64,000 nt of DNA from NCBI RefSeq assembly GCF_000785105.2, contig NZ_CP018906.1:744001-808000 (forward strand), given 5' to 3'. This DNA comes from Lentilactobacillus curieae. GTDB lineage: Bacteria > Bacillota > Bacilli > Lactobacillales > Lactobacillaceae. The translations under genes were made by a program, and so were the position numbers. Positions 1 to 64,000 of this stretch are shown here, piece after piece (the first letter of the stretch is position 1; each line of letters begins with the position of its first letter). Below the pieces are notes generated by a model. That model was not told the origin of the DNA. It searched no databases and worked only from the letters and a program-made list of their open reading frames with translations.

Positions 1-1536
1 ATGCTAACTGGTGGTGATGCCCTTGAAGATTATGCAGCTAGTAAAGCAAACAGCGAACTGCAAACCTTACTTGATCAATCACCGCAAACTGCGCATCTCA
101 TTAAACAAGATACAGTTTCGGACGTTAAGGTTGAACAGGTAAAAGTCGGCGATAGAATACTGGTTAAACCGGGGGAGGTTGTCCCCGTTGACGGAACAAT
201 TTTTTCAGGTTCTGCAACTGTAGATGAATCCTCGCTAACTGGCGAGTCTAGGCCAATAGATAAAACAGTCGGTGATCAGATTATGTCAGGATCGCTTAAC
301 CAAGATACTTCATTTAAAATGATGGCTGACAAATCGGCCAAAGATAGCCAGTACCAAAATATCATTAAATTAGTTAGGGAGGCTGAGGAGCACCCTGCTC
401 CATTCGTAAGAATGGCTGACCGGTATGCTGTACCATTCACAATCGTGGCATATATTATTGCTGGGATTGCTTGGTACCTTTCTGGCGACCCGGTAAGGTT
501 TGCTGAAGTATTGGTTGTTGCATCACCGTGTCCATTAATTCTTGCCGCTCCAATTGCTTTAGTTTCAGGAATGAGTCTCTCTTCTAGAAACGGAATCATC
601 GTTAAGAGTGGAATTACTATCGAACAACTCTCTAAAGCTAAAACATTCGCATTTGATAAAACGGGAACCATTACTAAAGGTCAATTAACGGTTTCCGATA
701 TTTACTCAGTTAATGGCTACACAGATGAACAAGTTCTAAGTTTAGCCGCTAGTGCTGAGCAACAATCAGGTCACATCCTCGCCCGTTCCTTAGTAAAGGC
801 AGCTTTGGGAAACATTCCTGAAGCAAGTGATGTCACCGAAGTAACCGCACAGGGTGTCCAAGCAACAATTGACGGTAAATTAGTCAAAGCCGGAAAGTCA
901 TCTTTTGTAAGCGAAGAAAGTTTTGAAACGGTTGATAAAACCGCTGTCTACGTTTCAGTTAACGGCAAATACGTTGGCTATGTAGCCTTCGAAGATGAAC
1001 TTCGTCCTGAAGCAAAATCAGTTATGGATAGTTTGCATGACCTTGGGGCTAAAAACTTACTCATGATTTCGGGAGACAAATACCCAATTGCTAAGAAAAT
1101 TGCCAATGCCGTTGACATTGATAAAGTTTATGCTGAAAAGTTGCCTAAGGAGAAAATCCAGGTACTTTCACAACTTGATAAACATGAAAAACCTGTCGTA
1201 ATGGTCGGCGATGGGGTTAACGATGCTCCATCATTAGCAACTGCAGACGTGGGGATTGCAATGGGGGCTCACGGAGCTACAGCAGCCTCTGAATCAGCAG
1301 ATGCAGTTGTTTTAAAAGATGACCTATCTCTAGTCAGCAAAGCCCGTCAAATTGCAGATCACACTATGGGCGTTGCTAAAAACGCGGTTTTAATTGGAAT
1401 TGCCATCTGTATTATTCTAATGTTAATTGCTAGTACCGGAGTTATCCCCGCAATTATCGGTGCTCTTTTTCAAGAAGTTGTTGATACAGTTACGATTCTG
1501 TGGGCATTGCGGGCAAGAATAGATCCCACTAAATAA
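1..1536 (+). CDS. Heavy-metal translocating P1B-type ATPase, 5' end outside window
   Basis: Membrane pump that exports a transition-metal ion using ATP. The visible 511 residues hold the actuator TGES loop (about residue 81), a membrane SPC motif near residue 176, the phosphorylated aspartate in DKTGT (Asp219), a GDGVNDAPSL hinge and a final membrane pair. The ATG at base 1 is internal: family members have about 100 more N-terminal residues with the first membrane helices. SPC instead of CPC in the fourth helix is the pattern of the P1B-4 (Co/Zn/Cd-like) group, but the last helix reads FQEVVD rather than the HEGGT of classic P1B-4 pumps, so the substrate is open. It ends at a bidirectional terminator shared with the next gene. 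Confidence 0.9.
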   Translation: MLTGGDALEDYAASKANSELQTLLDQSPQTAHLIKQDTVSDVKVEQVKVGDRILVKPGEVVPVDGTIFSGSATVDESSLTGESRPIDKTVGDQIMSGSLNQDTSFKMMADKSAKDSQYQNIIKLVREAEEHPAPFVRMADRYAVPFTIVAYIIAGIAWYLSGDPVRFAEVLVVASPCPLILAAPIALVSGMSLSSRNGIIVKSGITIEQLSKAKTFAFDKTGTITKGQLTVSDIYSVNGYTDEQVLSLAASAEQQSGHILARSLVKAALGNIPEASDVTEVTAQGVQATIDGKLVKAGKSSFVSEESFETVDKTAVYVSVNGKYVGYVAFEDELRPEAKSVMDSLHDLGAKNLLMISGDKYPIAKKIANAVDIDKVYAEKLPKEKIQVLSQLDKHEKPVVMVGDGVNDAPSLATADVGIAMGAHGATAASESADAVVLKDDLSLVSKARQIADHTMGVAKNAVLIGIAICIILMLIASTGVIPAIIGALFQEVVDTVTILWALRARIDPTK

Positions 1537-1563
1537 TTGGAATAAAGCAATCTTAAAAACAAA

Positions 1564-1597
1564 ACAAGCTATGATGTTGAAAAACATCATAGCTTGT
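1564..1597. terminator. Bidirectional intrinsic terminator
   Basis: A perfect 15-bp stem (1564-1578 with 1583-1597, loop GAAA) lies between the convergent ATPase and secreted-protein genes. It is flanked by A-rich and T-rich runs, so it can serve both strands. Confidence 0.85.
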
Positions 1598-1612
1598 TTG
1601 CTTGTTTTATTA

Positions 1613-2683
1613 TTAATAACGACTTGTCGACATCAACACTTCTGGATTTCTGTTAGAAAGTAACATCCCATGACCAGATGCATCATAGAACAAACTTTCA
1701 AATTCTCTACCAGACTTAAATCTTGTGTATTTGAATGATCCATTAGTTAATGAACCGCGACCTTTTAGGCGTTTTGCTGGCAAGCTAGCAATTGAATCAT
1801 CGGAAACTAGGTACAAGCGACCATTCTTTGGGTTATAGCCCATAGATTGTTGGTGGGTACCGGTTTGATGTGCTAATAACTGCTTGGTTAGCGTTACAGA
1901 GATATGGTTTCCGGAAATCGTGGCCTTGTAAATTTTTACTTTACCACCAGATATTCCCCACCAGTATGCGTGACCAGTCGTATCAAAAGTCAAATTATGC
2001 CCGGCAGGAACGTTAGCCCCGTGATTGCTCATGTGGAATTTAATTGCCTTATTTGGCTTTAATGACGTAGCAGAAATTCTTTGAATAGTTGACCACTTGG
2101 TTGGTTTCATACTAGTTGAATCCTTCCACATCCACAACGAGTGATGCTTCTTGTCATAAGCTAGTGATTGACCATGACCAACCTTAAACATTGGTCCAAC
2201 TTTAATTCCTGGTGCCGGTGTTTTAGTATCCAAACCGGATTGTGCCTTTGCAAATCCCATACTTGCAAGTTTGGAACGGTCATAACGAACCACAAACCCC
2301 ATGCCATTTAATTGGTGAGGTGCATAAGCAACAAACAGGTACTTACCATTGGTAGCTGCAGATTGCGGATTAGTAACATCGTACTTACCGTTTCCCTTTG
2401 CAGCATGGGTGGTCGGCAATAGGTACTTTGTCTTTAATGACCACTTAGTCCCACTGGCACTAGAGATTGTCTCACTTCCAGTTGGGTTTTTTGACCAAGC
2501 ATAGTTACCATTTGCCTTAACAAACTTAACCTTACTGTTGTTAACAGTTCGCAAACTTGCTGACGAATATTGATGGATGGCATTTGATTTTTGTACATAG
2601 GTTGCCGCCTCAGCAATTCCAAATGAAGCAAATGCAGCTAATCCACCAACGATGATTCCACTACTGATCTTCTTAAATCTCAT
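1613..2683 (-). CDS. Secreted protein of unknown function, paralogue 1
   Basis: 356 residues with a clear signal peptide (MRFKKIS, hydrophobic core, cleavage near AEA-ATY). I do not recognise a named family. The body has conserved blocks shared with the next gene: GHGQSLAY followed by a WMWKD-like block, LTFDTTGHAYWW, QSMGYNP, a SDxSIAS-AKxLKGRG stretch and a C-terminal REFE...YD...PEVL. Repeated aromatic/Gly strands suggest a beta-propeller-like extracellular fold (inference). The start at 2683 is chosen because GGGGGA lies 7 bases upstream; a GTG at 2698 would overlap that site. It follows its paralogue by 17 bases, so the two are one operon ending at the 1564-1597 hairpin. Confidence 0.8.
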   Translation of the reverse strand: MRFKKISSGIIVGGLAAFASFGIAEAATYVQKSNAIHQYSSASLRTVNNSKVKFVKANGNYAWSKNPTGSETISSASGTKWSLKTKYLLPTTHAAKGNGKYDVTNPQSAATNGKYLFVAYAPHQLNGMGFVVRYDRSKLASMGFAKAQSGLDTKTPAPGIKVGPMFKVGHGQSLAYDKKHHSLWMWKDSTSMKPTKWSTIQRISATSLKPNKAIKFHMSNHGANVPAGHNLTFDTTGHAYWWGISGGKVKIYKATISGNHISVTLTKQLLAHQTGTHQQSMGYNPKNGRLYLVSDDSIASLPAKRLKGRGSLTNGSFKYTRFKSGREFESLFYDASGHGMLLSNRNPEVLMSTSRY

Positions 2684-2700
2684 GTAAAACTCCCCCACAT

Positions 2701-3801
2701 CTAAAATGGCTTATCGGCCTGCAAGACTTCTGGATAGTGATTTACCAGTAAATTTCCATGCGAAGTTCCATCGTAAGCGATTCCTTCAAATTCACGAATG
2801 GGTGAAAACTTCGTCCACTCAAAGCTCTTATTGGTCAAATGGCCACGTCCTTTGAGCTTTTTAGCTGAAAAACTAGCAATCGATCCATCAGAAACCAGCA
2901 ATAACCGTTTCCTAATAGGATTATACCCCATACTTTGAATTCTAGTACCTGGAATATGACGTAAAATTTGGTGAGTTAGTCTAAATTTAACCGACTTTTT
3001 GTGAATTTTCCCCTTGTAAACATACCCACCAAATCCTGGATTTGACCAAAAGTACGCATTTCCGCTCTTATCAAATGTCAAAGTATGACCACCAGGAACA
3101 CTGAATTTTTTGTGTTTCAGTCTAAACCGAATCATTTTATCTGGTCGTAACTTTTCGTGATCAATATGAAGAATATATCCCCATTTACTGGTTGGGATTC
3201 TTGGTGCCTTCTCTTTATCACGCCACATATACAAACCATGATTCTTCCAATTGTATGCTAGTGACTGTCCATGACCAGTCACAAAGATTGGCCCAACCTT
3301 AATATATTTTTGGATTTGTTTTTGCAGTTTTGAATAATGCCCGTTCTTCTTTATGTACGCTCGCTGCAATTTCTCCGGATGTAACCGAATCCCCATTTTG
3401 TCTAGCTTTTTAATGTTAAACCGGACGATTCGGCCTTTGTTTTTTAGATTAGTAGGACAATACACAACATACATATACTTATGCTTAGTCATTGCAATCG
3501 ACTGAGGGTTTCCCCAACGTTGGTTATTTTTCCCTGGGAACGGAAGGAGATATCGAGTCGTAAAGGTAACCTTTTTCCCCTTAACCCCCTTTATCTTGTG
3601 CTCATCGGACTTATGAGCAACGTGATGGTACTTCTTTGGTACCTTCACGTACTTCACTTTTTTATTGTTTACGTACCTCAGTGATCCCTTCTTAAGTGCT
3701 GATGACTTCTGGTGGTACACCGTAAACTTTGCATTTGCCGTAACCGAACCACACAAACAAAAAGACAATATAATCCCACAACAAATTCTAATTAGCTTCA
3801 T
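2701..3801 (-). CDS. Secreted protein of unknown function, paralogue 2
   Basis: 366 residues beginning MKLIRICCG with a signal peptide (cleavage near ANA-KFT). Most conserved blocks of paralogue 1 are present in the same order (GHGQSLAYNWKNHGLYMWRD, LTFDKSGNAYFW, QSMGYNP, SDGSIASFSAKKLKGRG, REFEGIAYD, PEVLQ), but it has more Lys and an insertion near residue 150. The start at 3801 has AGGGGGA 5-6 bases upstream; earlier in-frame ATGs fall on or before that site. First gene of a two-gene operon that arose by tandem duplication. The function is unknown; the shared blocks suggest a common extracellular ligand or structural role. Confidence 0.8.
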   Translation of the reverse strand: MKLIRICCGIILSFCLCGSVTANAKFTVYHQKSSALKKGSLRYVNNKKVKYVKVPKKYHHVAHKSDEHKIKGVKGKKVTFTTRYLLPFPGKNNQRWGNPQSIAMTKHKYMYVVYCPTNLKNKGRIVRFNIKKLDKMGIRLHPEKLQRAYIKKNGHYSKLQKQIQKYIKVGPIFVTGHGQSLAYNWKNHGLYMWRDKEKAPRIPTSKWGYILHIDHEKLRPDKMIRFRLKHKKFSVPGGHTLTFDKSGNAYFWSNPGFGGYVYKGKIHKKSVKFRLTHQILRHIPGTRIQSMGYNPIRKRLLLVSDGSIASFSAKKLKGRGHLTNKSFEWTKFSPIREFEGIAYDGTSHGNLLVNHYPEVLQADKPF

Positions 3802-3830
3802 AGACATCCCCCTAGCTAATAAAGTGAACA

Positions 3831-3862
3831 AAAAAACTGGTCTAATTAAAATATTAGACCAG
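3831..3862 (-). terminator. Intrinsic terminator of the YbaK/VOC pair
   Basis: 10-bp perfect stem (3837-3846 with 3853-3862, six-base loop) followed on the minus strand by six T. Confidence 0.8.
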
Positions 3863-3880
3863 AATTATTTTAAAGTAAAA

Positions 3881-4348
3881 TTAAAGATTTGCCTTTATCA
3901 CTTGATTTGGTAAATGCTTCACTGCTTTTTCAAGTTCTGAACCATCGATTTTAATCGTCTGGGTTGGCTCTCGCTTTGAAAAAAGAATCCCCTCCGTTTT
4001 AAATACCGCGTTATCAATTATTAGCGTATCTTCATCCGGATATCCAAATGGGCACAAACAACCTGGTATACAACCCGAAACTTTTTCCACCTTATCTTCA
4101 GAAACAAAGGTTAATTGCTTTCCTGCAAGTTCACGCAGTTGCGGGAAACTAACCCTTCTTCTAGCCAGCGTAAACACCATATAATAATGTTTCCGTTTGT
4201 CCTGTAACAAAAGTGTTTTGGTTTCCGTTCCGTCAAAGTTTGCTTGTCGTTTAGCAACTTCCGCATCTTCATAAGACAAAACTCGCAGATGTTTATAAAT
4301 CTGATAATTCAAATGATAGTACTTTAATAAATCTTCAAAGTCGAACAC
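3881..4348 (-). CDS. YbaK/EbsC-type aminoacyl-tRNA deacylase-like protein (prolyl-tRNA editing domain)
   Basis: 155 residues, the size of free-standing INS-superfamily editing domains. The segment TETKTLLLQDKRKHYYMV followed by the lysine/arginine-rich strand and the GCIPGCLCPFG turn (about residues 92-102) matches the family, whose members clear mischarged tRNA such as Ala- or Cys-tRNA(Pro). Cytosolic. The substrate amino acid cannot be read from sequence. Starts with GTG at 4348, five bases after AGGTGA. It lies 12 bases after the VOC gene and shares its transcript. Confidence 0.8.
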   Translation of the reverse strand: MFDFEDLLKYYHLNYQIYKHLRVLSYEDAEVAKRQANFDGTETKTLLLQDKRKHYYMVFTLARRRVSFPQLRELAGKQLTFVSEDKVEKVSGCIPGCLCPFGYPDEDTLIIDNAVFKTEGILFSKREPTQTIKIDGSELEKAVKHLPNQVIKANL

Positions 4349-4360
4349 AAAATCACCTAG

Positions 4361-4771
4361 TTACTTTTCAAGGGTTAACTGCCAGCTAGTCCCAAACTTA
4401 TCGGTTAAATTGGCATACAATGCAGTGAAGAATGATTCCTGAAGTGGTAAGTGTACTTTGCCACCATCAGCTAAACGCGAATATGCATTTCTAATTTGGG
4501 ATTCGTCTTTGGAATTAAACAATAAGGCGAAGTTATTTCCATGTTTTAGGTTTGTACCTTTGGCCACGTCAGACATTAAAATCTTCATATCGTTAATTTT
4601 AATCTCTGAGTGGATTACTCGGTCCGCATCTTCGGGATTACCCTCAAAATCGGGTGCATCTTTATAGGTCATGATTCGCTTATCTTCATCAGCTACATCA
4701 AAAACATCAGCATAAAAATCGATTGCCTGTTTGCAATCACCATCAAAATACAAATACACATTCAAAGCCAT
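4361..4771 (-). CDS. VOC-superfamily protein, PhnB/YjdN type
   Basis: 136 residues of the glyoxalase/bleomycin-resistance fold: N-terminal NVYLYFDGDCKQAIDFYADVF, a central MILMSDVAKG-like strand and a C-terminal DKFGTSWQL, as in PhnB/3-demethylubiquinone-methyltransferase-like proteins. Such proteins often have no known substrate. GGAGAAG precedes the ATG. It is upstream of and probably co-transcribed with the YbaK-like gene. Confidence 0.8.
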   Translation of the reverse strand: MALNVYLYFDGDCKQAIDFYADVFDVADEDKRIMTYKDAPDFEGNPEDADRVIHSEIKINDMKILMSDVAKGTNLKHGNNFALLFNSKDESQIRNAYSRLADGGKVHLPLQESFFTALYANLTDKFGTSWQLTLEK

Positions 4772-4796
4772 TTAGACACTTCTCCATTCAATTTAA

Positions 4797-5903
4797 TTAC
4801 CAGTAACCCAACTTCTGGGCTAGTTTAGCTCTATTAATGTCACGATCAGTAAACGTTCCACCGTTCTCAGTTCCATCAAGGCCGGTACTTGAACGTTCAA
4901 CCGGCGTCTTCCAGGAATACTTTGCAACTGCATTACCTTCACTGCTGCTTGCATACATTAAATCACTCTGATAGCCCGTATGATCCAATCCCAAGGTATG
5001 ACCCAATTCATGTGTCATCACTCCGACCCAGTACGTACTAGGAGTAATTTGAGCAGCTTTTTGTTGACTGAGATAGGCAGTTGGATATCGTGGGTTTAAG
5101 AACCGACTAGCATCAATATAAACTGCTTGTCCATTGTACATCCCATCCCAGTCCGAATTACTAGCGTTAACTAATTTAACTTCTAACGTATGATTATTTC
5201 TGGTTCCTAGCTTAAACACAGTCTGTTCCATTGCGCTATTCCACTTCTCAATTGCTTGTTGAACGTACGGAACAAGTCGACTATTCTCAACGTAAATCGT
5301 TGCGGTATGATTATTAAACATCCCTGAAGGGGAGGTTTTAATGATGTTGTAAGCCTTGTTCAAGGTTTCCCCGTAAACATTATACTCGTTTGCACTGAGG
5401 TTCAAAATAGCGTCAGATGGGTTCATATCAGGCGCCTCGTCGATCAAACGACTCATTGCACCTGCAGACATCATTTGTTCTGCAGCTTCAGCGCTTACTT
5501 GATTGTTATCAGTGGCGGATTCTGAGTTAGCAACTACTTTCTTGGAAGGTATCTGAATCATATAGCCACGCCAAATGTAGCCCTTTACCTTCTTAGATTT
5601 ATTCTGAACGTAATAGTAAACCGCATTTTTACCATTAGTCTTTTTAACAGTAACTTGTTTATTCACATAAAAAACTGTCTTTGGATAATTGTCAGCGTTG
5701 TGAACCTTCTTAGTCAGTTTAGCTGAACTATAAATATATCCCTTTGTTGCCCTAAATTTCTTGGTATCAAACTTCTTAGTTTTAATAATTTTTACGCTCT
5801 TCGTTTTTGCTTGAGCTGTTTGTCCAGTTACCCCAATTAGCACAGCTCCAAAGGAAAAGGCAGCCGTAACTAATAACAGAAACCGGTTTTTGAATTTTGC
5901 CAT
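4797..5903 (-). CDS. Secreted zinc metalloprotease (matrixin-like) with N-terminal SLAP-like domain
   Basis: 368 residues. A signal peptide (cleavage near AQAKT) is followed by a basic, Tyr-rich domain (about 35-125) ending in a YIWRGYM motif, also seen in the lysozyme at 59774, which probably binds the cell wall. The C-terminal catalytic domain has HELGHTLGLDH (three zinc-binding His and the catalytic Glu) and a downstream Met-turn (SDLMYAS), as in metzincins such as matrixins. Natural substrates are unknown. Its ribosome site AGGGGTGG can be paired by an upstream complement (see 5910-5958). Confidence 0.88.
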   Translation of the reverse strand: MAKFKNRFLLLVTAAFSFGAVLIGVTGQTAQAKTKSVKIIKTKKFDTKKFRATKGYIYSSAKLTKKVHNADNYPKTVFYVNKQVTVKKTNGKNAVYYYVQNKSKKVKGYIWRGYMIQIPSKKVVANSESATDNNQVSAEAAEQMMSAGAMSRLIDEAPDMNPSDAILNLSANEYNVYGETLNKAYNIIKTSPSGMFNNHTATIYVENSRLVPYVQQAIEKWNSAMEQTVFKLGTRNNHTLEVKLVNASNSDWDGMYNGQAVYIDASRFLNPRYPTAYLSQQKAAQITPSTYWVGVMTHELGHTLGLDHTGYQSDLMYASSSEGNAVAKYSWKTPVERSSTGLDGTENGGTFTDRDINRAKLAQKLGYW

Positions 5904-5909
5904 AAAAAA

Positions 5910-5958
5910 CCACCCCTTAAATCTGTTATTGATATAAATATAACATATCTAGGGGTGG
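5910..5958 (-). promoter_or_regulatory. Inverted repeat masking the metalloprotease ribosome site
   Basis: The minus-strand ribosome site AGGGGTGG (5910-5917) has a perfect 8-base complement CCACCCCT at 5951-5958, 33 bases upstream. An inner GTTAT/ATAAC pair could extend the hairpin. Six T follow directly before the ATG, so the fold could act either as ribosome-site mask or as weak terminator of the gene upstream. If a -10 at TTATAT inside the interval is used, the upstream arm would be promoter DNA instead. Confidence 0.45.
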
Positions 5959-5985
5959 CGTTTTCAGTTATATGCATTGATGAAA

Positions 5986-6972
5986 CTAGCTAACAATATG
6001 AAGACTGCCATTACCATTTAAAATACTAATGGTATCGTCTAAGGCAATATCAACCATATTTTTAACAGCAACGTTTGTATAAAATCCAATGTGGGGACTA
6101 ACGTTCACATTTGGCATCTTCAACAATTTTTGGAGGTTTGCGTTTGGAACCTCACCATTAAGGTCCTTTCCAACCGTAGCGCTCTCACCTTCATAAGTAT
6201 CAATGGCGGCTCCAGCAATTTCATGATTTTCTAAAGCAGACACTAAATCTTCAGTTTTCACCACGGGACCTCTAGAAGCATTGATAAAGAACGCACTCGG
6301 CTTCATTTTTTTAAACACTTCAGTATCAATCATGTGGTGAGTTTCATCGGTCAATGGAGTATGCATAGTCACAATGTCCGCAGTTTTAAACACAGTATCG
6401 TGATCAACATAAGTCAGCGTATCGTTTAGTTCGGGACGCTTAATTGGGTCAGCTGCAATCACAGTGGCTCCTAAGGCTCTAAAAATCCGGGCAACCGCAC
6501 TCCCAATTTTTCCTGCTCCGATGATTCCGACTGTCATGTCATGAATCTCACCAGATTCAATTCCATCCCAACTGAAGTTCCCCTGACTTTCTCTGTCTGT
6601 CACAATCCCCATGTGGCGAACTAACCACATTGCATGAGCAAGAACTAGTTCACTAACCGAGCGGGGTGAATAAGCAGGTACATTCGTAACCACCAAGTCA
6701 TTCTTCCTAGCAGCATCCAAGTTTGCAATTTCGTAACCAGTAATTCGCAAACCTACTTGTTTGATTCCAAATGAATGCAGTTGTTCATAAACTTTTTCCG
6801 AACCTAAGGAGCCGTGTTGCTGAGTAATAATTCCATCGTAACCCTTAGCCAACTCGACCGTGTCATCACTAAGTGGTACGTGGTTTGTGGCAATCTCAAC
6901 GTTATGGCTTGCTTGGTAATTTGAAATATCCTGTTCTTCATCTGTTCTGACGTTGTACATCAAAATCTTCAT
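5986..6972 (-). CDS. D-2-hydroxyacid dehydrogenase (D-lactate dehydrogenase/VanH group)
   Basis: 328 residues. Reduces a 2-oxo acid to the D-2-hydroxy acid with NADH in the cytosol. The Rossmann motif VGIIGAGKIGSA begins near residue 148; the catalytic trio is visible as Arg in NASRGPVV, Glu in the TYEGE region and His in SPHIGFYT. The SVSELVLAHAMWL helix is typical of LdhA-type enzymes. It starts 15 bases after the aminotransferase with GGAGA upstream, so it most likely reduces the oxo acid made by that enzyme, for instance phenylpyruvate or 2-oxoisocaproate, although plain D-lactate dehydrogenase activity is also possible. Confidence 0.88.
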   Translation of the reverse strand: MKILMYNVRTDEEQDISNYQASHNVEIATNHVPLSDDTVELAKGYDGIITQQHGSLGSEKVYEQLHSFGIKQVGLRITGYEIANLDAARKNDLVVTNVPAYSPRSVSELVLAHAMWLVRHMGIVTDRESQGNFSWDGIESGEIHDMTVGIIGAGKIGSAVARIFRALGATVIAADPIKRPELNDTLTYVDHDTVFKTADIVTMHTPLTDETHHMIDTEVFKKMKPSAFFINASRGPVVKTEDLVSALENHEIAGAAIDTYEGESATVGKDLNGEVPNANLQKLLKMPNVNVSPHIGFYTNVAVKNMVDIALDDTISILNGNGSLHIVS

Positions 6973-6987
6973 TATGACTGGGTCTCC

Positions 6988-8160
6988 TTATTTGACTAAT
7001 GCGTATTCTTTAATTCGCTTAACGGCTTCCTTCAAATCAGTTTCACTGGCAGCGTAGCTGATTCGAACATATCCTTCACCACCTGGTCCAAATGAGGCGC
7101 CTGGAATTAGTGCAACTTTGGCGTTTTCTGCTAATTCGTAACAAAAATCAACGCTATTTTGGGTCATCCCTGCAGGAATCTTTGCGAAAATATAGAAAGC
7201 ACCTTTTGGATTAGGACACTCAAAACCCGCTTCAGATAATCCTTGAGTTACAATATCTCGCCGTTTTTCGTACTCGGCCTTCATAGGAGCAGCATCGTTC
7301 ATTCCGTTTTTAAATGCTTCTGCAGCAGCTCTTTGAGCGTTTGTGGTTTCCGATGTTACGGTAAATTCACTTACCTTTCCGATTTCAGAAATAATATCTG
7401 CCGGGCCACAAATAACTCCGATTCTCCAACCAGTCATGGCGTGGGACTTAGATACCCCATTAATAACTAATGTTTGTTCAGGTAAAATGGTTCCCATTGA
7501 AACGTGTTTCTTTTCGTAAGTTAATTCACTGTAAATTTCATCACTAATCAAAAAGATATCCTTACCGCGGAGAACATCAGCAATTTTTTCCAGATCATCG
7601 CGACCGTAAGTAACTCCAGTTGGGTTAGTTGGGTAATTTAAAATTACCGCCTTGACTGTATCCTTATTCTCCTCAATTGCTTCTGCCAACTTCTCAGGTG
7701 ACAAGATAAAACCATTATCTGATGTATCTACAAAAATTGGAGTTGCCCCATTTAATTGCGTGATTGGTATGTAGAACGGGAATATTGGGGTAGGAATAAT
7801 CACTGAATCGCCAGGATTTAAAATTGCAGTAAGTGATGAGTAAATTGAGCCTGTAGCTCCAGCTGTAATCAAAACCTCACTTTCGGCATCGTAATTTAAA
7901 TCGTATTTAGTGTTAAGGTAGTTAGCTGCGGCCTCGCGCAGCTCAATAATTCCGTGAGAGTTTGTGTAGTGACTATCATTATCCTCAATTGCGTCAATTG
8001 CAGCTTGCTTGATATGGTCTGGGGTATTAAAATCTGGCTCTCCTAAAGTTAGCTTGATAATCCCTTCAATGCCAGAAATCTTTTTATTGAACTCCAGAAT
8101 TGATGATGGCTTAAGTTGAGTCACCCGCTTATTCATTTTTGCTACTAATTCTTTACTCAT
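6988..8160 (-). CDS. Class I/II aminotransferase, probably aromatic amino acids
   Basis: 390 residues, PLP-dependent fold type I. Visible are the GEPDFNTPDHI substrate segment, YPTNPTG, DEIYSELTY, the PLP-lysine motif SKSHAMTGWRIG and the C-terminal arginine in YVRISYA. It belongs to the AraT/PatA branch. Start at 8160 (MSKELV) because AAGGGAG lies 9 bases upstream. An intrinsic terminator ends 16 bases before the start, and a leader peptide with Phe-Trp-Phe-Phe lies further up, so expression should rise when aromatic amino acids are short. With the adjoining D-hydroxyacid dehydrogenase it would turn an amino acid into a hydroxy acid, or work in the biosynthetic direction. Confidence 0.88.
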   Translation of the reverse strand: MSKELVAKMNKRVTQLKPSSILEFNKKISGIEGIIKLTLGEPDFNTPDHIKQAAIDAIEDNDSHYTNSHGIIELREAAANYLNTKYDLNYDAESEVLITAGATGSIYSSLTAILNPGDSVIIPTPIFPFYIPITQLNGATPIFVDTSDNGFILSPEKLAEAIEENKDTVKAVILNYPTNPTGVTYGRDDLEKIADVLRGKDIFLISDEIYSELTYEKKHVSMGTILPEQTLVINGVSKSHAMTGWRIGVICGPADIISEIGKVSEFTVTSETTNAQRAAAEAFKNGMNDAAPMKAEYEKRRDIVTQGLSEAGFECPNPKGAFYIFAKIPAGMTQNSVDFCYELAENAKVALIPGASFGPGGEGYVRISYAASETDLKEAVKRIKEYALVK

Positions 8161-8176
8161 ATCCATTTCTCCCTTC

Positions 8177-8253
8177 AAAAAAGCCCTAGCAATCATATTA
8201 GACTGCTAGGGCTTGCACTAGTTTCATCCCACGCAGTCAATGTCTGATCTGCG
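8177..8253 (-). promoter_or_regulatory. Attenuator of the aminotransferase operon (terminator plus alternative stems)
   Basis: On the minus strand the terminator is GCCCTAGCA/TGCTAGGGC (8204-8212 with 8183-8191, 9 bp) followed by six T (8177-8182). Its first arm can instead pair as CCCTAGCAGTC (8201-8211) with GACTGCGTGGG (8228-8238), 9 of 11 bases, forming an antiterminator. That second strand can itself pair with CGCAGATCA (8245-8253). The latter contains CAGATC, complementary to GATCTG, which is codons 21-22 of the leader peptide (8289-8294). These exclusive pairings are the layout of a trp-type attenuator. Confidence 0.72.
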
Positions 8254-8285
8254 CGGCCTTAATTCCATTACGAAATTCTTTTGGC

Positions 8286-8354
8286 TTACAGATCGTTTCT
8301 GAAAAACCAAAAGCATAAATAACTATTCAATTGAGTTTCACATTTTTTAGTCAT
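8286..8354 (-). CDS. Aromatic leader peptide (22 residues)
   Basis: Short frame with a good ribosome site (TAAGGAG, 9 bases before the ATG) ending at TAA 8286-8288. Residues 11-20 read SYLCFWFFRN: Tyr12, Phe15, Trp16, Phe17 and Phe18, five aromatic codons in seven. It stops about 30 bases before the attenuator stems and precedes an aromatic-type aminotransferase. A ribosome stalled on the aromatic run would leave codons 21-22 free to pair with the first stem strand and favour the antiterminator. The function as a sensing peptide is inference; the codon run, ribosome site and stems are seen. Confidence 0.75.
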   Translation of the reverse strand: MTKKCETQLNSYLCFWFFRNDL

Positions 8355-8385
8355 GATTAAAAACTCCTTAGAATAATTTAATCTA

Positions 8386-8413
8386 ATACTAGCACACTGA
8401 GAATAACAATCAA
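8386..8413 (-). promoter_or_regulatory. Candidate promoter of the aromatic leader
   Basis: Minus-strand TTGATT (8408-8413), 16-base spacer, TAGTAT (8386-8391), just after the hicD stop codon and 32 bases before the leader ATG. It fits but is not a strong match. Confidence 0.4.
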
Positions 8414-8415
8414 CC

Positions 8416-9342
8416 TTAATTTTGCATCGATTCCGCAAATTTAGTCTTGATGAAGTTTGCAGAAGTTTGTAACTTCTCTTTTTCTTCATCGGTTAACTTA
8501 AGTTGAAGTTGTTCCACAACACCATTTCTACCAACAATTGCCGGGTATGAAAGGTATGTGTCGAGCTCTTTACGGTAATTTGATACTGGTAATTCTTCGT
8601 GTGCATCATTCAATACAACATTTGCTAAACGCACGGCAGCTGTTGCAACACCATAGTTGGTATAACCCTTGCCACGGAAGACAACGTAACCACCAATTCG
8701 AGCATCATGATCAATTTCGTCAAGATCAAGGCCGCGTTCTTCAGCAATTTCAGTAACTGGACGACCCAAGGCCCGTACAGTTGACCAAGCAGTAAATTGA
8801 GAATTTCCATGCTCACCAAGGTTGTAACCAACGACTGAACGAGGATCGATATCTAATCCGTGAGCAACTGCCCGCTTCATCCGAGCTGAATCAAGTAAGG
8901 TACCGGTACCTAACACTTGGTTCTTTGGTAATCCAGTTACCTCTTGGTAGATTGACGTAATCACATCAACTGGGTTGGTGATTGCAATAATTACGCCGTG
9001 GAAACCTGAATCCTTAATCTTTTGAGCTACGTCCTTTACCTGACCACTAGTAAATGGTAATTCTGCAAATCGGTCATCGCCTTCATTATCTTGCAAGTCA
9101 ATTTTGCCTAAAGCTGACACGATTACGTCAGCATCTGATAAAGCAGAATAGTCGTTTACTGTAATATTAGTATGTGTAGGTAAGTTAGCCATTGCGTCTT
9201 CAAAGTCGACAGCATCAGCAGTTACCTTCTTTTCATTTGTGTCGATCAGCACTAAATCATCTGCTGACCCTGATGATACTATGTAATGGGCTACCGTTGA
9301 TCCAACGGAACCCATTCCGATTACTCCAATTTTTCTTGTCAA
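8416..9342 (-). CDS. L-2-hydroxyisocaproate dehydrogenase (L-HicDH)
   Basis: 308 residues of the L-lactate/malate dehydrogenase superfamily. Motifs: KIGVIGMGSVG nucleotide loop at the N-terminus, NPVDVIT, the DPRSVVGYNLGEHGNSQF block holding the catalytic His, and GKGYTNYGVATAA. DFEDAMANL and LSYPAIVGRNGV match the HicDH of Weissella/Lactobacillus rather than true L-lactate dehydrogenase. It reduces branched or aromatic 2-oxo acids such as 2-oxoisocaproate with NADH. The start is TTG at 9342, six bases after GAGGTGA; the upstream ATG lacks a ribosome site. It stands beside the aminotransferase and the D-specific enzyme, giving both stereo-outcomes. Confidence 0.88.
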   Translation of the reverse strand: MTRKIGVIGMGSVGSTVAHYIVSSGSADDLVLIDTNEKKVTADAVDFEDAMANLPTHTNITVNDYSALSDADVIVSALGKIDLQDNEGDDRFAELPFTSGQVKDVAQKIKDSGFHGVIIAITNPVDVITSIYQEVTGLPKNQVLGTGTLLDSARMKRAVAHGLDIDPRSVVGYNLGEHGNSQFTAWSTVRALGRPVTEIAEERGLDLDEIDHDARIGGYVVFRGKGYTNYGVATAAVRLANVVLNDAHEELPVSNYRKELDTYLSYPAIVGRNGVVEQLQLKLTDEEKEKLQTSANFIKTKFAESMQN

Positions 9343-9345
9343 TAT

Positions 9346-9398
9346 AATCACCTCAAAGTCATAAATTATTAACAGTCTATTACTTGTACGAGGTGATT
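9346..9398 (-). promoter_or_regulatory. Inverted repeat masking the hicD ribosome site
   Basis: GAGGTGATT holding the hicD ribosome site (9346-9354) has a perfect 9-base complement AATCACCTC at 9390-9398, 35 bases upstream. The geometry is nearly the same as at the metalloprotease. A TTGAAA/TAGACT promoter pair (17-base spacer) would put the upstream arm between -35 and -10, so an operator role is equally possible. Confidence 0.45.
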
Positions 9399-9442
9399 TC
9401 AACAGCGAATTTTAATTTTTCTAATTTATTTTTAATTCAGTG

Positions 9443-11095
9443 TCACTTCATATATGCATATTTATAGTTCCATTGTGTTCCGGCAGTGTTATGAATCACC
9501 CCGTGAATTGTTGGTTTTTGCAGGTATGCAGTTACTTGTTGATAGAGCGGCGTAATTCCTTGATCACGATTAAGTGTCTTACTTGCATTAACCAAGTCAT
9601 CCCAACGTTTCTCATGATTATTGGCATCCTGATTTGAGGCTTTTTCAATCAGTTGATTGTATTCTTTATTATCGTATTTTCCATAGTTATAAGGGGTGCC
9701 CTTTGCAGGGATTTGTAAGTGAGAAATTGGGTCATTAAAGTCCGCACCCCAACCTGACAAACTGATGTCAAAATCACCCTTTTGGGTTAAGCTATTGGCT
9801 GCATTACCCGGAATAGATCTCAACTCAAGTGTAAATCCAGATAATGTTTTTTGTAGTTGTGCTTTCAAATATTGAGTTACAGTGCTTGCTTCTGGATCAT
9901 CATTTGAAGCTAATAGACCTAATGAAACTTTCTTGATTCCCAATTCCTGCAATCCCTTTTGCCAATATTTTTTAGCTAACTTGGAATTATAGTCAACCGT
10001 ATCTTTAACCACTTGTTGTTTAGAAAAGTCTTGGCCACTCTTTGGATCCTTGGCGACATTTGAAGGAACCAATCCAGTTGGCGTTGATGAACCGTCTCCT
10101 AAAACTTTCTTGGTTAATTGATCCCGATTGATTGCTAGGGAAATTGCTAGACGGATATTTCGATTATTTAAAATCTTGCGCTTAGCAGCATTACTATCAG
10201 CAAAGTTATACTTCAAGAAGGTATTGTAAGAATATGGATATTGCCTATATTCGTTATTATTCTTATAGTTTCTAACTTGTTCAGTTGAAAGTGGTGTCAG
10301 ATCTAGCTTGTTTTGTTGATACAAATCAATTCCAGTTGACGGATTTTGCACAACGGTATAGTTGATGCGGTTAAGCTTAACGACCTTCTTATCCCAATAC
10401 TGATTATTCTTTACAAATGACCACTTGTTGCCAGTTCCGGTCCAATTAGTAATCTTAAATGGGCCAGAATAAACCATATATTTTGATTTTGTAGCGTACT
10501 TCTTGCCGTACTGCTTAATTACCTTCTCGTTTTGTGGTCCAAAAAGTGGGTAAGCCATTAATACCTTGAAATAAGCAATTGGTTTATCTAACTGCACAAC
10601 TACAGTTTGCTTATCCTTTGCTGAAATACCAATTGAATTAGGGCTCTTTTTACCACTATTAACAGCACTTGCATTTTTAATTCCATCAAATAAATATGCG
10701 TATTCCGATTTAGTTTTCGGGTTAATCGTTCGTCTCCATGAATAAACAAAGTCTTTAGCTGTAATTGGATCTCCATTACTCCATTTAGCATCTCGCAATT
10801 TAAACGTCCAAGTCTTTCCGTCCTTTGAAACAGATGAACTCTTAGCTAGTCCAGGAGTAGCCTTACCATTTTTACCAAGTCTAAAGAAACTTTCAAATAC
10901 ATTTCCAGTTTGACCATATCCAGACGACTTTGAGATATCAATCGTATCCAAAGGTGCAGTTGCGCTTAAGTTCATAACTTGATCCTTCACACCTTGCGAA
11001 TTGGTATTCGTCTTTCGGTTGGCAACAACAAAGCCACCAATTCCTCCAACGATAACCACCGCAGCAACAAGTCCAACAATTCCCTTTTTATTCAT
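9443..11095 (-). CDS. OppA-type oligopeptide-binding protein, membrane-anchored
   Basis: 550 residues of the SBP_bac_5 family. Signature segments: TFKLRDAKWSNGDPITAKDFVYSWRR (given in part), DPISHLQIP-like domain and LAISLAINRDQL. It captures peptides outside the membrane for an Opp/Dpp importer encoded elsewhere. The N-terminus (MNKKGIVGLVAAVVIVGG) has no lipobox cysteine, so it is probably held by an uncleaved helix. The start at 11095 has GGAGGA eight bases upstream. A Cys/Met-rich leader peptide and terminator precede it, hinting that it feeds sulfur amino acids through peptides. Confidence 0.88.
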   Translation of the reverse strand: MNKKGIVGLVAAVVIVGGIGGFVVANRKTNTNSQGVKDQVMNLSATAPLDTIDISKSSGYGQTGNVFESFFRLGKNGKATPGLAKSSSVSKDGKTWTFKLRDAKWSNGDPITAKDFVYSWRRTINPKTKSEYAYLFDGIKNASAVNSGKKSPNSIGISAKDKQTVVVQLDKPIAYFKVLMAYPLFGPQNEKVIKQYGKKYATKSKYMVYSGPFKITNWTGTGNKWSFVKNNQYWDKKVVKLNRINYTVVQNPSTGIDLYQQNKLDLTPLSTEQVRNYKNNNEYRQYPYSYNTFLKYNFADSNAAKRKILNNRNIRLAISLAINRDQLTKKVLGDGSSTPTGLVPSNVAKDPKSGQDFSKQQVVKDTVDYNSKLAKKYWQKGLQELGIKKVSLGLLASNDDPEASTVTQYLKAQLQKTLSGFTLELRSIPGNAANSLTQKGDFDISLSGWGADFNDPISHLQIPAKGTPYNYGKYDNKEYNQLIEKASNQDANNHEKRWDDLVNASKTLNRDQGITPLYQQVTAYLQKPTIHGVIHNTAGTQWNYKYAYMK

Positions 11096-11185
11096 CAATA
11101 ATTCCTCCGATTTTTGTTAATTTAACCTCGATACTTCAACATCGGACTACACATAAAATTCGACCATCCCTCCGAAATTAAGCAG

Positions 11186-11273
11186 AAAAAAAGTGCCCAG
11201 TATCAGCTACACCGATACTAGGCACTTCTAGTTTCTAGATATACTTTTCCCTCAAAAGCTGGGAATCATATCT
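11186..11273 (-). promoter_or_regulatory. Attenuator of the oppA-like gene
   Basis: The minus-strand terminator has 14-base arms (11214-11227 with 11191-11204, one G-U pair) and a run of seven T (11186-11192). Just upstream is a second hairpin with arms AGATAT/ATATCT plus inner TTCCC/GGGAA (11237-11273) whose first arm overlaps the stop codon of the leader peptide, so a ribosome at the stop would melt it. CCCAG in this hairpin could also pair with CTGGG of the terminator. The switching partners are not fully resolved. Confidence 0.65.
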
Positions 11274-11361
11274 AAAATTGAATACCAGAAAAACCACGAT
11301 CAGCGCGCACTTGTACTGAACACATTGAACAACACATAGTAACTGCGGCTAATTTGCACAT
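11272..11361 (-). CDS. Cys/Met-rich leader peptide (29 residues)
   Basis: Open frame starting MCKLAAVTMCCSMCSVQ: Cys at 2, 10, 11 and 14, Met at 9 and 13. AAAGGGG lies 10 bases before the ATG and a good promoter 38 bases upstream. The stop codon sits in the attenuator hairpin. The 10 bases AAAACCACGA right before the ATG (11362-11371) are a perfect complement of codons 21-24 (11290-11299), so the start can be closed in a helix whose loop carries all the Cys codons. A cysteine-sensing role is inferred from codon content and position. Confidence 0.72.
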   Translation of the reverse strand: MCKLAAVTMCCSMCSVQVRADRGFSGIQF

Positions 11362-11398
11362 TCGTGGTTTTCCCCTTTCGTCTACTTATTTTGGAATA

Positions 11399-11427
11399 AT
11401 AATACCTAAAGATTTTTATAATGTCAA
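11399..11427 (-). promoter_or_regulatory. Promoter of the Cys leader/oppA unit
   Basis: Minus-strand consensus TTGACA (11422-11427), 17-base spacer, TATTAT (11399-11404). Confidence 0.7.
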
Positions 11428-11487
11428 CGCAGTTATTTTTAAAACCGTGGTAAGATAGCATTATTAAATTGTTGTGAGGGGTAGACA

Positions 11488-12243
11488 ATGCCAAAGCACG
11501 TAGAGAAAGAACCAAAGTCAAACTCAGCCAAAAAAATAATTTGGTGGGTAGTCACAATTCTGGTAATCATTGGAATTGGTGCATTTGCGATAAGTAGGAG
11601 TCGTTCGACAAACAAAAACGATGCAACTAGATCTAGCCAGCAATCGAATACAAAAAAGGCTAAACCGAAGAAAAAGCCACAGCCAAAAGTCAAGTTAACA
11701 AAGGCTGAAAAAAAGATTGCTAAACGCTACAAGTTAACTTCATTTGAAGTTGCTAATGCAAAAAAACGCCAAGTTACAGCCATTGGGGACTCGGTCATGG
11801 TTGATATCGAGTGGGCAATTAAAGAAGTTATGCCTCATAGTACTGTGAATGGGGAAGTTGGGAGACAATTTAACCAATTACCAGGAATAGTCGCTCAACT
11901 AAAGGCTAACGGAAGTCTAGCTAATAATATCGTTATTAACTTGGGGACAAACGGACCACCTACACAAACAGATGTAAATTCAGTTCTTAAAGAAGTTGGA
12001 ACCAAACGCCAAATTTTCTGGATTAACACCCACGTGCCAACCCAGCCATGGGAAAAAACAACTAACAAATTAATTGCTAAAACTGCCAAAAAACACAGTA
12101 ATGTACACGTAGTCAACTGGTACAAGCTTTCTAAGCACCATAAAGCTTGGTTTGCAGCTGACGACGTTCATGTTGGTGATGTCGGAGCCAAGTACTACGT
12201 CGCTGAAATTGCTAAGGTAATGGCAGATGTTTATAACAAGTAA
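11488..12243 (+). CDS. Membrane-anchored SGNH hydrolase/acyltransferase domain (OatA C-terminal-like)
   Basis: 251 residues: a short cytoplasmic tail, one membrane helix (about 18-36), a Lys/Ser-rich linker and an extracellular SGNH domain. Catalytic blocks are AIGDSVM (Ser, about residue 98), the Gly in EVGRQ, LGTNG (Asn) and DDVHVGDVGAKYY (Asp and His). This is the domain that ends OatA, which O-acetylates peptidoglycan, but here it stands alone without the multi-helix acyltransferase part. It could de-acetylate, or act with a separate membrane partner. Transcribed away from the Cys leader; ends at the 12261 hairpin. Confidence 0.8.
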   Translation: MPKHVEKEPKSNSAKKIIWWVVTILVIIGIGAFAISRSRSTNKNDATRSSQQSNTKKAKPKKKPQPKVKLTKAEKKIAKRYKLTSFEVANAKKRQVTAIGDSVMVDIEWAIKEVMPHSTVNGEVGRQFNQLPGIVAQLKANGSLANNIVINLGTNGPPTQTDVNSVLKEVGTKRQIFWINTHVPTQPWEKTTNKLIAKTAKKHSNVHVVNWYKLSKHHKAWFAADDVHVGDVGAKYYVAEIAKVMADVYNK

Positions 12244-12260
12244 ATCAGAAATAGAGCTGA

Positions 12261-12305
12261 AAAAAGTCGCTATAATTTCAAGAATGAAATTATAACGACT
12301 TTTTA
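12261..12305. terminator. Bidirectional terminator with ATAATTTCA core
   Basis: Arms 12261-12280 and 12285-12305, near-perfect, with A- and T-runs outside. The inner TATAATTTCA/TGAAATTATA recurs in three other terminators of this window (17111, 42594, 52628). Confidence 0.8.
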
Positions 12306-12308
12306 TTT

Positions 12309-12353
12309 TATCCAGATGGCTGTAACACGCAGTATGCGTCAGGAGTGATTCCC
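12309..12353. repeat. Copy 1 of an intergenic repeat module
   Basis: Sequence beginning TTATCCAGATGGCTG and continuing ACACGCAGT then CAGGAGTGA-TCCC follows the terminator. Close copies lie beside the terminators at 17111 (inverted) and 52628. Confidence 0.5.
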
Positions 12354-12379
12354 ACTATTCATAGACTTCTAAATGCTCC

Positions 12380-13009
12380 TCAGAACCTTGAATCCGCAAC
12401 GCGATTAAAGTATCGGACATAATAATTCTCATGTTCTCTATCATAAGTAATTTTAGTGACACTACAATTGTCGGGCTCTTCCACCGCCATCAAGTCATCC
12501 GAATTATTGGTGGCTCCTAACACAGCAGCCTTAATTGTAAATCCATGGGTTACAGCAATAATATCACCTTGCGGGTACTGTTTTGCATAGTCCATCATAA
12601 ATTGCTTAGCCCGGTATATAACTTGCTGAAATGTTTCCCCGTTGGCAAGACTAGCATACTCAGGTAAAACGTCATTTAAGACGGGATCAAAGACTTCAGG
12701 AAACTTATCTTTGAGGTCAGCATTGCTTTGCCCATCCCATTCTCCATACGAAATCTCCAAGAGACGTTCATCGGTTTCCGTTTTTAGGTTTGCGTTCTGG
12801 TTTAAAATCGCTGCTGTATCAACAGTTCGCTGTAACGGGCTTGATACGATTAGACTTGCAAACCCAATATCAAGCTGATCATGAAGTTGGTTAGCTTGAC
12901 TCTTTCCAACTTCCGTTAAATTAGTGATTTCCGAGTTAATTGTCCCCTGCTTCAAACCAGCTTTGTTAGCTGAAGTTTGGCCGTGACGTACAAAGTAAAA
13001 GTTAGTCAT
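12380..13009 (-). CDS. Histidine phosphatase family protein (phosphoglycerate mutase-like)
   Basis: 209 residues starting MTNFYFVRHGQTSANK: the RHG motif with the phosphorylated His is near residue 8, the acid-base Glu is in LEISYGEWDG and the second His in VTHGFT. Members of this branch are mostly phosphatases of small phosphoesters, not glycolytic mutases. Start at 13009 from GGAGGG six bases upstream; a frame extending to 13051 lacks a ribosome site. Confidence 0.82.
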   Translation of the reverse strand: MTNFYFVRHGQTSANKAGLKQGTINSEITNLTEVGKSQANQLHDQLDIGFASLIVSSPLQRTVDTAAILNQNANLKTETDERLLEISYGEWDGQSNADLKDKFPEVFDPVLNDVLPEYASLANGETFQQVIYRAKQFMMDYAKQYPQGDIIAVTHGFTIKAAVLGATNNSDDLMAVEEPDNCSVTKITYDREHENYYVRYFNRVADSRF

Positions 13010-13080
13010 TTGCACCCTCCGATTTTTAATTACTACAATTCTGCTAAACAACCTTTATTTGGTCAAGTGTTTAATGCTAC

Positions 13081-14472
13081 TTAAGCCTCTGTTGGTGTCT
13101 TAAAAAGTTTCCTTAAAACAGCAAAGTTTATTAGTACCAACACTAGAACTAATCCGAATGATACCTGACTACCAATTGCCACATTTTGGACGTTGGAATT
13201 ACCTGGTAGACTGATACCAGTCATTAAAGCAGCCATAATTGTAGTACCAACTGAACCCGCTAGTTGTTGCCCCGTATTATAAACCGCGTTTGCATCGTTT
13301 CTCAGATTCTGATTCATGACTTTTAACCCATATGTCATGGTATTTCCAAATGCCATCGAGCGACCAATACTGAAAATCAGGTATAGCACAATAATTACTG
13401 GAATCGTCATTGTGGATCCCATTATAACCATAACAACCATTGAAACGGCAACCAAAAAGTTACCCAAATATAATGGCAATTTACCACCAAACCGATCTAA
13501 CATGTACCCGTATAGTGGCTGACCAAAACCATTAAGCAAACTTCCTGGCAATAATATCATCCCTCCCACTAATGAGCTAGAATGATTAACCAATTGAACG
13601 TAATTTGGTAACAGAAAGTTGATTCCAATGTTGCTTAACTGCAAAAAGACGTATGGCAAAAAGCTTAAAGCAAAGATAGAATCCTTAAATACTTTTAGGT
13701 TAAACAATGCTTTGTTGCTGTTCTTTGATTGAAGGTAAAAGATAATCAGCATTATCATTGAGAAAACAAATAAAACTGCAAACTTGATCCAGCCATTATC
13801 GCTCGTTGCCAAGTTTAAACCTAAAATTAAGGCAACTATCCCGACTGAAAGAACCACAAACCTAACCCAATCGAATTCGATTTTAACAGTTTCTGAATAT
13901 TGGCCAATTACCCTTCTACCAATAAATAAGTCAATCACAGCAATTGGTAATGTTGACCAAAATATTAACCGCCAATCTGAAAGGTAAACCATCAAACCGC
14001 CAAACGAGGGGCCAATTGCCGGAGCAATTAGAATGATTAAGCTCCCCATTCCTAAATAAAGCCCTAATTTACGTCTAGGAACAAGCTCCAACATAATATT
14101 AGTCATTAGCGGACCAGAAATTCCCACACACCCTGACTGAACTATTCTGCCCAATAACAGCATCCAAAAATTCGGAGCAAAGATACACATTAAGTCACCG
14201 ATTATGTACAGAATAGCGGCTGCGGTGAATAACTGAACATTTTTAAATCGTCTCTTTAAAAATGCGGAGGTAATCATTAACAGCGCAACGGTTAACAAGT
14301 ACCCAGTCGTTACCCATTGAACAGTATTCATATTTACCCCATAAGTTTTCATCAGCGCAGGAAAGGTAACGTTCATCGAAGTTTCTGTAAGGACCCCGAT
14401 AAATGTCAAAGTAGCAATAGTCGCAATTGCTAAAAATGACTTCCGACTGATTTTTGTTTCAGTAGTATCCAA
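13081..14472 (-). CDS. MFS multidrug efflux transporter, DHA2 (EmrB/QacA-like)
   Basis: 463 residues with about 14 predicted membrane helices. The LTETSMNVTFPAL helix 1, the LLLGRIVQSGCVGISGPL segment and a motif C-like GPSFGGLMV place it in the DHA2 drug/proton antiporters. Substrate unknown. It starts with TTG at 14472, eight bases after AGGAGG. Single gene, reading away from the serine leader. Confidence 0.85.
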   Translation of the reverse strand: MDTTETKISRKSFLAIATIATLTFIGVLTETSMNVTFPALMKTYGVNMNTVQWVTTGYLLTVALLMITSAFLKRRFKNVQLFTAAAILYIIGDLMCIFAPNFWMLLLGRIVQSGCVGISGPLMTNIMLELVPRRKLGLYLGMGSLIILIAPAIGPSFGGLMVYLSDWRLIFWSTLPIAVIDLFIGRRVIGQYSETVKIEFDWVRFVVLSVGIVALILGLNLATSDNGWIKFAVLFVFSMIMLIIFYLQSKNSNKALFNLKVFKDSIFALSFLPYVFLQLSNIGINFLLPNYVQLVNHSSSLVGGMILLPGSLLNGFGQPLYGYMLDRFGGKLPLYLGNFLVAVSMVVMVIMGSTMTIPVIIVLYLIFSIGRSMAFGNTMTYGLKVMNQNLRNDANAVYNTGQQLAGSVGTTIMAALMTGISLPGNSNVQNVAIGSQVSFGLVLVLVLINFAVLRKLFKTPTEA

Positions 14473-14607
14473 TCGTTTTTCCTCCTAAAAGTTCTCAACT
14501 ATTAATATTAGCGAAATATTGAGTAAAGGACAAAACTATTTATGACAGTTGCTTTTTAAATTAAAATTTGGTAAGTTTTATTTATACCAATGAGGAGGAA
14601 TAATTTA

Positions 14608-14676
14608 ATGAAATTAACAATTAAATTCAACAATGTATCATCCTCCTGGTCCACATACCAACCTAAGTGGGCCTAG
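14608..14676 (+). CDS. Serine-rich leader peptide (22 residues)
   Basis: Starts 8 bases after a strong GAGGAGGA. Residues 10-22 read VSSSWSTYQPKWA: Ser at 11, 12, 13 and 15 (TCA TCC TCC TGG TCC). It precedes an intrinsic terminator and the serC-serA serine-synthesis genes, the expected design for serine-sensing attenuation. Right after the Ser codons a hairpin GGTCCAC/GTGGGCC (14648-14654 with 14667-14673) lies inside the frame. TCCTCCT (14641-14647), made of the Ser codons, is the exact complement of AGGAGGA in its own ribosome site. The role is inference. Confidence 0.75.
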   Translation: MKLTIKFNNVSSSWSTYQPKWA

Positions 14677-14726
14677 TTTTGGTTGCAAAACATGACATTA
14701 GGGTCCCGCATAGGTTGTCATAACTT

Positions 14727-14788
14727 CTGCGAGGCCGCTTAATTAGCGAAAGTGTGAGTCCTCACAGGTAAACTGTGGGGACTTTTTT
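14727..14788 (+). promoter_or_regulatory. Attenuator of serC-serA
   Basis: Terminator AGTCCTCACAG/CTGTGGGGACT (14757-14767 with 14773-14783, one G-U) plus six T, 9 bases before the serC ribosome site. Upstream CTGCGAGG (14727-14734) can pair with CCTCACAG (14760-14767) in 7 of 8 positions, a candidate antiterminator. Confidence 0.68.
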
Positions 14789-14810
14789 ATTTTTAGAAGG
14801 AGTGGAAATG

Positions 14811-15896
14811 ATGAAGATATACAATTACGCTGCCGGGCCAGCAAAACTACCCGATTCAGTTATCAAACAAATTCAAGAGGAACTACCATCTGTTCACGGT
14901 TCAGGAATGAGTGTCCTGGAAATATCTCATCGCTCCTCTCTGTTCGAAAATATCCTTGAGGATGCCAAAAACGATTTGAAAGAACTCATGGGTATCCCCG
15001 ATAACTACCACATTCTGTTTTTCCAAGGTGGCGGAACTGGTCAATTTGCCGCTGCTCCATTAAATCTAGCAACTAACAATCATAAAATCGCTCTACTAGA
15101 CAGTGGTCATTGGGCAGCTCGAGCCGGAGACGAAGCAGTCAAGTTAGGATTTGAAGTTGATACACTAGCATCGACTAAAGATAATCATTATCAATCATTA
15201 CCCCACCTACCTAAAGATACTAATGGCAGTGTGTATGATTACCTTCACCTAACGATGAACAACACCATCGAAGGAACTGCTTACCATACGCCAGAAAAAT
15301 TACCAAATACCACTTTAGTAGCAGACATGTCGTCAAACTTCTTGGCCGAAACGTATAACGTCAATGATTACGGTTTAATTTTCGCAGGTGCTCAAAAGAA
15401 CCTAGGTCCTGCTGGTGTAACAGTTGTGATTGTCAGAGATGACTTAGTTCATCCAGTCGAAAAAATTCCTAGTATGTTGGATTACAACCTATTTGTAAAA
15501 AAGAATTCCCTATATAATACGCCGCCTGTATTCCCAATCTACGCCGCAGGACTTGTTTTAAAGTGGCTTAAAGATCTCGGTGGCGTGTCAGAAATGCAAA
15601 AAATAAATGAGCACAAATCAGGATTACTTTACGACTTTCTTGATCAGTCACAAATGTTTAGTAACCACATCAAACCAAGCGACCGCTCATTAACGAACAT
15701 TCCATTTACCACTGGAAGTGATGACTTAGACGCACAAGTTATTAAGGCTGCAACTGATCACGGTTTAATGAGTCTTAAAGGTCACAGAAGTGTTGGCGGC
15801 CTTAGAGCAAGCTTGTATAACGCAATGCCAGTAGAAGGTGCTCAAGCGTTAGTTGACTTTTTAGATAACTTTGAAAAGAACAATAAAAGGGGATAA
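14811..15896 (+). CDS. serC: Phosphoserine aminotransferase
   Basis: 361 residues, PLP enzyme converting 3-phosphohydroxypyruvate and glutamate to phosphoserine. Family marks: YNYAAGPAKLP start, SHRSSLFENI, FFQGGGTGQFAAAPLNL, the PLP lysine in GAQKNLGPAG, NTPPVFPIY and the GHRSVGGLRASLYNA phosphate-binding block. ATGs at 14808 and 14811 both follow AAGGAG; 14811 gives the better spacing. Six bases separate it from serA. Control by the serine leader and terminator upstream is likely. Confidence 0.93.
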   Translation: MKIYNYAAGPAKLPDSVIKQIQEELPSVHGSGMSVLEISHRSSLFENILEDAKNDLKELMGIPDNYHILFFQGGGTGQFAAAPLNLATNNHKIALLDSGHWAARAGDEAVKLGFEVDTLASTKDNHYQSLPHLPKDTNGSVYDYLHLTMNNTIEGTAYHTPEKLPNTTLVADMSSNFLAETYNVNDYGLIFAGAQKNLGPAGVTVVIVRDDLVHPVEKIPSMLDYNLFVKKNSLYNTPPVFPIYAAGLVLKWLKDLGGVSEMQKINEHKSGLLYDFLDQSQMFSNHIKPSDRSLTNIPFTTGSDDLDAQVIKAATDHGLMSLKGHRSVGGLRASLYNAMPVEGAQALVDFLDNFEKNNKRG

Positions 15897-15901
15897 CTAA
15901 T

Positions 15902-17068
15902 ATGTATCAAATTAAAACTTTTAATGCAATTGCCCAGGAAGGCTTAGCCAAATTCACAAATAACTATGAAATCAACAAAACAGACAACGCTGATGCGTAC
16001 CTAATTCGTTCTGTAGATATGCACGAACACGATTTTCCAAGTAACTTGAAGGTCATTGCCAGAGCCGGTGCTGGATTCAATAACATCCCTATCGACAAGG
16101 CCACTGAAAATGGAATCGCTGTTTTCACAACTCCCGGAAGTAATGCAAATGCTGTAAAAGAGATTGTCATTGCAATGCTGGTTGCGGCTTCAAGAAACCT
16201 ATTCGCAGCCGCTGCATACTCTGCCCAAAATAGTGGTGCAGACATCTCACTAAGAGCCGAAAAAGATAAAACCAAGTTTAACGGTGAAGAACTCGAAGGC
16301 AAAACGCTAGCTGTTATCGGAGTTGGCCACGTTGGTTCACTCGTTGCAAACGCTGCAAGTGCACTCGGAATGAAAGTTATCGGTTACGATCCCTATCTTT
16401 CTGCTGATGCCGCATGGCAAATTTCGACTGACATCAACCGTGCTGAATCTTTTAATGATGCAATTAAGGATGCCGACTTCGTGACGGTTCATGTACCTAA
16501 GAATGACGAGACAACTGGGATGATTGGAACCCCAGCAATTGCAAACATGAAAAATGGTGCTACCCTATTAAACTTTGCTAGAGGTGGTATCGTCGATAAC
16601 GAAGCTGCGGTTGTAGCTTTGGATGCTGGCAAACTACACTCGTTCATGACTGACTTCGGTGACGACGTTTTGCTTAACCGCAATGATGTTGTAATTACGC
16701 CTCATATCGGTGGTTCAACTGAAGAAGCCGAAGTTAACGGGGCTACTAAGGGTGCCACTACAATCATGAGTTACTTGGAAACAGGTAACGTACATGATTC
16801 AGTTAACTTGCCAAACCTTTCAGTACCATTTAATTCACCTTACCGAATTACAATTATTCACAAAAACATTCCTAACATGGTGGGTCAAATTGCCACGGCA
16901 TTAGCAAACGAAAACATCAACATTGAAAGTATGTCTAACGCCGCAAGAAAAGAAGTAGCCTACACGATTATCGACACTAATCATCTGCAAGAAAAACAAG
17001 TAGACGAAGTTATCAATGAACTTGATAAGATTGGCTCAGTATATAAAACCCGCGTGATTGAAAAGTAA
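15902..17068 (+). CDS. serA: D-3-phosphoglycerate dehydrogenase with C-terminal ACT domain
   Basis: 388 residues. First step of serine synthesis. The NAD loop is LAVIGVGHVGSLVANAA (about 142-158), with the catalytic Arg in FARGGIVD and His in TPHIGGSTEEAE. Residues from about 315 (ITIIHKNIPNMVGQIATAL) form one ACT domain, the usual serine feedback site, without the extra allosteric domain of longer SerA types. Second gene of serC-serA; no serB phosphatase is in the window. Confidence 0.92.
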   Translation: MYQIKTFNAIAQEGLAKFTNNYEINKTDNADAYLIRSVDMHEHDFPSNLKVIARAGAGFNNIPIDKATENGIAVFTTPGSNANAVKEIVIAMLVAASRNLFAAAAYSAQNSGADISLRAEKDKTKFNGEELEGKTLAVIGVGHVGSLVANAASALGMKVIGYDPYLSADAAWQISTDINRAESFNDAIKDADFVTVHVPKNDETTGMIGTPAIANMKNGATLLNFARGGIVDNEAAVVALDAGKLHSFMTDFGDDVLLNRNDVVITPHIGGSTEEAEVNGATKGATTIMSYLETGNVHDSVNLPNLSVPFNSPYRITIIHKNIPNMVGQIATALANENINIESMSNAARKEVAYTIIDTNHLQEKQVDEVINELDKIGSVYKTRVIEK

Positions 17069-17072
17069 AATA

Positions 17073-17106
17073 GACCAGGACTGCGTGGAGCAGATATCTG
17101 GATAAA
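17073..17106. repeat. Copy 2 of the intergenic repeat module (inverted)
   Basis: Read on the minus strand it gives TTATCCAGATATCTG, then CCACGCAGTCCTGG, matching the copy after 12305 and again lying next to an ATAATTTCA-core terminator. Confidence 0.5.
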
Positions 17107-17154
17107 AAAACACCGTGATAATTTCAAGACAATGAAATTATCACGGTGTTTTTT
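17104..17154. terminator. Bidirectional terminator between serA and pyrC
   Basis: Perfect 16-bp stem (17111-17126 with 17133-17148) with seven A before and six T after; carries the ATAATTTCA core. Confidence 0.88.
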
Positions 17155-17160
17155 AACTAT

Positions 17161-18432
17161 TTATTTTTGGTACACTACCTGGCCATCAACCATTGTTAAT
17201 TCAGTTTGGCCATATACTTTTTCGCCAACAAATGGTGAATTTTTACCCTTAGATTCAAACTCAATCTCTTTAATTGAGCTAGCATCATCTAGATTAAATA
17301 CCGCTAAATCAGCTGGTGAGCCAACACTGATTTCGCCAGCACCTTTGATGTTAAATACTCTTGCAGGCTTCTTAGCTAACCAGCCAACAAGTTGTTCTAA
17401 CGTAAAGATTCCAGTTTTTACATACTTTGTGTATAGCATTGAAAATGCGGTCTCGCTTCCAGTGATTCCAAATGGTGCCTTACTAATTGGCTTATTTTTC
17501 TCATCTGGTGTGTGCGGAGCATGGTCAGTAGCAATCATATCAATTGTTCCATCAAGTAAACCATCAACCAACGCCTGACGATCCTCTTCGCTTCTCAAAG
17601 GTGGATTCATCTTAAACAGTGAATTGTCTTCTACAATGTCGTCTTCTGTTAGTAATAAGTGGTGTGGTGTAACTTCACATGTAACATTAATCCCATGACG
17701 TTTGGCAGCTCTAATTATTTCAACAGTGTGCTTTGAAGATACGTGGCAAACGTGATAGTGAGCACCAGCCGATTCAGCTAGCATTAAATCCCTAGCAACT
17801 TGTGCTGTCTCACTAACCCATGGAATTGGTTTAACCCCAATCCGTTCAGCAGCAGTTTCGGCAAGGGCACCACCGGCGGATAGTGAAGAATCCTCGACGT
17901 GCGCAACAACTGCCATTTCAAGTTTAGCTGCTTCTTGCATTGCTTTATACATTGTTTCGCTAGTCTGAATTCCACTACCGTCGTTAGAAAAAGCAAACGC
18001 ACCGGCATTCTTCAATGCAGCAAAATCAACAAGTTTGTCACCCTCACGATTTTCAGTAATCGTTGCATATTGGAGAACTTTAACAACTGCCTTTTCGTCA
18101 TTCAACTTAATTTGATCAGTTAAATGTTCAACTGTATCAGGAGTTGGATTAAGATTTGGCATCGCACATACAGTTGTGTAACCACCGTGCGCAGCTGCCA
18201 ATGTCCCAGTTCTAATAGTTTCCTTTTCCGTATAACCAGGTTCGCGATAGTGAACGTGCACATCTACAAGCCCCGGAGAAACAAACTTTCCAGCAGCATC
18301 AATCGTCTCGTCTGCGGCAACATCTTGGCCGGGCATTAATATAGAAGAAACAATTCCATTTTCAATCAAAACATCTTGAGAAACTAGCTTGTTATCAACA
18401 AGCAATTGACCATTTTTAACTAACGTCCGCAT
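17161..18432 (-). CDS. pyrC: Dihydroorotase
   Basis: 423 residues, class I amidohydrolase of pyrimidine synthesis. DVHVHYREPGYTEKETI carries the metal-binding His pair, GGYTTVCAMPN follows, later His ligands are in VVAHVED and HVCHVS, and the catalytic Asp in IATDHAPHT. AGGATG precedes the ATG. It follows pyrB by 20 bases and shares the PyrR-controlled transcript. Confidence 0.94.
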   Translation of the reverse strand: MRTLVKNGQLLVDNKLVSQDVLIENGIVSSILMPGQDVAADETIDAAGKFVSPGLVDVHVHYREPGYTEKETIRTGTLAAAHGGYTTVCAMPNLNPTPDTVEHLTDQIKLNDEKAVVKVLQYATITENREGDKLVDFAALKNAGAFAFSNDGSGIQTSETMYKAMQEAAKLEMAVVAHVEDSSLSAGGALAETAAERIGVKPIPWVSETAQVARDLMLAESAGAHYHVCHVSSKHTVEIIRAAKRHGINVTCEVTPHHLLLTEDDIVEDNSLFKMNPPLRSEEDRQALVDGLLDGTIDMIATDHAPHTPDEKNKPISKAPFGITGSETAFSMLYTKYVKTGIFTLEQLVGWLAKKPARVFNIKGAGEISVGSPADLAVFNLDDASSIKEIEFESKGKNSPFVGEKVYGQTELTMVDGQVVYQK

Positions 18433-18452
18433 TTAAATTCATCCTATCTATT

Positions 18453-19394
18453 CTATTCTTCGATTAATCCGCGATATCTAAGCATGCTAGCAAGAATTGC
18501 CATTCTAATGAACACACCGTTAGACATTTGGGCGAAGATTCTTGAGCGGTCGCATTCAACCAATTCGTCAGCAATTTCAACGTCGCGGTTTACTGGAGCT
18601 GGATGCATGATGATTGCATCATCCTTCATGCGACGTTCACGTGCTTGGGTCAAACCGTATGTTTCATGATACTTAACATCTGAGAATGAACCATTTTCAT
18701 CAGCAGCGAGTCGTTCGTGTTGAACTCTGAGGAACATCATGACGTCCATTTCTGGTACCAATTCATCGATTTCACGCCATTCACCATATTCAGCAAAGTC
18801 TTCGTTAAACCACTTTTCTGGTCCGCCAAAGTATACCTTAGCACCCAGTTTAGTTAATACTTCCATGTTCGAACGAGCCACACGTGAGTGAGCTAAGTCA
18901 CCGATAATCGCAACTTTAAGTCCTTCAAAATGACCGAATTCTTCATAAATAGTCATCATATCTAGAAGTGATTGTGATGGATGTTGTCCTGAACCGTCAC
19001 CACCGTTGGCAATTCCTAAATGAACATTTGGATCTTCAACCAAATCCTTGTAGTATTCATTCTTACGGTCACGGATAGCAACTAGGTCAACGCCAATTGC
19101 TTGAAGAGTTTTCACAGTATCGGCCATTGATTCACCCTTGCTTAATGAACTAGTTGAAGGATCAAAGTTTACTACGTTCATTCCAAGTTTCCGTTCTGCC
19201 ATTTCAAAACTGGTGTGGGTTCTTGTACTGTTTTCGAAGAACAAGTTTGATGCATATACGGGTCTGGTTAAAGTAACTTCCTTGCCGTTCTTAAATTGTG
19301 AAGCTTCTTTAATAAATTCCAAAACATCGGCAGCACTTAAATCTTCCATGCTCAAAACATTTTCAAAACTGAGTACGTTAGTCATTTCCATCAT
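18453..19394 (-). CDS. pyrB: Aspartate carbamoyltransferase catalytic chain
   Basis: 313 residues. FFENSTRTHTSFEMAERKLG carries the carbamoyl-phosphate STRT site and DPSTSSLSKGES the Ser-Lys loop; GGDGSGQHPSQSLLD and LRVQHER are also typical. Joins carbamoyl phosphate to aspartate. Start at 19394 has AGGAGGA 9 bases upstream; an in-frame extension to 19457 would run through the terminator. First gene of pyrBC, preceded by two PyrR attenuators. Confidence 0.93.
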   Translation of the reverse strand: MMEMTNVLSFENVLSMEDLSAADVLEFIKEASQFKNGKEVTLTRPVYASNLFFENSTRTHTSFEMAERKLGMNVVNFDPSTSSLSKGESMADTVKTLQAIGVDLVAIRDRKNEYYKDLVEDPNVHLGIANGGDGSGQHPSQSLLDMMTIYEEFGHFEGLKVAIIGDLAHSRVARSNMEVLTKLGAKVYFGGPEKWFNEDFAEYGEWREIDELVPEMDVMMFLRVQHERLAADENGSFSDVKYHETYGLTQARERRMKDDAIIMHPAPVNRDVEIADELVECDRSRIFAQMSNGVFIRMAILASMLRYRGLIEE

Positions 19395-19409
19395 GGTAAA
19401 ATTCCTCCT

Positions 19410-19495
19410 AAAAAAAGCGCCTTGCCGTGTTTGCAAAGCGCCTAATCCAGGGTTCACCTGTAGTAGTATGTGCGTTTTGCTCTCACGGGAGCAAA
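19410..19495 (-). promoter_or_regulatory. PyrR attenuator 2 (binding loop and terminator)
   Basis: Minus-strand binding loop with 7-bp stem TTTGCTC/GAGCAAA around CCGTGA (19476-19495), matching the PyrR consensus UCCNGNGAGR, then the terminator GCGCTTTGC/GCAAGGCGC (19433-19441 with 19417-19425) and seven T directly before the pyrB ribosome site. UMP-bound PyrR would favour termination. Confidence 0.82.
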
Positions 19496-19520
19496 TTAAC
19501 TTATTTTTATTTTTATAAAG

Positions 19521-19617
19521 AAAACAGCCTCTCTACCGTCCGTGGGTAAAGAGGCTGCTTTTAGTCTGCTACTAATAGCAAGTTTCTTCGTCGATCCTTC
19601 TTAACCTCACGGGGTTA
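19521..19617 (-). promoter_or_regulatory. PyrR attenuator 1 (binding loop and terminator)
   Basis: Minus-strand binding loop TAACCCCGTGAGGTTA (19602-19617) and downstream terminator with arms near CAGCCTCT/AGAGGCTG (19525-19557) followed by TTTTCTTT. Together with attenuator 2 this gives two tandem PyrR switches before pyrB. Confidence 0.8.
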
Positions 19618-19645
19618 TTGTTAAAGGCAATTAACTTTATCCAAA

Positions 19646-19674
19646 ATAATATTCTAATTCTGATCAGAAAGCAA
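19646..19674 (-). promoter_or_regulatory. Promoter of pyrBC
   Basis: Minus-strand TTGCTT (19669-19674), 17-base spacer, TATTAT (19646-19651), about 30 bases before PyrR loop 1. Confidence 0.6.
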
Positions 19675-19775
19675 CCCCTAAATCTAAATTTGTTTTTGTT
19701 TATTTATCCAAAGTTCGTAAAACAACCAAAATTTAGGATAATAATATAGAAATTCAGCTTAGACAGTAACCATTT

Positions 19776-19790
19776 TGTCGGAATCCGACA
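19776..19790. promoter_or_regulatory. 15-bp palindrome between pyrBC and carAB
   Basis: TGTCGGAATCCGACA: perfect 7-bp arms around one base, in the otherwise AT-rich divergent region. Looks like a dimer-binding operator; the regulator is unknown and it does not match the ArgR or PurR consensus. Confidence 0.45.
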
Positions 19791-19827
19791 TTTTTATATT
19801 TATGCGTAGTATGCAAAACTTTTTAAT

Positions 19828-19894
19828 ATATTTTCATATTTAACCATATTTTCGTATATTTTCTCTTGACAAAGCATCATTTTCCATCTATCTT
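19828..19894 (+). promoter_or_regulatory. carA promoter with three upstream ATATTTTC repeats
   Basis: TTGACA (19866-19871), 17-base spacer, TATCTT (19889-19894). Three copies of ATATTTTC lie directly upstream (19828, 19846, 19856), the last two one helical turn apart; they could be an UP element or protein site. No PyrR loop is seen before carA. Confidence 0.6.
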
Positions 19895-19946
19895 TTATAA
19901 CCAAACGCATGAACTTTTGTGTCGACGATAATCAGGAGGTTCGGAA

Positions 19947-21005
19947 ATGAAGAAATATCTAACTTTAGAAAATGGTGATACCTTCGTTGGTGAAGCCTGC
20001 GGTGATAAAACTGCAGAAATTGATGGTGAATTAGTTTTCACTACCAGTATGACCGGCTACCAGGAAACGGTAACTGATCCTTCATACGAAGGCCAAATCA
20101 TCCTATTCACTTACCCACTTATTGGAAATTACGGGATTTCAATGGCAACAAGCCAATCAGATTCAGTTACTGCACGGGCAGTTGTAGTTCGCGAAATGAC
20201 TGATGAAGTTTCCCATTACCAAAGCGTATTAACCATGAATTCATTTCTTAAACAAGCAGGGGTTCCTGCAATCAGTGGCGTAGACACTCGCCAACTTACT
20301 AAGATCATTCGCCGATACGGAACAATGAAAGCTAGCTTGACCAATCAACCAATTAACCAAGAAGAAACGCAAACTCCAAACTTATCAGTAATTGAAGAGA
20401 AGAAGTTTAGCAGTCAAGCAAACTCAGAGACTAAAGAAATTGTCCTCGTTGACTTTGGTGTCAAAGACAATATCGTTTCATTACTTCAACAAGAAAACGT
20501 GAACGTAACGGTAGTTTCACCAGAATCTACACTGCAAGATATTGAATCACTCCATCCATCTGGAATTTTACTTTCAAACGGTCCTGGTGATCCAACTGAC
20601 TGGGAAGCCTTTGTGCCAGTAATCCAGGCGCTCCAAGAAAAATACCCAATCTTCGGTATCTGCCTTGGGCACCAACTACTCGCTTTAGCAAATGGCGCCA
20701 AAACATACAAGTTACCATTCGGACACAGAGGGATTAATCATCCAGTTAAAGATTTACAAACCGGCAAGATTTTTATTACTTCACAAAACCATGGTTATGC
20801 AGTAGATATTGACTCAATTGCTGACACCCCACTGGAATTGACTGCAATTGAAGTTAACGATAAAACGTGTGAAGGTTTGCGTTATCCTGGAAAACCAATT
20901 TTCTCAGTCCAATTTCACCCAGAAGCTGCACCTGGTCCACACGAAGCTACTGAACTATTTGATAAATTTCTAAACACAGTCAACGGAGGTGTAGTCAATG
21001 CCTAA
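19947..21005 (+). CDS. carA: Carbamoyl-phosphate synthase small subunit
   Basis: 352 residues. The N-terminal domain ([25 protein letters not shown]) is followed by a class I glutaminase with SNGPGDP, the nucleophile Cys in GICLGHQLL and the His-Glu pair in QFHPEA. Releases ammonia from glutamine for CarB. AGGAGG precedes the ATG. Overlaps carB by 8 bases. It makes carbamoyl phosphate for the divergent pyrBC and for arginine. Confidence 0.94.
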
Positions 21006-24000
21006 AAGAACAGACATTAACAAAATCGTGATTATTGGATCGGGTCCAATCATTATTGGTCAAGCAGCCGAATTTGATTATTCTGGAAGCCAGGCATGTC
21101 TAAGTTTGCGAGAAGAGGGCTACGAAGTTATCTTGATAAACTCAAACCCTGCCACCATCATGACAGATGATGAAATTGCAGATAAAGTATATCTAGAACC
21201 ACTAACTTTGCCTAGCATCAAAAAAATCATTAACAAGGAACACCCTGATGCAATTCTGCCAACTCTGGGTGGACAAACAGGACTGAACCTTGCTGTTCAA
21301 CTAAGTAAAGACGGCATCCTAGACGAACTCGGAATTGAGTTACTGGGTACCAGCCTTAAAACTATCAACCAAGCCGAAGACCGTGAAGAGTTTAAGAGTT
21401 TAATGAATGAGTTGGGCCAACCAATCCCAGCATCAAAGACAGTCTATGAGCTTCAAGAAGGATTAGATTTTGCCGAATCAATTGGTTACCCTGTTATCAT
21501 TCGTCCCGCATATACACTTGGTGGAACTGGCGGTGGAATTGCTAAAAACGCAAACCAAATGGAAACCATTTTAAGCCGTGGTTTAACCATGTCACCAACC
21601 ACGGAATGCTTGATTGAAAAGAGTATTGCTGGGTATAAAGAAATTGAATTTGAAGTAATGCGTGACCATAACGGAAGTTCGATTATTGTTACGGGAATGG
21701 AAAACTTTGATCCAGTCGGAGTTCATACTGGTGATTCAATTGTGTTTGCCCCAACCCAGACTCTAACTGATAAAGAATATCAGCGTTTACGTGATGCATC
21801 ACTTACTATAGTTAACGCTCTAAAAATCGAAGGTGGCTGTAACGTTCAGCTAGCTCAGGACCCAACTAGTGAAAACTACTACGTAATTGAAGTTAACCCA
21901 CGTGTTAGCCGTTCTTCTGCTCTAGCTTCAAAAGCAACTGGTTATCCAATCGCCAAAATTGCTGCTAAAATTGCTGTCGGTCTTAATTTAGATGAAATTA
22001 TCAACCCAATTACGGAAACCACGTTTGCAATGTTTGAACCTGCATTGGACTACGTCGTAGCTAAGATTCCTCGTTTTGCTTTTGATAAGTTTACCAATGC
22101 TGACAACACCCTAGGTACCCAGATGAAGGCTACTGGGGAAGTTATGGCAATTGGTACATCAATCGAAGAATCATTGGTCAAAGCCATTAGTTCTTTGGAA
22201 CTTGATGATGAATTACAGACTAATCTACTATCTCCAGAAGACACAACCAAAAAACTAGCAGTTTTACTAAAAGAAATTGAAACTCCAACAGACATTCGTC
22301 TATTTAAGATTTTGACCGCCCTCGGTGAAGGAGCATCAATCAACTCTATTTATAACGCAACTAAAATTGATAAGTTCTTCCTTGAAAAGTTGCAACACAT
22401 TGTTGACATCCAAAAGGAACTCAAAGGTGGCCTGCTATCAGCACAACTAGTTGAGAAGGCAAGAAAAGCCGGTTTTACCAATGCAATGATCAAAGCTGTT
22501 CACCAAGCAACTGATAAAGAACTAGCAAAACTAGACTCAATGGCCAATCAGCACATGGTTTATAAAATGGTTGATACTTGTGCAGCTGAATTTGAAAGCA
22601 CTACCCCATATTTCTACAGCACAATGGGAACCGAAAACGAAAGTAAACCGCTTGGAAACAGCGTTCTAGTTATCGGTGCAGGACCAATCAGAATTGGTCA
22701 AGGAGTTGAGTTCGATTACGCCACTGTCCACAGTGTTAAAGCAATTCAAGCTGCAGGATACAACGCAATTATAATCAATAACAACCCCGAAACGGTTTCC
22801 ACTGATTTCTCGATTTCCGATAAGCTATACTTTGAACCTTTAACTATCGATAGCGTTATGAACGTCATTGATCTTGAACATCCTCTGGGGGTTGTCGTTG
22901 AGTTTGGTGGTCAAACTGCAATTAACTTGACTGAAGAACTTACCAAGCGTGGAGTTAAGATTCTGGGTACATCCCTTAAGGGAATTGAACAAACTGAAAA
23001 CCGCCACAATTCGAAGATCTATTGATCAGTCAAAACATTTCTCATCCAAAGGGAATGACTGCAATGTCAGCCGAAGAAGCGAAAGGAATCGCCAAAAAGC
23101 TTGGTTATCCAGTCTTAGTTCGTCCAAGTTTCGTTCTTGGTGGTCGAGGAATGGCCGTTGTTGATAACGAAGGCGAATTAAACGATTACTTAGGACCTGC
23201 ACTTAAGGCGAGTCATGGTCAACCCATCCTAATTGATCAATACATTAAGGGGATTGAATGCGAAGTCGATATTCTAAGTGACGGCAAAGACGTATTTGTT
23301 CCAGGAATTATGGAACATTTAGAGGGATCTGGAGTCCACTCAGGAGACTCTGTTGCAATGTACCCACCACAGCACCTAACGGATGAACAAAAGACAAAAA
23401 TTGTTGCAGTGGCTACAAAGATTGGAAAACAAGTTCATGCAGTGGGAATGATGAACATTCAGTTTATCGTTGCCGATGATGTCTACGTCATTGAAGTTAA
23501 CCCTCGGGCATCAAGAACGGTGCCATTCATGAGCAAGATTACTAAAATGCATTTAGCTCAGCTAGCAACTCACCTAATTTTAGGTAAATCATTAGCGGAT
23601 CTTGGTTTGAATGCAGGACTTTATCCAGAACCAGACAAAGTGTTTGTTAAGGCACCGGTATTTTCATTCGCAAAACTCCCTGATGCTCCGACCGCTCTTA
23701 GCCCTGAAATGAAGTCAACAGGAGAAGATATTGGCTCAGGCGATACTTTTGAAGAAGCCTATCACAAAGCTTTGTTTGACAGTTATCACTACGATTCTGA
23801 TTCATCAGCCCAAAACATAATTGTTTCGCAAACCGATGGTAACAATGCTGAAACGGTTTCCGAATTAACCAACAATGGATTTAAAGTTATTGAATATTCA
23901 CACGGAATGGACTGGCCTGATGACCTAGCATTCGTCTTGGCAACATCTGATGACACCACTAGCGACCGCCAACTAATTTTGGCCGCATTAAGCCATCAAA

Positions 24001-24065
24001 CTCCTCTATTTACTGCTTTTGATACTGTAAAATCACTATCACCTAAAAATGTAACAATTAGTTAA
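20998..24065 (+). pseudogene. carB: Carbamoyl-phosphate synthase large subunit, frameshifted
   Basis: Two frames together make a full-length CarB of about 1022 residues: 20998-23025 (N-terminal carboxyphosphate half plus the start of the second ATP-grasp repeat, [16 protein letters not shown]) and the rest to 24065 (GYPVLVRPSFVLGGRGMAVV, EVNPRASRTVPF, C-terminal MGS-like domain). After ENRH the frame runs to a stop at 23025, while [16 protein letters not shown] continues from 23010 in another frame. One base is missing at about 23008-23009: CACAATTC where CACAAATTC would restore the family sequence H-K-F-E. No other damage is seen, so it is either a recent mutation or a sequencing error. If real, carbamoyl phosphate synthesis should fail. 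Confidence 0.9.
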
Positions 24066-24083
24066 AATAAATATTTAAATATG

Positions 24084-24120
24084 AAAGCGGCTCAGAATAT
24101 AGCATTCTGAGCCGCTTTTT
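24084..24120 (+). terminator. Terminator after carB
   Basis: Perfect 15-bp stem AAAGCGGCTCAGAAT with its complement (24104-24118), loop ATAGC, then a T run. Confidence 0.88.
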
Positions 24121-24170
24121 ACATACTATATGTTGTGTTTTTGATTAAATAGCACACAATATATGGTTGA
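24121..24170 (+). promoter_or_regulatory. Pair of NrdR boxes upstream of nrdD
   Basis: ACTATATGTTGTGT (about 24125-24138) and CACAATATATGGTTG (about 24155-24169) resemble the NrdR consensus acaCwAtATaTwGtgt; centres are about 30 bp apart, three helical turns, as is normal for NrdR sites. Confidence 0.7.
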
Positions 24171-24227
24171 AATGTGTTTCACAAAACCATACAATAATCT
24201 CAGACATTTCAAAAAGGGGCGCTGGAT

Positions 24228-26405
24228 ATGGATGTAATTAAGAATATAACTTCTACTCAAGAAATCGAAGATAAATTATTAAACTCAACCACTGTAATCA
24301 AGGCCGATGGGGAAAAGACTAAATTCTATCCCTACAAAATTAGCTTAGTTCTGGATGAGTTAACAGATGATTCCGAACTAAAGGCTAGCCTTTACGCAAC
24401 TATTCTCTCAGCAATTGAGGGAACTGCGACAATCACTACTGATAAAATCCGGGAAATTTTTAAACAAGCCTTAGAAGTCGCTGGTCAAAATGACCTACTA
24501 AACCAATATACTACATATAGACAAAATGATGTTGCTTCTTTTGAACGGATTACTGATCCCAAAACTAAACTGAATCAATTCTTCAACAATTCTGACACAA
24601 TTGTTCATGAAAACGCGAATAAAGACAGTGACGTTTTTAGCACCCGACGCGATTTAACTGCCGGGATGGTCGGTAAGTCACTTGGACTAACAATGATGCC
24701 ACAAACGGTCGCTAAGGCCCATTTACGCGGTGATATTCATTACCATGATCTCGACTACTCCCCATTAACTGAAATGACTAACTGCTGTTTAGTTGATTTT
24801 AAGGAAATGCTCACGAACGGGTTTAAAATTGGAAACGCTGATGTTGCGTCACCAAAATCTATTCAAACCGCAACTGCTCAAATGTCACAAATAATTGCCA
24901 ATGTGGCATCAAGTCAATACGGTGGTTGCTCAGCTGATCGTGCAGATGAACTATTGGCACCATTCGCAGAACTAAACTACAAGAAACATTTAAGAGATGC
25001 TGAAAAATGGGTTCCAGAAGATAAGCGGGAAGAGTACGCCAAGAGTAAGACTAAAAAAGACATCTACGATGCTATGCAAGCATTAGAGTATGAGATCAAC
25101 ACCCTGTTCTCATCACAAGGTCAAACACCATTTACCACAGTTGGTTTTGGTTTAGGGACTTCTTGGATCGAACGTGAAATTCAAAAATCGATTCTGCAAA
25201 TCCGAATCAAAGGGCTTGGCAAGCAACACAGAACGGCAATCTTTCCTAAGCTTGTTTTCACTCTAAAACGCGGATTAAATTTGAAACCAGGTGATCCTAA
25301 CTATGACATCAAGGAATTAGCTGTCGAGTGTGCAACTAAACGGATGTACCCTGACATTTTAATGTACGATAAAATCAAGGAATTGACTGGAAGTTTCAAG
25401 GCTCCAATGGGCTGCCGTAGTTTCCTTCAAGGGTGGAAAGACGAGAACGGCAAGGAAGTAAATTCTGGCCGCATGAACCTCGGAGTTGTAACAATCAACC
25501 TACCAAGAATTGCCATTGAATCCCACGGCGATAAGAGAGTATTTGAAGAAATCTTTGATGATCGCCTCCAAGTCGCTAAGAAAGCCCTACTCAATAAAGT
25601 TGAGAGAGTAAAGCAAGCAAAACCAGAAAATGCGCCAATTTTGTACCAATACGGTGCATTTGGTAAACGCCTTAATGAAGGTGATTCTGTTGATGAACTA
25701 TTTACTCACCGTAGAGCGACCGTATCCTTGGGATACATCGGTCTCTATGAAGTCGGTACCGTATTCTATGGTCCAAAGTGGGAACACAACCAGGAAGCCC
25801 ACGACTTTACCTTAGGAATCGTCAAAAAACTACATGATTACTGTGTTGCTTGGGAAAAGGAATATGACTATCACTTTTCCGTTTACTCAACGCCTGCAGA
25901 ATCACTAACAGATACTTTTTGTGAAGACGACATTAAAAAGTTCGGTAAAATTAAAGACATCACTGAAAAGGAATATTACACGAACAGTTTCCATTACGAC
26001 GTTAGAAAGAACCCAACTCCATTTGAAAAGTTAGCATTTGAAAAGGATTATCCAAAGTATGCTTCAGGTGGTTTCATTCACTACTGTGAATACCCAAACC
26101 TCAAGCAAAACCCTAAAGCACTCGAAGCTGTCTGGGACTGGGCATATGATCAAGTTGGCTATTTAGGGACCAATACATGTATCGATCATTGCTATAAATG
26201 TGGTTTTGATGGTGAATTTAAGCCAACTGCCCGTGGATTCGAATGCCCAGACTGTGGAAACCGCGATCCAGAAACTTGTGACGTTGTTAAACGAACTTGT
26301 GGATACTTAGGCAATCCACAAAAGCGCCCAATGGTTCACGGACGTCACGTTGAAATCAGTTCACGTGTTAAAAATATGAAACTGGGTGAGATTCAAAATG
26401 GATAG
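24228..26405 (+). CDS. nrdD: Anaerobic ribonucleoside-triphosphate reductase
   Basis: 725 residues. An N-terminal ATP-cone (KADGEKTKFYPYKI, about 23-110) is followed by the ten-stranded barrel with RGDIHYHDLDYSP and MTNCCLVDF, a C-terminal zinc site (CIDHCYKCGF and FECPDCGN) and the glycyl-radical loop RTCGYLGNP. Makes dNTPs without oxygen; the radical is placed by NrdG. NrdR boxes upstream predict control by dATP/ATP state. nrdG overlaps its end by 8 bases. Confidence 0.95.
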   Translation: MDVIKNITSTQEIEDKLLNSTTVIKADGEKTKFYPYKISLVLDELTDDSELKASLYATILSAIEGTATITTDKIREIFKQALEVAGQNDLLNQYTTYRQNDVASFERITDPKTKLNQFFNNSDTIVHENANKDSDVFSTRRDLTAGMVGKSLGLTMMPQTVAKAHLRGDIHYHDLDYSPLTEMTNCCLVDFKEMLTNGFKIGNADVASPKSIQTATAQMSQIIANVASSQYGGCSADRADELLAPFAELNYKKHLRDAEKWVPEDKREEYAKSKTKKDIYDAMQALEYEINTLFSSQGQTPFTTVGFGLGTSWIEREIQKSILQIRIKGLGKQHRTAIFPKLVFTLKRGLNLKPGDPNYDIKELAVECATKRMYPDILMYDKIKELTGSFKAPMGCRSFLQGWKDENGKEVNSGRMNLGVVTINLPRIAIESHGDKRVFEEIFDDRLQVAKKALLNKVERVKQAKPENAPILYQYGAFGKRLNEGDSVDELFTHRRATVSLGYIGLYEVGTVFYGPKWEHNQEAHDFTLGIVKKLHDYCVAWEKEYDYHFSVYSTPAESLTDTFCEDDIKKFGKIKDITEKEYYTNSFHYDVRKNPTPFEKLAFEKDYPKYASGGFIHYCEYPNLKQNPKALEAVWDWAYDQVGYLGTNTCIDHCYKCGFDGEFKPTARGFECPDCGNRDPETCDVVKRTCGYLGNPQKRPMVHGRHVEISSRVKNMKLGEIQNG

Positions 26406-26985
26406 AACAAAAACCACCCGCAAACCTAGAAATCCGCAACCCCAAGAATGGTTGGCTAAAGACCACAGTATCAACTACGTTGCTGACTATAAGCCATTCA
26501 ATTTTGTTGATGGTGAAGGTGTCCGCTGTAGTTTGTATGTATCTGGTTGCTTGTTTAACTGCCCTGGCTGCTATAACAAGGCAGCGCAGAGTTTCCATTA
26601 TGGCCAACCTTATACGCAAGACCTTGAAGATCAAATCATCAAGGATATGTCCCAAGACTACGTTCAGGGATTAACCCTTCTAGGCGGTGAACCATTTCTT
26701 AACACCGAAGTCTGCTTAAAGTTAGTTCGCCGGATTCGGGCTGAATTTGGTCACACCAAAGATATTTGGTCATGGACTGGTTACACCTGGGAAGAAATGA
26801 TGCAGGAATCGTATGATAAATTAACTTTGCTTAGTTATCTAGATATCCTCGTCGACGGACGATTTATGCAAGATAAAATGGATCTTACGCTCCAATTTAG
26901 AGGTAGCTCAAACCAAAGAATTATTGATGTTCCAAAGTCACTTGCCCAAAACAAGGTAGTTATTTGGGATAAATTAGTACGGTAA
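26398..26985 (+). CDS. nrdG: Anaerobic RNR activating radical-SAM protein
   Basis: 195 residues. The radical-SAM cluster motif is VSGCLFNCPGCYNK (CxxxxCxxC-type spacing, about residues 47-56), with the SAM-binding TLLGGEPF following. It generates the glycyl radical of NrdD. The start at 26398 overlaps the nrdD stop and has GGTGAG seven bases upstream. Just 15 bases separate it from sufC, whose products build iron-sulfur clusters. Confidence 0.93.
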   Translation: MDRTKTTRKPRNPQPQEWLAKDHSINYVADYKPFNFVDGEGVRCSLYVSGCLFNCPGCYNKAAQSFHYGQPYTQDLEDQIIKDMSQDYVQGLTLLGGEPFLNTEVCLKLVRRIRAEFGHTKDIWSWTGYTWEEMMQESYDKLTLLSYLDILVDGRFMQDKMDLTLQFRGSSNQRIIDVPKSLAQNKVVIWDKLVR

Positions 26986-27000
26986 AAATCGGAGGCTCAC

Positions 27001-27765
27001 ATGGCAAATCTGGAAATTAAAAATTTAAGCGTTGCAGTAGAAGATAAAACAATTCTCAACGGCGTCAACCTGACAATAAATGACGGTGAAGTACACGCTT
27101 TGATGGGCCCTAATGGAACCGGAAAATCTACTCTTTCAGAAACGATTATGGGAAACCCTCGGTACAGGGTCACTGACGGTGAAATAATGCTTAACGGGCA
27201 AGACTTACTCAAGATGACTGTTGATGAACGAGCAAGAAACGGAATATTCCTGGCTATGCAGTATCCCATGGAGGTAGCAGGAATATCAAACGCTGACTTC
27301 ATCCATTCTGCCATGAATGCTAAAAACGCAAACCATGCTGTTCCGGTGTTACAGTTCATGCAAAAGCTGGAACAGAACATGAATTTTCTAGACATGAAGC
27401 CAGAAGTAGCCGAAAGAGATCTAAACGAAGATTTTTCTGGGGGTGAAAAGAAGCGCAATGAAATTCTCCAGATGATGATGCTCCAACCTGAGTTAGCTAT
27501 TTTGGATGAAATCGATTCTGGTTTAGATATTGATGCACTAAAGGTTGTAGCTAAAGGAATCAACTCAATGCGGGACAATAAATTTTCTGCCCTCATGGTC
27601 ACCCATTACCAGCGACTGCTAAACTATGTAGTTCCTGACGTTGTCCACATAATGATGGATGGCAAAATCGTGGAAACTGGTGGCCCAGAACTAGCTCAGC
27701 AGCTCGAAAAAACTGGATATTCTGATATTAGAGAGACCCTTGTTGGGGAAAGTACAGGTGATTAG
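27001..27765 (+). CDS. sufC: Fe-S cluster assembly ATPase SufC
   Basis: 254 residues, ABC-type ATPase without membrane domain. Walker A GPNGTGKSTL, signature FSGGEKKRNE, Walker B AILDEIDSGLD. Energises the SufB-SufC-SufD scaffold. GGAGGCTC precedes the ATG. First of sufCDSUB. Confidence 0.95.
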   Translation: MANLEIKNLSVAVEDKTILNGVNLTINDGEVHALMGPNGTGKSTLSETIMGNPRYRVTDGEIMLNGQDLLKMTVDERARNGIFLAMQYPMEVAGISNADFIHSAMNAKNANHAVPVLQFMQKLEQNMNFLDMKPEVAERDLNEDFSGGEKKRNEILQMMMLQPELAILDEIDSGLDIDALKVVAKGINSMRDNKFSALMVTHYQRLLNYVVPDVVHIMMDGKIVETGGPELAQQLEKTGYSDIRETLVGESTGD

Positions 27766-27767
27766 CA

Positions 27768-28877
27768 ATGCAGGAACTTTCATCATTAGCAAAAAAATAC
27801 GATAAAAATGCCAAATTTCCTGAATATATGGGGATTGATTACTCAACTTCACTGTTCGACTGGCAGGATGTCAACAATTCCGAATGGAAATGGAACGCTA
27901 ATCAGGACACCCTTTCAGAGTTACGAGCAAATGGCGGAGACGTTAAAACTTTTTCAAGTAGCACAATTACTGAAAATGAGATGAAGTTTTTAACCAATCA
28001 AATGGAAACTAATAACGAGAACCAACTGTTACTTAACCATTTTAAAACCGACATCAATGGAATTGTAATTTCTGTTCCTGACAATATTCATATCACCGAA
28101 CCACTTAACTTAACAATTGATGCAACATCAAATCATTCTGTAGCGTTGACCTTAATTTTAAATATTGGTAGTAATAGTTCCGTATCTATCAATGAACGAG
28201 TTAATATTTCTGGTAAAGCAAAGCAGGCCAGCATTAACGTAACGGGTAAAGTAGCAAGTGATAGTTCTGTCGATTTCTCAACTATTATGACCTCACTATC
28301 AGACACCAAGCTATTTATTTTTGGTGATCAAAATGTTCAGCAAAACGCAAACCTCAACTGGTCATATTTCTCTTCTTGCAGAGGAAATATTTTAGGCGAG
28401 CTAACTACTCATTTAAATGAACAAGGGGCACGAGCAAACTTCTATGGTTTGGAAATTGCCAATTCAAATGATCAAATTGGATTGCAAGCTGCCATCAAAC
28501 ATCATGCTGGCCACTCAACTTCACGTATCAACATGCGTGGTGTTTTATTAAATGACTCGAAACTCGAATTTACCAGTATCGGTCAAATAGATAATGGAGC
28601 ATCCCTATCAGACGCTCAGCAAGAAAGTAGATTAATGACCGTTGGCAAAAACGCAAACGGGTCGGTCAATCCCCTATTGCTAATTGACGAAAATGATGTA
28701 ATTGCAGGTCACGCTGCTTCAGTTGGCCGTTTCAACGATGAACAATTGTATTACTTACTTAGTCGCGGGATTCCAGAGAGTGCCGCAAAACAGATCTTAA
28801 TTAATAGCTTCATTGCCCCAGTTGCATCACATTTACCTGCAGAAGCCAAAGGAATTATTAGCCGTTACTTTGATTAG
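27768..28877 (+). CDS. sufD: Fe-S cluster assembly protein SufD
   Basis: 369 residues of the SufB/SufD beta-helix family: a poorly conserved N-terminus, the repeat core with INERVNISG, and a C-terminal block NPLLLIDENDVIAGHAASVGRFNDEQLYYLLSRGI shown here in part (GHAASVGR). Partner of SufB in the scaffold. It starts 2 bases after sufC. Confidence 0.92.
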   Translation: MQELSSLAKKYDKNAKFPEYMGIDYSTSLFDWQDVNNSEWKWNANQDTLSELRANGGDVKTFSSSTITENEMKFLTNQMETNNENQLLLNHFKTDINGIVISVPDNIHITEPLNLTIDATSNHSVALTLILNIGSNSSVSINERVNISGKAKQASINVTGKVASDSSVDFSTIMTSLSDTKLFIFGDQNVQQNANLNWSYFSSCRGNILGELTTHLNEQGARANFYGLEIANSNDQIGLQAAIKHHAGHSTSRINMRGVLLNDSKLEFTSIGQIDNGASLSDAQQESRLMTVGKNANGSVNPLLLIDENDVIAGHAASVGRFNDEQLYYLLSRGIPESAAKQILINSFIAPVASHLPAEAKGIISRYFD

Positions 28878-28888
28878 AGGATATTTCT

Positions 28889-30061
28889 ATGGATAAAGAT
28901 AATAAAGTCTATCTCGATAATGCTGCCACTGCGCCAATTGCTCCCAACGTTATTTCAGTCATCGAAAACTATTATAAGGACTGTAAGGTGAATGTTCACC
29001 GGGGAATGTACAACTCAGCACAACTGGTAACTGACCAGTTTGAACTGGTTAGGTCGAAGATGGCAAAATTCATCAACGCGCCCGAACCAGAAAACATCGT
29101 GTTCACTTCTGGTGCTACTGATTCACTTAATATGGTCGCCTTTGGGTTTGCAACCAAGTTGCTAAACCCTGGTGACCATATTTTGACGACAGTTTTGGAG
29201 CACCACTCTAACTTTGTTTGTTGGCAGCAAGTCGCAAACCAAACCGGCGCAAGCCTGGACATCGTTCACTTAGATAACAATGGTTACTTAGACCAAAGTG
29301 AACTATCCAAATTACTTAAAAATCACCCTAAAATTGTTGCCATTTCAATGATGAGTAACGTTCTTGGAACGGTTCAGCCCATTAAATCGATTAGTAAGAC
29401 AGTGCATGATGCTGGTGGTTATATCGTTGTAGATGCTGCTCAAGCTATCCCCCACCTACCAGTTGACGTCCAAGATTTAGATGTTGATTTTCTCGCCTTT
29501 TCAGGCCATAAACTTTACGGGCCAACTGGGATTGGGGTCCTTTATGGTAAATTAGATCTTTTAACCCAAATGAATCCAGTTAGATTTGGTGGTGAAATGA
29601 TCGATAATGTAACGGAAACTGAAACAACATTTCAACCAGCACCAATTAAATTTGAAGCTGGAACTCCCAACATTGCGGGTGTTCTTGGATTAGGTGCTGC
29701 CATTGATTATCTTTCAAAGCAAGATTTTGATAATCTTATCAGTAAAGAACGCAGATTAGTTTGCTACTTGTTTAGTGAATTAGAAAAAATACCGAACGCG
29801 AAACTTTATGGTCCAAAAGAAGCATACGCACACACCTCAGTAATTAGCTTTAACATCGCTAATTACCATCCCCACGATGTCGCCACAATTTTAGATAACT
29901 ACGGTGTTGAGGTTCGGGCTGGCCACCACTGTGCCATGCCATTAATGCAGGAGCTACATACAGAAAGCGTTGTTAGAGTCAGTTTAAGTTTCCTGAACAC
30001 TGAAGAAGACATTGATCAACTAATCTTTGGTCTAAAAAAGGTGGCCGATATATTATCATGA
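28889..30061 (+). CDS. sufS: Cysteine desulfurase SufS
   Basis: 390 residues, group II desulfurase. The PLP lysine lies in FSGHKLYGPTG and the active cysteine in VRAGHHCAMPLM. Takes sulfur from cysteine and passes it to SufU. RBS GAGGATA upstream; the end overlaps the sufU start. Confidence 0.95.
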   Translation: MDKDNKVYLDNAATAPIAPNVISVIENYYKDCKVNVHRGMYNSAQLVTDQFELVRSKMAKFINAPEPENIVFTSGATDSLNMVAFGFATKLLNPGDHILTTVLEHHSNFVCWQQVANQTGASLDIVHLDNNGYLDQSELSKLLKNHPKIVAISMMSNVLGTVQPIKSISKTVHDAGGYIVVDAAQAIPHLPVDVQDLDVDFLAFSGHKLYGPTGIGVLYGKLDLLTQMNPVRFGGEMIDNVTETETTFQPAPIKFEAGTPNIAGVLGLGAAIDYLSKQDFDNLISKERRLVCYLFSELEKIPNAKLYGPKEAYAHTSVISFNIANYHPHDVATILDNYGVEVRAGHHCAMPLMQELHTESVVRVSLSFLNTEEDIDQLIFGLKKVADILS

Positions 30062-30495
30062 CCGACATAAAGGATTTATATCAAAAAATTATTATTCAGC
30101 ATGCCAACTCACCACACAATTTCGGAAACCTACCGGAAACTCCCTTCAAAGTTACTTTAAGAAATCCAAGCTGTGGAGACGTGATTACAGTTGCTGCAAC
30201 CATCAGTGACAACTATATTTCTAAAGTTTGCTTTACCGGTTCGGGTTGTGCAATTAGCCAAGCTTCTGCCAGCATGATGACGGACATTATTCCAGGAATG
30301 ATAGTCACTGACGCAATTCAAACTTCCAAGGATTTTCATCACCTTACTGAGGGACAACAGCTTGACCAAAATGTGTTAGCTTCACTATCAGATGCAGTTG
30401 CCTTTTCAACTCTCCATCAATTTCCTACCAGAGTTCGTTGTGGTAATTTAGCCTGGCACGCATTAGATACAATTTTAGAAATGTGGGGTAAATAG
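30058..30495 (+). CDS. sufU: Sulfur-transfer protein SufU
   Basis: 145 residues. Zinc-binding cysteines are in [16 protein letters not shown] and RVRCGNLAW, the Gram-positive SufU arrangement with the 18-20 residue insertion absent from IscU. It accepts persulfide sulfur from SufS. The ATG overlaps the sufS stop codon. Confidence 0.93.
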
Positions 30496-30496
30496 T

Positions 30497-31891
30497 ATGG
30501 AAAATTCTACCGAAACTGAAATCGAAGAACGGGGAGATACCGATAACTTTACCCCATTGCTAAGTACCGGAATTGGTATCAACGAAGATACAATCAGAAT
30601 GATTTCTAAAGCCAAGCAAGAACCGAAATGGATGTTAGAAAAACGTCTAGCAGCATTTGCTCAGTATAAGGAAATGCCTTTACCCTCATTTGGACCCAAT
30701 CTCAGTGACCTGGATTTAAGTGATATTTTGTACTTTCAACGACCAGTTAATCACGTGTCTAGAACATGGGATGAAGTTCCAGACACAATTAAAAAAACTT
30801 TTGATCGAATTGGCGTCCCCCAAGCTGAAAGAGAATACCTTGCTGGTTCAGCTGCCCAGTATGAATCAGAAATGGTCTACAGTAACCTTAAAAAAGAACT
30901 AGAGAGTCAGGGAATCATCTTTATGGACACTGATTCTGCCCTCAAGCAACATCCTGACATCGTTAAAGAATACTTTGGCACATTGGTACCTGCAGATAAT
31001 AACAAGTTCTCCGCCCTCAATACAGCAGTCTGGTCAGGTGGAACATTTATATATGTTCCCAAAGGGGTTCATGCCGACATCCCGATTCAAAGCTACTTCA
31101 GAATCAATGCTGGTCGCACAGGACAGTTTGAGCGAACCCTAATCATCGTGGATGAGGGAGCCAGCGTTAATTACGTTGAAGGCTGTACTGCTCCAAACTA
31201 CTCTGAGGACAGCCTCCACGCCGCTGTCGTAGAAGTGTTTGTTAAGGAAGGTGGATACTGTCGATACACAACCATTCAAAATTGGTCCACTAATGTGTAT
31301 AGTTTAGAAACCAAACGAGCTACTGCTGCCAAAGACGCAACCATGGAATGGATTGATGGTAACCTAGGCTCCAAAGTAACCATGAAATACCCAAGCGTTA
31401 TTCTCACTGGAGAACATGCATCTGGAACAATGCTGTCAATCGCTTCTGCCGGTGGTGGAATTCATCAGGACACTGGAGCCAAAATGATTCACCTGGCTCC
31501 CCACACCAGCAGTTCCATCGTTTCTAAAACAATTTGTCATGACGGTGGCCGAGTCGATTACCGTGGATTGGTTAAATTTGGCAAAGACGCACACTTTGCA
31601 CACTCTCACGTTGAGTGCGACACCATTTTAATGGATCCAGAAAGTGCAAGTGATACCTTCCCGCAAAATGACATTGAAACAACAGACGGAACTATCGAAC
31701 ACGAAGCTAAGGTTTCCAAAGTTTCTGAAGAACAGCTTTACTACCTAATGAGTCGAGGATTAACTGAAGAAGAGGCCACCCAAATGATTTTGATGGGATT
31801 CTTAGACCCCTTCACTAAACAGTTGCCAATGGAGTACGCGGTTGAACTGAATCGATTAATTAAGTTCCAAATGGAAGGCAGTATTGGATAG
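30497..31891 (+). CDS. sufB: Fe-S cluster assembly protein SufB
   Basis: 464 residues. Core segments include [30 protein letters not shown] with the conserved cysteine, and the C-terminal [10 protein letters not shown]. Central scaffold subunit on which the cluster is made. Last gene of sufCDSUB. Confidence 0.95.
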
Positions 31892-31941
31892 GTAGCACTG
31901 CATAAATCTCTTATTTATTCCTTTATTATCATTAATAACGT

Positions 31942-31980
31942 AAAGAAGCTACGATGCTTTCAACATCGTAGCTTCTTTTA
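31942..31980 (+). terminator. Terminator after sufB
   Basis: 15-bp perfect stem (31942-31956 with 31964-31978) and T run; the core resembles the hairpins at 1564 and 45330. Confidence 0.85.
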
Positions 31981-32017
31981 TTTACAAATCCTTATTACAA
32001 AGATTTTCCTTATATTA

Positions 32018-33106
32018 TTAAACAATTTCCAAATGTAATTGTGTGTTCTTAACCCAGTGAAGAGCAAGAAGAACTCTGTATACAACAATTGACACAATAG
32101 CGGGAACTACGATTCCCATCAATAGATAGGCCATAAATGAACCCAAATTAGTCGATGCCAGTGTAATTGGTGCAATAAGTGAGTTAAGCCCTAATCCACC
32201 AAGCGTATAACTAACCTTAAAGTGGAAGAACAACGTAGCGATTGGTGCTGAAATCACAGCTGCCGTAAAGGTTGGAATTGCCAATTTTGGGTTGGCTAAT
32301 AAATTAGGGAACTGAACCTTTGGGGTAATGATTCCTTGAGCGATGTTTGCACCCAGGTCATTTTGTTTCCATGAAATAACTGTGAAACCAACGAACTGAG
32401 CCGTTGTACCAATTAATGCAGCTCCGGATGACAAAGGATCTAACATAATTGCAACTGCCAATGCTGCAGACGAGGCCGGAGTCATTAGGAAAAGTGACCA
32501 CGCAAGCGAAATTACCATTGAACCTACCAAAGGATTAACTTGCATTGATTGAGCAATAAATCCGCTCAACCAGTTCAATGCGGGAGTAGTAACGCTCGCC
32601 AGTCCCAGTCCTGCAATCGATCCAACTAAAGTTGCCGCCAAAGGTACAAGCATCATATCCAAGGGAGTTTTTCCGGTTAAGTACTTCCCAACTAAGGCTG
32701 CAATCAAACCAGCAGCAACAGCACTAATTGGTTGGCCAGTTGTAAAGATGCCGGCTTGAGCAGCTTGAGCCATCTGATTTCCCGTGGCTGTTGCAGCATG
32801 AACACCGCTAGCAGTAAAGTAAACTGCATTTGCACCAACTGTCGCTGCAATCATCGAAGAGAATAATACCAAAGTGTTCGTTTTAAGTTGTGAGGCAACA
32901 GCTGCCCCAAACGCCGGAGCTAGTAGCCACTGTGCAATTGACCCGATTTGATGAAGTTGTGGCCAGTGAACGAAGTTTGCTAAGGCTTGAGTTAATAAGC
33001 CAATTCCTAACATCACCAACACCGCATTTGATACCCCTGCAGAAACCATGTAAACATAATCCATAACTGACATTTTCTTTGTTGACTCATTAACTGAAGC
33101 TTCCAT
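32018..33106 (-). CDS. PfoR-like / PTS_EIIC_2 family membrane protein
   Basis: 362 residues, about eight to ten membrane helices, rich in Gly/Ala. Resembles the PF13303 group (EIIC-like, including clostridial PfoR), whose transport or regulatory role is poorly known. No EIIA or EIIB gene is near, so it probably does not work as a standard sugar PTS. The start at 33106 has GAGGGA six bases upstream; an extension to 33130 lacks a site. Confidence 0.7.
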   Translation of the reverse strand: MEASVNESTKKMSVMDYVYMVSAGVSNAVLVMLGIGLLTQALANFVHWPQLHQIGSIAQWLLAPAFGAAVASQLKTNTLVLFSSMIAATVGANAVYFTASGVHAATATGNQMAQAAQAGIFTTGQPISAVAAGLIAALVGKYLTGKTPLDMMLVPLAATLVGSIAGLGLASVTTPALNWLSGFIAQSMQVNPLVGSMVISLAWSLFLMTPASSAALAVAIMLDPLSSGAALIGTTAQFVGFTVISWKQNDLGANIAQGIITPKVQFPNLLANPKLAIPTFTAAVISAPIATLFFHFKVSYTLGGLGLNSLIAPITLASTNLGSFMAYLLMGIVVPAIVSIVVYRVLLALHWVKNTQLHLEIV

Positions 33107-33381
33107 AGCAATCCCTCGATTCTTTTTCAAAATTATAATTTGATTAATAATAAATTAGATTATTGCAATTTAAGCACCTTTAAGTTTACTTGTCAACATG
33201 TAATATGAAACTTTTTTCATTTTAATTCACTTATTTATCAGCGTTCATAACGAAACGGGCTCAATTAAATCCTAATTATTAGAGTTTTTTTCATTTTAAT
33301 TTTCAGGTATCGTAAATGCCATTTATCGCTTTGTGATATACTCAAATGATGAATATTTAATAATAGTAAAGAGGAATTATC

Positions 33382-34257
33382 ATGGGAAAAATTGCAATCG
33401 TAACTGATAGCACTGCGGCAATTTCTGAGTCGGAAGCCGCAAAGCTCGGGAACGTTTTTGTGGTTCCGATAACCGTTACGATCAACGACCAAGTTTTTCG
33501 CGAAGGTATCGACATCACAAACGAAAAATTCTACAGTACGCTCACCACTTTAAAAAAACTACCAACAACTGCCCCACCTACCCCTCAAGAGATGTTGGAC
33601 ACATACGACAAGCTTGTTAATGCCGGTTATGACCAAATTATCAGTATTCACCTAACATCCGGGATCACCGGATTTATTAATAATCTCAAAATGATTGTTA
33701 GCGGTTATCCCAAAGCAAAAGTTTTTGTTTTTGATTCACATATTAGTATTGAAGCAATGGGATACATGGTTAGGTATGCTTCTGCACTCGCAAACTCTGG
33801 TGAAGACGTTACTAATATCATCTCAAAGTTAAAGGACGTTAGAGCATCTTTAAACGAGTATTTCGTTGTTGATGACCTGAAAAATTTAGTTACCGGTGGC
33901 CGACTAACAAACGCTGCAGCATTTGCTGGTAGTGTATTGAAAATCAAACCAATATTGACTCTTAACGACCAACATGAAATTGTAGCGATCGATAAAATTC
34001 GTACCCTTAAGAAGGCTCGTAGATTCATCGAAGGCAAGTTTGCGGATGTTTATCAGCAGTCTAACTTTCCTCTACATGTTATTCTGACCGGAACGAATAA
34101 TGCTTCTGCTATCAGTGATTGGCAGGCCGAAATGAAAACTAAGTTCCCGAATGCTACTTTTGAAACAGGACAAATTGGGCCCGTAGTTGGCACACATTTG
34201 GGATCCAACGCATTTGTTATCTTGTGGCTAAAACAAGTTCCTGAACTAAATAAATAG
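33382..34257 (+). CDS. DegV family fatty-acid-binding protein
   Basis: 291 residues. KIAIVTDSTAAIS at the start, PTTAPPTPQEM, SIHLTSGITGF and DLKNLVTGGRL are the DegV marks. Such proteins (FakB) present fatty acids to the FakA kinase for lipid synthesis. Whether this copy serves FakA cannot be told. Monocistronic with its own terminator. Confidence 0.9.
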   Translation: MGKIAIVTDSTAAISESEAAKLGNVFVVPITVTINDQVFREGIDITNEKFYSTLTTLKKLPTTAPPTPQEMLDTYDKLVNAGYDQIISIHLTSGITGFINNLKMIVSGYPKAKVFVFDSHISIEAMGYMVRYASALANSGEDVTNIISKLKDVRASLNEYFVVDDLKNLVTGGRLTNAAAFAGSVLKIKPILTLNDQHEIVAIDKIRTLKKARRFIEGKFADVYQQSNFPLHVILTGTNNASAISDWQAEMKTKFPNATFETGQIGPVVGTHLGSNAFVILWLKQVPELNK

Positions 34258-34268
34258 CCATTATTAAT

Positions 34269-34309
34269 GGTGCTAAAGTTTGATCAAAGCCAAACTCTAG
34301 CACCTTTTT
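34269..34309 (+). terminator. Terminator after degV gene
   Basis: Stem GGTGCTAAAGTTT with AAACTCTAGCACC (one mismatch) then TTTTT. Confidence 0.8.
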
Positions 34310-34391
34310 ATTAAAACCAGTCTTTTGTCCGTACTGCATTTACGGTATAATGAAGCCGATTTCAAGAATTTTATCAATGAGGGAGATCTAA

Positions 34392-36233
34392 ATGTTAAGC
34401 TACTTTGCTTTAATTACACTTGTTAAGCTGTCTGGTTTACTCATTCCACTAATCTGGTTTTTGATTATTGCAGACAAACGAGGCCGCCTTATAGGCCTTG
34501 GATTAGTGTTAGTACTATTTGTTGTTAGTTATATCAACACCTATTTCAATCTGCCAGATTTAGCTTACCCGGCATTAATCGATGGTTGGTTAAGTTGGTT
34601 AATTGGTGGTCTGATTGTAGTTGTCGTAATTCAGAGGATGTTTTACTCAACCAAAGCATCAAAAAGCTCAGACTCAAATGGTTTCTTTGCTCAAGTTGTG
34701 AATCGTTTGACAGACGCATTTGGCTGGGCTGGAAAAGTTATCCTAGCACTTGGGTTTGCGATGTTAGTTTTCGTTGTGCTAACTGGAATTTCTAGCGTAG
34801 TTACGCAAATGAACCCTGCACCATCAGTTAATTCCATTAAAACTGATTTGAACAATGACGCCAGCAAAGCACCTATGCCCGTAATTAAGGGTGGCGACGA
34901 CACTCCTGTTGTTAATGCTCCACAAACCATTTCAACGGATATGAACAACTCGCTAAACAGTTTTAAGAACTCAAACGTTTACGACTTAAACCATATGCGC
35001 GTTCAAATGTACAAGAAAAAGATGGTTTACGTAGCTCCTGTTGAATTTTCAGGCGGTTTTTGGAGATATATTCACTACCAACAAGTCCCCGGGTACTTCA
35101 TGACAAACGCTACGGATAAAAATGCCGATCCAAAATTTATTAAAAAGCCTATGAAGTACACTCCAAGTGCTTACTTTAATAATGACGCAGATAGAAGAAT
35201 TAGTGCTCATAGCCTTGGCTACTCCATGGTTGGATCAACTGCTCAACTAGAAGTAGATGATAAAGGCACTCCATACTATGTCCGGACATTGGCCAAACCC
35301 ATTTCGTATATTAATCGAAATTATGACTACAAGCATTTCAAAGTTGCCGTTCTAAACACCATCACAGGTAAGGTTTCCGTTTACTCACCAAATAAGGTTC
35401 CCAAGTTTGTCGATATCTCCGTTGCACCTGAGTGGGTGTCAAAAGAAGTGTCAATGTTTGGTAAGTATCGTAAAGGGTTCTGGAATGCAACAAGTTTTGG
35501 TGGTCATACTGACGTTATGAAACCAACTAAAGCCGGTACTGAAGGTGGCGATACGTTGACTCCTTATGCTTATAAAGGTCGCGTGTACTACTTTACTGGA
35601 ATGACAAGTATCAATTCCCATCAAAGTTCAATTCTTGGTTACACATTCGTTGATGCCAGAACAAACACACTACATTACTACAAAGAACACGGAAACGTGA
35701 TGACTCCTGAACGAGCAATCTCCTACGCGGAGCAAGATATTAACCCTCAAAACTATAAGGGAACCTTGCCATTACTTTATAAAATTGGTGGCAAGCCAAC
35801 CTGGGTAGTTTCAATGCTTGATCGTGAAAATAACTCGTTTATGAAGTTTGTATATTTGCTCGCAGATGGAAATAATCAGTCAGGAACTTATGCCGTGGGC
35901 GATGATGCTCAGAGTACCCTTGATTTATTTAATCAACGTGTAGGTGCAAAGGTAACTCCGGACAAATCAAGTAAACAACTGGCTAAGACCGTTAAAGGAA
36001 CTATATACAGAATAATCAGAACGGACGATAATCAAGTCCTATTTATTCTTAAAGGCGATCCTCAAGTTTATAAGATTGATCCAAAGGATTCAGACTTTAA
36101 GCCAATGTATTCATTCATATCCACTGGTGATAAGGTTAACTTTAAAGCTAGTCCAATCAACGGAAGTAACGAACTAGCTACTGCAAATGTAACTTTAAAT
36201 ACCTTCAAAGATTCAGCATTAACTCAAAAATAA
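34392..36233 (+). CDS. Large membrane protein with extracellular domain, function unknown
   Basis: 613 residues. Three hydrophobic helices in the first 85 residues, another at about 112-138, then some 470 residues predicted outside the cell. The outer part has aromatic and Lys/Tyr-rich strands (FWRYIHYQQVPGYF; GRVYYFTGMTSINSHQSS; YAEQDINPQNYKG) and no catalytic signature I know. It might be a surface assembly or signalling protein. GGGAG precedes the ATG. Monocistronic, ending at a terminator shared with the MFS gene. Confidence 0.75.
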   Translation: MLSYFALITLVKLSGLLIPLIWFLIIADKRGRLIGLGLVLVLFVVSYINTYFNLPDLAYPALIDGWLSWLIGGLIVVVVIQRMFYSTKASKSSDSNGFFAQVVNRLTDAFGWAGKVILALGFAMLVFVVLTGISSVVTQMNPAPSVNSIKTDLNNDASKAPMPVIKGGDDTPVVNAPQTISTDMNNSLNSFKNSNVYDLNHMRVQMYKKKMVYVAPVEFSGGFWRYIHYQQVPGYFMTNATDKNADPKFIKKPMKYTPSAYFNNDADRRISAHSLGYSMVGSTAQLEVDDKGTPYYVRTLAKPISYINRNYDYKHFKVAVLNTITGKVSVYSPNKVPKFVDISVAPEWVSKEVSMFGKYRKGFWNATSFGGHTDVMKPTKAGTEGGDTLTPYAYKGRVYYFTGMTSINSHQSSILGYTFVDARTNTLHYYKEHGNVMTPERAISYAEQDINPQNYKGTLPLLYKIGGKPTWVVSMLDRENNSFMKFVYLLADGNNQSGTYAVGDDAQSTLDLFNQRVGAKVTPDKSSKQLAKTVKGTIYRIIRTDDNQVLFILKGDPQVYKIDPKDSDFKPMYSFISTGDKVNFKASPINGSNELATANVTLNTFKDSALTQK

Positions 36234-36235
36234 AC

Positions 36236-36270
36236 AAAAAAAACGGAAACCAATTGGTTTTCGTTTTTTT
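36236..36270. terminator. Bidirectional terminator
   Basis: AAAAACGGAAACC with GGTTTTCGTTTTT (36239-36251, 36256-36268), loop AATT; A and T runs on both sides between convergent genes. Confidence 0.8.
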
Positions 36271-37780
36271 ATACGTTGTTCACTTCAGAATGGTTACGTT
36301 TAACAGCCTGTAACTTCATTTTTGTTCTCTCAAGCCCCTGTGCCCAAATATTCAATACACCTGCACAAAGCATTATGATTAAAGCAACCACCATAATATT
36401 ATGAAGACCAGTATGTAAAATAGTCCGCATTTGTGGTAACAATTGGCTTGGAAGCCCCTTTGCAGTTGCTGAGTTTGACAACTGATTCATCATTTTCATT
36501 GTAATGGTACCACCTGAATCTTGAACACCAGATTTTAAAGCACTGTTCAAAATAATCCCAAAAATCGAGGCAGTGAATGATTGACTCAACATTCTTACCA
36601 AAAAACTGAACGATGTTGCCGCCGGAATGTCTCGGGCATTTGCATCTTCTTGAACCTTAACTTGCAGTTCGTTGAAACAAGCTCCATTACCAAATCCTTC
36701 AAACGCACCTGCTAGCAACAATACCCAGTATGGTGCTCTAACTCCGCAAAATACCATTAACAAGAAGCAAATTATCAGCGTTAGCAAGCTGAGCCCCACC
36801 ACTTGTTGTGGAGTTATATATCTTCTCATCGGGGCAACTGCACCAGAACCGATAAAATCAGTAACTGATCCTGGAATTTGAGTCATTCCCCCAATAAACG
36901 CTGAGGTTCCCAATAATCCTTGTGCCCACATCGGACTATATATCAGAAAGCCAATAAAAGATCCCCAAACAAGTGCAAACGTCACAAAGTCAATTACTAG
37001 CGAACGGTTTTTAAATAACCGGTTGGGAATTATTGGGTCCTCAACTACATTTTCGACTTTAAACATTATTGCTAATAGGATTACTGCAGCTACCACTAAC
37101 ACACCAATAAGTACGTAGCTAGCATCCCCAATCAACTCGATTGCTAGAAGTAAACAAAATAATCCAGCAGTCATCAACACTGCCCCTAGGTAATCAACCT
37201 GGGTATTCTTTTCCTCCAACTTACTTGCCTTGTAATAGTATTGAATAACAAATATTGAAATCAAACCAATAGGAACACTAATGTAAAAAATCCAGTGCCA
37301 ACTAAAGGCATCAACAATATAACCACCAACCAGTGGCCCTAAAATAGTTGCCATGCTGTAACTAGCAGAGACAAATCCCAGAACCTGCATTCTTTTTCTT
37401 GGGTTTGCGTACATTTTAGAGTAAATAATGTACGGAACAGAAACCATCCCCCCGTTTCCAATTCCCATAAATGTCCGCGAAATAATCAGCATCCACATGC
37501 TACTAGAAATTCCTGAAAGAAATGATCCAAGCACAAAAATCGCCACAGATAGTTGATAACTGCGCTTGTTTCCTATGTACTCACCTAATTTACTCCACAA
37601 AGGAGTACTAATTGCAGTTCCCAGAAGGAAAACTGCTACCACCCAACCAATCAATTCAATTCCGTGTAAATCAGAAATAATTGCTGGCAAAGCCGTGTTG
37701 ATTATCGTGTTATCCAAACCACTCATTGCATTTGAGAGCAATAATGCACACGTAACGATAACGATTTGTCGCTTTGTCAT
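36269..37780 (-). CDS. MFS multidrug transporter, DHA2 family
   Basis: 503 residues with about 14 membrane helices. SGLDNTIINTALPAI (motif D1), LWSKLGEYIGNKR (motif A) and LGPLVGGYIVDAFSWHWIFYI (motif C region) are typical of drug:proton antiporters. Not a close copy of the 13081 gene. Substrate unknown. Confidence 0.86.
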   Translation of the reverse strand: MTKRQIVIVTCALLLSNAMSGLDNTIINTALPAIISDLHGIELIGWVVAVFLLGTAISTPLWSKLGEYIGNKRSYQLSVAIFVLGSFLSGISSSMWMLIISRTFMGIGNGGMVSVPYIIYSKMYANPRKRMQVLGFVSASYSMATILGPLVGGYIVDAFSWHWIFYISVPIGLISIFVIQYYYKASKLEEKNTQVDYLGAVLMTAGLFCLLLAIELIGDASYVLIGVLVVAAVILLAIMFKVENVVEDPIIPNRLFKNRSLVIDFVTFALVWGSFIGFLIYSPMWAQGLLGTSAFIGGMTQIPGSVTDFIGSGAVAPMRRYITPQQVVGLSLLTLIICFLLMVFCGVRAPYWVLLLAGAFEGFGNGACFNELQVKVQEDANARDIPAATSFSFLVRMLSQSFTASIFGIILNSALKSGVQDSGGTITMKMMNQLSNSATAKGLPSQLLPQMRTILHTGLHNIMVVALIIMLCAGVLNIWAQGLERTKMKLQAVKRNHSEVNNV

Positions 37781-37840
37781 AGTGCCACTTCTTTCCTAAT
37801 TAATCATGCCTTAAACATGTTACAACAAAATTAGGTATAT

Positions 37841-37872
37841 AAAAAAGGGCTAATTTTAAAATTAGCCCTTTT
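37841..37872 (-). terminator. Terminator of the small secreted protein
   Basis: Palindrome AAAAGGGCTAATTTT/AAAATTAGCCCTTTT, six T on the minus-strand side. Confidence 0.8.
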
Positions 37873-37890
37873 CTCTATTAAACATTAAAA

Positions 37891-38280
37891 TTACTTAGTA
37901 GCTGCTTTTGCTGAATCAGTGGTAGTTGCAGTAGTAGCTGCTGCATTATCTGAGCTAGCATTAGCGGCTTTCTTAGCTGCATCGTCCGCTGCCTTCTTAG
38001 CTGCTTCATCAGCGGCTTTCTTTTCTTCAACAGTTTGGCCAGTGTAACGAGTGTTACCAAAGTTAGTCAAGTTTTCGAAAGCTGACTTGATACGGTTGAA
38101 AAGGCTGCTAATTGCGTTTTCAAAGCTGTTTTCAGTATCAGCCTTCTTGTCAGTGGCAACTGCAGTAGTAGTGGTTGCGTCAGTAGTTGTGTTAGTAGCA
38201 GTGGTATCAGCTGATACAGCACCTGCACTAGCAACAAAGAAAGTTGCAGCTGCAACTAAAACCATAAGTGTCTTCTTCAT
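37891..38280 (-). CDS. Small secreted Ala/Thr-rich protein
   Basis: 129 residues with a signal peptide cleaving near VSA-DTT. A Thr-rich stretch is followed by an amphipathic helix (FENAISSLFNRIKSAFENL) and an Ala/Lys-rich heptad-like tail (EAAKKAADDAAKKAA), then Ala/Thr again. No LPxTG or binding domain. Function unknown. GGAGGG precedes the ATG. About 280 bases of AT-rich DNA upstream show no further gene. Confidence 0.7.
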   Translation of the reverse strand: MKKTLMVLVAAATFFVASAGAVSADTTATNTTTDATTTTAVATDKKADTENSFENAISSLFNRIKSAFENLTNFGNTRYTGQTVEEKKAADEAAKKAADDAAKKAANASSDNAAATTATTTDSAKAATK

Positions 38281-38564
38281 AATATAAAACCCTCCAAAAA
38301 TTCCAGTTCTAAAAACAATCTTTAATGATTTTATCTGAATTTAACATTAATTACAATAGTTAATTTATTATCTGATAACGGTCTTAATTAGCTCTATTCA
38401 TTAATGTATCAGGATTTAGAACTAATTTTTCACCATCAAATAATAAGGGCTAAGGCATAAAGCTTACCCATATATACTAAAAATGTAAACTAACTGATTC
38501 TTTTCAAACCATTCAAAAACTGTTACAGTATAATCTGAATTTTTAATCTAGGACGGAAAATACT

Positions 38565-38774
38565 TTGAGATCAAAATCGCAATCCAAAAAATCCAAAAGT
38601 ATAATTACCCATAAAAATATTGTAGTTACCGCAATCTGTCTTATGGTGCTTGGAATTTTGGTCCTAATATCTGGAAACTTAAAAATTATGTTGGCTGATA
38701 GCGCCTTAAACATCGGGTTTGGCGTTATTTATGTAGCTTTAATCATCTTTCAGTTTTGGAACCATAAGCATTAG
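38565..38774 (+). CDS. Small two-helix membrane protein, hypothetical
   Basis: 69 residues: a basic Ser/Lys N-terminus, two hydrophobic helices (about 19-39 and 45-63) and a short His-rich end. The only usable start is TTG at 38565 with a weak GGACGG upstream. No family recognised. Confidence 0.5.
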   Translation: MRSKSQSKKSKSIITHKNIVVTAICLMVLGILVLISGNLKIMLADSALNIGFGVIYVALIIFQFWNHKH

Positions 38775-38889
38775 GACAAAAATAATTCACACTTTTTTCA
38801 CGAAACATTTACAATAACGGCATTTTTTGTTCACTTTTTAGGTTTTAAATACTCATTATGGGGATAAAGAATCATAAGGAGTGTCTGTT

Positions 38890-39120
38890 ATGAAATCATT
38901 TTCGAATAGATTAAAGCTTGCCAGAAAAAATTGTGGCCTTTCACAAAAAGAAGTTGCTGAAGCAATGAATATTTCTCGTCAGTCAGTTTCTCGATGGGAA
39001 AATAACCGCTCATACCCTGAAATTAACAACCTAGTTCAGCTGAGCCAATTGTATGACACTTCTGTGGATGAACTACTACAAAAAAATGGTTGGAGTTATT
39101 TAAACAAGGTAACCAACTGA
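38890..39120 (+). CDS. XRE-family helix-turn-helix regulator
   Basis: 76 residues made almost only of a Cro/CI-type domain: LKLARKNCGLSQKEVAEAMNISRQSVSRWENN (in part), then PEINNLVQLSQLYDTSVDELL. No sensor domain. Start at 38890 with AAGGAG eight bases upstream. Target unknown; the next gene on the other strand is an ABC exporter. Confidence 0.82.
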   Translation: MKSFSNRLKLARKNCGLSQKEVAEAMNISRQSVSRWENNRSYPEINNLVQLSQLYDTSVDELLQKNGWSYLNKVTN

Positions 39121-39125
39121 TAACT

Positions 39126-39172
39126 AAAGAACATCCCCCTGAAAACGTTAGTTTCCAGGGGAATGTTCTTTT
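39126..39172. terminator. Bidirectional terminator
   Basis: Long stem (39126-39146 with 39151-39171, a few wobbles) with A and T runs between the convergent regulator and ABC permease genes. Confidence 0.82.
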
Positions 39173-39173
39173 T

Positions 39174-40805
39174 TTAGTCAATTTCCAAATCTCTTCTTTT
39201 ATATCCAAGCCAACCAATTATGAACAGAACAATCGCTAATAGTATCATCAACCAAAAAACATTCCAATCCATTTCCTTTACTGGAACTTTATTTACCCAA
39301 CCAAACGGAATAACTTTTTTTGTCCAACCAGGCAACTTTAACAATCCGCCCATATAAAGAATGATAAATCCAACAGCAGTGTATAGCCACAACACTGAAG
39401 TTAGCCTTGGAAGCCAACCAACTAAGACTACCGCTAGTCCAACCATTATCAAAATTGCTGGAATATAGGTAAGAAATAATTGTGTTCCCACCCTACCAGC
39501 GTTTAGCTGTTGGGCTGACGATAACATAGCATTTCCTGTTCCAATTAATGAATAAACTCCAATTGCCAGTAAGCCAACCCCTAAAATTAACGCTACAAAC
39601 ATATATCCTAGTAACATTCTAGTTCGCGATAGTGGCTTAGAGTGCAATATTTCCAGCCATCCTTTGGACTCGTCACTCTTAAGTTTAAAAATAATTTGAA
39701 TTCCCGGAACCACTGCTAGTATGGCTAAGACCATTCCGATGGTAGCAATAAAGTTTAATATTAGTGTGTGGTTTGCGCTGTGAACAGCCGCACTACCAAA
39801 AACCTTTTGCATTGTCGGGTTCGTCTTTAATACATCACCAATTGAGTTAAATACCGAACCATACGAAACGGCTAACGCTAATACACCAACTATCCAAGCA
39901 ATGATTGTCGTTCTTTGTAACCTCAATAGCAAGCTAACTGGTCCTTGTAGCCAAACTGAAGCACCCCTTTTACCTGGTCTTGTGCTAATAATTCCACTAC
40001 CTAAGTCTCGATGAAGATTGGCCACATAGGCTAACCCTATAAAGATTACGGAAAGAACTACCATTAAGACAATTGGCGCCCAGTTGTTATTTTGATATGG
40101 AGAAGTTTTTTCAATCCAACCAATGGGTGACCACCATGTAAAATCAGGATTTGAAACATCAGTAACCATTCTAATAATATATGCAACTGCAAAGCCCAAA
40201 TAGCTCAGTATCATCGCATTGTTAGTGTGATCAGCAACCTGAGCCATCAGCAACGCAAATGATGCAAACATGATGCCAATAAATCCTAGTGATAATCCAA
40301 TTATCCAATCGCCTTGATTATCTGAGCCACTCATATTCGCAAACTGCAAACCAACTGAATATGCAACTCCTAAAACAAAATTAATCGTTACTAATTCGAT
40401 AATTTGAGCAGTAAGCGGACTTAGTTTTCCAACAGTTTTAGCTCTGATCATTTCAGTAACACCAAGGTCTTCTTCTCCACGGGTGCCAGAAATTGCTAGC
40501 GAATAATTCATCACGACGGTTACAATCGACATAAAAATTACCATTTCTTGTGCAAAAACGCGGGCAGTTGTCATGGTAACCGAATTTGGATAACCAAGGG
40601 TTCCAAATAATGAAACCATTGCTTTTGATTTTAATGTTGGCATAAGTGTTTTAATCGCAGTAGAAGAACCGTATATGTCACCAAATTTCCAAGCAATCAT
40701 CACCATCAGAGCAATTAGTACAATAATCCAAACAATTAATTTAAAGCGATCCTTTCTAAAATTAAACCTAGTTAAAAGTCCGCTTGAATGAAATAAGCTA
40801 CTCAT
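39174..40805 (-). CDS. ABC exporter permease (tetronasin/polyether-type, ABC-2-like)
   Basis: 543 residues with about 12 membrane helices in two six-helix halves (second half from about 290, LLLRLQRTTIIAWIVG). This duplicated-permease form matches the antibiotic-export permeases such as TnrB3. It overlaps the ATPase gene by 8 bases and depends on it; the ATPase is interrupted, so export may be lost. Monitored by the TetR regulator at 41933. Confidence 0.82.
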   Translation of the reverse strand: MSSLFHSSGLLTRFNFRKDRFKLIVWIIVLIALMVMIAWKFGDIYGSSTAIKTLMPTLKSKAMVSLFGTLGYPNSVTMTTARVFAQEMVIFMSIVTVVMNYSLAISGTRGEEDLGVTEMIRAKTVGKLSPLTAQIIELVTINFVLGVAYSVGLQFANMSGSDNQGDWIIGLSLGFIGIMFASFALLMAQVADHTNNAMILSYLGFAVAYIIRMVTDVSNPDFTWWSPIGWIEKTSPYQNNNWAPIVLMVVLSVIFIGLAYVANLHRDLGSGIISTRPGKRGASVWLQGPVSLLLRLQRTTIIAWIVGVLALAVSYGSVFNSIGDVLKTNPTMQKVFGSAAVHSANHTLILNFIATIGMVLAILAVVPGIQIIFKLKSDESKGWLEILHSKPLSRTRMLLGYMFVALILGVGLLAIGVYSLIGTGNAMLSSAQQLNAGRVGTQLFLTYIPAILIMVGLAVVLVGWLPRLTSVLWLYTAVGFIILYMGGLLKLPGWTKKVIPFGWVNKVPVKEMDWNVFWLMILLAIVLFIIGWLGYKRRDLEID

Positions 40806-41730
40806 TGTCGCCCACTTCCTTTTCGTCTGAACTTTTATCGTTATAGTAACGCATAAAGAGATCTTCTAGAGTTGGCGGTGTGCTTTGAATAGAAATGATT
40901 CTCCTTGAGACTAGCTCAGCCATTACTGACTGCATACTCTCAGAGTCAACTGAAAACGTTGCTTGTAACCTATCATCACTTAATTCAAATCCGTGAACAC
41001 CACCAATAGCCTCCATACCGCTAAGGGAGTTTGCGGTTTTCACTTTAATAACTGTTCGCGTCAGGTGTCGCATTTCATCTAACGTCCCAGTTTCAATAAT
41101 TTTACCTTCCCGAATTATTCCAATCCGATCACACATCTTTTCGACTTCAGACAGAATATGACTTGAAAGTAAGACTGACTTACCAGCATTTTTTAGTTCT
41201 TGAACATTTCTTTGGAAGATTTCTTCATTAAGTGGATCAAGTCCCGAAGTCGGCTCATCAAAAATATAAAAGTCAGCATCAGTCGAAAATGCTGCAATTA
41301 GCGCAACCTTTTGTCTATTTCCCTTAGAATAAGTTCGCGCTTTTTTTGATGGGTCAAGAGAGAACTCCTTGATTAAATCATCAGTTTTTTGAGAATGCCG
41401 GTTTCCACCAAGCTTCAATAAGAGGTCAATAATTTCCCCACCGGTTAAATTTGGCCACAGATAAACGTCACCTGGAACTTATGCGATCCGTTTATGGATT
41501 TTCACACTGTCCCGCCAAACGTCATCACCAAAGATGGTTGCATTTCCTGTACTTGCCTTTAAAATTCCTAATAATGTTCTGATTGTAGTTGATTTACCGG
41601 CTCCGTTGGGACCGATAAATCCAAAAACTTCACCCGAATATACATCAAAATTAATGTCTTTTAATGCTTCAAATTTCCCAAACTTTTTCCCAAGATGGTC
41701 AACGTGTAGTACAACTTTAGATTCAGTCAT
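40798..41730 (-). pseudogene. ABC exporter ATPase interrupted by one in-frame stop
   Basis: One continuous frame of 310 codons encodes an ABC ATPase: Walker A GPNGAGKSTT, signature TYSKGNRQKV, Walker B FYIFDEPTSGLDP, and the C-terminal extension of drug exporters. After HKRIA the codon at 41481-41479 is TAA and the frame goes on with VPGDVYLWPNLTGGE. Family members have Tyr there (RIAYVPGDV), so a single change of TAT or TAC to TAA explains it. No frameshift or other stop is seen. Start at 41730 with GGAGGGG upstream. Reinitiation to make a functional protein is unlikely because the cut falls between Walker A and the signature. Confidence 0.88.
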
Positions 41731-41878
41731 AGCTACCCCTCCAATCCCCTTTTTCATTTCGCCATAATCTTAAAACTATTCATTCTCGATGTCAATCAAA
41801 AATGAACTATTGAGAATTTATATTTCATTTTTAATAAAGCCGCTGTAATCAGAACGATTCAATATTTTTATTTATAGA

Positions 41879-41905
41879 ATGAAATATTATATGATATAAT
41901 TTCAT
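41879..41905. promoter_or_regulatory. Candidate TetR operator
   Basis: Inverted repeat ATGAAAT-N13-ATTTCAT overlapping a TATAAT -10 element, 28 bases before the TetR gene and between it and the divergent exporter. Confidence 0.5.
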
Positions 41906-41932
41906 TATCGAACAGGATATAGGAGGCACTTT

Positions 41933-42550
41933 ATGGCAAACCATTCAAAACAATCAAAAAAAGACTTGATCTTAGCAACTGCTAATAAGTTATTTGTTAC
42001 TCAGGGTTACCAGCCAACAAGTATCCAAATGATTGCTCAAGCTGCAAATGTTTCACAAGTAACAATTTATAAATACTATGAAAGTAAACAGTTTCTAGCC
42101 CATAAAGTTGTTCTTGGACTGATTACTGATGGGTATGCCGATTTCCAAAAAATTGTGGACGATTCCAAATTAAGCTTTAAATCACTTGTAAAACAAATGA
42201 TTCTAACCAGTAGTATGGAAACTAAGGATATGCACCCAGATTTTCTTAAATTTATGATTAAGGATTTAAGCGGAGAGTTTGGTAATCACGAATCGATTAA
42301 CGCATATGAGGATGGTAAGGCTAAATTCTGGGGGGCCGTTATCAAACGGGGTCGCAAAGAAGGAGTAATTAGCTCAACAATTTCCAACCAAGCAATAATG
42401 GTTTATCTGGAGATGTTTGTCCAATTTTCGCAAAACCCTAAAAATAAACACCTGTATGAAAATTCACCTAGCACAATGCTTTCGATTACCGATGAGCTCC
42501 AACATATGTTCTTCTACGGACTAATTGGTAAGGGTGATGAGGAAGAATAG
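41933..42550 (+). CDS. TetR/AcrR-family regulator
   Basis: 205 residues. N-terminal DNA-binding domain LATANKLFVTQGYQPTSIQMIAQAANVSQVTIYKYYESK; only the turn motif is quoted in full elsewhere as NVSQVTIYKYY. The C-terminal ligand domain is unspecific. Divergent from the ABC exporter 200 bases away, so it most likely represses that exporter and itself. AGGAGG precedes the ATG. Confidence 0.85.
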   Translation: MANHSKQSKKDLILATANKLFVTQGYQPTSIQMIAQAANVSQVTIYKYYESKQFLAHKVVLGLITDGYADFQKIVDDSKLSFKSLVKQMILTSSMETKDMHPDFLKFMIKDLSGEFGNHESINAYEDGKAKFWGAVIKRGRKEGVISSTISNQAIMVYLEMFVQFSQNPKNKHLYENSPSTMLSITDELQHMFFYGLIGKGDEEE

Positions 42551-42593
42551 GGTTGTTCTATTCGAATTAGGCAATATGAAGTTAGAATCACCA

Positions 42594-42640
42594 AAAAATG
42601 CCTTGATAATTTCATCTTTAAAATTATCAAGACATTTTTT
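42594..42640. terminator. Bidirectional terminator with ATAATTT core
   Basis: Arms of 20 bases (42594-42613 and 42621-42640) with one mismatch, T run on both strands. Third member of the ATAATTTCA terminator family. Confidence 0.8.
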
Positions 42641-42666
42641 ATTTTATTTAAAATCGCTTTAATCGT

Positions 42667-44136
42667 CTAAAGATTAGTATTTTGAACGATTGGTGTTTTC
42701 GTAGTCGACACTTCTATCAGCTTTGCGTTTAACTGTTTAAATTCATTTTGTGCAATATTTGCATTTTCTTGATTAGCCCGTGTGAGCATTTGGGTCAATT
42801 GATCTGGATTGGCAATCGTCTGAGCTAACTGATCATCTTCGAACAGTCTAGCTGATAATTCACTATTAACACTGCTTTGAACAGGTCTAACGTACTTCTT
42901 AACATACTCATTATAATATGGATCCGCGAGTGTCTTGGTTTCCTTATATGTCCAGTACGCTGAGCGATTGTCATATTTATTAGTACCAATTTTATATTGT
43001 TCAGGAGTGTTATTGATATCCGTATAGAACGGAACAAAAACACTCGTATCAGGTGATGATAATGCTAACCACTGAATTCCAGAAACGGCATCAGGAACAT
43101 CCTGTCTAAACTGGATAATGTGTGACTCCATGTTAGTTGGTACATTAATTGGTCGATATTTTCCTTCCCACTTACCTGTCGAATCATATTTAGTTCCGTT
43201 AAAATGCAAACCGAGAACCTTAGCAACTTTTGAAACACTGATTTTTTTGTCTGGTTTCATAAACATTGCAAACCGCTTCTGCTGAGGTGTCTGTTTCTTA
43301 CTTGGTGTTAGATACCTTTGCCCATCCCATACCCTTGGCCGATTATATTGGGCATCGGATTTCTCATTTGTTCCAAAAGTTTTTGCAAAATCAATTGAGT
43401 TATTCTTGATAGTGGTTAAGTGGTTTTTCTTCACAAAAGACTGTAAGTTCGGCGAAACTAGGTAATTATTTGAGCTATTGAATTTAACTTTGCCAATCAT
43501 CAACTGATTAGGAATCACAGCATACTTGTCATCTGGAACTTTTACAGCCGCCCACTGATGACCAGATCCAATTTCAAAGTACCAAATTTCATTTTTATCC
43601 GAAAAAATAATTCCATCTGATTCGGCAGCACCCTTTTCATCAATAATCTTCCCTAAGCGTTGGACTCCCTCTCTTGCAGAGTGAATAAATGGCAAAACCA
43701 CATCCAGCATAGAATCTTCGCTGATTCCAGTCTTAACAAAAGGGTCAGCCTTTAATACTTTTTTGTTAGCCGTGGCAGATTCAGTCCCACTCATTGCAAC
43801 GTTACTTTGATTAATTCCATCTTCGCCAAAAGTACCATCCTTGTCAGTCCAGTCAGGTGTAGAGGTATATCTTTGCTGCACCGCGGGTAGCGAAATTGAA
43901 AAATCATTACCTTTAGAAATATAGTTTGTTTCCCCATTATTTGTTGCAGGAGTCACCACAAATCGTTTTGTCCAAGCAGTTTGAGCATCTTCATTTCTAG
44001 CAATTATTGTTGATCCATCAGTGCTTGCCTTTTTACCAACAAGTACCGTGGTACATGCTTGAGCAGTTGTTATAGCTATCGAACTCATACTTATTGAAGC
44101 AATCACTAAAAGTGCCTGTCTAATTCCTTTATTCAT
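42667..44136 (-). CDS. Secreted C69-family dipeptidase (PepD-like)
   Basis: 489 residues of the Ntn-hydrolase dipeptidase family. The nucleophile Cys28 lies in AQACTTVLVGKKAS at the end of a signal peptide, so removal of the signal would expose Cys as the new N-terminus. DGSTIIARNEDAQ, GINQSNVAMSGTESA and the WYFEIGSGHQWAA strand are family marks. Most lactobacillar PepD are cytosolic; this one should act outside the cell on peptides or wall fragments. GGGAGG precedes the ATG. Confidence 0.88.
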   Translation of the reverse strand: MNKGIRQALLVIASISMSSIAITTAQACTTVLVGKKASTDGSTIIARNEDAQTAWTKRFVVTPATNNGETNYISKGNDFSISLPAVQQRYTSTPDWTDKDGTFGEDGINQSNVAMSGTESATANKKVLKADPFVKTGISEDSMLDVVLPFIHSAREGVQRLGKIIDEKGAAESDGIIFSDKNEIWYFEIGSGHQWAAVKVPDDKYAVIPNQLMIGKVKFNSSNNYLVSPNLQSFVKKNHLTTIKNNSIDFAKTFGTNEKSDAQYNRPRVWDGQRYLTPSKKQTPQQKRFAMFMKPDKKISVSKVAKVLGLHFNGTKYDSTGKWEGKYRPINVPTNMESHIIQFRQDVPDAVSGIQWLALSSPDTSVFVPFYTDINNTPEQYKIGTNKYDNRSAYWTYKETKTLADPYYNEYVKKYVRPVQSSVNSELSARLFEDDQLAQTIANPDQLTQMLTRANQENANIAQNEFKQLNAKLIEVSTTKTPIVQNTNL

Positions 44137-44288
44137 AATAAATCCTCCCCATTAAGTGTAACCGTTTACAAGTGAATCATAACACAATCTACAACCCTTA
44201 TTAAGTGAATTTTTTGGCTAAACTTCACATATTTTATAAACGCAAATAGTATAATGAATTTACCAAATCATTGGGGGAGATGAGTACA

Positions 44289-45308
44289 ATGAAAATTTCA
44301 AAAATTCTATTTCTGGTTGCAACATCACTTTCATTTGTTGCACTATCGCAAACTACCAACGCAGCAACGCAAACCGTCAAAAGTTCTCGAAACCTAACGT
44401 TCAAACAAATCACAGCCAATAATTCTCACAGATTAGGGACCATACGACAGTTAACCCGTAGCCAAATTGCTACTGACCACAAATTAACCGGAAAACAAGT
44501 TCAGTATCTGGCCAGCTTACCATTGCCTAAGAGATTGTCCGCCAAAAACTTTACAATTGACTCACAGAATCTCACAATGTATTTAACAAAAAATAAGCTT
44601 AACGTTAAAACAGCAAGAATTCCTTTGTCGAAACTATCCGGAATTATTTTAAACCGCTATATGCCTTCCAAGTATAAGTTCAAAGCTCCCGTTTCTAGTA
44701 AGCACAAAGTAGTTGCCCTCACATTTGATGACGGTCCAGATCCAACTTTAACTCCAAGGTTACTCAAAATTCTTAAGAAAGCTAACGTTCACGCCACATT
44801 TTTTGAAGTTGGTAGTAGTGTAATCCGCTATCCCCAAATTTCAAAAATGGTTTTGAAATACGGAAACCAAATCGGAAACCATTCATGGAATCATCCGCAA
44901 TTAACCTCAATTGGCCGTTTAAAGGCGCTTAACCAAATAGCACTTACGGATGCTGCAATTTATAAAGCAACTGGCACGTTACCAGAATTTGTTCGTCCAC
45001 CATATGGAGCAATTAATTCTTCAGTTGGATCAGCATTTGACCGGCCAATTATTCAATGGAACGTTGACTCACGCGATTGGGCATATTTGAACACTACGAA
45101 AACTATTAATCATGTACTTGCAACAACCCACAACGGATCAGTAATTTTAATGCATGATATTCATGCTACTTCAGTTGCTGCAGTGCCAACAATTATTAGC
45201 ACTTTAAAAAAACGCGGGTATAAGTTCGTGACCTTGCAGGAATTAATGCAAAAGCCCTTGTTGTCAAATTACCAATACTTTGGTAAGAATGATTACCGTG
45301 GACTTTAA
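44289..45308 (+). CDS. Secreted polysaccharide deacetylase (NodB domain)
   Basis: 339 residues. Signal peptide (cleavage near TNA-ATQ), a 120-residue N-terminal region of unknown fold, then the NodB domain: LTFDDGPDPTLTP (catalytic Asp pair), GNHSWNHPQL (metal His), RPPYGA, VDSRDW and ILMHDIH. Likely a peptidoglycan N-acetylglucosamine deacetylase (PgdA type) giving lysozyme resistance. Start at 44289 from GGGGGAG nine bases upstream. Ends at a terminator shared with the transporter operon. Confidence 0.86.
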   Translation: MKISKILFLVATSLSFVALSQTTNAATQTVKSSRNLTFKQITANNSHRLGTIRQLTRSQIATDHKLTGKQVQYLASLPLPKRLSAKNFTIDSQNLTMYLTKNKLNVKTARIPLSKLSGIILNRYMPSKYKFKAPVSSKHKVVALTFDDGPDPTLTPRLLKILKKANVHATFFEVGSSVIRYPQISKMVLKYGNQIGNHSWNHPQLTSIGRLKALNQIALTDAAIYKATGTLPEFVRPPYGAINSSVGSAFDRPIIQWNVDSRDWAYLNTTKTINHVLATTHNGSVILMHDIHATSVAAVPTIISTLKKRGYKFVTLQELMQKPLLSNYQYFGKNDYRGL

Positions 45309-45329
45309 TAAAAATAATTTTACCAATCA

Positions 45330-45366
45330 AAAAGGAGCGACGATGCAATACATCGTTGCTCCTTTT
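45330..45366. terminator. Bidirectional terminator
   Basis: 16-bp stem (45330-45345 with 45351-45366, one G-U), loop CAATA, between convergent genes. Confidence 0.82.
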
Positions 45367-45385
45367 ATACATTAGCAAAAACAGT

Positions 45386-46240
45386 TTATTTAAATGGCAA
45401 AATGATATCTGATGGTTTAACTTCTTTGCCAAAGTATGGCTTCAATTGTGAATTGTAATCCTTAAGGAAGAACTTTTGCTTGTTTAGCTTAGTAATTTCT
45501 TTATTTGTCCAGTTAAGTAGTGACTTATTGCCCTTCTTCACTGCAGGAGCAATGTATGACTTAGGTCCGATACTCTTAATCCCAACAGTGTACTTAGGAT
45601 TGTTCTTTGACCATGCATACAAGTATGAATTGTCATCAGCAAGTGCTGCCGCACGACCATTCTTGAGGGCATTAAACTGTTGAGTTTTCGAATCAAACTT
45701 CATTAAGTCAACACTCTTTTGACTTTGTGTAAAGTAGGTTTCCGCGGTAGTTCCCTTTGTAACAATCAAATTCTTTCCCTTTAGTTGGCTAACCTTAGTG
45801 ATTGGCTTACTTTTAGGGGAAACCACTCCAACGGAAACCTTCATGTATGGTTTAGCAAAATCAATAACCTGTTTTCGTTCTGGAGTAACCGTGAAGTTTG
45901 CGAGTACCAAATCAACCTTATTTGAATTTAAAGCATCAACTCGGTTGTTAGCATTAACTTGAACAAACTTAACCTTAACTCCCAAGTCATTGGCAACTCT
46001 GTGTGCAAGGGTTACATCATACCCAACTCGTTTTCCCTGTTTGTTAACCCAACCGTAAGGAGGTAGATCACCAAACACAGCAATCCTGATTGTACCCTTT
46101 TTCTTAATTTGTTGAACTGAGCTTGGGTTGTTGCTGCTACTACTTGAATTCTTTCCATTACCGCAACCGGCAAGCACCAAAACTAGCACTGCTAATGAAC
46201 CAATAACCACGGCTAAGCGTTTAAATAATTTACTCTTCAT
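45386..46240 (-). CDS. Amino-acid ABC transporter binding lipoprotein, probably cystine
   Basis: 284 residues, solute-binding family 3. Lipobox LVLAGCGN with lipidated Cys near residue 25, Ser/Asn linker, then GTIRIAVFGDLPPYGWVN, GYDVTLAHRVANDLG and VDLVLANFTVTPERK. The last gene of a permease-permease-ATPase-binding protein operon behind a T-box whose specifier best fits tRNA-Cys, which points to cystine. Start at 46240 from GGAGGA seven bases upstream. Confidence 0.87.
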   Translation of the reverse strand: MKSKLFKRLAVVIGSLAVLVLVLAGCGNGKNSSSSSNNPSSVQQIKKKGTIRIAVFGDLPPYGWVNKQGKRVGYDVTLAHRVANDLGVKVKFVQVNANNRVDALNSNKVDLVLANFTVTPERKQVIDFAKPYMKVSVGVVSPKSKPITKVSQLKGKNLIVTKGTTAETYFTQSQKSVDLMKFDSKTQQFNALKNGRAAALADDNSYLYAWSKNNPKYTVGIKSIGPKSYIAPAVKKGNKSLLNWTNKEITKLNKQKFFLKDYNSQLKPYFGKEVKPSDIILPFK

Positions 46241-46262
46241 AATTATCTCCTCCAATTAATAA

Positions 46263-47003
46263 CTAGAAATCCATACTTTCCAAAAAATCCTTTGCGCGAT
46301 CAGTTTGCGGATTGCTGAAAAACTTGTCAGCAGGCGTTTGCTCCAATATTTGGCCATTTTCCAAGAACAATACTCTATCTGCAATCTGCTTAGCAAAATT
46401 CATTTCATGAGTCACAACAATCATCGTCATATGATCATTTTTAGCTAAACCAATAATAATATCCAAAATTCCGCGAACCATTTCTGGATCCAGAGAAGCA
46501 GTAACCTCATCAAACAGCATGAATTCTGGATGTAGTGCCAATGCTCTAACGATTGCCACCCGTTGCTTTTGGCCACCTGATAATTGTCTAGGATAGGCAC
46601 TGGCAAATTCATTTAAACCAACACTCTTTAACAATTCATGAGCTTCAGATTCAACCGACTTTTTATCCTTCTTTTGAACCTTAACAGGACCCAACGTTAT
46701 GTTATCAAGAACTGACAGATTCGGAAATAAATCGTAACTTTGGAATACCATCCCAATTTTTTGTCTTAACTTTTGCAAATTTTTCTCGGTTGGAACAACT
46801 TCTTCACCTTGAAAGAAAATTTGGCCAGACTGGTAATCTTCCAATCCATTAATAGTTCTGATCAAAGTACTCTTACCAGAGCCAGAAGGCCCGAGCAATG
46901 TAACCACCTCTCCCTTCGCAACACTAAAGTTTATGTCGTGAAGGACTTGTTTTTTACCGTATGCCTTATTCAATTCTTTTACGTTCAATATTGTGTTAGC
47001 CAT
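46263..47003 (-). CDS. Polar amino-acid ABC transporter ATPase
   Basis: 246 residues of the GlnQ/TcyN type. Walker A GPSGSGKSTL, signature LSGGQKQRVAIVRAL, Walker B FMLFDEVTASLDPE, H-loop VTHEM. Drives uptake with the two permeases; its start overlaps the upstream permease by 8 bases. The Val in DEVTASLD and Ala in SLD are normal for this branch. Confidence 0.92.
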   Translation of the reverse strand: MANTILNVKELNKAYGKKQVLHDINFSVAKGEVVTLLGPSGSGKSTLIRTINGLEDYQSGQIFFQGEEVVPTEKNLQKLRQKIGMVFQSYDLFPNLSVLDNITLGPVKVQKKDKKSVESEAHELLKSVGLNEFASAYPRQLSGGQKQRVAIVRALALHPEFMLFDEVTASLDPEMVRGILDIIIGLAKNDHMTMIVVTHEMNFAKQIADRVLFLENGQILEQTPADKFFSNPQTDRAKDFLESMDF

Positions 47004-47685
47004 TTTCCCGCTCCATTCTTCGCTTTTCTAACCTCTTTGCCCACCAAGATAACGGGTAATCGATCAAGAAGTACAGTACGAAAATTAGTCCATACACCCA
47101 GAAAACTCCAGTTGGATAGCTGTGGTTATTAGCCTCAATAACTTGCTGGCCAACGTTGATAACATCCATCACCGAAATTAGCATTAACAACGAAGTAGTC
47201 TTGATTACCCTAGTTGCTAAATTAATTGTGGCAGGAATTTCTAAAGAAACAGCTTGGGGAATGAGCACATATCTGTAAAGTTGATATCTGTTTAATCCGA
47301 TGGCTTTACCAGACTCTTGTTGGTGCCTAGGCACAGAAATCAACGCTCCTCTAACTATGTCGCTCATTTCCGCTGCCACCCACAAACCGAAAACTAAGGT
47401 TGCCAGTTCGTTGGCTGGTAAATTAAAGTTTAGCTGGCGGGGCAGAATGTAGTAGAACAAGAACAACAAAACTACGGTTGGAACAATTCTGAAAAACTCT
47501 AGGTAAAGTCTTAATACAAACCTAAGGAGACGATTTTTAAAAGTTCTTAAAACGCCAAGAATCGTTCCTAAAATCAATCCTCCAACCAGTGCACCAGCAG
47601 CAATCTTAATTGTGATCCAAAGGCCACCAAGCAAACGGATGAAGTTCTCGCCTTCAAATAGTACATTAATTCCCGAATGACCCAT
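46996..47685 (-). CDS. Amino-acid ABC transporter permease 2
   Basis: 229 residues, HisM/GlnP type with about five helices and the EAA loop EQQESGKAIGLNRYQLYRYV-like segment (SGKAIGLNR). Start at 47685 from GAGGG six bases upstream; it overlaps permease 1 by 20 bases. With permease 1 it forms the membrane channel. Confidence 0.9.
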   Translation of the reverse strand: MGHSGINVLFEGENFIRLLGGLWITIKIAAGALVGGLILGTILGVLRTFKNRLLRFVLRLYLEFFRIVPTVVLLFLFYYILPRQLNFNLPANELATLVFGLWVAAEMSDIVRGALISVPRHQQESGKAIGLNRYQLYRYVLIPQAVSLEIPATINLATRVIKTTSLLMLISVMDVINVGQQVIEANNHSYPTGVFWVYGLIFVLYFLIDYPLSWWAKRLEKRRMERENG

Positions 47686-48325
47686 AACGAACCCTCTTTT
47701 CAAGATATGTTAGCACTAATGACAGTGGAATTAGGATAATTGCGTAAGCTACAACTAACACAAACAAATATTCATTGGAACGGTAATACATCCCAATCAA
47801 ATCCAATGCTGTGTTTGTCAGCTCAGGAATCGCAATCACTGTAAAAATCGACGTTTCTTTAATCAAGAAAATAACATTTGCAGCCATGGCGGGAACACTA
47901 AGCGCAAACCCTTGTGGAAAAACTACGTACCTAGCAAGTTGGCCACGACTAAGACCAATTGCCTTACCGGTTTCAATTTGAGTTTTGGCAACCCCATTAA
48001 AGCCTCCGGTAAAGCCTTCCGCCATGTAGCTGCCACCAAGAAAAATTAGCCCAATGATTCCAGAAAGTTCGGCACCGAGTTTAATGCCGAAAACCGGAAA
48101 CGCATAATATAAGAAAAATAGCTGAATTAATAGTGGTGTGTTTCTTGATATTTCAACGTAGATACTACCGAATTGGTGGAGAATTGGCACCTTAAAGTAC
48201 TGAACTAAACTCACAACTATCCCAACAATAATTGAGCCTAAGACCCCAACAAAAGAAAGCCAAAGTGTTAGTTCAAATCCCTTAGTAAACATTGGCAAAC
48301 TTTGTTGAATAATTGCCCAGCTCAT
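47666..48325 (-). CDS. Amino-acid ABC transporter permease 1
   Basis: 219 residues, same family: VEISRNTPLLIQLFFLYYAFP and the EAA loop with ETGKAIGLSRGQ. First gene after the T-box leader; GAGGGAG lies upstream of the ATG. Confidence 0.9.
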   Translation of the reverse strand: MSWAIIQQSLPMFTKGFELTLWLSFVGVLGSIIVGIVVSLVQYFKVPILHQFGSIYVEISRNTPLLIQLFFLYYAFPVFGIKLGAELSGIIGLIFLGGSYMAEGFTGGFNGVAKTQIETGKAIGLSRGQLARYVVFPQGFALSVPAMAANVIFLIKETSIFTVIAIPELTNTALDLIGMYYRSNEYLFVLVVAYAIILIPLSLVLTYLEKRVRYGSFGN

Positions 48326-48361
48326 GCGAACTCATCTCCCTCATCTATTCATAATTCCAAT

Positions 48362-48590
48362 AAAAAAGTCCCTGCAAATAACTTGCAGGGACGATAGATT
48401 ATCGTGGTTCCACCCATTTTCACACACCCAAAGTGTGCCTCATGAATAAGACTATTTAGTTGTTAACGAACTCCGAGCGCACTTTCAGCACGTTTCCGTC
48501 GCTTTCTCACCATCCACGATCTCTTAATCGGAAACAATTGCATACTCTTCTCTTCATCGTTCAATTAAAATTCTCATTGTTATCTAACAA
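48362..48590 (-). promoter_or_regulatory. T-box riboswitch, probably tRNA-Cys
   Basis: Minus-strand T-box core GGGTGGAACCACG (48403-48415) followed by the terminator GTCCCTGCAA/TTGCAGGGAC (48383-48392 with 48368-48377) and six T. Stem I shows the AGTA turn (48543-48546) opposite the loop GAAAGTGCG; the codon one base before the closing helix is TGC (48479-48481), Cys. The bulge TGGA would pair with a discriminator U73, as in tRNA-Cys and tRNA-Gly but not tRNA-Val. The rest of the 309-base gap holds no gene. Confidence 0.88.
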
Positions 48591-48634
48591 TTAATTATTA
48601 ATCTAACGGGAAACGGGAAAAAAGTCAACTGTTT

Positions 48635-49408
48635 TTAATTTAATGGCTTAAGCTGTTCATCTACATCAAAACCTTGTCTAGCGATATTTGCTAACAATTC
48701 AGCTCTCACGCTTCGATCCCTGGAAAGCTCTGACAGGATATGAGTGCTGAATGTCTCCTTACGATTGTTGCTACCCCTTTCAGCATAATATTCATTGATT
48801 TGGGCATCATATTCGGGGAGAACATCAGAAATTACTTTGTCTAATTGATAAGTATCAGTAAAGTGCTGGAGCTGTTTAGGCATTCTTGGCTTAGTTTCCG
48901 GTTCTGTTTCAGGATAACCAACCGCAATCCCTAATAAAGGAAACGTTAATTCTGGTAATCCTAATAATTCAATAATTCGCTCTGATTCATTAAGGATACT
49001 TCCCATAATAGTTGCACCCATCCCCATACTCTCAGCTGCCAAAACCAGATTTTCAGTTGCTAGGCTCGCATCAAAAACACTTGCCAAAAATTTATCGGTA
49101 GTTCTTAATATATATGGATCTTGACCAGCTTTCTGCGCGATTTGTAAATTACGATACTGATCTGCAACCATCACAAAGTAATGGCCACTCCCTAACATCC
49201 ATTTTTTTCCACCAGTTAATCGCTCAATCTCAGCAAGTTTTTGGGGATCGGTCACACTAATAATCGAATATTGTTGAGAAAAAGTAGACGTTGATGCATG
49301 AGTAGCAGCATCAACTAATGTGTCCACTTCATCGCCCGTCAATTTTTGATTTTTAAAGTGGCGAATACTTTTATGATTTGTAATTACATCTATAATTGAA
49401 TTGTTCAT
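48635..49408 (-). CDS. Nitroreductase family FMN oxidoreductase (NfsA/Frp-like)
   Basis: 257 residues. SIRHFKNQKLT at the N-terminus, HASTSTFSQQYSII, MGMGATIMG and AVGYPETEPETKPRMP fit the NADPH-dependent FMN reductase group. Physiological substrate unknown. AGGAGA lies before the ATG. Single gene. Confidence 0.87.
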   Translation of the reverse strand: MNNSIIDVITNHKSIRHFKNQKLTGDEVDTLVDAATHASTSTFSQQYSIISVTDPQKLAEIERLTGGKKWMLGSGHYFVMVADQYRNLQIAQKAGQDPYILRTTDKFLASVFDASLATENLVLAAESMGMGATIMGSILNESERIIELLGLPELTFPLLGIAVGYPETEPETKPRMPKQLQHFTDTYQLDKVISDVLPEYDAQINEYYAERGSNNRKETFSTHILSELSRDRSVRAELLANIARQGFDVDEQLKPLN

Positions 49409-49518
49409 AAAAAAATCTCCTAGATAAATAAAGTAGTGAAAAAATAAATTGCAATGAAACTAAAAACGTATATAATAAAAAGTGTTAGATAATAATAATT
49501 ACAAACTAGGTGGGAGAT

Positions 49519-50202
49519 ATGAAGAAAAAAAGGACGCTGGCTCAAAAGATTAACGTTATGCGTGCAGCCGTTATGGGCGCAAACGATGGTATTCTTTCAG
49601 TAGCCGGTATAGTTATTGGGGTTGCAGGTGCAACTACTGATAATTTTGCAATTTTTATTTCAGGAATCTCTGGAATGCTGGCCGGAACTGTATCAATGGC
49701 AATGGGGGAGTGGGTTTCAGTGAACACCCAAAAGGATTCCCAAAAGAATGCAATCGCTCATCAGAAGAAGGCTCTAAAGAAATCATACCAAGAGGAGTTT
49801 GATTTTGTAGCGAATAAGCTCACAGATTCAGGAATTGCCCCAGAATTAGCTAATCAAGCGACTCACGAAATGATGGAACGGAACGCATTGCAAACAACAG
49901 TCCGTCAGAGATATGGATTTAACGTTAATGAATTTACTAACCCATTCTCTGCTGCATTAGCTTCCATGATTTCATTTCCACTAGGCTCAATTTTACCACT
50001 TGTAGCAATTACTCAGTTTCCACCCGCAATTAAAGTGGCTGCAACCGCAATTTCAGTAGTCATCGCTTTATCAATTACAGGTTTTACCGCCGCTAAACTA
50101 GGCAACTCCAACAAAACTCGTGGAGTTATTCGAAATGTTGTTTCCGGAATACTAACCATGATAGTTACATACGCAATTGGTAGACTTATCGGAAACTTGT
50201 AG
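49519..50202 (+). CDS. VIT1/CCC1-type transporter 1
   Basis: 227 residues, five helices. The NVMRAAVMGANDGILSVAGIVIGVAGA helix with its DG pair and MAMGEWVSVNTQKDSQ after helix 2 are marks of the vacuolar iron transporter family, which carries Fe(II) or Mn(II). Start at 49519 directly after AGGTGGGAG. Eleven bases before its paralogue. Confidence 0.88.
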   Translation: MKKKRTLAQKINVMRAAVMGANDGILSVAGIVIGVAGATTDNFAIFISGISGMLAGTVSMAMGEWVSVNTQKDSQKNAIAHQKKALKKSYQEEFDFVANKLTDSGIAPELANQATHEMMERNALQTTVRQRYGFNVNEFTNPFSAALASMISFPLGSILPLVAITQFPPAIKVAATAISVVIALSITGFTAAKLGNSNKTRGVIRNVVSGILTMIVTYAIGRLIGNL

Positions 50203-50212
50203 GAGGAAAACA

Positions 50213-50911
50213 ATGGAGATTTCGAAGGATAATAAACAAAAGAAACACGAAACACTAGAGGAGAAACTAAATACCCTTAGAGCGGGAGTTTTAGGATCCA
50301 ACGATGGAATTCTAACAGTTGTTGGTGTGCTTTTCAGTGTTGCTGTTGCGACCACAAATCAGTTCACCATTTTCATTGCTGGTCTTTCAGACTTACTTGC
50401 CTGTGCTTTCTCAATGGCTTCTGGTGAATATGCATCAGTTAGCACCCAAAAGGACACCGAAAAATCTGTCGTGGCAACAGAAACTAAATTACTAAAAACG
50501 GATTTTGAAGGCGAGCTAAAGGCTGTTTCCGACTACTATCTTTCACAAGGTGTTTCTCGTGAAACATCAGAAAAAATTGCTAAAGATTTAATGTCTAAAA
50601 AACCGCTTGAAACTATTGTTGACGTAAAGTATGGAATTCAATTGGGGCATTATATGAACCCTTGGAATGCCGCATTTTCGTCATTATTCTCAGCTGCCGC
50701 TGGTGGCCTCTTCCCACTAGTAGCCATGACATTAGTGCCTGGAATTTTTCAATGGCCAGCAACAATTTTAGCCGTCTGTGTATCCGTTGCAATCACTGGC
50801 TTTTTAAGTGCCAAACTAGGTAATGGTCTCGTTAAGACCGCAATGATTAGAAATGTTATTGTTGGTATCGTTACTATGATCATTCACTATTCAATCGGAT
50901 TGCTTCTCTAA
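50213..50911 (+). CDS. VIT1/CCC1-type transporter 2
   Basis: 232 residues, paralogue of the preceding gene: LRAGVLGSNDGILTVVGVLF and MASGEYASVSTQKDTEK align block by block. The product may form homo- or hetero-dimers with carrier 1. GGAGGAAAACA precedes the ATG at 50213. Confidence 0.88.
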   Translation: MEISKDNKQKKHETLEEKLNTLRAGVLGSNDGILTVVGVLFSVAVATTNQFTIFIAGLSDLLACAFSMASGEYASVSTQKDTEKSVVATETKLLKTDFEGELKAVSDYYLSQGVSRETSEKIAKDLMSKKPLETIVDVKYGIQLGHYMNPWNAAFSSLFSAAAGGLFPLVAMTLVPGIFQWPATILAVCVSVAITGFLSAKLGNGLVKTAMIRNVIVGIVTMIIHYSIGLLL

Positions 50912-50928
50912 CAACAATTGACCAGATT

Positions 50929-50957
50929 ACTCTACCACTTGATGGTGGAGTTTTTTT
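50929..50957 (+). terminator. Terminator after VIT1-type pair
   Basis: ACTCTACC/GGTGGAGT stem (one G-U) then seven T. Confidence 0.75.
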
Positions 50958-51005
50958 GTACACTAAATAAGCTATCATAACTTTTATTTTAAGCAGTTCT
51001 GAAAA

Positions 51006-52463
51006 TTATGCTGCTAATGCTGTCGTAACAGTTTCTGCATCGTTAGCTGATGATCCACTAGATTGTTGCGAGTTAACTGTTTGTTGAGTGCTATTTGTTT
51101 GATCACTTGTAGTTTGGGTTGTCTCAGTAGATGAAGTTACATTACTTGATTCTGAAGTACCAGCGGTAGTTGTATCTTGGCTACCATTAATTTCATCAGT
51201 ACCGCTTGCTATATTGTCGTTACCAGTAGGGTTACTCTGCTGGTTATTATCATCATTTACAGTTGGTGCTTCCGGAACACTGGCAGTCGGTTTTTGAGCC
51301 GTAGCGTTACTATCCTTGCTTGTTGAAGGTTTGCTTTGCTGGTTTGCTTTTGAAGGCGTCTTTTTAGCTGGCGTTCTATTTTCTTTTTGAGATGTAGTCT
51401 TCTTCACCGACTTATTTGTAGATTTAACAGTATTTGTCCGCTTAGTTGAGCCTACACGGTTACTCTGATATCCTCCAGCTGCTGGTGCTTGATAATCAAC
51501 ATTGTTAGTTGAATTGCGACTAGGATTATTAGTTTTAACTGTATTAACTTGTTGTGAATTGTAATTATTATAGCCTTGAGTATTCTGGGTGTCGTATGTT
51601 CCTGATGCACTTGCACCGCTTACGTAGTAATTACCTGTATTGGCAACATTACCATTTACAGGCTGACTATTTTGATAATATGTGGTTTGTGAAGCTCCAC
51701 CATTATAGTTTTCGTTATTTGTTGTTGAGGTCTGAACTGGACTTTGCTTAAAGAAATCGCTACTTGGAGCAGTAGTATAAGTTCCAGAAGTTGGGTCAAA
51801 AGTTGTTACTGTGGCTTGTTTACTTGGAGTAGTTTGAGAAGTGTTGCCTGCAGCCGCATTGCTCTCGGTCGAATTAACTGAACTTGATTGACTAGTTGTG
51901 TCGTTAGAGTTAAAGCTACTATCGCTGTCTGAATCGTCATCTGTAGACTTGAACATATCTACAGATTTGATCACGTTATTTTTAATTTTAAGCTTTTGAT
52001 CATTAAAGGTTGCTTTGATTGCAGTTTTGCCACCCTTTTCTTTAGTGGGAATGGCGTATGCTTGAATGAACTTACCGTTCTTAACCGTCTTAGTAAATTT
52101 AAGTTCTAATTTATAGTTACCGCCTTTGTGATACTTAAATGGCAGACTTTTTGCCGCACTTGCCTGCATGTTCTTGAGATTAACGTTCTTTTTATCAAAC
52201 TCAAAATTAAGTTTATCGCCCTTAACAAAGTAATTATCCTTTGTTGGAGTAACTGTTACTTTGAGAACAGGAACTTCTTTAGAATATTTAACTGTAGCCT
52301 TCACAGCTTTCTTAAGATCAACCTTACGATCCTTTTTGTCCGCATGGGCTACTACACTATCCGCACTAGCCAACATGACTGGTTGTGCCACAACTGGGGC
52401 AAATACAACAAATGCGGATGCCAAGGCAAGCAATTGTCTAATTTTCTTTACTCCAAACGCCAT
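51006..52463 (-). CDS. Large secreted Ser/Thr/Asn-rich protein
   Basis: 485 residues. Signal peptide ending near ASA-DSV, an ordered basic domain (about 45-170, beta-strand rich, KVTVTPTKDNYFVKGDKLNF), then some 300 residues of Ser/Thr/Asn/Gln low complexity with a Lys-rich island, likely extended and possibly glycosylated. No LPxTG or wall-binding repeat, so it is released or held by charge. Function unknown. Start at 52463 from GGAGGA. Confidence 0.75.
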   Translation of the reverse strand: MAFGVKKIRQLLALASAFVVFAPVVAQPVMLASADSVVAHADKKDRKVDLKKAVKATVKYSKEVPVLKVTVTPTKDNYFVKGDKLNFEFDKKNVNLKNMQASAAKSLPFKYHKGGNYKLELKFTKTVKNGKFIQAYAIPTKEKGGKTAIKATFNDQKLKIKNNVIKSVDMFKSTDDDSDSDSSFNSNDTTSQSSSVNSTESNAAAGNTSQTTPSKQATVTTFDPTSGTYTTAPSSDFFKQSPVQTSTTNNENYNGGASQTTYYQNSQPVNGNVANTGNYYVSGASASGTYDTQNTQGYNNYNSQQVNTVKTNNPSRNSTNNVDYQAPAAGGYQSNRVGSTKRTNTVKSTNKSVKKTTSQKENRTPAKKTPSKANQQSKPSTSKDSNATAQKPTASVPEAPTVNDDNNQQSNPTGNDNIASGTDEINGSQDTTTAGTSESSNVTSSTETTQTTSDQTNSTQQTVNSQQSSGSSANDAETVTTALAA

Positions 52464-52604
52464 CAAATGACTCCTCCTGTAATCTCAAAAACTAAAATTG
52501 TCGAAAATAATCCTACATTACAGAATATCATTAAGTGTGCAAATTCGCTATCTTTTTTTGATTAAGTGGTGTCATTCTGTAAATTTTATCCATATAAAAT
52601 GAGG

Positions 52605-52920
52605 TTGAGACAAAACTAGGCTCAACGAAAAAATGCTGTTATAATTTCACTTTTTGAAATTATAACGGCATTTTTTCTTCTATTCAGATGGTTACTACAC
52701 GCAGTAACCATCAGGACTGATAGTCTCAGGACAGTAAGCATCAGGAGTGAATCCCGCTACTCGCAGAATTCACTTACTGTTGCTCTTGTCGGGGCACTAC
52801 GACTGAATCAAAGATTCATGTAGTGCTCCCTACTCCTGACTCTCAGTTACTGTTGGTCTTGCGGGGGTGAGACGACGAAAGCATCTTCGTATGCTTTCTG
52901 TCCCACTCCCTTTTTGACTA
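52605..52920. repeat. Hairpin-rich intergenic element (includes copy 3 of the repeat module)
   Basis: The 503-base gap between the secreted protein and the ABC exporter has no gene. It carries, in order: an ATAATTTCA-core terminator (52628-52676), a 9-bp hairpin (52688-52711), AGTGAAT/ATTCACT (52746-52774), GCACTAC...GTAGTGC with inner GAATC/GATTC (52794-52826) and GAAAGCAT/ATGCTTTC (52877-52898). Its edges, GAGGTTGAGACAAAA and (reverse) GGGAGTGGGACAGAA, are similar and inverted. It could be a MITE-like unit or structured RNA. Confidence 0.6.
52628..52676. terminator. Terminator with ATAATTTCA core, fourth copy
   Basis: Arms 52628-52649 and 52655-52676 with A and T runs; same core as 12261, 17111 and 42594. 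Confidence 0.75.
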
Positions 52921-52966
52921 TTTCACCAAGAATTCCAGAATCAAAACAAGAATTTGAAAGCACCCT

Positions 52967-54757
52967 TTATTCATGTGCCGAATTTTGCAAATTAATCATG
53001 TCGTAATAATAACCATGCTTTGCCAACAATTCATCATTCGTTCCTCGTTCAACTATTCGTCCATTCTCCAGAACCAATATTAAATCAGCATTTTGAATGG
53101 TTGAAAGTCTGTGTGCAATTGCCACTGTGGTCCGATTCTTTTGAATATTGGCCAAACCTTGTTGAATCAACTTCTCAGTTTCAGTATCAATATTGGCTGT
53201 CGCTTCATCCAAAATGAGCACCTTTGGATCTGTGGCGACAGTTCTAGCAAATGAAATCAATTGTTTTTCACCACTAGAATAACTTGCCCCTCGCTCAATC
53301 ACCTTAGATGAATAGCCGTCAGGAAGAGCCTCAATAAATTTATCAGCGTGAACGAACTCGGCTGCTCTACGAACATCCCCATCACTTATTGAACTGTTAA
53401 ACATCCTGATATTGGAAGCAATCGTTCCATAAAACATAAACGGCTCCTGCAAAACCAATCCAAATTTTTCACGAAGTTCTTCAATTGAATAATCCCTGAT
53501 ATCCCGATCATCAATCAAAATTTGACCTGATTGATATTCATAGAACCTCATTAGAATGTTAATAATTGAGGATTTTCCACTTCCAGTTTCCCCGACTAGA
53601 GCCAATGTTTGCCCTGGATTGATCGTAAACGAAATATCATTTAGGACTGGATTATCACCATCGTAAGCAAAGGTAACGTGTTTAAATTCAATTTTACCAA
53701 GACTTACCTTAGCATCCTCAACCGGAGTTTGTTTAGGAGTCAAAGTCTGATCATCCATAATTCTTAAAACTCGCGAACCGGCAACCACACCATCTTGGAA
53801 ATCACTTAAACTGTCCATCATGTTGGTCATCGGATTATAGAAGTTTTCAATGTACGTCACAAAAGCATAAATCAGTCCTGCTGGTACATAAGCATGCAAA
53901 CCGCGAACCCCAAACATAGCTAAAGCGAGAACCACACCAAATGAATATAGCAAGTTTATGATTGGGCTCAATAGTAGTGAGTTAACACGAATCATTGATC
54001 GTCTAGTTTGAAAATACTGTTCGTTAGTATCATTGAATTCATTATTAATCCGTTTTTCCTGTCTAAATTGCTGGATCACACTAACTCCAGTAATGGCCTC
54101 TGCAAGCTTAGCATTTAGCTCACTTAAACGTTCACGCATCCGTCTATAGACTCGAGAACTGTACTTCTGGTAATACCAAATCACCAATAATAAGAATGGA
54201 ACAAGTACTAAGAGCCACAATGCAATTTCGGTGTCAGCTGTATACATTGCAATAAACGATGAAATTACTGCGAATGATGCCACAATCAAACTACTAAACA
54301 ACTGCCAAAAGTTTGCGAACGCCATCGTATCGTTAGTTAATCGCGAAAGTATCGAACCACTCGGAACTTGGTCAAAGTACCGCATCCCCAAAGTAGTTAA
54401 TTTCTTAAAAAGAACTCGCCGGGTATTTTCCAGCATATATTCTGCACCCATTTCATACAGATAAGTTTGGACAAATTGCATAATTGCTTTGGATAGCATT
54501 CCAAAAAAATATAAGCCCGCAAAAAACCACATGACTTTGAATTCCGGATGGTTAGCAACTAAGTGACTATCCATATATACCTGAATTATCTTTGGCAGCA
54601 AAATATTAACCACACTAATTGCTGCGGCAAATATAATTGAAATAAAGAAGTACCATTTGTAAGGCTTAGCAAACGTGAATAATCTGCCAATAATTCTCAG
54701 CTGATCTTTCAATGATATACTCTGCGACCACGCAGATTTTCGACTTGAACTTGCCAA
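52967..54757 (-). CDS. Heterodimeric ABC exporter subunit, LmrD/BmrD-like
   Basis: 596 residues: six-helix exporter domain (about 35-320) then an ATPase domain with Walker A GETGSGKSSII, signature YSSGEKQ (non-standard) and Walker B VLILDEATANID with the catalytic Glu. Works as the partner of the upstream gene to pump drugs or lipids. A TTG start at 54757, eight bases after GGAGG and just past the previous stop, is preferred over GTG 54766, which overlaps the ribosome site. Confidence 0.88.
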   Translation of the reverse strand: MASSSRKSAWSQSISLKDQLRIIGRLFTFAKPYKWYFFISIIFAAAISVVNILLPKIIQVYMDSHLVANHPEFKVMWFFAGLYFFGMLSKAIMQFVQTYLYEMGAEYMLENTRRVLFKKLTTLGMRYFDQVPSGSILSRLTNDTMAFANFWQLFSSLIVASFAVISSFIAMYTADTEIALWLLVLVPFLLLVIWYYQKYSSRVYRRMRERLSELNAKLAEAITGVSVIQQFRQEKRINNEFNDTNEQYFQTRRSMIRVNSLLLSPIINLLYSFGVVLALAMFGVRGLHAYVPAGLIYAFVTYIENFYNPMTNMMDSLSDFQDGVVAGSRVLRIMDDQTLTPKQTPVEDAKVSLGKIEFKHVTFAYDGDNPVLNDISFTINPGQTLALVGETGSGKSSIINILMRFYEYQSGQILIDDRDIRDYSIEELREKFGLVLQEPFMFYGTIASNIRMFNSSISDGDVRRAAEFVHADKFIEALPDGYSSKVIERGASYSSGEKQLISFARTVATDPKVLILDEATANIDTETEKLIQQGLANIQKNRTTVAIAHRLSTIQNADLILVLENGRIVERGTNDELLAKHGYYYDMINLQNSAHE

Positions 54758-54758
54758 A

Positions 54759-56507
54759 CTACTCACCTCCCTGATTGCTTACATCAAGTTTCTGTTCAGC
54801 AAACATTTGAGCATACCAACCATTCAATTTCATTAATTCATCATGGTTACCACGCTCAACAATTTTACCTTCGTTCATCACCAAGATTTCGTCAGCATCC
54901 ATCACAGAACTTAGACGGTGTGCTGAAATAATCGTTGTCTTGTTTTTTCTTTCTTGCTTTAAATTAGCTAAAATCTGGCTTTCTGTTTCGGCATCAACCG
55001 CTGACAAGGCATCATCCAAAATTAAAAGTTCAGGATCGATTAGCAACGCCCTTGCAATAGCTAGTCGTTGCCGCTGACCTCCAGAAAGAGAGATTCCCTC
55101 TTCGCCAACCTGAGTTTGATAGCCATCTGGTAGGCCCTCGATTTGTTTAAATAAATCACTCTTCTTAACAGCCGCCGTAACTTCTTCATCAGTGGCATCT
55201 GGTCTAGCAAACTTAATGTTTTCTTTAATAGAAGTTGAAAATAAAAAGGTGTCTTGTGGAACATAACCAATTGCCGGAATCAATGAATCGAGTTTGTAGT
55301 TTCGAATATCAATTCCGTTGTATTTAATCGTCCCTTGATATTTATCAAATTGGCGAAGGAGTAGTCTAGAAATGGTGCTCTTCCCTGAACCAACTTTACC
55401 AACTAACCCAACTGTTGCACCTGGTTTGACCGTAAAATTAATGTCTTGGAGAATGGGCTGTTGGCCATCTGGATACGTAAACTCAGCAACGTTATATTCT
55501 AACGCCCCTGTAGGCTTTTGATCTACACCATCTGGATCATCAATTACTTCACTCTTTTCATTAAGCAATTCCATAATCCGATCATACGAGGCGTTACCTC
55601 TTTCCAAAGTATTAAATAACATTCCAATCGCAAACATTGGCCAAATCATCATCGCAAGATAAGAAACAAAGGAAACCAATTCTCCAATAGTAATTTGGTT
55701 TGTGGTAACTAAATACCCTCCATAAACGATTGTAACCACATATGAAATTGAAATTATCATTGTGGTAATCGGATCAAATAGTGAATCAAGGAAGTTTACT
55801 CGCCGGTTAATTTTGATTGTTTCAGCAACTTGATTATCAAAATCTTCTCGGTCTTGTTCTTCTTGGCCTAAAGACTTGATCACTTTAACCCCAGAAATAC
55901 TCTCCTGTGCTTTATTATTGAGCCGCGAAAAAGCTGCCTGAGATTTTCTAAACGCGAAGTGCATCTTTGTCCCAAGTTTTCTCGCCATCAGTGCCAATAG
56001 CGGAAATGGCAGGATTGCAATCAAAGTTAGGCGCCAATCAATCATTGTAATCATGGCAATTAGCACCGTTCCACCAGTAATCATAGAATCTGCCAGCTGA
56101 AGAATTCCTCCACCGGCAACTCTTTGAACGGCAGATACATCGTTGGTTGCATGTGCCATTAAGTCTCCAGTACGATACTTTTGAAAAAACTCCTCATCCA
56201 TACCAAGGTAATGCCAAAATAAGCGAGTTCGAAGCACCTGTTCTAATCTTGCAGCTCCACCCCAAATTGCGGTTCGCCACATATAGCGCGTTATGTACTG
56301 GCCAATTGCAACAACCGCAAGAATTCCTAGAAGAAATACTAATGAATTCACTGCCAGATGTCCCGAATGAATATTATCAACAAGTAATCCAATTATTCTG
56401 GGTGGCACAATTGTCAAAATAGCAGTGAGAACTAGTCCTAATATCCCTAAAAGATACAGTTTCTTTTCCTGCTTAAAAAACCATCCCAATTTTGAAAAGA
56501 TACTCAT
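54759..56507 (-). CDS. Heterodimeric ABC exporter subunit, LmrC/BmrC-like (degenerate site)
   Basis: 582 residues. Six helices, then Walker A GKVGSGKSTIS, canonical signature LSGGQRQRLAIAR, and Walker B LLILDDALSAVD in which Asp replaces the catalytic Glu. This is the normal asymmetric pattern of LmrC/BmrC-type subunits: one ATP site of the dimer is inactive. First gene of the pair; no regulator is adjacent. Confidence 0.9.
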   Translation of the reverse strand: MSIFSKLGWFFKQEKKLYLLGILGLVLTAILTIVPPRIIGLLVDNIHSGHLAVNSLVFLLGILAVVAIGQYITRYMWRTAIWGGAARLEQVLRTRLFWHYLGMDEEFFQKYRTGDLMAHATNDVSAVQRVAGGGILQLADSMITGGTVLIAMITMIDWRLTLIAILPFPLLALMARKLGTKMHFAFRKSQAAFSRLNNKAQESISGVKVIKSLGQEEQDREDFDNQVAETIKINRRVNFLDSLFDPITTMIISISYVVTIVYGGYLVTTNQITIGELVSFVSYLAMMIWPMFAIGMLFNTLERGNASYDRIMELLNEKSEVIDDPDGVDQKPTGALEYNVAEFTYPDGQQPILQDINFTVKPGATVGLVGKVGSGKSTISRLLLRQFDKYQGTIKYNGIDIRNYKLDSLIPAIGYVPQDTFLFSTSIKENIKFARPDATDEEVTAAVKKSDLFKQIEGLPDGYQTQVGEEGISLSGGQRQRLAIARALLIDPELLILDDALSAVDAETESQILANLKQERKNKTTIISAHRLSSVMDADEILVMNEGKIVERGNHDELMKLNGWYAQMFAEQKLDVSNQGGE

Positions 56508-56666
56508 TTAATAGCCCACCTTTCTAAACCGCAATATCGTAACACAACCATAACAATCCATTACAAAATATGCTCAAAATGTAATCCTAACTGTTTTTTA
56601 AGAGGTTTGTGTGTTTAAATTATTGTATAATATGTAATAGATATGATTTATAGGGCGGTGAATAAC

Positions 56667-57263
56667 TTGAACGACAAAAATAACTACTGGACGATGAAAC
56701 AAATCGCTGATGATTTGGGCGTAAACAAGATGCGCGTATATAGAACAATCAGCAAAAATAACATTTCCGAATCATTCAAAAAAGGCCAAGCCCTATACTT
56801 TGATGAAAAAGCGAAAACCACAATCGAAAACCTGATTAATCCAAGTTCAAACCGCCAATTACCAACAACTAACGTTAGTGCATCAGTACTAAGATCACTA
56901 AATGAAGAAATCGCTAGTCAGCAGGAGCAAATTGAACGGCTAACCCAATTATTAGATCAATCGCAGAAACTTCAATTGCTTGCACAACAGCGAAGCGTTG
57001 CTGCGGAACGCAAAGCTAACCAAATGGAAACTCAGCTCAAACAGATTGATGCCAAAGAGATCGATTCTAATCGTTTGGAAACTGCTCCGACAAATGATAA
57101 TCAGCAACGGGTATCAACCAACCACCATTACGATAAGCCAACGGAAGTAATCATGCCCAATAAAAGCCAAGACAGTTTGGCAAAACGGGCTAGCAAATCA
57201 AATGAAGATAGTGATTCAAATGACAACTTCTTCAAGCGTTTCTGGGAAAAGCCTTTACTATAA
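56667..57263 (+). CDS. DUF536-type HTH protein
   Basis: 198 residues. N-terminal winged-helix/MerR-like motif (WTMKQIADDLGVNKMRVYRTI), then a predicted coiled coil (EEIASQQEQIERLTQLLDQ) leading to the DUF536 block LLDQSQKLQLLAQQRS, and an acidic/Lys disordered tail. Relatives are often found beside plasmid replication genes, but nothing else here suggests a plasmid. A TTG start at 56667 is chosen (GGCGGTG upstream); ATG 56643 lies only 14 bases after the TATAAT and has no ribosome site. Confidence 0.7.
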   Translation: MNDKNNYWTMKQIADDLGVNKMRVYRTISKNNISESFKKGQALYFDEKAKTTIENLINPSSNRQLPTTNVSASVLRSLNEEIASQQEQIERLTQLLDQSQKLQLLAQQRSVAAERKANQMETQLKQIDAKEIDSNRLETAPTNDNQQRVSTNHHYDKPTEVIMPNKSQDSLAKRASKSNEDSDSNDNFFKRFWEKPLL

Positions 57264-57380
57264 AAGTAAGTTGTTTAATTGAATAAAGCTACCCGAAATG
57301 ATACCATATCTTTAAAATAAACTAATCGTTTTTTAATTTTACACTCATTTTAAAAAATACTCAATTTGACGAGGTGGAAT

Positions 57381-58121
57381 ATGCGACCACGAATAGCACT
57401 TCCTGCAGACACACTTGCAGAAGCAACCAACATTATTAATGAACGAAACGCCGCCTTCGCACCACGTCCCGCAATTGAAGCAATCGTCAAATCTGGCGGT
57501 GTTCCCGTAATTTTTCCTAGTGTCAACCCCGAGGATGTGCGGGACTACATGACCCTCTTCGACGGTGTCTGCTTTTTGGGTGGATCAGATGTTGATCCAA
57601 CTTTTTATGGAGAAGAACCATTTTATAAGTTAGGCATGACTTACCGAAAACGCGATCTATTTGAAATTGAATTGCTCAAACAATCGGTAACAGCGGGAAA
57701 AGCAATATTTGGGATCTGCCGTGGTATGCAACTAATCAACGTTGGCCTCGGTGGAACGCTCTACCAAGATTTATCTCAAGATCTTCACGCAACTCTTAAG
57801 CACAGCCAGGATGCTCCTGGCAATATGCCATCACACCACGTAACCGTTGACCCACAATCACGATTACACACAATTATTGGTGAGCGTCCATATGTCAATT
57901 CTCGACATCACCAAGCAATTAAAGAGCTTGCCCCTTATCTTAAAGTGACTGCTCGAGCCGATGATCAAGTAATTGAGGGAATTGAATCTGTAAACAACGA
58001 CCAAATAATGGCGGTACAGTGGCATCCCGAAAATATTTATAAGCATTTTGAAGATTCAAAACGGCTCTTTCGTGATTTCGTCCAACGGGCGGAACTGGTT
58101 GCTGAAAAGCGAAATCAATAA
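57381..58121 (+). CDS. Class I glutamine amidotransferase-like gamma-glutamyl hydrolase (C26, PuuD-like)
   Basis: 246 residues. RPRIALPADTLAEATNI start, GGSDVDPTFYGEEP, nucleophile Cys in GICRGMQLINV, SRHHQAI and the His-Glu pair in QWHPENI. Hydrolyses gamma-glutamyl compounds; no polyamine or GABA genes are nearby, so the substrate is open. Start at 57381, six bases after GAGG. Confidence 0.87.
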   Translation: MRPRIALPADTLAEATNIINERNAAFAPRPAIEAIVKSGGVPVIFPSVNPEDVRDYMTLFDGVCFLGGSDVDPTFYGEEPFYKLGMTYRKRDLFEIELLKQSVTAGKAIFGICRGMQLINVGLGGTLYQDLSQDLHATLKHSQDAPGNMPSHHVTVDPQSRLHTIIGERPYVNSRHHQAIKELAPYLKVTARADDQVIEGIESVNNDQIMAVQWHPENIYKHFEDSKRLFRDFVQRAELVAEKRNQ

Positions 58122-58122
58122 C

Positions 58123-58160
58123 AAAACAGGCTAACGAGAACCATCTCGTTAGCCTGTTTT
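58123..58160. terminator. Bidirectional terminator
   Basis: Perfect 17-bp stem (58123-58139 with 58144-58160) between convergent genes. Confidence 0.88.
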
Positions 58161-58180
58161 TAGTTTTCGGTTTTCGGTTT

Positions 58181-59149
58181 CTACTTAATGTTAGCTACCT
58201 TAACTTGCTTCAATGTTTTAGTCTTATAATCAAAATACGTAATGTGTTGCTTACGAAGGTTGATTTTATCCTTAGCAGTTAAAGTTCCGTGACCGGCGTA
58301 TAAAGCTGATTCCCAACCACCGTACATTGGGTTTGGAAGAATAATGTATTGAGTACCAAACTTATCTTTATTCTGTTCAACATCAGCATTTCTACCATCA
58401 ACTGTGCTTTCCGAAGGATCGTTAAAATCAGTTAGGTTATCCCCAACATACATTACAACATTGTGGGTCTTTTCAATCTCATCTCTTCTAGTTTGCTTAC
58501 TAGTCATAGAAGGCGTTTTTAAAATAATGTGATCTGGGTTTGCTTGTGGCAAGCCTTGGTTACGTAAGTTTTCTTCAGTTGCACTTAATTCAGTATTCGC
58601 ATCACGATCAGATACATAATAGATATCTACTCCATTATGATCTGCATAGTTTAAGAATTCGCGTGCACCTGGAACAGCCTTAGCTTGGGCACTAAGAACC
58701 CAATCATGCCAGCCAGTTGGATACCCAACGTGTTGAATGATTTGGGTTCCTTCTGTTGGTGAATTATCCAAAACGGTTTCATCAATATCAAGCACTACTG
58801 CAAGCTTCTTATCTGAATGCTTAGTAAGTGCCTGTTTCAGGTTGTTGGTAGCCGTTTGGTAGCCTTGATAATAAAGTGCCTTGGCTTCGGAAGAAGTTTG
58901 ATACCAGGCAACAGCCATTGTTAGTTCATCAGTAGCTTGGTTCGCATACTTCGTTGAATTACCATTTTCTTTTGTAGCTGTTGTCTTCTTAGTCCGCTTT
59001 ACCTTCTTGGCTTTCTTAACTTTCTTAACCTTCTTAGCTGCTTGAGCTACGGTTTGACCATTATCAGTCGTTGGCACAAGGTTAACATCTTGACTAAATA
59101 CCCCAAGGCCTAAACCAACAGCAAGTAACAACAAAAACTTAGTCTTCAT
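58181..59149 (-). CDS. Secreted HAD-superfamily acid phosphatase (e(P4)/5'-nucleotidase type)
   Basis: 322 residues. Signal-like N-terminus, then a very basic tract of KKVKK repeats (about 38-58) that could hold the protein on the acidic wall, and the phosphatase domain with VVLDIDETVLDN (Asp nucleophile), YYVSDRD and VGDNLTDF. P4 lipoproteins have a lipobox Cys; none is present here, so it is not lipid-anchored. Probably frees phosphate or nucleosides from nucleotides outside the cell. Confidence 0.85.
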   Translation of the reverse strand: MKTKFLLLLAVGLGLGVFSQDVNLVPTTDNGQTVAQAAKKVKKVKKAKKVKRTKKTTATKENGNSTKYANQATDELTMAVAWYQTSSEAKALYYQGYQTATNNLKQALTKHSDKKLAVVLDIDETVLDNSPTEGTQIIQHVGYPTGWHDWVLSAQAKAVPGAREFLNYADHNGVDIYYVSDRDANTELSATEENLRNQGLPQANPDHIILKTPSMTSKQTRRDEIEKTHNVVMYVGDNLTDFNDPSESTVDGRNADVEQNKDKFGTQYIILPNPMYGGWESALYAGHGTLTAKDKINLRKQHITYFDYKTKTLKQVKVANIK

Positions 59150-59272
59150 TTATTATTCCTCCCCAAAAAAATAATTGTTTCATAACAATTATATGTTAAA
59201 ATTCACAAACCAATCAATATAATTCCAAATTCATTTTTTAATCATTTATGCTATCAGTAAGGGGGAAATATT

Positions 59273-59626
59273 ATGCCTAAAAAGCCATCTGTACGCAATT
59301 TTAATGAATATGTTAGCATCTCCGCACCTGGCGCTCAGCCACTCTTAATTGGATTACGAAACCAAATACTTAGTGAAACTGAATCCGTTTCCGAAACGAT
59401 TTCCTGGTCCCAACCATTCTTTGTTTTACCTGATAAAAAAATAAGCACCTCCGCTTATAAAGATCACGTCAGTCTTCAAACTTCACTGGATTTGACTGAC
59501 TCAATTACATCCCAAGCAAAGGCTGCTGGCTATACAACTGGGCAAAAACGACTCAACATAAAGTTCGACCAAGAATTGCCTACACAAATCATTAGCGAAA
59601 TTATCAAGCAATCTGCAAATCCTTAA
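59273..59626 (+). CDS. DUF1801 domain protein
   Basis: 117 residues fitting the DUF1801/YdhG fold: WSQPFFVLPDKKISTSAYKDHVSLQ in part, and a C-terminal KRLNIKFDQELP strand. Cytosolic, function not established. GGGGGA precedes the ATG. Confidence 0.75.
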   Translation: MPKKPSVRNFNEYVSISAPGAQPLLIGLRNQILSETESVSETISWSQPFFVLPDKKISTSAYKDHVSLQTSLDLTDSITSQAKAAGYTTGQKRLNIKFDQELPTQIISEIIKQSANP

Positions 59627-59773
59627 ACAAATCTTGATAACAATCACGAGACTGTTACAGTTTTTAAAATTTTATTATCTATCATTTACTGAACCGCAAC
59701 ATTCGGTTATTCCTGTCAACAATGTGTTACGCTTTGCGTGAAATGAAAAATATTTCACAGGGAGATGTAGGAT

Positions 59774-60943
59774 ATGAAGCATAATTCATTAATCAAAATT
59801 GGGGTTTCTTTTGCTGCGGTCGCAGGGATTGCCCTATTTTCAAATCAAGCTAAGGCCGCTCTTTATCCATCAAGCACAAATCCAAGGACTGACATGTTAG
59901 ACGTTTCTAGCTGGCAGGCAAACCTTAGTGCTAGTGATTATCAAAATTTAGCAAATAATGGCGTTAAAGCCGTAACCATTAAGGCATCTGAAGGTACGGG
60001 TTACATTAACCCTTACCTTTCACAACAAGTCCAATATGCTCAAAATGCTGGCTTAAGTATTAATTTTTATCACTTCGTTCACTTCACATCACAATCTGCT
60101 GCAAAACAAGAAGCCCAGAACTTCATTACAGCTGTTCAACAAGTGACTGATAGTAAAAATGTTGTCATGGTCGCAGATTTTGAATCATCTGAATTGGGTG
60201 GACTATCAAAAGCTGCCAATAACGCAAACCTAGCAGCATTTGACCAAACGCTTAATCAAGCTGGTTACAACAAAACCGACCTCTACACAATGTCTAGCTG
60301 GTTAGGCTCAAAAATCGACACCAACGATCAAAATAAGGGCTGGATTGCCAACTGGCCAGGAACTCCAACTGGAAATAAGTACCCAGATGCCAATGCTTGG
60401 CAATGGGCAAGTGATTACCGATTCCCAGGCGAAAACCTTAATCTAGATATTAGTCAACTAAACAACGACTTCTATCTTGGATCTGCAGGAACTTCAAGCA
60501 ACCACACATCCTCAGATACTAATGATTCTAGTTCAAGTACTAATTCTGATTCTTCATCAAGTAGCACGACAGATAATTCAAACTCTGACAGTTCTACTGG
60601 TACTGATGGAACAGCAGTAATTGTTCCTGGACCTCCAGCATCAAAGAGCCAATATTCAGCAACAAGATCCAAATCTGTTAAACTAATTTGGCGTAAGTCG
60701 ATGGGTAGATATGCGTTCCATACTCTTAAGGGTGCTCGTTATTCTAAACATATGGGAATTCGCTATGGATATAACGAAGACTTGCCAAACGTAACTTGGT
60801 ACACAGATGCCCATCAAAAACTGTATAAGAAGAATACTGGCCATTACGCAATTTACTATCACGTTAGAAGTCATGACAATGCACATGGTGGTTGGATTTG
60901 GAGAGGCTACCTTACTAGAGGTATTAACCCAAACCAAAACTAA
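59774..60943 (+). CDS. Secreted GH25 lysozyme with C-terminal wall-binding domain
   Basis: 389 residues. Signal peptide (cleavage near AKA-ALY), GH25 muramidase domain (about 34-235) with MLDVSSWQ, TIKASEGTGYINPY and the catalytic DFE in VADFESSEL, a Ser/Thr/Asp linker (about 240-280), and a C-terminal Tyr/Lys-rich domain (about 295-385) ending HGGWIWRGYLTRG, similar to the N-terminal domain of the metalloprotease at 4797. Cuts peptidoglycan in autolysis or wall turnover. GGGAG upstream. Confidence 0.9.
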   Translation: MKHNSLIKIGVSFAAVAGIALFSNQAKAALYPSSTNPRTDMLDVSSWQANLSASDYQNLANNGVKAVTIKASEGTGYINPYLSQQVQYAQNAGLSINFYHFVHFTSQSAAKQEAQNFITAVQQVTDSKNVVMVADFESSELGGLSKAANNANLAAFDQTLNQAGYNKTDLYTMSSWLGSKIDTNDQNKGWIANWPGTPTGNKYPDANAWQWASDYRFPGENLNLDISQLNNDFYLGSAGTSSNHTSSDTNDSSSSTNSDSSSSSTTDNSNSDSSTGTDGTAVIVPGPPASKSQYSATRSKSVKLIWRKSMGRYAFHTLKGARYSKHMGIRYGYNEDLPNVTWYTDAHQKLYKKNTGHYAIYYHVRSHDNAHGGWIWRGYLTRGINPNQN

Positions 60944-60946
60944 ATT

Positions 60947-60983
60947 AAAAACCTCGAGACACAAATTGTGCCTCGGGGTTTTT
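60947..60983. terminator. Bidirectional terminator
   Basis: 18-base arms (60947-60964 with 60966-60983, a few wobbles) between convergent lysozyme and brnQ; A and T runs outside. Confidence 0.8.
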
Positions 60984-60991
60984 GTATGTCC

Positions 60992-62389
60992 TTATTCTTT
61001 TTCTGATGAAGCAACACGTTGTCTTCCTAGAACTGGTCTTAAGAAGTGATACCCGAGCCCTAATACAGCACCAAGGACAGCAGGGACAACCCAATCCATC
61101 CCTAAACTTGCAAACGGCAATACGTGTTGTTGGAAACTAGTTAATGCTTGTCCAAATGCACTTTGGCTAACAACTGGTGGGAATGCTGCAACCATATCCA
61201 ATAATGCAGGAACAGTTGTGAAACCAACTACTAGTGCATAAACTACTGGATCACGGTCGAATAATGGAGATGTTACCGAAAGTAAGATCAAAACCATAGC
61301 AAATGGATATAAGAACATTAGCATTGGAGTAGACCAAGCAATGATTGTATCCAAGCCAAAGTTTGCAGTTAAGAATGAGGCGGCACACATCATTGCCAAC
61401 CATGCACGGTAACTAACCTTTGGAAAATGATGATGAAAGTCTTGTGCAAATGCAGCAACAAGGCCAACGGCTGTCGTTAAACAAGTCACCGTTAGCAATG
61501 TAGCCAATAGCGCGTGGCCAAAACCACCTAAGTAATAAGAAACTAATTGGTTAAAAGCAACTCCACCATCTGCGGATGGTTTAAAGTGTGCTAACGTGGT
61601 TGAACCTAACCAAACCAAAACAACGTAGATGGCGCCAATGGCAGCAGTAGCAAAAACTCCAGCCTTAGCAGTCACCTTTGCGTTAGAGCTTGGACGAGTT
61701 TTTCCAAGTTGCTTAACTGCAGTAACTACGGTAACCCCAAATGCTAATCCAGCTAACGCATCCATTGTGTTATATCCTTGTAAAAATCCGTTGAAGAAAG
61801 ATTGATGTTGATATGCAGAAGTGACAGCCTGTTGAGAAGCCTTTCCCATTGGGCTTAAGAACCCTAACAAAAATACACTAAATAATAGCACTAAAAAGAC
61901 TGGGTTAAGCACTTTCCCAACACTACTCATAACGTTTGATTCTCTAAATGAAACTAGGAAAGCAGCCCCGAAGAATAAAGCTGAAAATAAAAACAGTCCA
62001 ACCTGGGCAAATGATTGTGGTAGTAATGGTTGAACTCCAACACTGAAAGGTACTGTCGCTGTTCTTGGAGTCCCAAAGAGTGGTCCAATGGTTGCGTGAA
62101 TAAGAATCATAAACGTCAGTGCAAACACTGGCCCTAAGGGTTTTCCAATATCATAAACCCCTTCTGAACGCGTTACACTAACTGCAAGAACTGAAAGTAA
62201 TGGCAAAACAACTGCAGTTACCAAAAAACCAACTGTGGCACTCACCCAATGAGATCCAGCCAATTGGCCCAAATGAATTGGGAAAATTAAATTTCCGGCT
62301 CCAAAAAAGAGTCCAAATAACATCGAACTGACGACAAAATATTGTTTTTTAGTTAACGGCTTAGTATTTAAGTCCTGTAATTTTTCCAT
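60992..62389 (-). CDS. brnQ: Branched-chain amino acid:cation symporter (LIV-II)
   Basis: 465 residues, 12 helices. LFGLFFGAGNLIFPIHLGQLAG at the N-terminus, and later GYNTMDALAGLAFGVTVV, are family marks. Imports Leu, Ile and Val. Start at 62389 from AGGGG seven bases upstream. The isoleucine T-box upstream makes expression depend on uncharged tRNA-Ile. Confidence 0.92.
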   Translation of the reverse strand: MEKLQDLNTKPLTKKQYFVVSSMLFGLFFGAGNLIFPIHLGQLAGSHWVSATVGFLVTAVVLPLLSVLAVSVTRSEGVYDIGKPLGPVFALTFMILIHATIGPLFGTPRTATVPFSVGVQPLLPQSFAQVGLFLFSALFFGAAFLVSFRESNVMSSVGKVLNPVFLVLLFSVFLLGFLSPMGKASQQAVTSAYQHQSFFNGFLQGYNTMDALAGLAFGVTVVTAVKQLGKTRPSSNAKVTAKAGVFATAAIGAIYVVLVWLGSTTLAHFKPSADGGVAFNQLVSYYLGGFGHALLATLLTVTCLTTAVGLVAAFAQDFHHHFPKVSYRAWLAMMCAASFLTANFGLDTIIAWSTPMLMFLYPFAMVLILLSVTSPLFDRDPVVYALVVGFTTVPALLDMVAAFPPVVSQSAFGQALTSFQQHVLPFASLGMDWVVPAVLGAVLGLGYHFLRPVLGRQRVASSEKE

Positions 62390-62490
62390 TTCCATACCCC
62401 TTTTGAGAAAATAAAATACTTTTGATTGTGACTAATCTGACTAATATCAATCTGAGATTCCATTTACACCATCTCCTTTATTTTCGAAAC

Positions 62491-62780
62491 AAAAAAGCAC
62501 CCCTAGTCTAATAGACTAAGGGTGCTTCTACCTGCACGGTACCACCTTAATTCATGACACTATCACTAATGTCACCTCTCGCGTACGGCCACTATGGGCG
62601 ATACGCCAGCACTATAATGGGTGCCACCAATGCACGTTACTTTTGTTTTGGTGCATCGCTCGAAAGGGATATTCCCATAAATCAATTGTGCTTCCTCTCA
62701 CCTAACGAAGCTCGCTTCACAATTATCATTACGGTACTAAGCTTTCTCATCGCGTTTGCTAATAATTGTCACTTATCATA
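62491..62780 (-). promoter_or_regulatory. T-box riboswitch, tRNA-Ile
   Basis: Minus-strand T-box core AAGGTGGTACCGTG (62535-62548), terminator AGCACCCTTAGTCT-type arms (62513-62526 with 62496-62509) and a T run at 62491-62495. Stem I has AGTA opposite the loop GAATATCC; the codon one base before the closing CUUUC helix is ATC (62668-62670), Ile. The bulge TGGT fits discriminator A73. It fills most of the 507-base gap before the next gene; no other gene is seen there. Confidence 0.9.
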
Positions 62781-62896
62781 ATCAGATTTAAATAAATTGT
62801 CAAATCAAAAATTCAGAAAATGTGATTATTTCTTTTAAAGACTGAATTAACCTATAATTAAAGCGGATACAATTTTATATGAGGAAGTGTTTTTAC

Positions 62897-63868
62897 ATGA
62901 CTAAAGTACTGATTGCAGGAAGAATTCCAGAACACGCACTTAATATATTAAAGAACGCAAACCTAGAAGTTTCTGTTTTTGATGACAGCGAGAGGCTCAT
63001 AACCAAAGACGAATTAATGAAACTTATCCCAGATAAAGATTTTTTGATAACCCCACTGTCAACACCAGTCGACTCAGAAACAATCGATGCCGGAAAAAAT
63101 CTAAAATTGATTGCTAACTTCGGTGCTGGATTCAATAATATTGATACAGATTATGCCAAACAAAAAGGAATTCCCGTTACCAACACACCTAAAGTCTCTA
63201 CAGTTTCAACTGCAGAAGTAACATGTGGACTGATCATCGGCCTTGCTCACCGGATGATGGAAGGTGACCACCTAATGAGAACTGAGGGCTTTAGTGGTTG
63301 GGCTCCTTTGTTCTTCCTTGGAACTGAATTAAAGGGGAAAACATTGGGAATTATTGGAATGGGACAAATTGGTCAAGCCGTTGCCAAGAGGATGCATGCA
63401 TTTGACATGAATATTATCTACACTCAACGCCACCAACTAGATTCGGAAACTGAAAACAAACTTGGAGCAAAGTTTGTCACCCAAGATGACCTTATCAAAC
63501 AAGCCGATGTTATCTCGATTCATCGACCAGCTACTCCCGATGCCCATCACATGATTGACGCCGAACAATTCAAACAAATGAAGAATTCAGCTGTTTTGAT
63601 CAATGCAGCCCGGGGACCATTAATCAACGAAGCTGCTTTGTTGTCTGCATTAAAAAACAAAGATATTGCCGGAGCCGCACTTGATGTTTATGAAAATGAA
63701 CCAGAGGTTGATGACGGATTTAAGCTGCTTAACAATGTTGTTCTCACTCCACATATTGGTAATGCAACCACAGAAGCCAGAAATGCCATGGCAGAAATAG
63801 TCGCAAACAACACGGTCAAGGTTGCCAATGGTGATAAGCCACTTTACGTTGTAAATGGCGTCAAATAA
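62897..63868 (+). CDS. D-2-hydroxyacid dehydrogenase (glyoxylate/hydroxypyruvate reductase-like)
   Basis: 323 residues. NAD(P) loop TLGIIGMGQIGQAVAKR, catalytic Arg in NAARGPLINE, Glu in DVYENEPEV and His in TPHIGNAT. Closer to the GyaR/phosphoglycerate-dehydrogenase branch than to the LdhA-like gene at 5986 (ANFGAGFNNIDTDYA). Substrate unknown: glyoxylate, hydroxypyruvate or a branched oxo acid. Start at 62897, nine bases after GAGGAAG. Confidence 0.86.
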   Translation: MTKVLIAGRIPEHALNILKNANLEVSVFDDSERLITKDELMKLIPDKDFLITPLSTPVDSETIDAGKNLKLIANFGAGFNNIDTDYAKQKGIPVTNTPKVSTVSTAEVTCGLIIGLAHRMMEGDHLMRTEGFSGWAPLFFLGTELKGKTLGIIGMGQIGQAVAKRMHAFDMNIIYTQRHQLDSETENKLGAKFVTQDDLIKQADVISIHRPATPDAHHMIDAEQFKQMKNSAVLINAARGPLINEAALLSALKNKDIAGAALDVYENEPEVDDGFKLLNNVVLTPHIGNATTEARNAMAEIVANNTVKVANGDKPLYVVNGVK

Positions 63869-63885
63869 GGATTATAAGTGCAAAC

Positions 63886-63916
63886 AAAAACCCGTAACGT
63901 TATGTTACGGGTTTTT
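63886..63916. terminator. Bidirectional terminator
   Basis: AAAAACCCGTAAC/GTTACGGGTTTTT around GTTAT, between the dehydrogenase and htpX. Confidence 0.85.
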
Positions 63917-63930
63917 GTTTTTGTTTCTGT

Positions 63931-64000
63931 TTATTCTTTATAATTATCTTCACCCATCAATCGTTTTAAACGATCAATTCGTTCATCCAGAGGCGGATGC
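63931..64000 (-). CDS. htpX: C-terminal end of HtpX-type membrane protease (partial)
   Basis: Only the last 22 codons are in the window: HPPLDERIDRLKRLMGEDNY, Lys-Glu, stop. The HPPxxERIxRL ending is the conserved C-terminus of M48 protease HtpX. The body lies beyond base 64000. Confidence 0.75.
   Translation of the reverse strand, partial: HPPLDERIDRLKRLMGEDNYKE

Follow-up and report, generated by a model that had tools for sequence, protein, structure and literature searches.

The leader and the operon downstream

The analyzed window comprises 64,000 nucleotides of the Lentilactobacillus curieae contig NZ_CP018906.1, and all features of the region described here are encoded on its minus strand. 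A short frame of 22 codons (8286..8354) starts with the ATG at 8354, ends with the stop codon TAA at 8288-8286, and encodes MTKKCETQLNSYLCFWFFRNDL. It is preceded by a good Shine-Dalgarno motif, AAGGAG (8364..8369, read from the sequence). Both the frame and its ribosome-binding site had been pointed out in the initial annotation, and both were found to be kept in relatives. The Phe-Trp-Phe-Phe series and the Tyr mentioned there were located at codons 15-18 (8301..8312, from the sequence and the leader alignment) and at codon 12, respectively; the peptide also contains two Cys. By eye, a candidate promoter was recognized at 8386..8413, consisting of TTGATT (8413-8408), 16 nt, and TAGTAT (8391-8386). 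It matches the consensus at only 8 of 12 positions and was absent from the output of the promoter scan. A lactate dehydrogenase-like gene is located upstream and ends just some 60 nt short of the leader.

The gene following the leader encodes an aminotransferase (6988..8160), which has its ribosome-binding site directly after the leader terminator. The closest NCBIfam model, PRK07309.1, scored 562 bits, just under the cut-off of 576, and we take the gene to be araT-like. After 15 nt it is followed by a gene for a D-2-hydroxyacid dehydrogenase (5986..6972), and the two genes are adjacent in all 20 loci examined. The two enzymes presumably belong to the type that produces phenyllactate and indolelactate. 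A chorismate synthase was found in exactly the same 20 of the 24 genomes of the genus that contain the aminotransferase-leader unit and not in the other four; this fits a biosynthetic role, and the match may also reflect a single loss. No protein of the window genome exceeded the family cut-off for prephenate dehydratase, the sole candidate being a PDT-like protein of 191 aa with a weak score of 21 bits (cut-off 25.2). This candidate is preceded by a second leader of the same family in this genome (L201, G000:C1:942350-945350, leader 214-282, MIAAMTTQLNISNPEFWFFSEW).

Lactic acid bacteria are heavy users of T-boxes, and the window genome (2.10 Mb) has 36 T-box matches, 15 of them over the cut-off; one T-box precedes a paralogous aminotransferase. 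At the leader itself the absence of a T-box core, as initially annotated, was confirmed. The Rfam scan of the leader region revealed no family at the gathering cut-off, and when E values up to 5 were allowed, four sub-threshold matches were obtained between 8100 and 8460, none of which was a T-box. The Rfam covariance models of the Trp, Phe, Leu, His, and Thr leaders also had no match to the leader region. Despite the 36 T-box matches of the genome, the aminotransferase operon appears to use a leader peptide. Elsewhere in the window, a T-box leader (62515-62759, minus strand, 102.9 bits) precedes the frame 60992-62395, which appears to encode a carrier for branched-chain amino acids of the BrnQ type.

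Alternative structures of the leader RNA

Five RNA elements were distinguished. Element A (GAUCUGU, 8288..8294, from the pairing analysis) comprises codons 21-22 and the first base of the stop codon. Element B (CCGCGCAGAUCA, 8245..8256) is the partner of A or C, as seen from the alignment, duplex energies, and covariation. Element C (UGACUGCGUGGG, 8228..8239) is the partner of B or, forming the antiterminator, of D, based on alignment, masked folding, and covariation. The elements D (GCCCUAGCAGUC, 8201..8212) and E (GAUUGCUAGGGC, 8183..8194) are the 5' and 3' strands of the terminator (alignment, duplex energies), and a tail of six U follows (8177..8182, read from the sequence). The four pairings and the U6 terminator of the initial annotation all exist, and the ViennaRNA duplex energies for the window segments are -9.5 (A:B), -15.5 (B:C), -16.4 (C:D), and -23.0 kcal/mol (D:E). 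A further hairpin, P0 (8278..8313, from folding and covariation), had been overlooked. In P0 the aromatic codons CUUUUGGUUU (8313-8304) pair with AAGCCAAAAG (8287-8278) at -9.6 kcal/mol, and element A is in the loop. The RNA from 8165 to 8360 folds with a z value of -5.94 against dinucleotide shuffles, and none of 200 shuffles was as stable. A simple terminator scan did not report the leader terminator (D:E and U6).

From these features the leader is very probably a ribosome-mediated transcription attenuator that would answer a shortage of aromatic amino acids. In this model, the polymerase would make the leader RNA and a ribosome would translate the 22-codon frame. When tRNA charged with Phe or Trp (or Tyr) is scarce, the ribosome would halt at the aromatic codons and melt P0, A would be free to pair with B, C would be free to pair with D, D:E would not be formed, and the operon would be transcribed. 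When charged tRNA is plentiful, the ribosome would reach the stop codon and cover A, the formation of B:C would be followed by that of D:E, and transcription would end. In an untranslated leader P0 would tend to hide A, and termination would again be favored in most sequences. The model predicts that the operon is switched on under aromatic shortage, not under excess, and such a response is in keeping with a transamination step in making Phe and Tyr. Synthesis and translation of the RNA and the stalling of ribosomes on it are inferences, as are the sign of the response and the roles of the enzymes.

The switch was analyzed in silico by masked folding of 34 leaders. Each fold began at the 3' edge of the ribosome (assumed at +12 from the first base of the A site) and ended with D, the second strand of the terminator being absent; all values are equilibrium sums. 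When the A site held the Trp codon, C:D (the antiterminator) exceeded 0.5 in 33 of the 34 leaders. With the stop codon in the A site, B:C exceeded 0.5 in 26 leaders and C:D in eight, i.e., the antiterminator also wins at the stop in L014, L020-L025, and L071. Without a ribosome the respective numbers were 22 (B:C) and 11 (C:D). When the core of A was complemented, the antiterminator upon stalling at Trp was left in one of 34 leaders, and when B was complemented, the antiterminator was formed in 34/34 upon stalling and in 27/34 at the stop. The initially proposed logic, antitermination upon stalling and termination at the stop, was thereby reproduced. An automatic version of the stall/stop comparison was applied to 89 loci, the split into close and wider loci taking into account that no terminator was detected in L070; for some of the loci, e.g., L201, the terminator was wrongly picked. 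The value at the run minus that at the stop was above 0.3 in 23 of 33 close loci versus 26 of 330 shuffles, and the result was much weaker in the wider loci, with 18 of 56 versus 51 of 560 shuffles (genus g38: only 1 of 12). For L201 the calculation was redone by hand; the pairing of D was 0.69 with the ribosome on the run and dropped to 0.40 when it was at the stop.

Conservation in the genus and in close leaders

The aminotransferase is present as a close orthologue (E below 1e-60) in 20 of the 24 genomes of the genus, including one gene split over two frames (G009) and a partial one (G004), and in all 20 cases the covariance model detected the leader beside the gene. The closest named aminotransferase is that of L. 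kosonis, with 85% identity. A DNA pattern search revealed 40 places in 301 Lactobacillaceae genomes, 25 of which are leaders. The other 15 are chance occurrences without leader context (L042-L048, L060-L064, L066, L080, L081). The alignment of 34 leaders contains the window, L. kosonis, 18 members of the genus found via the aminotransferase, and 14 leaders from two further genera. The motif FWFF, with control codons that suit the product of the regulated pathway, is present in all 34, a conservation that is partly due to selection for the 14 leaders that came from the DNA pattern, which included part of the run; the other 20 are the window or were found through the aminotransferase. The longer version YYFWFF was seen in 26 of the 34 leaders, and the window has SYLCFWFF; judged from the codons, all three aromatic amino acids are therefore probably sensed. 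The stop codon UGA forms the first part of element A in 30 of the 34 leaders, which is not the case in the window.

RNAalifold detected P0, B:C, and D:E in the alignment, and 11 of the 34 consensus pairs had changes on both sides in one or more sequences, all of them in B:C and D:E. The covariation score of P0 and B:C was higher than those of all 500 shuffles and of all slid versions, while the number of pairs with two-sided changes in these two helices was not above the shuffles (365 of 500 were as high), and P0 itself had no two-sided change in the close set. For A:B and C:D together, 92.6% of the cells were paired, barely above the 92.3% of the shuffles (A:B 98.3%, C:D 88.0%); this test is weak in the close set because the helices are nearly invariant or loose. 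In 95 loci of the wider set, complementarity between the run and the downstream strand of P0 had a z value of 5.9 (30 distinct sequences) and that between A and B a z value of 9.6 (55 distinct), and in both cases none of 20,000 permutations of the partners was as high, with kinship only partly removed by keeping distinct sequences. The check on relatives that the initial annotation had named did not refute it: the frame, the aromatic codons, and the stems are kept in all 20 gene-bearing genomes of the genus and also in other genera, and both B:C and D:E show compensatory changes. The covariation anticipated for A:B appears over the wider set, this helix being near-invariant in close relatives.

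These results also bear on two other explanations. An ordinary terminator would be expected near the end of the lactate dehydrogenase-like gene, about 60 nt upstream, and a short frame could be there by chance. However, the sequence farther upstream differs among relatives, as seen by eye, while the leader stays conserved, the mutually exclusive helices covary, and the fold has the z value of -5.9, so that this explanation is extremely unlikely. It is very unlikely that the leader acts mainly on the translation of the aminotransferase or on RNA stability instead of transcription. The ribosome-binding site of the aminotransferase immediately after the terminator would be in accord with such a role, but the G+C-rich hairpin and the U run are kept in the 34 close sequences, and the leader is retained when other sequence lies between terminator and gene, as in L026, L027, L028, and L030. 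In these four members of the genus the extra distance between the terminator and the start of the aminotransferase is very roughly 120-500 nt.

A second structure that had been overlooked is a stem at the 5' end (8324..8375), in which UAUUC (8375-8371) pairs with GAAUA (8328-8324), and which encloses the ribosome-binding site and the start codon of the leader. The motif QLN before the aromatic run recurs in several Lactobacillales families. The codon after QLN has a fixed first base throughout the 34 close leaders while its residue is variable, which pointed to a constraint at the RNA level. In 60 leaders chosen by an LN-type motif, 49 of them distinct, the strand immediately preceding the Shine-Dalgarno motif pairs better with the LN-motif codons of its own leader than with those of others (mean 12.73 versus 11.19; 0 of 20,000 permutations). 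When each distinct core was represented by a single leader (n = 11), 4 of 20,000 permutations were as high. Examples are AUAUUUA/UAAAUAU, CUAAUAU/AUAUUAG, AUUCAGUU/AACUGAAU, and UUCAAAUG/CAUUUGAA. In an unrestricted search with 94 leaders the signal was weak (mean 12.3 versus 11.6 for swapped partners; 10 of the 94 leaders exceeded the 95th percentile of the shuffles). Our guess is that the stem is a gate on ribosome loading.

The conserved peptide could also be read as a nascent arrest peptide of the TnaC type, which together with a free aromatic amino acid would stall the ribosome at the stop codon, and induction would be by excess. The peptide is indeed well conserved and the stop codon is at the switch in 30 of the 34 leaders. 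Aminotransferase/hydroxyacid dehydrogenase pairs of this type make aromatic lactates in catabolic pathways, and induction by excess would suit a catabolic pair. In contrast, a ribosome arrested at the stop codon occludes A, and B:C leads to termination in 26 of 34 leaders, which is the wrong sign for induction. The conservation of QLN is better explained by RNA pairing, as indicated by the fixed first base of the next codon and the covariation of the stem, and the residues of the run vary (FSFAF, RFWRF, YYFGYF, Ser-rich, WW). Arrest at the stop codon is thus regarded as quite unlikely, albeit somewhat less so than an effect on translation or stability.

A wider family of leaders and its relation to known systems

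A covariance model built from 22 leaders matched 89 of 397 Lactobacillaceae genomes from 13 of 40 genera (E up to 0.01). In a sample of the order, 20 of 395 genomes were matched, seven of them outside the Lactobacillaceae, and six of these seven, from three further families, were convincing; one match of this search (L209) was due to chance. In a sample of the class (398 genomes), the model matched only the window's own genome, where absence is weak evidence, as in all searches over more than 40 genomes, since stricter filters were used.

In addition, 57 weaker or second-copy places were read by eye, while three strong places (in G108, G304, and G316) were left out. An aromatic run was found in 51 of them, two were Ser-rich (one with a TTG start), one had WW, and three (L177, L190, L191) contained no convincing leader. 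The downstream genes were assigned by their first residues in all cases, and by profile only where stated. They encode araT-like aminotransferases (36, none by profile), PTS_EIIC_2 permeases (10, three by profile), transketolase (three, one by profile), D-2-hydroxyacid dehydrogenase (two, both by profile), SerC (two, one by profile), TrpX (one, by profile), a weak PDT-like protein (one, by profile), and two others. Outside the Lactobacillaceae the targets are DAHP synthase (two, one by profile), shikimate dehydrogenase (two, one by profile), an aminotransferase, and a TrpX-like protein (L204). The latter is below the profile cut-off, and its leader has Phe and Tyr and no Trp. The run variants among the model matches include YYFRFF, FSFAF, RFWRF, YYFGYF, Ser-rich runs, and WW. 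In several relatives the control run tracks the target, i.e., WW precedes trpX, a Ser-rich run serC, and aromatic runs genes of the shikimate pathway.

The Ser-rich frames of L196 and L199 (MMQNINVNIISSSSRSTTAFV and, with a TTG start, NNLNNTQTVSFSWSTVTSV) are located together with terminators before phosphoserine aminotransferase genes and are possible serine attenuators. The Ser and WW leaders may be either homologous to the others or convergent. In genus g38 (L161, L162, L165, L169, L172-L176, L179, L180, L198), aromatic leaders of the type MSLPL...FYFWYFR with additional hairpins were observed.

The nearest plasmid-borne aminotransferase (69% identity) is that of Lactobacillus helveticus, encoded on the mobilizable plasmid pNWC_2_4 (30.5 kb, CP031020.1). 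On this plasmid a gene of 66 bp, whose product is annotated as a 21-aa hypothetical protein (AZA20889.1, L210 859-924), has the sequence MTNKLTQSEQSFYFWFFRHDL, precedes the aminotransferase and a D-2-hydroxyacid dehydrogenase, and is matched by the covariance model with 44.2 bits. The presence of leader and operon on a mobilizable plasmid indicates that the unit can move.

A joint reading of these observations, to which we would give slightly less than an even chance, is that a homologous attenuator family exists in four Lactobacillales families. It would have been reused before genes for the aminotransferase, the PDT-like protein, DAHP synthase, shikimate dehydrogenase, transketolase, TrpX, PTS_EIIC_2 permeases, and D-2-hydroxyacid dehydrogenase, have been retuned by swaps of the control codons (aromatic, Trp, perhaps Ser), and travel on a plasmid. 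The 5' stem would be a second layer: a stalled ribosome would hold the stem open and loading would go on, and a passing ribosome would let the stem close, so that mainly one pioneer ribosome would report per transcript.

The attenuators of the trp, pheA, and his/leu operons of E. coli have a short frame, control codons, mutually exclusive helices, and an intrinsic terminator, and stalling leads to readthrough. The window leader shares the first four features and the predicted stall logic. The chain A:B, B:C, C:D, D:E exceeds the three helices of the E. coli trp leader, and its logic is nearer to that of the his leader. The leaders of the family differ from the E. coli examples in that the stop codon is usually inside A and that a 5' stem encloses the ribosome-binding site. 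T-box riboswitches (RF00230) do the same job, but by direct binding of tRNA. The switch is one member of a family and of a classical kind with some features of its own. What makes it interesting is this family and its reuse rather than any new principle. Its members, which differ in their control codons, form a natural set for testing how switches arise and are retargeted.

Aromatic regulation in low-GC Gram-positive bacteria was reportedly treated by Panina et al. in 2003. In the open-access literature, without most subscription papers, no report was found of lactic acid bacteria with an aromatic leader upstream of this aminotransferase gene or of the leader family, and an earlier mention may exist. 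The statement of the initial annotation that it knew of no such leader was to this extent not contradicted, but leader peptides in Firmicutes have already been published. The ilv-leu operon of S. aureus has a Leu-rich attenuator peptide (PMC5794164); this is likewise leader-peptide attenuation in Bacilli, compared here by description only, for another amino acid and other genes. That paper also refers to predictions of branched-chain leaders in Lactococcus lactis and Streptococcus, which means that attenuation of this type had already been proposed for Lactobacillales. His leader peptides replace T-boxes in Firmicutes, as in the present case, but they respond to histidine and occur in bacilli and other groups (PMC2965389, PMC9413887), and the his genes of Lactobacillales are reported to have T-boxes, not leaders (PMC9413887). 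The uORFC-13-1 motif before aroF of Acholeplasma is described in PMC8632094 as a putative Phe leader that is next to a terminator and upstream of DAHP synthase; it is confined to Acholeplasma and environmental sequences and resembles the present leader by description only. TrpX of Streptococcus suis is reported to be under T-box control (PMC9382623), and the word araT is absent from the main text of a T-box survey (PMC2494555).

Two further observations were made at the places read by eye. In L190, from base 227 of the reverse complement, the frame MILIIIIIII is located without a clear ribosome-binding site before a terminator and a 2-keto-4-pentenoate hydratase-like gene; it may be an Ile leader or a chance occurrence. 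In L148, L153, L154, L166, and similar loci, PTS_EIIC_2 permeases are found under aromatic leaders, which hints that some of these permeases may carry aromatic compounds in these bacteria.
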